NCBI GenBank assembly: GCA_030612585.1
Contig: JAUWNP010000087.1
Coordinates: forward strand, 1-17,531
DNA length: 17,531 nt
Direction of reading: 5' to 3'
Origin: Anaerolineae bacterium
GTDB taxonomy: Bacteria; Chloroflexota; Anaerolineae; B4-G1
The stretch's first letter is position 1. Each line of letters starts with the position of its first letter. Made by a program: the position numbers and the translations under genes. This document shows positions 1 through 17,531 of the stretch, piece after piece. The notes below the pieces were generated by a model. It was not told the origin of the DNA. It did not search any database and worked only from the letters and a program-made list of their open reading frames with translations.

Positions 1-81
1 CGGGCAAGCCAGCGCGAACGTGATTTGGCGCTACCTTCCGAGCCAGAGACGCGCGGGCGCAGCAAATTGTTCAAGACGTAA
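1..81 (+). CDS. Possible C-terminal end of an upstream gene (partial)
   Basis: Frame 1 is open from the first base of the window to a TAA at 79-81 and would encode 26 residues ending in SKLFKT. The codons resemble those of the neighbouring genes. The frame closes ten bases before a palindromic repeat and 75 bases before the next gene on the same strand, which is the usual place for a gene end. No family can be recognised from so short a charged tail. One alternative frame is also open but runs through the repeat, so it is less convincing. This could equally be non-coding. Confidence 0.35.
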   Translation, partial: RASQRERDLALPSEPETRGRSKLFKT

Positions 82-90
82 CACTTCGCA

Positions 91-124
91 AGGTGCAACG
101 CACTTTCTGAAGTGCGTTGCACCT
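91..124. repeat. Perfect 15-bp stem palindrome upstream of the helicase gene
   Basis: Bases 91-105 (aggtgcaacgcactt) are the exact reverse complement of 110-124, separated by the 4-base loop TCTG. No T-run follows on either strand, so a classical intrinsic terminator is unlikely. The right arm merges into a direct repeat that reaches to within 10 bases of the downstream start codon. It resembles a REP-type interspersed element. Confidence 0.85.
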
Positions 125-146
125 GATTGCACCTGATTGCACCTAA
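117..146. repeat. Three tandem copies of a 10-bp unit
   Basis: The unit TTGCACCTGA occurs at 117-126 and 127-136. A third copy with one change (TTGCACCTAA) lies at 137-146. The first copy overlaps the right arm of the palindrome at 91-124, so the array looks like slippage copies of the palindrome end. It ends 9 bases before the ATG at 156 and occupies the place where a ribosome binding site would be expected. Confidence 0.8.
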
Positions 147-155
147 TCACGAGCC

Positions 156-2390
156 ATGTCAGACTTCTTGGAGCAACTGAACCGCCGCTTGAGACACAAG
201 CAAGCCGAAGAGCCGGCCAGAGGAGCGGCTGAATCAGGCAAAGCGGGTGCGCCTGAGCCCCCTTCGACAGGCTCAGGGCAGGCTCCTCCGTCGCCAGCGG
301 CACCCCCGGTGAAGATGCCGACACCAGCACCGGAACCCGCCGTCGCGCCTGCGCCTGCTGCCGCTGCACCAAGCCCCCAAGCCAAGGCGGAAGCAGAGGA
401 CATCGCCCTCGTCTTTGCGCCCGCTGGCCCGGTGGCCCACTTGTTGGGCGATACTTACCGCCCCCGGCGCGGCCAGGCGCTGATGGCGCGACTGGTCAAG
501 CGTGCTCTGGATGGGGGGCAGCACGCGCTTGTTGAAGCCGGCACCGGCAGTGGAAAATCGTTCGCCTACCTCATCCCTCTGATCTGGACCAGGAGTCGGG
601 CGTTCATCTCCACGGCCAATAAGACGCTTCAGAACCAGTTGTGGGAGAAGGACATCCCGGCCCTGCGGCGTATCGCCCCCCGGCCGTTCACGGCGGCTCT
701 GCTCAAGGGACGGGGAAACTACGTCTGCCGGGTCAAACTGAAAGAACTGAGCCAGCAGTTGATCCTGCCGGGCCAGGGGATCTCAATCGGTGAATTGCGG
801 GAGCGATTGGAGCAAACTCCATCCGGGGACGTCGAAGAATTGCGCTTGTTCGGCGGACTGCGGGACGCGCTCACCGTAGGCCGGCACGATTGCCTGGGCC
901 AGCGCTGCCCGATGTTGAGCCAATGCTACTATCAGTTGGCGCGCATCCAGGCGGAGAAGGCGGACATCGTCGTCCTCAATCACGCGCTGCTGGCCTTCAA
1001 CATAGTCCTGGACGGCCAGATCGTCGAGCCCCGAGATGTGATCGTCATTGACGAGGCCCAGGATTTCGAACACTACGTCGTTGGCGCACTGCGACTGAGA
1101 CTGGAATACGACCAGGTACCCGTCTTCGTCAACGATACCGTCATCATAGGCAACGCCGACGACAGGCTCAGGGGCAGGGCCGTGCAAGCCAACCACGAAC
1201 TGTTCACCCACCTGGCGCAAGGCGGTGACCAGCATCAGCAAAACGAGCGTCGTTGGGCATTCTCGCGTGAGTTGCCGTTGGCGGGCAAGTTGGCCGGCCA
1301 CGTCAGCGCGATCTGTAAACAACTGATGAAACGGTATCCGCCGGTGCCCGGTGCTGGCGAGCACAACGAGGAGAACGCCCGCCATCAGACGGCCATCGAA
1401 TGGGCGGGACAACTGGCGGACGCGATTCTGAGTCTGAGCCGGCCGGTGCCAGAGGATGAGGTACGGTATTGTGAGAAGAGCTCCCCCCCGAAACGGGGGG
1501 GGTGGGGGGGGCGGAAGGGGCCGGGCAAGAGAGAAGAGGCGCGCGTCGTCCTTTGCCAGGAACCGGTCGAGGTGGCCGACTTCCTGCGAGAGAGTTTGTG
1601 GGCTGCGACCAAGACGGTGGTCTGCACCAGTGCCACGCTCACCGTCAACCAACGCTTTGACTACTTCCGCCGGCAGATTGGCGCGCCGCCCAAAAGTGAA
1701 AACAAAGGTGAAAAAGGCGGCGTGATTCAGCGTATCATCGCCAGCCCTTTTGACTATCCCAGCCAATCGCTGCTCTATACCCCCCACGGGTTGTACCCTC
1801 AGTACGGTGAGGGAGAGGACGGATACGTGCAGAAGTTGGCGGCCGAGGTGGAGCGGCTGGTGCGGGCCAGCCGGGGGCGCGCATTTGTGCTATGCACCAG
1901 CACACGTCGAGTCGGGCAACTGTTCGACACGCTTGCGCCACGACTACCCTTCGCCTGCTATCGTCAGGGCACAGCCTCCCGAGAAGAACTGCTCGACTTG
2001 TTTCGGAACGACGCCAGCGGGGCTGTGCTCTTTGCGACCAAGAGTTTCTGGGAGGGCGTGGACGTCCCTGGCGAACCCCTGTCGCTGGTCATCATAGACA
2101 AGTTGCCCTTTGCGCCTTATCGCGACCCGGTGATCCAGCATCGGGAGCAGCGCATCCGCGAGGCTGGCGGCAACCCGTTTATGCAAGTCATGTTGCCAGA
2201 GGCGATCCTGGCTTTGAAGCAGGGTGTGGGCCGGCTCATCCGTGCCGAGACGGATCGGGGCGTCATGGCGATCCTCGACTCGCGCATCAACACCAAGCGG
2301 TACGGCTCACAGGTGATCGCCAGCCTGCCTCGAGCGCGCAGGACGCTGCGCTTTGAGGACGTGGCGGTCTTTTTTGCAGAGGAGGAGTAA
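156..2390 (+). CDS. dinG: DinG/XPD-family Fe-S ATP-dependent DNA helicase
   Basis: A superfamily 2 helicase of the DinG/YoaA type. The family unwinds forked DNA and R-loops 5'-to-3' during repair and replication-transcription conflicts. Visible motifs are Walker A EAGTGSGKS (residues 127-135), the DEAQ box (299-302), TSATL (491-495), a SFWEGVDVPGEPLS block and motif VI QGVGRLIR (689-696). Four cysteines at 191, 246, 251 and 257, between motifs Ia and II, match the 4Fe-4S cluster of XPD-like helicases. Residues about 20-85 form a Pro/Ala-rich linker between a short conserved N-terminus (MSDFLEQLNRRL) and the helicase core. There are three low-complexity in-frame insertions, at about residues 33-44, 441-460 and 512-520, which look like absorbed repeats. 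No clear Shine-Dalgarno sequence precedes the ATG; the start was chosen for the N-terminal pattern. No exonuclease domain is fused. Confidence 0.93.
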   Translation: MSDFLEQLNRRLRHKQAEEPARGAAESGKAGAPEPPSTGSGQAPPSPAAPPVKMPTPAPEPAVAPAPAAAAPSPQAKAEAEDIALVFAPAGPVAHLLGDTYRPRRGQALMARLVKRALDGGQHALVEAGTGSGKSFAYLIPLIWTRSRAFISTANKTLQNQLWEKDIPALRRIAPRPFTAALLKGRGNYVCRVKLKELSQQLILPGQGISIGELRERLEQTPSGDVEELRLFGGLRDALTVGRHDCLGQRCPMLSQCYYQLARIQAEKADIVVLNHALLAFNIVLDGQIVEPRDVIVIDEAQDFEHYVVGALRLRLEYDQVPVFVNDTVIIGNADDRLRGRAVQANHELFTHLAQGGDQHQQNERRWAFSRELPLAGKLAGHVSAICKQLMKRYPPVPGAGEHNEENARHQTAIEWAGQLADAILSLSRPVPEDEVRYCEKSSPPKRGGWGGRKGPGKREEARVVLCQEPVEVADFLRESLWAATKTVVCTSATLTVNQRFDYFRRQIGAPPKSENKGEKGGVIQRIIASPFDYPSQSLLYTPHGLYPQYGEGEDGYVQKLAAEVERLVRASRGRAFVLCTSTRRVGQLFDTLAPRLPFACYRQGTASREELLDLFRNDASGAVLFATKSFWEGVDVPGEPLSLVIIDKLPFAPYRDPVIQHREQRIREAGGNPFMQVMLPEAILALKQGVGRLIRAETDRGVMAILDSRINTKRYGSQVIASLPRARRTLRFEDVAVFFAEEE
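253..286. repeat. Interspersed palindromic repeat inside the helicase reading frame
   Basis: Bases 253-260 (cctgagcc) and 271-278 (ggctcagg) are inverted copies flanking CCCTTCGACA. The whole matches a very widespread bacterial interspersed repeat containing TTCGACAGGCTCAGG, recognised from general knowledge and not searched here. It lies in the linker of the DinG-like gene and is read in frame as the stretch around PPSTGSGQAPP. The linker position probably makes it harmless. Confidence 0.75.
1481..1514. repeat. C7/G8/G8 homopolymer palindrome inside the helicase gene
   Basis: Seven C (1483-1489), then GAAAC, eight G (1495-1502), T, and eight G (1504-1511). Bases 1483-1490 and 1494-1501 form a perfect 8-bp stem with an AAA loop. 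It is read in frame as SSPPKRGGWGGR, between the conserved core segments that continue with VVLCQEPVEVADFL. Repeats of this sort are common interspersed elements in such genomes. Homopolymers of this length are also prone to slippage and to sequencing error. Confidence 0.75.
1692..1716. repeat. A-rich quasi-repeat insertion in the helicase gene
   Basis: The segment contains AAAGTGAAAAC followed by AAAGGTGAAAAA, two imperfect copies of an A-rich unit in an otherwise GC-rich gene. It encodes KSENKGEKGG, placed between RRQIGAPP and VIQRIIASPFDYPSQ, where family members usually have a short loop. It is probably a third absorbed repeat, but it could be a normal variable loop. Confidence 0.45.
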
Positions 2391-2422
2391 GGTAGAGATT
2401 GTTGAACGAGACCAGTTTGTCG

Positions 2423-2551
2423 TCAATAACCACCTGCCGCCCTTAACTCCTGATCCAATTGCTCCAGATTGACTAACTGGATCTGGTGCTGCTCGGCTTC
2501 TGCCTGAGCCGCTTCGGTAAAACCCGTGCGGGCAAAGAAAGCATAATAGGC
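2423..2551 (-). pseudogene. Decayed C-terminal tail of an AAA ATPase with nuclease-like C-domain
   Basis: Read on the minus strand, this stretch encodes AYYAFFARTGFTEAAQAEAE and continues QHQIQLVNLEQLDQEL to a TGA at 2423-2425. The pattern YYxxFxxxGFT, then a charged helix, then LVxLxxL is the characteristic end of ATPases with a C-terminal restriction-nuclease-like domain (DUF234-type archaeal/bacterial ATPases). No start codon or upstream part of the gene exists. The frame meets a TAA inside the adjoining palindrome, so this is a 5'-truncated remnant. Family assignment rests on about 40 residues and is a judgement from memory. Confidence 0.55.
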
Positions 2552-2575
2552 TGTGTCTTAGACACAGCCTATTAT
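2543..2575. repeat. 33-bp near-perfect palindrome at the truncation point
   Basis: Bases 2543-2558 (ataataggctgtgtct) are the exact reverse complement of 2560-2575 around a single T. The symmetry is too long to be chance. It adjoins, and slightly overlaps, the truncated end of the ATPase remnant. It may be two fused transposon ends or a palindromic repeat. No T-run supports a terminator. Confidence 0.85.
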
Positions 2576-2695
2576 AAATCTTTTGCGCCGGTGGTCAAAA
2601 CCATGTGCGGTGATTGGCTAGCGATCGTGGCTGTCCCAATGGGCTATCAACCATTCTCGCAGAGCCAAAGAGGTCGTGAGCAAGGAACAGAGAAA

Positions 2696-2722
2696 ATTAG
2701 TGAAATTCGTGCAATTCGTGGC
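2696..2722. repeat. Short direct repeat with a 9-bp period
   Basis: The octamer AATTCGTG occurs at 2704-2711 and again at 2713-2720, within ATTAGTGAAATTCGTGCAAT and following bases. This resembles a frequently seen interspersed sequence of environmental bacterial genomes. The rest of 2391-2842 contains no other convincing gene; its remaining content is listed as separate repeats. Confidence 0.5.
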
Positions 2723-2797
2723 GGAAAAATCGAACGCATCGTGAAACGCCGGCGGCCGGCCGTGTTTGCCTCCTCAGCACGAGGCTCCAGGAACCAA

Positions 2798-2837
2798 AGA
2801 CCGCAGGGCTACCCTGATTAGGGTAGCCCTGCGGTCT
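2798..2837 (-). terminator. 18-bp stem hairpin just downstream of the initiator tRNA
   Basis: Bases 2798-2815 (agaccgcagggctaccct) pair perfectly with 2820-2837 around a GATT loop. It lies 5 bases beyond the tRNA-fMet 3' end on the minus strand. The transcript would continue TTGGTTCC after the stem, so the U-tract is weak. It may end tRNA transcription, guide 3' processing, or simply be a palindromic repeat. The stem itself is certain; the role is inferred. Confidence 0.6.
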
Positions 2838-2842
2838 GGAGG

Positions 2843-2914
2843 TAGCGGGGCCAGGATTCGAACCTGGGACCTCCGGGTTATGAGCCCGACGAGCTGCCTC
2901 TGCTCTACCCCGCA
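2843..2914 (-). tRNA. Initiator tRNA-fMet (CAT)
   Basis: The minus-strand 72 bases fold as a complete cloverleaf: acceptor TGCGGGG/CCCCGCT, D-arm GAGC/GCTC, anticodon loop CTCATAA, and T-arm CCAGG/CCTGG with loop TTCGAAT. Two hallmarks mark it as the initiator rather than the elongator: no Watson-Crick pair at 1-72 (here T1 opposite T72), and three consecutive G:C pairs closing the anticodon loop (GGG/CCC). The discriminator is A73. CC follows at 2842-2841, but the terminal A is not encoded. It has its own consensus promoter and a downstream hairpin. Confidence 0.95.
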
Positions 2915-2924
2915 ACGCGCGTGG

Positions 2925-2953
2925 ATTATACTACAATCTGCCGATTGCGTCAA
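2925..2953 (-). promoter_or_regulatory. Promoter of tRNA-fMet
   Basis: On the minus strand the -35 TTGACG (2953-2948) and the -10 TATAAT (2930-2925) are separated by exactly 17 bases. Transcription would begin a few bases upstream of the tRNA 5' end at 2914. The TGA of the -35 box is also the stop codon of the FtsB-like gene (2950-2952). Confidence 0.85.
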
Positions 2954-3354
2954 GGGCCGGCCGGGCCGAAGAGCGATTCCCGCAACTTGACCCAAAATGA
3001 CCGGGATTCGGGCACGGGAGTTGGTGTAGGCTGCGCGTCGCCGGCCAGTTCTTCACCGGCGCTTACGAGCGGCACGACGGCCACTTCTCCTGGCCTGGCC
3101 ATCTTCATCTCTGTCCGCGCCCAGTTTTCCACGTGCTCGTCAGACTTGACGTACTCTAACTGCGCGACCAGGTCGTCGTGATGGGCCTCTTCGTCCGCCA
3201 CTGCCTGCTCCAGCCGTTTCTCTTCTGCCCGCATCTGTCGCCCAAGCGACAGTTGTTGGCCGAACCCCCAGGCAATGCCTCCCACTATTGCGAGGGCAAT
3301 GACGACGGCAACACCAACGGCGAGTTGGTTGCGGTTGGGCTTGGGGAGTGTCAT
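2950..3354 (-). CDS. FtsB/DivIC-type septum formation initiator protein
   Basis: A 134-residue bitopic membrane protein of the FtsB/DivIC family, which bridges early and late divisome proteins. After a short basic N-terminus (MTLPKPNRNQ), residues about 11-30 form one membrane segment (LAVGVAVVIALAIVGG). A coiled-coil stretch (LGRQMRAEEKRLEQAVADEE) follows. Then comes the family's globular signature YVKSDEHVENWAR...RPGEVAVVPL and a Pro-rich tail. The frame is open further upstream, but the ATG at 3354 is preceded by AGGAGGT with 5-base spacing, so it is chosen. It has its own promoter at 3408-3436. Its stop codon lies inside the next promoter. No division-cluster neighbours are present. Confidence 0.85.
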   Translation of the reverse strand: MTLPKPNRNQLAVGVAVVIALAIVGGIAWGFGQQLSLGRQMRAEEKRLEQAVADEEAHHDDLVAQLEYVKSDEHVENWARTEMKMARPGEVAVVPLVSAGEELAGDAQPTPTPVPESRSFWVKLRESLFGPAGP

Positions 3355-3407
3355 ACGGCACCTCCTGGATGCAGTGACAAGGTCGGGATGCGGCGACAAC
3401 TGTTCCT

Positions 3408-3436
3408 ATAATACCCCGGTTCTTTCCTGACGTCAA
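3408..3436 (-). promoter_or_regulatory. Promoter of the FtsB-like gene
   Basis: Minus-strand TTGACG (3436-3431) and TATTAT (3413-3408) with a 17-base spacer. The expected transcript leader is about 50 bases before the ATG at 3354, with the AGGAGGT ribosome site near its end. Confidence 0.8.
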
Positions 3437-3465
3437 GTCCGGGCCGGCCGTTCCGGTGCCAGGAA

Positions 3466-3499
3466 ACAAAAATCCCGAGGCAGATGTTTGGCCTCGGGA
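3466..3499 (-). terminator. Intrinsic terminator of tRNA-Leu
   Basis: On the minus strand a 9-bp stem TCCCGAGGC/GCCTCGGGA (3499-3491 with 3481-3473), with a 9-base loop, is followed directly by TTTTTG. It starts 6 bases after the tRNA-Leu 3' end. This is a textbook rho-independent terminator. Confidence 0.9.
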
Positions 3500-3504
3500 A
3501 AAGG

Positions 3505-3589
3505 TGCCGAAGGTGGGAGTTGAACCCACATGGGCATAAAGCCCACTGCGCCCTGAACGCAGCGCGTCTGCCTGTTCCGCCACTTCGGC
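3505..3589 (-). tRNA. tRNA-Leu (CAG)
   Basis: The minus-strand sequence has acceptor GCCGAAG/CTTCGGC, anticodon stem-loop CTGCG-TTCAGGG-CGCAG with anticodon CAG, and a long class II variable arm (TGGGCTTTATGCCCA) typical of leucine tRNA. The T-arm is GTGGG-TTCAACT-CCCAC. The discriminator is A at 3505, with CC encoded at 3504-3503 and no terminal A. It has its own promoter and terminator, so it is an independent transcription unit. Confidence 0.95.
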
Positions 3590-3617
3590 TGGCGTGCTCC
3601 TCGCCGGAGCAAGGGCT

Positions 3618-3646
3618 ATTTTACAAGCAAACGGTCGTATTGTCAA
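3618..3646 (-). promoter_or_regulatory. Promoter of tRNA-Leu
   Basis: Minus-strand TTGACA (3646-3641, perfect consensus) and TAAAAT (3623-3618) with a 17-base spacer. The -35 box contains the TGA stop codon (3643-3645) of the solute-binding protein gene. Confidence 0.85.
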
Positions 3647-5322
3647 GGACGACGGCCGGCTTCCGACTCGCTTACGAAGACGCGGCGGTGCACAATCCAC
3701 CAGTCGGAGATGGTGCGGAAGCGGTCGGACGGGTGCATCAGAGGGCCAATCTGCACGTCGTTGATGTGCTCGTCTACGCCGTAGGTGTAAATCGGCACGT
3801 AGAGTAACAAGGCTGGCACTTCCTGGGCAAAGATTTCCTGAAACTCGTAGTATAACTCCCGACGCCTTTCGCGGTTGACGATGACCCGTGCCTGCTCGAC
3901 GACTTCGCTGGTGCGGCGATGAACGAACCCGGCGTAGTTCTGCCCGTCCTCGACCTGTGTTTCGTGCCAGAAGGGGTAGGGGTCCGGGTCGCCAGGCAGG
4001 GCTACGTCAACGAGAATCGCTTCGAAGTCGCGGTCCTCCAGTGCCTCGCGTACCTCCAGCGCTGAAGCGGTCTGGACTGTAACCGTGACTCCGATGGTCG
4101 TCCACTGCTCGGCTAGCATCTGTGCCACCCCTATTCTTTCTGGCTCACTCGATGTCAGCAGCGTGAATGCCAATGGCTGCCCAGCCTTACGTCGCACACC
4201 ATCTAGAACTGACCGGAACCATCCGGCTTCGTCCAAAAGCACGTTGGCTGTGTTGAGGTCCTGTTCGTAGTGGAGGATGTCATCCTTGTACGCCCAGGTG
4301 CCGGGGATCAAAGGGCTGTGGGCGACCAGCGCCTGGCCCTCCAGCACGCTGTCAATAATCTGCTGCCGGTCGAGTGCATATAGTAGAGCCTGTCGCACTT
4401 CCTGATCCTGGAAGAACGGTAGATCTGAACGTCCCAGGTTGAGGAATACGATGCCATATTTGGGGATCTGTGCAGAGAAGGGGTTGAGGCTGGGGAAGGC
4501 ACGTGCGCGCGGCAGATCTGCTGTCGTTATTTCGGCTATTCCCTGTATCTCCCCTGCCTCGTAGGCATTCAAGACATTCTGGTGACTCGGGTAGAAGCGG
4601 AATTGAACGCGGTCCAGGTGAGGGCGGGCCTCGTAGTAGTGGGGGAACTGTTCCAGCACTATGGCGGTGATTGCTCCGGCTTCGACCTCAATCTCCTCCA
4701 GTTGGAAAATGCCGCTCCCGACGGGGCTGAGGTTGAATTCCGCAGATGGCAGGTCGGCGGCACGAGTCCCGCCCAGCAAATGGGTGGGTAGGATGCCGAC
4801 TGTGGTGTAATCGAGGAACGGGGCATAAGACTCGGGCAGCGTGAAACGTACTGTATGGCGGTCAATCCTCTCGACTGTGACTGTCTGCCAGACGGCGGAG
4901 CCCAAATCGGGCGGACCGGGAAAGTCGGGGTCTTGTAGCAGCCTGATGGTGAAGATTACGTCGTCGGCGGTGAGAGGGGTACCATCGTGCCAGCGGGCGT
5001 TGGAGCGGAGGTAGAACGTGTAACTCAGGCCGTCGGGAGTGATGTCCCATCTGCGGGCCAGGTCGGGCTGCACTTCCCCGCGCTCATTCAGGCGCGTCAG
5101 GCCATTAAATACCAGAGCACAGATGTCACGGTCGGCGTCGTTGTACCCGCTCAACAGCGGATTCAGGTAGTGCGGGGAGCCGACGATGCCCTCGACGTAA
5201 GTCCCTCCACGGCCGGGGCGAAGCACGGTGGTATAATTGATGGCCAGGTAGGTCAGCAGGATGCTCACCAGCACGACGCCAAGGAGAATAAGAAGGATCT
5301 GCCAGCGGATATAACGGGCCAT
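3643..5322 (-). CDS. Peptide/nickel-type ABC transporter solute-binding protein (SBP family 5)
   Basis: A 559-residue extracytoplasmic substrate receptor of the SBP_bac_5 (DppA/OppA) family, which hands oligopeptides or similar ligands to an ABC permease. Residues 9-31 form one hydrophobic segment with no lipobox cysteine after it, suggesting an uncleaved membrane anchor or an atypical signal. Family marks include RGGTYVEGIVGSPHYLNPLL at the mature N-terminus, the WHDGTPLTADDV block (residues 111-122) and a C-terminal YEFQEIFAQEVPALLLY segment. GGAG lies about 10 bases before the ATG. No permease or ATPase genes adjoin, so the transporter partners must be elsewhere. It lies 142 bp downstream of secG on the same strand, with a terminator-like hairpin between. 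The ligand cannot be inferred. Confidence 0.9.
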   Translation of the reverse strand: MARYIRWQILLILLGVVLVSILLTYLAINYTTVLRPGRGGTYVEGIVGSPHYLNPLLSGYNDADRDICALVFNGLTRLNERGEVQPDLARRWDITPDGLSYTFYLRSNARWHDGTPLTADDVIFTIRLLQDPDFPGPPDLGSAVWQTVTVERIDRHTVRFTLPESYAPFLDYTTVGILPTHLLGGTRAADLPSAEFNLSPVGSGIFQLEEIEVEAGAITAIVLEQFPHYYEARPHLDRVQFRFYPSHQNVLNAYEAGEIQGIAEITTADLPRARAFPSLNPFSAQIPKYGIVFLNLGRSDLPFFQDQEVRQALLYALDRQQIIDSVLEGQALVAHSPLIPGTWAYKDDILHYEQDLNTANVLLDEAGWFRSVLDGVRRKAGQPLAFTLLTSSEPERIGVAQMLAEQWTTIGVTVTVQTASALEVREALEDRDFEAILVDVALPGDPDPYPFWHETQVEDGQNYAGFVHRRTSEVVEQARVIVNRERRRELYYEFQEIFAQEVPALLLYVPIYTYGVDEHINDVQIGPLMHPSDRFRTISDWWIVHRRVFVSESEAGRRP

Positions 5323-5339
5323 GCTGTATGGACTCCATT

Positions 5340-5386
5340 AAAAAGACACCGCCGTGAACAGGCGGTGCTAGTTTCTAACCTAGCAC
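5340..5386 (-). terminator. Terminator hairpin with an overlapping second hairpin, between secG and the SBP gene
   Basis: On the minus strand, CACCGCC/GGCGGTG (5367-5361 with 5353-5347, 7-base loop) is followed by TCTTTTT, an intrinsic terminator shape. A second stem GTGCTAG/CTAGCAC (5386-5380 with 5371-5365) lies just upstream and shares bases 5365-5367 with the first. The two cannot both be fully paired. It could simply end secG transcription, or act as an attenuator in front of the SBP gene, whose ATG is 18 bases away. Confidence 0.7.
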
Positions 5387-5464
5387 TGGCTCTTCATGTC
5401 GGTGCCTACTGTCTCGGGAGCGGAGTGCTTCTCAAAGCACCCTGCGCGTCACCGTGCCACACGG

Positions 5465-5689
5465 TTAGCCGATGACGATCACGTTGAGGAGGATGATGAC
5501 GAAAAACGCTACGGAAAGGCCGACCGTGATATTGAAGAGCGTGCGTTCCAGGCCCCGCCGCGTTTTGTGTATGGCGGTGTCTGTGCCGCCGAAGAGTCCT
5601 CCCATGCCACCGCCTTTGGTCTGCAGCAGAATAATGGCGGTCAACGCGACGCTGATGATGATTTGGGCAATGTTGAAGTAGATTTCCAT
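5465..5689 (-). CDS. secG: Preprotein translocase subunit SecG
   Basis: A 74-residue membrane protein of the SecYEG translocon. SecG supports SecA-driven protein export. Two membrane segments (about residues 4-23, ending in LLQ, and about 49-73) flank the conserved cytosolic glycine loop KGGGMGGLFGG. The start is set at MEIYF because GGAGG lies about 9 bases upstream of it; the frame extends 7 codons further but those lack a ribosome site. It has its own promoter (5716-5744) and is followed by several hairpins, including the terminator at 5340-5367. In many bacteria secG stands alone like this, so the context adds little. Confidence 0.92.
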   Translation of the reverse strand: MEIYFNIAQIIISVALTAIILLQTKGGGMGGLFGGTDTAIHKTRRGLERTLFNITVGLSVAFFVIILLNVIVIG

Positions 5690-5715
5690 TCTGATATTCC
5701 TCCAGGTCAAGACGC

Positions 5716-5744
5716 ATTATAGCATGCCATGGGGCTTCCGGCAA
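5716..5744 (-). promoter_or_regulatory. Promoter of secG
   Basis: Minus-strand TTGCCG (5744-5739) and TATAAT (5721-5716) are separated by 17 bases. The -10 is extended (TGC immediately before TATAAT). A GCAAGG/CCTTGC hairpin (5741-5757) overlaps the -35 side, between this promoter and the lipid-kinase stop codon. Confidence 0.8.
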
Positions 5745-5775
5745 GGTAGGGCCTTGCTCTTCTCAGCCCGGGCAT

Positions 5776-6735
5776 TCACGTCCGGACCACTTGCTCTCCC
5801 TGGGCAGTGGAGTCGAACAGGCTACGCGGGGCGCTGGGCGGCACGATGACTCTCAGCGCGCGAGGCACAACTTTCAGCGTGACCGGCGTGGTGCCGATGG
5901 GATCGCCGTCTACTTGCACCGGAATAGCCCACTCAGTCCATACCTCGATGCGGCGGGCTTGTCGGTGTACAACCTGGGGATCTCGCAGGTAACGGTGGCT
6001 GATGATTTTCAGCAAGTGGCGCACGGCGTACTGGAATCCCAATCCCTTGAAGACGAAGACGTCGAGCAGCCCGTCGTCCATGCGTGCCTCACGGGCAACG
6101 TTGAGTATGCCGATATACTGCTGGATGTTGCTCACCAGGATCAGTAGAGTACGGCCTCGCACGACGTTGCCATCGAGGGAGACGCGTGCCCGCACGCCTT
6201 GAAAATCGCGCGCGACCAGGACGGCGGCGATGGCATAGGGCAGCATGCCCAAGCGCTTGGTGCGCCGTTGGCGTGGTTCCATTGCGGCAGTCACCTGGGC
6301 GTCCAGTCCGATGCCAGCCCAGCACAGAAAACAACGGCCATTCACCTCCCCGACGTCAACCAGGTGGATGGACCCCTCGGCCAGCCCGTCTGCTGCCTCG
6401 TGCAGGCGCAGGGGGTTGGCCAGCGTGTAGGTGGGGATGCCCAATTGTTTGGCCCACAGGTTGCCCGTACCGACTGGCAGCACACCCAATGCTGTCTGGG
6501 TGCCCACTAGCCCATTGACCGCTTCATTGACGGTGCCGTCTCCCCCGGCTACGATCACCACGTCGCAGCCCGCCTGGGCTGCCGCGCGGGCCAGGGTGGT
6601 GGCATCGCCCGGTTTCTCGGTCAGTTGTAACTCAACCGACCATCCACGGCGTTTCAGGTGAGAGCGAACGCGCTTCAGGGCACGCCGAGCGTCCCGGGGA
6701 CCGGCGGTGGGATTGTAGATCATACGGGCCTTCAT
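5776..6735 (-). CDS. Diacylglycerol/lipid kinase (DagK/YegS family)
   Basis: A 319-residue soluble lipid kinase that phosphorylates diacylglycerol or a related lipid with ATP, recycling it to phosphatidate for membrane synthesis. The catalytic domain shows NPTAG (residues 8-12), the nucleotide-binding GGDGTVNEA (64-72) and PVGTGN (87-92). The C-terminal beta-domain contains DDGLLDVFVF and VQVDGDPIG, typical of the family. Length is normal for DagK/YegS. The ATG at 6735 is only 9 bases from a perfect TATAAT and has no Shine-Dalgarno sequence, so the mRNA is probably leaderless. It diverges from the PASTA kinase gene. Whether the substrate is diacylglycerol or another lipid cannot be read from the sequence. 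Confidence 0.92.
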   Translation of the reverse strand: MKARMIYNPTAGPRDARRALKRVRSHLKRRGWSVELQLTEKPGDATTLARAAAQAGCDVVIVAGGDGTVNEAVNGLVGTQTALGVLPVGTGNLWAKQLGIPTYTLANPLRLHEAADGLAEGSIHLVDVGEVNGRCFLCWAGIGLDAQVTAAMEPRQRRTKRLGMLPYAIAAVLVARDFQGVRARVSLDGNVVRGRTLLILVSNIQQYIGILNVAREARMDDGLLDVFVFKGLGFQYAVRHLLKIISHRYLRDPQVVHRQARRIEVWTEWAIPVQVDGDPIGTTPVTLKVVPRALRVIVPPSAPRSLFDSTAQGEQVVRT

Positions 6736-6744
6736 ACTGGCGGG

Positions 6745-6772
6745 ATTATAACACGCCTTTTCTCTTTGGCAA
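6745..6772 (-). promoter_or_regulatory. Promoter of the lipid kinase gene (leaderless)
   Basis: Minus-strand TTGCCA (6772-6767) and TATAAT (6750-6745) with a 16-base spacer. Only 9 bases separate the -10 box from the ATG at 6735, so transcription should start at or within a few bases of the start codon. Confidence 0.75.
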
Positions 6773-6775
6773 TCC

Positions 6776-6804
6776 TTGCCGACGGTGCTGATTTGGAGTA
6801 CAAT
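6776..6804 (+). promoter_or_regulatory. Promoter of the PASTA Ser/Thr kinase gene
   Basis: TTGCCG (6776-6781) and TACAAT (6799-6804) with a 17-base spacer. Its -35 box is 3 bases from the -35 box of the divergent lipid-kinase promoter, and together they form the inverted repeat GGCAA-TCC-TTGCC. The leader of about 60 bases contains a repeat tract. Confidence 0.7.
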
Positions 6805-6806
6805 AT

Positions 6807-6846
6807 TAGCAGTCAGCAGTTAGCGGTCGGTAGTTAGCAGTCAGCA
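6807..6846. repeat. Direct-repeat tract in the kinase 5' leader
   Basis: GCAGTCAGCA occurs at 6809-6818 and 6837-6846, and AGTTAGC at 6818-6824 and 6832-6838. The tract is built from shuffled copies of CAG(T)TAGC/CAGTCAGC words, a commonly seen interspersed repeat type. It lies between the promoter and the GGAG ribosome site (6861-6864). Confidence 0.65.
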
Positions 6847-6871
6847 ACTGACGGCTGGTTGGAGTCAAACA

Positions 6872-8788
6872 ATGGAACCCGTGTTGCTCAACAATCGGTA
6901 TCGCCTGCTGGAGTTGGTTGGTTCTGGCGGGATGGCAATTGTGTACAAGGGGGTGGATACACTGCTCCAACGCCGGGTGGCGGTGAAGGTGCTGCGCGAG
7001 GGGTTCGCCAGCGATCCGGCGTTCCTGGCTCGTTTCCAGCGGGAGGCTCGGGCCGCAGCCAACCTTGATCATCCTGGCATCGTCACGGTGTATGACGTGG
7101 GCCAGGATGACGACCGGCATTACATCGTGATGGAATACGTGGATGGTCAGGACCTGAAAACGCTGATCCGCCAGGAAGGCCGCTTAGGCATTGATGAAGC
7201 CCTGGACATAGCGATCCAGGTCTGTGCCGGTGTGGGGCATGCGCACAAGGCAGGCGTCATTCACTGCGACGTCAAGCCCCAGAACGTGCTGGTGACCCGA
7301 GATAGGCGGGCCAAGGTGACCGACTTCGGCATTGCGCGGGCGCTTTCCGAGGCAGGCCTCACCGAGTCGGAGACGGTGTGGGGCAGCCCCCTCTACTTCT
7401 CGCCTGAGCAGGCGGCAGGTGAACCACCATCCCCAGCGTCCGATGTCTACAGTATTGGCGTCATGATGTACGAGATGCTGGCCGGGTCGCCGCCCTTCCA
7501 GGCCGAAAAGCCCACTGCGCTGGCGCTGATGCACATGCGCGAGGAACCATCGCCCCTGGCAGTCCGCAATTCCCAGGTGCCGCCTCAACTGGAGTGGATC
7601 ATCCGCAAGGTGCTGGCCAAGGAGCCCTCAGCGCGCTACCGTACCGCCGACCAGTTGGGCCACGTCCTCGAAGAGTACCGCAGGCATGGAGAGCAGATGA
7701 CCGGGTGGCAACCTGCGACTGCGAGTCACTTGTCGTCCACACCACCTCCTGCGGGTTATGATGTCGAAGCCGAACCTCCTGCTGTGTCACGGCTGGCCCC
7801 TGATAGGCTGGCGTGGATACTGGGGGTAATAGCGTTCGTCGCTGTAGTGGGCCTCATCCCGCTGTGGTTGTGGGTCCGCCAATCCTGGTCTGTTTCGCCG
7901 TCCCTGCCGCCTGCTGCCACGTCTCAGCCTTTGGTCACTTTGACGCCGACGGTGAAGTTGATCCCGGTGCCCTCTGTGGTGGAGGAGGCAGTGGAAGATG
8001 CGCGGAGGGTGGTGGAGCAAGCAGGCTTGCGCTTCGTGCTGCTGGACGAGCGCTATGAACCAGGTGTTGAGAAGGGGATTGTGCTTGAACAGAGCCCGGC
8101 TCCCGATGTACTTGCCCCTCTCGACTCGGAAGTCTCCGTCGTCGTGAGTGGGCCGGGGCGGGGACTGACGATGCCGGGCGTGGTGGGTTACCAGATAGAG
8201 ACGGTGCAAGACGGTCTCGAGTCGGATGGCTTGCGGGTTATCAGCGACACGGTGTGGAGTGTGCAGGTGGTGGGGAGGGTGGTGGGACAGGAACCCGAAC
8301 CGGGAACAACGGTCCACGCTGGCGATACGGTGACGTTGACCGTGAGCGGGGGCGTAGACATAACTATTCCGCTCCAGGTCAACCTGGCTGATCGGATTAT
8401 GCTGGAGAGCGCTGAGTTGCGGCAGGAAACGTTTCGGCCGGGTGGGGTGGTCGCGGTCGCGTTGCGCTGGCAGGCGCTGTACTCCATTGATACACATTAC
8501 GTCGTGTTCGTGCACCTCATTGATCCCAACGCCAACTTCGAGGATAGCCTGATAGCGCAGCAGGACGTAGAGCCGGTCATCCCCACGGTGAGGTGGGTGC
8601 CGGGCGTGGAGGTCGTGGACCCGCATCAAATCACCATCCCAGCCGATCTGCCAGCAGGTTGGTACGAGTTGCGTGCCGGGATGTATACTCCGGGATCGTC
8701 TGGCTCCCGACTTCCGGTCGTGGACGCTGGCCTCACGACGGCGGAGTCGGACAGTATTCTGATCGCTGAGATTGAGATACAGCCTTGA
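6872..8788 (+). CDS. Membrane Ser/Thr protein kinase with PASTA repeats and a C-terminal beta-sandwich module
   Basis: A 638-residue PknB-like sensor kinase. The cytosolic kinase domain (about 9-270) has the glycine loop GSGGMAIVYK (17-26), Lys39, the helix-C Glu58, the catalytic loop HCDVKPQN (Asp133) and DFG (151-153), so it should be active. The residue before the catalytic Asp is Cys instead of Arg, i.e. a non-RD kinase. A linker leads to one membrane segment (about 313-335). Outside are two PASTA domains (about 370-432 and 434-500), which in the family bind muropeptides or lipid II. The last 130 residues form an unusual module (RPGGVVAVALRWQAL, YVVFVHLIDP, LPAGWYELRAGMYTP) resembling the C-terminal beta-sandwich of Chloroflexota glycosyltransferases. 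GGAG precedes the ATG by 7 bases. No partner phosphatase is nearby. Confidence 0.93.
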   Translation: MEPVLLNNRYRLLELVGSGGMAIVYKGVDTLLQRRVAVKVLREGFASDPAFLARFQREARAAANLDHPGIVTVYDVGQDDDRHYIVMEYVDGQDLKTLIRQEGRLGIDEALDIAIQVCAGVGHAHKAGVIHCDVKPQNVLVTRDRRAKVTDFGIARALSEAGLTESETVWGSPLYFSPEQAAGEPPSPASDVYSIGVMMYEMLAGSPPFQAEKPTALALMHMREEPSPLAVRNSQVPPQLEWIIRKVLAKEPSARYRTADQLGHVLEEYRRHGEQMTGWQPATASHLSSTPPPAGYDVEAEPPAVSRLAPDRLAWILGVIAFVAVVGLIPLWLWVRQSWSVSPSLPPAATSQPLVTLTPTVKLIPVPSVVEEAVEDARRVVEQAGLRFVLLDERYEPGVEKGIVLEQSPAPDVLAPLDSEVSVVVSGPGRGLTMPGVVGYQIETVQDGLESDGLRVISDTVWSVQVVGRVVGQEPEPGTTVHAGDTVTLTVSGGVDITIPLQVNLADRIMLESAELRQETFRPGGVVAVALRWQALYSIDTHYVVFVHLIDPNANFEDSLIAQQDVEPVIPTVRWVPGVEVVDPHQITIPADLPAGWYELRAGMYTPGSSGSRLPVVDAGLTTAESDSILIAEIEIQP

Positions 8789-8810
8789 GGTGGCGCATCC
8801 GGTGATCTCT

Positions 8811-8828
8811 GGTATAATGTGGTATAAT
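8811..8828 (+). promoter_or_regulatory. Tandem extended -10 promoters of ftsH
   Basis: Two perfect extended -10 boxes, TGGTATAAT, end at 8818 and 8828, exactly 10 bases (one helical turn) apart. No convincing -35 box lies at 17 bases for either; the nearest, TTGAGG at 8785-8790, overlaps the stop codon of the kinase gene at a 22-base spacing. Extended -10 promoters often work without a -35. The leader to the GTG at 8903 would be about 70 bases. Confidence 0.7.
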
Positions 8829-8902
8829 GGTCTTGGAAAATACAATAACAGACGAGGCACTCCGGTTTGTGATGGAGTCGCCTGGTTGAGCGGAGGCAAA
8901 TC

Positions 8903-10846
8903 GTGCGTTCTAAGTCAAGGGGAAGCCCGTTTATCTATTTGATTATCCTCGTCGCTGCTGCGTCTCTGGTGTACAGCGTCTACTCACAGCGAGGGCAGGA
9001 TGTACCTCGGAAGAAGTTCTCGGAGGTGGCTGCGTTGGTGCAGGAAGGGAAAGTCACCAGCATTCGCGTGGAGGGGGATAATCTGTTTGTTGGACTTGAG
9101 GGTGGCGAGGAGGTCGAGTCGTACAAGGAATCTGAGTCCACAGTCACAGCGCAATTACTGGACCTGGGGGTGACTGCGGAGGAGTTGCAGGGTGTTGTGA
9201 TTGATCCAGTGCAGCCACCTGATTGGATATCTCTGTTGAGCGCCGGCGGTTCGATCCTGCTGCTGGTGGTTATGCTGGTGGGAGGCTACATGATGGTGCG
9301 CCAGTTCCAGGGCGCGAACAGCCAGGCGCTCGCTTTTGGCAAGAGCCGCGCCCGGATGTACACCGGGGATCAGCCGTCGGTCACCTTCGACGATGTGGCG
9401 GGGGTGGACGAGGCCAAGGAGGAACTGCGCGAGGTGGTCGAGTTCCTCAAGGAGCCGGAAAAGTTCGTGCAACTGGGGGCGCGTATTCCCAAGGGCGTGC
9501 TGCTGGTGGGAGCGCCGGGCACGGGCAAGACCCTCATGGCCAAGGCAGTCAGCGGGGAGGCGGGGGTGTCCTTCTTCTCCATCTCCGGCTCCGAGTTCGT
9601 GGAGATGTTCGTCGGTGTGGGGGCGTCCCGGGTGCGTGATCTGTTCGAGCAGGCGAAGCGGCACAGTCCTTGCATCATCTTTCTGGATGAAATAGATGCT
9701 GTTGGCCGCCATCGGGGCGCTGGGTTGGGGGGTTCCCACGACGAGCGAGAGCAGACGCTGAACCAGATTCTGGTCGAGATGGACGGCTTCGACACCGACA
9801 CGAATGTGATCATTATGGCGGCTACCAACCGCCCGGATATTCTGGACCCTGCGTTGCTCCGCCCTGGTCGCTTCGATCGCCGCGTCGTGCTCGACAGGCC
9901 AGACATCAAGGGGCGCGAGGCGATTCTGAAGGTGCACGTGCGCGGCAAGCCGTTGGGTGAGGCCGTGGACCTGAGAACGTTGGCCAGGTCTACCCCGGGC
10001 TTCGTAGGGGCCGACATCGAAAATATGATCAACGAGGCGGCGATCCAGGCTGCCCGCGGCAACAAGAAGGTGATCGAGATGCCCGAGTTTGAGGAGGCGA
10101 TTGAGCGCGTGCTCGCCGGGCCGGAGCGCAAGAGTCGCTTGATATCTGAGGAGGAGAAACGCATCACGGCCTACCACGAGGCCGGGCATGCGGTGGTGGG
10201 CCACGTGCTTCCCAAGTGTGATCCGGTGCACAAGGTCTCCATTGTGGCGCGTGGGATGGTCTCTGGCTACACTATGGCTTTGCCAGAGGAGGATCGGCAC
10301 ATCGTGAGCAAGGCCAAGTTCAAGGATGACCTGGCATTCTCGCTGGGTGGGCGAACATCCGAGGAACTGGTATTTGGGGACGTGACAACGGGGGCGGCCA
10401 ATGACCTGGAGCGGGTGACGGAACTGGCGCGCGCTATGGTGACGCGCTACGGGATGAGCGATAAGTTGGGGCCGATGACCTTTGGTCAGAAAGATGAACT
10501 GATCTTCCTGGGCAAGGAGATAGGGGAGCAGCGAGACTACAGTGAGGCGGTTGCCCAGGAGATTGACGTCGAGGTGCGCAAGATCGTCCACGAGGCGCAC
10601 GAACGGGCCAGGGATGTCCTGACGCATCACCGAGAGCAGTTGGAGCGGATAGCGCAGCGGCTGATAGAGGTCGAGACGCTGGATGCCGATGAGTTCGTCG
10701 CTTTGTTCGAGGGCGTCCCCGAGAAAGAGCCAGAGGTCCCCGAGAGCCCGCCTCCTGTATCTGGCGTCGAGCGGCCGGCCGTGCGGCCGGTCCCCAAGCG
10801 GCGCCAGCCCACGCTGGACATGCCCCCCACGCCAGCCCCGGCGTGA
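8903..10846 (+). CDS. ftsH: ATP-dependent zinc metalloprotease FtsH
   Basis: A 647-residue membrane AAA+ protease that extracts and degrades misfolded membrane proteins and regulatory proteins as a hexamer. Two N-terminal membrane segments (about residues 9-27 and 113-131) flank a small extracytoplasmic domain. The AAA module has Walker A GAPGTGKT (203-210), Walker B FLDEID (260-265) and the second region of homology [20 protein letters not shown]. The M41 peptidase domain has HEAGH (425-429) and the third zinc ligand Asp501 in [13 protein letters not shown] Pro-rich tail ends the protein. The start is GTG, with GGAGG six bases upstream. It is transcribed from its own tandem -10 boxes and closed by a strong terminator. 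All catalytic residues are intact. Confidence 0.97.
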
Positions 10847-10956
10847 GAGGTGAGGTGGTAGGGGGGCCAATGCGGACATTGATCCTTGAGTACGGGGAGT
10901 TACTCTGTGAAATGGCGGAAGAGGATTGACGGACCCGGCGAGGGTGTTTAGTGAGC

Positions 10957-10985
10957 AAAGGCGGAGCCAACAGGCTCCGCCTTTT
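10957..10985 (+). terminator. Intrinsic terminator of ftsH
   Basis: A perfect 12-bp stem (AAAGGCGGAGCC, 10957-10968, with GGCTCCGCCTTT, 10973-10984) closes an AACA loop, and the T-run TTTT ends at 10985. It lies 110 bases after the ftsH stop. The gap between (10847-10956) holds no convincing gene. Confidence 0.92.
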
Positions 10986-10999
10986 AGTACCTATCCAGT

Positions 11000-11147
11000 A
11001 ACTACCCAGACTACTTGGCCTGAATTGCCAAATCCAGGCTCGAATTGGCCGAAACCACTCTCCGGCTCGATGTTTCTGGCTCGGAGCATTGAGTTTGCCC
11101 TGTCCAACCACCGGATCTGACGATCCGGCGGGAGCGACTGGGTAGTT
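11000..11147. repeat. 148-bp segment bounded by 10-bp inverted repeats, possible small element
   Basis: AACTACCCAG (11000-11009) and its exact complement CTGGGTAGTT (11138-11147) bound a non-coding segment. Inside, CCGGATC/GATCCGG (11111-11117 with 11122-11128) forms a second hairpin. The word GGCTCG recurs three times in the segment and once just outside it. No clear target-site duplication is seen. It could be a MITE-like element or a structured 3' region of the ligase transcript. The rest of 10990-11191 shows no gene. Confidence 0.5.
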
Positions 11148-11191
11148 GGCCTGTCCAGTCGCCTGGCTCGGTCAGAGACCGGCCAGAGCAA

Positions 11192-12916
11192 TTACTGCTG
11201 TTGCTCGGCCAGTTTCTTCTTTTCCTCCTCGACCAGCACGCGCCGCAAGACCTTGCCGACTATTGTCGTGGGCAGTCCATCGCGGAACTCAACGAACTTG
11301 GGCACCTTGTAGCGAGCCATGTTCTCGCGACAGAACTCGATCATCTCCTCCTCGGTGGACGTCTCGCCTTCCTTGAGGACAATGAAGGCTTTCACCCGCT
11401 CGCCCTTCCCCGCAACCGGGACACCAGCCACGGCGCACTCCTTGACCTTGGGATGCTGGTAGAGCACTTCCTCGACCTCGCGGGGGTAGATGTTTAACCC
11501 ACCTGCGCCCAGGATCATATCCTTCTTGCGGTCCACGATCTGGAAGTAGCCATCCTCGTCCATGCGGGCGATGTCACCCGTGTGGAGCCAGCCTTCACGC
11601 AGGACATTGGCTGTCTCGGTGGGCATCTGCCAGTAGCCCTTCATCACCTGCGGCCCGCGCACGGCCAGTACGCCGACCTCGCCCGGCGGCATGTCCTGTT
11701 TCTCGGTTTCGATGTCCACAACCTTGGCGTCGGTGCTGGGGAAGGGCAGGCCAATGGTTCCAATGCGGTTCTCGCCGTAGATGGGGTTGGCGTGGGTGAC
11801 CGGCGTGGCCTCGCTGAGGCCATATCCCTCCACCAGCCGTCCTCCGGTGAGTGCCTGGAACTTCTGCTGCACCTCGACCGGCAGAGGCGCGGCCCCACTG
11901 ATGCAGGCCTTGATGGAACTGACGTTGTATTGGCTGATGTTAGGGTGATTGATGAGAGAGATGTAAAGGGCCGGCACGCCGGGATAGAGAGTAGGGTGGT
12001 GCTTGTTGACGGACTTAAGGATGTGGGGCAGCACACGGGGGTTGGGGATCAGCAGGAGCGCCGCGCCGGACAGTGTCCCCAGGTTCATACACGTGGTCAT
12101 CGCGTAACTGTGGTACAGGGGCAGGGAAGTCAGGATCGTCTCCTGGCCCTCGACCATCCGGGGGAACCAGGCCCGAGTTTGGATGGCGTTGGCCTGTACG
12201 TTCCGGTGGGTCAACTGAGCCCCTTTGGAGATGCCGGTGGTGCCGCCGGTGTACATCAACACGGCGGTGTCCTCCATGCCAATCTCTACCGGGGTGGGTC
12301 TGGCGGGTGCACCGGCGAGGACGTCCTGGAACCAATAGGTGTTGGCATCGCCGGAGATGTCCTGGTAGTGCCCTTCCTTTTTTTCCGTTGCTACAGTGAA
12401 AAGGAACTTGAGCAGACCGGGGAAATACTCCTTGATGTTGGCGACGATGACCTGTTTGAGCGCGGTCTCGGCGCGAATCTTCTTCACATTTGGGTACATC
12501 AGGCTGAGAACGATGATCGTCTCGGCGCCGGAGTCGTTCAACTGGTGCTTGATCTCGCGGGCTACGTATGCAGGGTTGCACGTGACGACGATACCGCCGG
12601 CCATCAGTGTGGCATAATAGGCGATGACAAACTGAGGGCAATTGGGGAGATAAAGAGCCACCCGGTCACCCTTCTTGACCCCTGACTTTTGCAGCGCAGC
12701 AGCAAAACGGTAGGTCAGGTCAAGCAGGCTCCGGTAGTTCATGGTGGCGTCCATGAGCGCGTTGCCCAGAGGCTCGACCACGTTGCCGAAAATCGTCGCC
12801 GTGTTGTTGGGGTACTTCTCGGCAGAGTTGATGAGGTTCTGAGTGACCGGGTAATCCGGTATCTCCACCTCAGCCGGGACCCCCTCCTCGTAGTGAGACA
12901 GCCAGGGCTTCTCCAT
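11192..12916 (-). CDS. fadD: Long-chain fatty acid--CoA ligase (FadD-like, AMP-binding)
   Basis: A 574-residue acyl-CoA synthetase of the ANL superfamily. It activates a fatty acid to acyl-AMP and then acyl-CoA in the cytosol, feeding beta-oxidation or lipid synthesis. Motifs are the ATP P-loop YTGGTTGISKG (222-232), YGLSEATP (365-372), HTGD (445-448), the hinge/fatty-acyl signature region VDRKKDMILGAGGLNIYP (461-478) and the catalytic lysine K555 in GKVLRR. Length fits FadD. The ATG at 12916 follows AAAGGAGG with about 7 bases spacing. A perfect -35 promoter drives it as a single gene. Chain-length preference cannot be told from sequence. The conserved core lysine would be the expected acetylation site in such enzymes. 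Confidence 0.92.
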   Translation of the reverse strand: MEKPWLSHYEEGVPAEVEIPDYPVTQNLINSAEKYPNNTATIFGNVVEPLGNALMDATMNYRSLLDLTYRFAAALQKSGVKKGDRVALYLPNCPQFVIAYYATLMAGGIVVTCNPAYVAREIKHQLNDSGAETIIVLSLMYPNVKKIRAETALKQVIVANIKEYFPGLLKFLFTVATEKKEGHYQDISGDANTYWFQDVLAGAPARPTPVEIGMEDTAVLMYTGGTTGISKGAQLTHRNVQANAIQTRAWFPRMVEGQETILTSLPLYHSYAMTTCMNLGTLSGAALLLIPNPRVLPHILKSVNKHHPTLYPGVPALYISLINHPNISQYNVSSIKACISGAAPLPVEVQQKFQALTGGRLVEGYGLSEATPVTHANPIYGENRIGTIGLPFPSTDAKVVDIETEKQDMPPGEVGVLAVRGPQVMKGYWQMPTETANVLREGWLHTGDIARMDEDGYFQIVDRKKDMILGAGGLNIYPREVEEVLYQHPKVKECAVAGVPVAGKGERVKAFIVLKEGETSTEEEMIEFCRENMARYKVPKFVEFRDGLPTTIVGKVLRRVLVEEEKKKLAEQQQ

Positions 12917-13011
12917 AATGATGCCTCCTTTGTTTATGAGCGTGGGGGGCGCCTGTTTGGTGAGGAGCGACAGGAGCGTCCCCCTAAGTCCAAGAGCAAA
13001 CCTCTAAGTAT

Positions 13012-13040
13012 AGTATAGTGGAATAGGAGGGCGTTGTCAA
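13012..13040 (-). promoter_or_regulatory. Promoter of the acyl-CoA ligase gene
   Basis: Minus-strand TTGACA (13040-13035, perfect) and TATACT (13017-13012) with a 17-base spacer. The leader to the ATG at 12916 is about 90 bases and contains a G-rich stretch before the AAAGGAGG ribosome site. Confidence 0.85.
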
Positions 13041-13098
13041 GAGCCAGTTTTGCAATCTGTGCAATGTGGCCGCTCCCGCCAGGGCGACAAAAACCGAT

Positions 13099-13127
13099 TT
13101 GCGTTGCTTGACCTAATCTGCTACAAT
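13099..13127 (+). promoter_or_regulatory. Probable promoter of the TPR gene
   Basis: The extended -10 box TGCTACAAT ends at 13127. A weak -35, TTGCGT (13099-13104), lies at 17-base spacing. A better-looking TTGACC at 13109-13114 is too close to serve. The leader to the TTG start at 13151 would be short, about 17 bases, just enough for GGAGG. Confidence 0.6.
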
Positions 13128-13150
13128 CACATCTCATTTGGAGGTCAACC

Positions 13151-15619
13151 TTGAGTAAACGTAAACGTAAGAGACAGCGTCACGCGCCGCCTGCGCAGAG
13201 GTCGCGCCGACATCGCCAGGGGACGAACAAGTTGCAGGCGATTCTCAAACAGGCTGACAGCCTGATTGACCACGGTCGTACCCAGGAAGCCATCGCTCTC
13301 CTGGAGCCACTGTTGGCATCCTACCCGCGTGTGGCCGATCTGCACTACTACGTCGGTTACGCCCACGTCAAGGCTGGCGACATCTGGGGTGGGCTGGTAG
13401 GATACGAACGGGCGATGGAATTGGGCCGGGATCCAAGCCATTGGCTGCCATTGGCCTCGCTCTACCTGGAACTCGAGTTGAACGTGCATGCCCTGCGCGC
13501 TTTTCGCCAGGCGCTAAAGCGACAGGCCGACGTCCCGATGATTGACGAAGTGCGCGAGGCGGTAGCCTCGTTGGAGAAAGACATTCTGGAGACCGCACAT
13601 AATCTTGGTCTTCCAGTGGCACGAGTCGAAAAAGGCCTCCGTTACCTGGAGAACGGTCAGCGCGCACTGCATAAGAATGACTTTCCGGCCTGCGTCGGTG
13701 CCAGCCAGCGAGCCATCAAGTTGCTGGCCGATTGGCCCCCGCCTCGCAACAACCTTTCCCTGGCGCTGTTCTACGATGGTCAACCGGAAAAGGCCATTGC
13801 TACCGCACGCCAGGTGCTCTCGCAAGCCCCGGACAACGTTCAGGCGCTGAGTAATGCCATCTGTTTCCTGGCCTGGACGGGACAAGAGGCAGATGCGCGG
13901 GTGTTGTGGGCGCAGTTGAAGGAAATCCCACCACAGGGGAATAGCGATCGCCGCAAGATGGCGGAAGCGGCCGCCATCTTGAACGAAGACGAGAGTGTGT
14001 ATCACCTGCTACGTCCCTTGGCCAAATCGGAAGGGAGGCGGCAGGGAATGCCTGGATTATCCTGGCAGACACGGCTATTCCTGGCCGTCGCCGAAGCCAA
14101 TACCGGCCGTCGCGCCGCGCGACCCCATCTGAAGGCGTTGCGGAACGACCTGCCGTGGGCAGGCGAGTTGCTGGCGGCGCTGGAGGCCGGGCGACCGGGG
14201 CCGGGTTGGGCCGAGCGTTTCCCCTACTTCCACAGCACCGAACTCATGCCTATGCCAAGGATAGGCGAGTTCGTTGACCTGGTCGGCCGCGAGGATGAGA
14301 CGTCGCCCCGGAGATTTCGCAGCCAGGTGGCGCGCTTCGTCGCTCGTTTCCCCCAAATTGTCCTCATGGCAGAGAAGATGATCTGGGAAGACAACCAGCC
14401 CGACGCCGGGGTCGCGATTCTGGCGACCGTCGCCACTCCGGCTGCTTACGCTGCCCTGCGCCGCTTTGGGTTGAGCCAGGCCGGTGAAGACGAGGTGCGC
14501 ATGCAGGCGCTCATCAGTCTTATACAGGCGGGCGAGATCGCACAAGATGAAACGTTGCGCGTGTGGGGCGGAGGGGAGTGGCGGGAGGTGCAACTGCGCC
14601 AGCACGAGATTTCGGACGAGCCCAAGACGCAGTACAGGCCGGACGTGGCAAGACTGTTGGATCAAGGTTTGAGCGCTTTCCAGCAGGACGACTATGAAAA
14701 GGCCGAGCGGCTGTTCCGCCGCATGTTGGAATTGGAACCCCGCGCCAGAGAAGCGTGCAACAATCTCGGCACGATCCATGCCCGTCGCGGGGAGCACGCG
14801 CAAGCCAGGGAGATGTTCCAGGCGGCGCTGGAGATAGATCCGACCTACGTGTTTCCGCGCTGCAACCTGGCCGTGTATCTCCTGGACGAGGATGACGTCG
14901 AAGGGGCAGATGCCATGTTGCAGCCTTTGGCCAGCGCGACGCACTTTCGCCCGCAGGAGATGGCGTTCTACTCCTATACCCAGGCCCGCATTCTGATGCA
15001 GCGGGAGGAATACGAGGCGGCTCGCCGCGCTTTGCGGGCCGCGCTGCAGATATCGCCTGATTACAAGCCGGCCGAGAGCCTGCTGGAGCGCCTCGAAAGG
15101 ATCACCAGCATTGAGACGGGCTTCGAGTCCTTCATGGAGCAGCAGCGCAAGCGTGATCAGGCCAAACGCGACCGGCTACAGGCCAGACTCTCCACGCTGG
15201 AGCCGGCGCTCGCCGAGGCACTATCCATCTACACCAAGGACGTGCTCACCGGAATGGCGCGCGTGGTCGTGCGCTGGGGTGGATGGTCGGCACTGCGCAA
15301 GGCGGAGTTGATCGAACGGATAGCCACCGAACTCGGCGACCCGGACAATCTGGAACGAGTGGTTGGCGATCTGAACGAAGATGAACACTCTGCGCTGCGC
15401 CAGGTGCTGGCGCACGATGGGGCTATACCCTGGCAGGATTTCGACGCTACCTACGGAAACGACCTGGAGGAATCTCCATACTGGCAATGGCACGTGCCGG
15501 AGACGACTATGGGCCGCTTGCGGCTGCGCGGGCTGCTGGTGGAAACGACGGTAGATGGCGAACTGTTGGTCGCTGTGCCGTCTGAATTGCGGCATCTCCT
15601 GGGAGAGATGCTGAACTGA
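13151..15619 (+). CDS. TPR-repeat protein with SAP-like and winged-helix-like C-terminal regions
   Basis: An 822-residue cytosolic protein, with no signal peptide or membrane segment. The first 25 residues are very basic (KRKRKRQRH...RSRRHRQG), possibly nucleic-acid binding. TPR-like helical repeats occupy about 28-130, 150-260 and 500-640, e.g. YEKAERLFRRMLELEP and HAQAREMFQAALEIDP. After a charged coiled-coil linker (about 645-685), residues about 690-725 (YTKDVLTGMARVVVRWGGW...LRKAELIERIA) resemble a SAP/Rho-N helix-extension-helix. The last 85 residues (LNEDEHSALRQVLAHDGAIP...GRLRLRGLLVE...VAVPSELRHLL) look like a winged-helix unit as in XPB-type helicase N-domains. The start is TTG, with GGAGG six bases upstream; no better ATG exists nearby. 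No enzyme motif is visible. The function is unknown; scaffold or nucleic-acid-linked adaptor is an inference. Confidence 0.85.
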   Translation: MSKRKRKRQRHAPPAQRSRRHRQGTNKLQAILKQADSLIDHGRTQEAIALLEPLLASYPRVADLHYYVGYAHVKAGDIWGGLVGYERAMELGRDPSHWLPLASLYLELELNVHALRAFRQALKRQADVPMIDEVREAVASLEKDILETAHNLGLPVARVEKGLRYLENGQRALHKNDFPACVGASQRAIKLLADWPPPRNNLSLALFYDGQPEKAIATARQVLSQAPDNVQALSNAICFLAWTGQEADARVLWAQLKEIPPQGNSDRRKMAEAAAILNEDESVYHLLRPLAKSEGRRQGMPGLSWQTRLFLAVAEANTGRRAARPHLKALRNDLPWAGELLAALEAGRPGPGWAERFPYFHSTELMPMPRIGEFVDLVGREDETSPRRFRSQVARFVARFPQIVLMAEKMIWEDNQPDAGVAILATVATPAAYAALRRFGLSQAGEDEVRMQALISLIQAGEIAQDETLRVWGGGEWREVQLRQHEISDEPKTQYRPDVARLLDQGLSAFQQDDYEKAERLFRRMLELEPRAREACNNLGTIHARRGEHAQAREMFQAALEIDPTYVFPRCNLAVYLLDEDDVEGADAMLQPLASATHFRPQEMAFYSYTQARILMQREEYEAARRALRAALQISPDYKPAESLLERLERITSIETGFESFMEQQRKRDQAKRDRLQARLSTLEPALAEALSIYTKDVLTGMARVVVRWGGWSALRKAELIERIATELGDPDNLERVVGDLNEDEHSALRQVLAHDGAIPWQDFDATYGNDLEESPYWQWHVPETTMGRLRLRGLLVETTVDGELLVAVPSELRHLLGEMLN

Positions 15620-15624
15620 CAGCG

Positions 15625-15759
15625 ATGAACCATCCCATTCTGGACCAACCTGAAGTACTGCGAGTAAAGCGGTTGGTCCTGATCCCCGGTGCAGACCACA
15701 ACGACCTGATGATGGTCGGAATGTCACAGTACTTTGAAGCGATCCATCTGGTTAATTGA
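15625..15759 (+). pseudogene. Remnant of an alpha/beta-hydrolase C-terminus
   Basis: A 44-codon frame starting 5 bases after the TPR gene stop encodes LVLIPGADHNDLMMVG followed by SQYFEAIHLVN and a stop. The pattern LxxIPGAxHND...YFxAI is the end of bacterial alpha/beta-hydrolases, where the His is the catalytic histidine. No nucleophile elbow or upstream domain is present, so only the tail survives. The frame closes inside TAATTGAC, the left end of the repeat element that follows, and lacks the usual last residues. No ribosome site precedes the ATG. Translation of a free 44-residue peptide is unlikely. Confidence 0.6.
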
Positions 15760-15899
15760 CAAAACTCTGGTATCCTCAAGGTTGGCCGGAAATGGGACGC
15801 AGATCAACGCAGATGGACGCTGATTCTCTGGTTTTTATCTGCAAATGATCTGCGAAAATCTGCGTGAATCTGCGTCCTAGAGGATTTGTCAGTCAATTA
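15753..15899. repeat. 147-bp inverted-repeat element between the hydrolase remnant and acuC
   Basis: TAATTGAC (15753-15760) and GTCAATTA (15892-15899) are inverted ends. Inside, GGACGCAGAT (15795-15804) is complemented by ATCTGCGTCC (15868-15877), with further GCAGAT/ATCTGC copies between. Sequences built on ACGCAGAT...ATCTGCGT are frequent interspersed repeats in environmental bacterial genomes. The segment codes for nothing and accounts for most of the gap 15620-15927. Confidence 0.7.
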
Positions 15900-15916
15900 G
15901 GTCAGAGTGGTATAGG
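15886..15916 (+). promoter_or_regulatory. Possible acuC promoter
   Basis: TTGTCA (15886-15891) lies 19 bases before TATAGG (15911-15916), which has a TG extension (TGG immediately upstream). The spacing is long and the -10 imperfect. The -35 would be donated by the right end of the repeat element. Confidence 0.35.
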
Positions 15917-15927
15917 GAGACAAGACG

Positions 15928-17058
15928 ATGGAAGCCGCCTTCATCTGCACAAAGGAACTGTGGTCGCAGGGCTTCGGCGGGACGCACCCGTTGAAACCGG
16001 AACGGCTGAAGCGCACTTATGAACTACTCATGGCTTATCGAGCCTTCGACGCGCCCGGCTCGCACCTGGTGCCGCCACACCCGGCCAGCCGCGAGGAGTT
16101 GCTCCTGTTTCACACCGCGGAATACGTGGACGCCGTCGCCAGGATGAGTCGTGGAGAAGCACATCACCTGGCCAGACGATACAACTTCCGCCCCGACGAG
16201 ACCCCCGTCTTCCCCGGTATGTACGAAACTGAGGGTCTCAAGGTGGGAGCGGCTCTGACGGGGGCCAGGTTGATCGCCGAAGGGCAGACGCAAGTGGCCT
16301 TCAGCATTGCCGGGGGGATGCACCATGCGCGGCTTGCTTTGGCCTCCGGTTTTTGCATCTTCAACGATTGTGCGGTTGCCATCCATTGGTTGATGCGCCA
16401 GGGGCTGCGGGTGGCTTACGTAGACATTGATGTGCACCATGGCGATGGGGTCCAGGCCGCTTTCTACGACACCGATCAGGTGCTGACCATCTCATTGCAT
16501 CAGGCGGGCATCCGTTTTTATCCCGGCACTGGCTTCCCTGAAGAGATAGGGACCGGCGCTGGATATGGCTATAGCATCAACGTGCCTTTCCTGCCCTATA
16601 CCGACGACGAACTGTATCTGTGGGCCTTTCGCCAGGTGGTGCCACCGTTGGTCCGCCAGTTCGCCCCCGATGTGCTGGTGACCCAGGTGGGCGTGGACAC
16701 CCACTACCGCGATCCGCTGGCTATGCTGATGCTGACGACCCAGGGCTACGTCGCCTTGATCGAGGAACTCAAGACGTTGGCCGATACCATCGGGCGCTGG
16801 CTGGCCTTCGGCGGCGGGGGATACGCCGTGGACGTGGTGCCGCGCGCCTGGACGCTGGCCTATGGTCTGATGTCGGGGCAGACCTTCCCGGATGAACTCC
16901 CACCTGCATACAGCGAACGCTACGGCCCCGGCCGATTGCACGACACCGCAGGCCCGGAGCCGGCGGAAGCGTGGGTGATTGAGCAGACTCGCGAGTACGT
17001 CGAAAAAAGCATCGCTGCCCTCAAGGGCCAGACACAAGATGTGTGGCGATGGGAGTAG
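15928..17058 (+). CDS. acuC: AcuC-type histone-deacetylase-family protein (class I-like lysine deacetylase)
   Basis: A 376-residue zinc-dependent amidohydrolase of the HDAC/AcuC fold. In Bacillus, AcuC removes acetyl groups from acetyl-CoA synthetase and so switches it on. The active site is complete: the tandem histidines HH (132-133) in AGGMHHARLA, the charge-relay and zinc motif DIDVHHGDG (D166-G174) with zinc ligands D168 and H170, third ligand D257 in VGVDTHYRDPL, and the transition-state tyrosine Y299 in GGGGYAVD. Length is typical. GGGAG lies 8 bases before the ATG. No acetoin genes adjoin; the nearest possible substrate enzyme is the acyl-CoA ligase 3 kb away, transcribed on the opposite strand. 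Polyamine- or small-amide-deacetylase activity is an alternative in this superfamily. Confidence 0.92.
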   Translation: MEAAFICTKELWSQGFGGTHPLKPERLKRTYELLMAYRAFDAPGSHLVPPHPASREELLLFHTAEYVDAVARMSRGEAHHLARRYNFRPDETPVFPGMYETEGLKVGAALTGARLIAEGQTQVAFSIAGGMHHARLALASGFCIFNDCAVAIHWLMRQGLRVAYVDIDVHHGDGVQAAFYDTDQVLTISLHQAGIRFYPGTGFPEEIGTGAGYGYSINVPFLPYTDDELYLWAFRQVVPPLVRQFAPDVLVTQVGVDTHYRDPLAMLMLTTQGYVALIEELKTLADTIGRWLAFGGGGYAVDVVPRAWTLAYGLMSGQTFPDELPPAYSERYGPGRLHDTAGPEPAEAWVIEQTREYVEKSIAALKGQTQDVWRWE

Positions 17059-17075
17059 AATCTAGGTAATCGTTC

Positions 17076-17173
17076 AGACCTCCGAGGTTTTGACCGCATA
17101 TTTGGCCTGGAAAGTGAGCAATATGTCGTTACAATCTTCCAGGAGAGCGCTATTTGGCAAACCTCGGAGGTCT
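17076..17173. repeat. 98-bp element with perfect 15-bp inverted ends
   Basis: AGACCTCCGAGGTTT (17076-17090) and its exact complement (17159-17173) bound 68 bases that contain a nested CCTGGAA/TTCCAGG pair. TTT follows the right end, so a transcript coming from acuC would form a hairpin plus short U-run, and it may work as its terminator. No coding capacity is seen in 17059-17235. The ends read like a widespread interspersed palindrome. Confidence 0.75.
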
Positions 17174-17235
17174 TTTGCTGGCATTTTATCACCTCCCTGA
17201 ACGCTTGCGAATCTAGATCTGACCGATGTTCCTAT

Positions 17236-17264
17236 TTGTCATCCCTGTCACCCCGGCGTATAAT
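17236..17264 (+). promoter_or_regulatory. Strong promoter of the Trypco1 gene
   Basis: TTGTCA (17236-17241) and TATAAT (17259-17264) are separated by exactly 17 bases; 11 of 12 consensus positions match. The leader to the ATG at 17316 is about 45 bases. Confidence 0.85.
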
Positions 17265-17287
17265 CTACGTGAAATGGACTTGGCAAA

Positions 17288-17302
17288 ACGAATGTCATTC
17301 GT
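17288..17302. repeat. 15-bp palindrome in the Trypco1 leader
   Basis: ACGAATG and CATTCGT are perfect inverted copies around a single T. The site lies about 17-31 bases downstream of the expected transcription start and directly before the ribosome site GAGGTGA. Its symmetry and place suit a dimeric repressor operator or an RNA hairpin limiting translation; both are inferences. Confidence 0.6.
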
Positions 17303-17315
17303 GAGGTGAGACATT

Positions 17316-17531
17316 ATGGCGACCTATATTGAGTATGAACTAGAAGACGGCACCACAGTACTGATCGAAAGCAGCGAGCCGGGAAGCGGAGTGGTCAGAG
17401 CCAGCCGTGACAAGGAAGGAAACGTGATCAAGAAGGCCGGCCAAAAGTTCGAGGCCGCTCTCGCGGGGATCAAACCATGGGCGGCTGCCTTACGCCGGCA
17501 ACTGGACGATCTTCTGGCCGATGAAATCGAG
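17316..17531 (+). CDS. Trypsin-co-occurring domain 1 (Trypco1, CU044_2847-type) protein, cut by window end
   Basis: The first 72 residues of a gene that continues past the window. It begins MATYIEYELEDGTTVLIE, followed by SGVVRASRDKEG, KKAGQKFEAALAGIKPWA and LRRQLDDLL. This is the pattern of the small Trypco1 family: a beta-hairpin start with GTTVLVE, a GVVRA strand, and an amphipathic helix with F-EAL--IKP. In published comparative work such proteins sit beside trypsin-like serine proteases in NTP-dependent conflict (defence-like) systems. The ATG has GAGGTGA about 7 bases upstream, and the gene has a strong promoter of its own. The partner genes are not visible. Confidence 0.75.
   Translation, partial: MATYIEYELEDGTTVLIESSEPGSGVVRASRDKEGNVIKKAGQKFEAALAGIKPWAAALRRQLDDLLADEIE

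Follow-up and report, generated by a model that had tools for sequence, protein, structure and literature searches.

Introduction

Trypco1 (trypsin-co-occurring domain 1; PF19493) was named after its occurrence next to trypsin-like peptidases in VMAP-MoxR-vWA systems, according to the portions of the source paper at hand (PMC7159879), and is termed an adapter domain in the accessible portions of a second paper (PMC10907252). There, STAND NTPase systems with protease effectors are described together with EADs and DGR-diversified CLec domains. These two papers were the only ones in the literature searched that mention Trypco1, and CU044_2847 was not found in that search.

The window analysed here, a stretch of 17,531 nt from an Anaerolineae bacterium (contig JAUWNP010000087.1), breaks off inside a gene that the original prediction took to begin like Trypco1 and to mark the edge of a possible Trypco1/trypsin conflict system. 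We characterized this gene and its surroundings and surveyed the neighbourhoods of its relatives in other genomes.

Results

The last ORF of the window starts with an ATG at 17316 on the plus strand, and the contig stops 216 nt into the gene with the frame still open, leaving a 5′ part of 72 codons without a stop (17316–17531). As predicted, the gene starts like Trypco1: in a profile test of its protein, the 72-aa fragment scored 37.5 bits against Pfam PF19493.4, above the cut-off of 24.6 even though a third of the domain is absent, with residues 8–72 aligning to profile positions 2–66 of 98 before the contig ends. The score against NCBIfam NF041216 (CU044_2847 family), obtained on the truncated 72 aa, was 18.3 bits and below its cut-off of 23. 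Database proteins matching the fragment at E ≤ 1e-3 numbered 38; P0001 to P0011 are near-identical copies (11 proteins; 96–99% identity over 72 aa) with full lengths of 107–108 aa. A Trypco1 profile search returned 1,112 proteins at E ≤ 1e-5, and when all six frames of the window were scanned with our own profile, the gene at 17316–17531 was the sole match (71.0 bits). The window's last ORF is a genuine Trypco1 gene and an ordinary member of a known family. Its protein had no sequence relative among PDB chains at E ≤ 0.1, and structure prediction with fold searches gave neither a confident fold match nor a mechanistic hint. Viral contigs yielded nothing, either in an exact search with the last 35 bases of the window or in a search for relatives.

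The Trypco1 start codon is preceded by a ribosome-binding-like GAGGTGA read from the sequence (17303–17309, plus strand; 6 nt before the ATG) and by a sigma-70-type promoter-like site, TTGTCA-N17-TATAAT (17236–17264, plus strand), which matches 11 of 12 consensus bases. This is the best of three promoter-like sites in 15600–17531 (shuffle mean 0.8), and 200 shuffles contain no copy of the exact pattern, which the window has once. Hexamer pairs of 11/12 quality, any of which appeared in only 1 of 20 shuffles, number six across the whole window, the Trypco1 site among them. This indicates that promoters close to consensus are frequent in this DNA rather than a peculiarity of the Trypco1 gene. 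The near-perfect promoter of the original prediction is thus real as a pattern, but as one of six such pairs it is nothing unusual. Judged by its sequence, the site likely marks the start of transcription. A 15-bp palindrome lying between the two signals, ACGAATGTCATTCGT (17288–17302), was considered as an operator and given no weight, because 7+1+7 palindromes of this kind occur five times in the window.

Upstream of the promoter lies a 98-bp inverted-repeat element, AGACCTCCGAGGTTT..AAACCTCGGAGGTCT (17076–17173), whose 15-bp arms are 100% complementary and enclose 68 nt, followed by TTT; its predicted fold reaches −40.9 kcal/mol. It sits between the stop of the preceding gene (17058) and the Trypco1 promoter, and a promoter match downstream of a hairpin element is the pattern expected if the window's Trypco1 were the first gene of an operon. 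To follow its dispersal, we searched for the same ends spaced 55–85 nt apart, with the reversed pattern as control. Copies of 95–101 bp were found in three genomes (10 in G389, 15 in G055 and 1 in G094) and none in the 11 other genomes searched; the reversed pattern also gave none. Across 21 aligned copies, including that of the window, the interior is variable, the arms agreeing by construction of the search, and the flanks often show a GTAAGCGTTC-like stretch on the 5′ side and usually T bases on the 3′ side. The element is therefore a dispersed one, and no connection with Trypco1 is evident. Possible readings are a miniature mobile element and a hairpin strong enough to terminate transcription of the gene before it.

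That upstream gene (15928–17058, plus strand) belongs to the histone-deacetylase family (PF00850, 296.6 bits). Its nearest relative found, at 82% identity, lies in G389, a genome of 2.1 Mb, perhaps incomplete, in which no Trypco1 was found. G389 came from a draw of the class to which an Anaerolineales genome belongs, and on this resemblance the window was placed, as probable, in the Anaerolineae. The gene 3′ of the HDAC-type gene is not the same across the 12 listed relatives, and when the stretches at hand from those 12 loci were scanned with the profile, no Trypco1 appeared at E ≤ 0.01, so that a functional HDAC-Trypco1 pair was rejected and we do not judge the HDAC-type gene to be part of the Trypco1 system. 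At the nearest HDAC-type relative (L053, 3–1128), which is without Trypco1 there, the HDAC-type gene is followed by short minus-strand ORFs that resemble a toxin-antitoxin-type pair, and a gene of unknown kind.

Among the ten main window genes scanned by Pfam, no trypsin, STAND, vWA or VMAP family was reported, and a VMAP, vWA and MoxR set was likewise absent from these ten. The only AAA_5 signal among them was a weak overlap on FtsH (8903–10846), which scores as M41 FtsH and was dismissed as a conflict-system component. PADLOC gave no match for the Trypco1 and HDAC-type proteins and one weak TPR match for the window's TPR protein. Rfam, run over the whole window, found two tRNAs on the minus strand and nothing else, tRNA-Met (CAT; 2841–2914) and tRNA-Leu (CAG; 3503–3589). 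The helicase ORF contains two features (250–290 and 1480–1515), one a CCTTCGACAGGCTCAGG stretch and the other a CCCCCCCGAAACGGGGGG palindrome, that look like small in-frame repeat insertions; repeats like these are presumably dispersed.

Trypco1 is sparsely distributed among relatives of the organism. It was detected in 1 of 24 genomes of the G389 family (E ≤ 1e-6; 46% identity), in 25 of 396 genomes of the class Anaerolineae (E ≤ 1e-10) and in 8 of 400 of the phylum (E ≤ 1e-12), the class and phylum draws overlapping in part. Together with the varied genes after the HDAC-type gene, these sparse counts mark Trypco1 as a patchy accessory gene here.

As the window ends within the gene, we turned to 29 genomes picked for carrying Trypco1, 28 of them through the class search or Chloroflexota-titled loci and one through a Blastocatellia locus. 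Trypco1, Trypsin_2 and CHAT were located in all 29, genes within 5 kb were counted as neighbours, and the expectation was taken from the genomes' own densities. At least 18 of 46 Trypco1 genes had a Trypsin_2 neighbour compared with about 0.65 expected, a lower bound resting on the best 150 of 167 Trypsin_2 matches; a nineteenth case beyond these 18 (G215:C84, locus L087) was identified by Pfam. The trypsin gene was downstream on the same strand in 11 of the at least 18 linked cases, upstream on the same strand in 4 and on the opposite strand in 3, and in 10 of the 11 downstream pairs only 83–378 bp separate the domain hits.

Of the ten trypsin neighbours examined with Pfam, 8 carry nSTAND1, NB-ARC, NACHT, AAA_35 or AAA_22. 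The neighbour is a protein with nSTAND1 at L006, with nSTAND1 and WD40 at L066 and L071 (for L071 the Trypsin_2 assignment comes from the genome search and is not among its 25 listed Pfam rows), with nSTAND1 and FGE (FGE-sulfatase) at L069, with NACHT and FGE (FGE-sulfatase) at L007, with NB-ARC at L067, with TIR and AAA_35 at L072, and with AAA_22, TPR and EAD7 at L087; those at L077 and L091 have only TPR besides trypsin. In the aligned trypsin domains, the positions reading as the triad H, D and S are invariant in 9 of 9, so that, on sequence, these proteases look active. Overall, relatives of the window gene are strongly linked to trypsin-like proteases, which, where scanned, mostly carry a fused NTPase domain of STAND or other type.

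The neighbourhoods closest to the window gene are mixed. In the tree, P0002 and P0018 accompany it within a starred clade of 17 rows (98/88), in which trypsin occurs at L066 and L067, CHAT at L001, and neither at L002, L065, L070 and L073; the window itself and nine database proteins whose context could not be read make up the other ten rows. As the tree has only 111 columns and many unresolved forks, it was not used to infer a partner. Of the five genome relatives nearest to it, one adjoins a trypsin-STAND gene, one (L001) a receiver-CHAT gene, and the remaining three (L002, L065 and L003) have neither Trypsin_2 nor CHAT within 5 kb, two of these, L003 and L065, lying on contigs of only 3.5 and 3.0 kb. 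A separate Trypco1 clade comprises L089, L092, L099, L105 and L109, mostly with a YIETxTKDG-like start; at four of these loci (L089, L099, L105 and L109) a 555–605-codon gene and a gene of about 150 codons lie near Trypco1. Pfam gave no match for the 555- and 152-aa proteins of L089 or the 604-aa protein of L105.

L001 is the nearest genome locus found to the window's Trypco1 (63% identity). On one strand (2732–10345) it encodes a GAF histidine kinase, receiver-like genes (called by eye from their starts), a receiver-CHAT gene and Trypco1, the receiver-CHAT gene stopping 4 nt before Trypco1. CHAT genes also adjoin Trypco1 at L010, where CHAT-SIR2 lies downstream, and in G013, where CHAT is codirectional and just upstream; in all, 3 of 46 Trypco1 genes have CHAT within 5 kb compared with 0.40 expected. 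The receiver-CHAT protein of L001 matched 20 times across 17 of 396 genomes; besides L001 itself, four of these matches are near full length (one in G282, two in G384 and a second in G001). Trypco1 was absent from the fetched stretches at these four loci and, within about 1.5 kb on each side, from the other matched loci, so that receiver-CHAT was discarded as the usual Trypco1 partner. As the clade is mixed and the CHAT link did not recur at the related receiver-CHAT loci covered, the partner of the window gene cannot be inferred with confidence.

Discussion

The prediction of a conflict-system edge stands in part: the Trypco1 profile cut-off is exceeded and relatives are linked to trypsin far beyond expectation, but the nearest relatives include protease-free (3 of 5) and CHAT-linked (1 of 5) loci as well. 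Our preferred reading, to which we give somewhat less than an even chance, is that the window gene is a stand-alone, accessory Trypco1 with its own promoter-like site and a trypsin-STAND gene within 5 kb. On this reading, such a partner would follow in this organism, and the most likely role of Trypco1, as we infer it, would be in defence, as a small, non-enzymatic adaptor or regulator that binds the partner protease. As in many relatives, the partner would join a trypsin-like domain to a STAND-type NTPase and a sensor region of WD40, TPR or FGE type. Trypco1 might hold the protease silent, or pass on activation once the sensor meets an invader; the STAND switch would then turn the protease on, and the activated protease would cut cellular or effector proteins.

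A serious possibility, although we lean against it, is that Trypco1 stands alone in this clade and acts in trans on trypsin-STAND proteins elsewhere or on another regulator. L002 and L065 (59–61% identity; sister rows) have no adjoining protease, Trypsin_2 proteins are encoded somewhere in all 29 genomes, and 25 of the 46 Trypco1 genes are without Trypsin_2 and CHAT within 5 kb among the matches listed (18 trypsin, 3 CHAT). However, part of these 25 sit on short contigs that truncate the neighbourhood, one is the G215:C84 gene with the Pfam-identified trypsin neighbour, and at G057:C137 an nSTAND1-WD40 gene follows directly downstream (L082). That Trypco1 was found in the survey with CHAT or alone suggests its role may exceed what its name implies. 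It could be a general protease adaptor not bound to trypsin, moving in this clade among trypsin-STAND proteins, histidine-kinase-controlled receiver-CHAT proteins and free copies acting in trans, with the window gene one such mobile adaptor that has a promoter of its own, a view we regard as rather unlikely.

It is more improbable still that the window gene itself works with a caspase-like CHAT protein in place of trypsin, perhaps regulated by a two-component system like that of L001. The histidine kinase/receiver-CHAT row of L001, the CHAT genes at L010 and in G013 and their excess over expectation speak for such a partner, but the link concerns just 3 of 46 genes and was not seen in the stretches fetched for the four other long receiver-CHAT matches. 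Very little probability attaches to a remnant, that is, a Trypco1 gene decaying after its system was lost. Although a related copy in G001 (L008/L052) holds two in-frame TGA codons, the window ORF is open to the contig end and lies behind a promoter match and a ribosome-binding-like sequence, and the 96–99% identical copies retain the full frame of 107–108 aa.

If the window gene heads a trypsin-STAND operon, as our preferred reading allows, it would add, from the Chloroflexota, a case of a predicted immune switch built on a protease, with Trypco1 as a small partner that has no PDB relative by sequence at the threshold used here.

Compared with the described Trypco1 domain (PF19493; PMC7159879, as far as the available portions of that paper go), the window gene is alike in passing the curated Pfam score and in having relatives that adjoin trypsin-like peptidases. 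It differs in that the window covers only profile positions 2–66 of 98 with no trypsin visible, and in that the trypsin partners of the scanned relatives are mostly fused to STAND-type NTPases. With the VMAP-MoxR-vWA ternary conflict system and its Trypco-trypsin pairing it shares the Trypco1 component; in contrast to that system, the ten window genes scanned gave neither a VMAP nor a vWA family, and the proteases adjoining Trypco1 in relatives bear nSTAND1, NB-ARC or NACHT modules. Set against the STAND-protease systems in the accessible portions of PMC10907252, the window differs in showing no partner within its bounds, whereas the linked proteins of its relatives are alike in joining Trypsin_2 and a STAND-type NTPase with FGE-sulfatase (L007 and L069), WD40 or TPR and, in one case (L087), in carrying EAD7.
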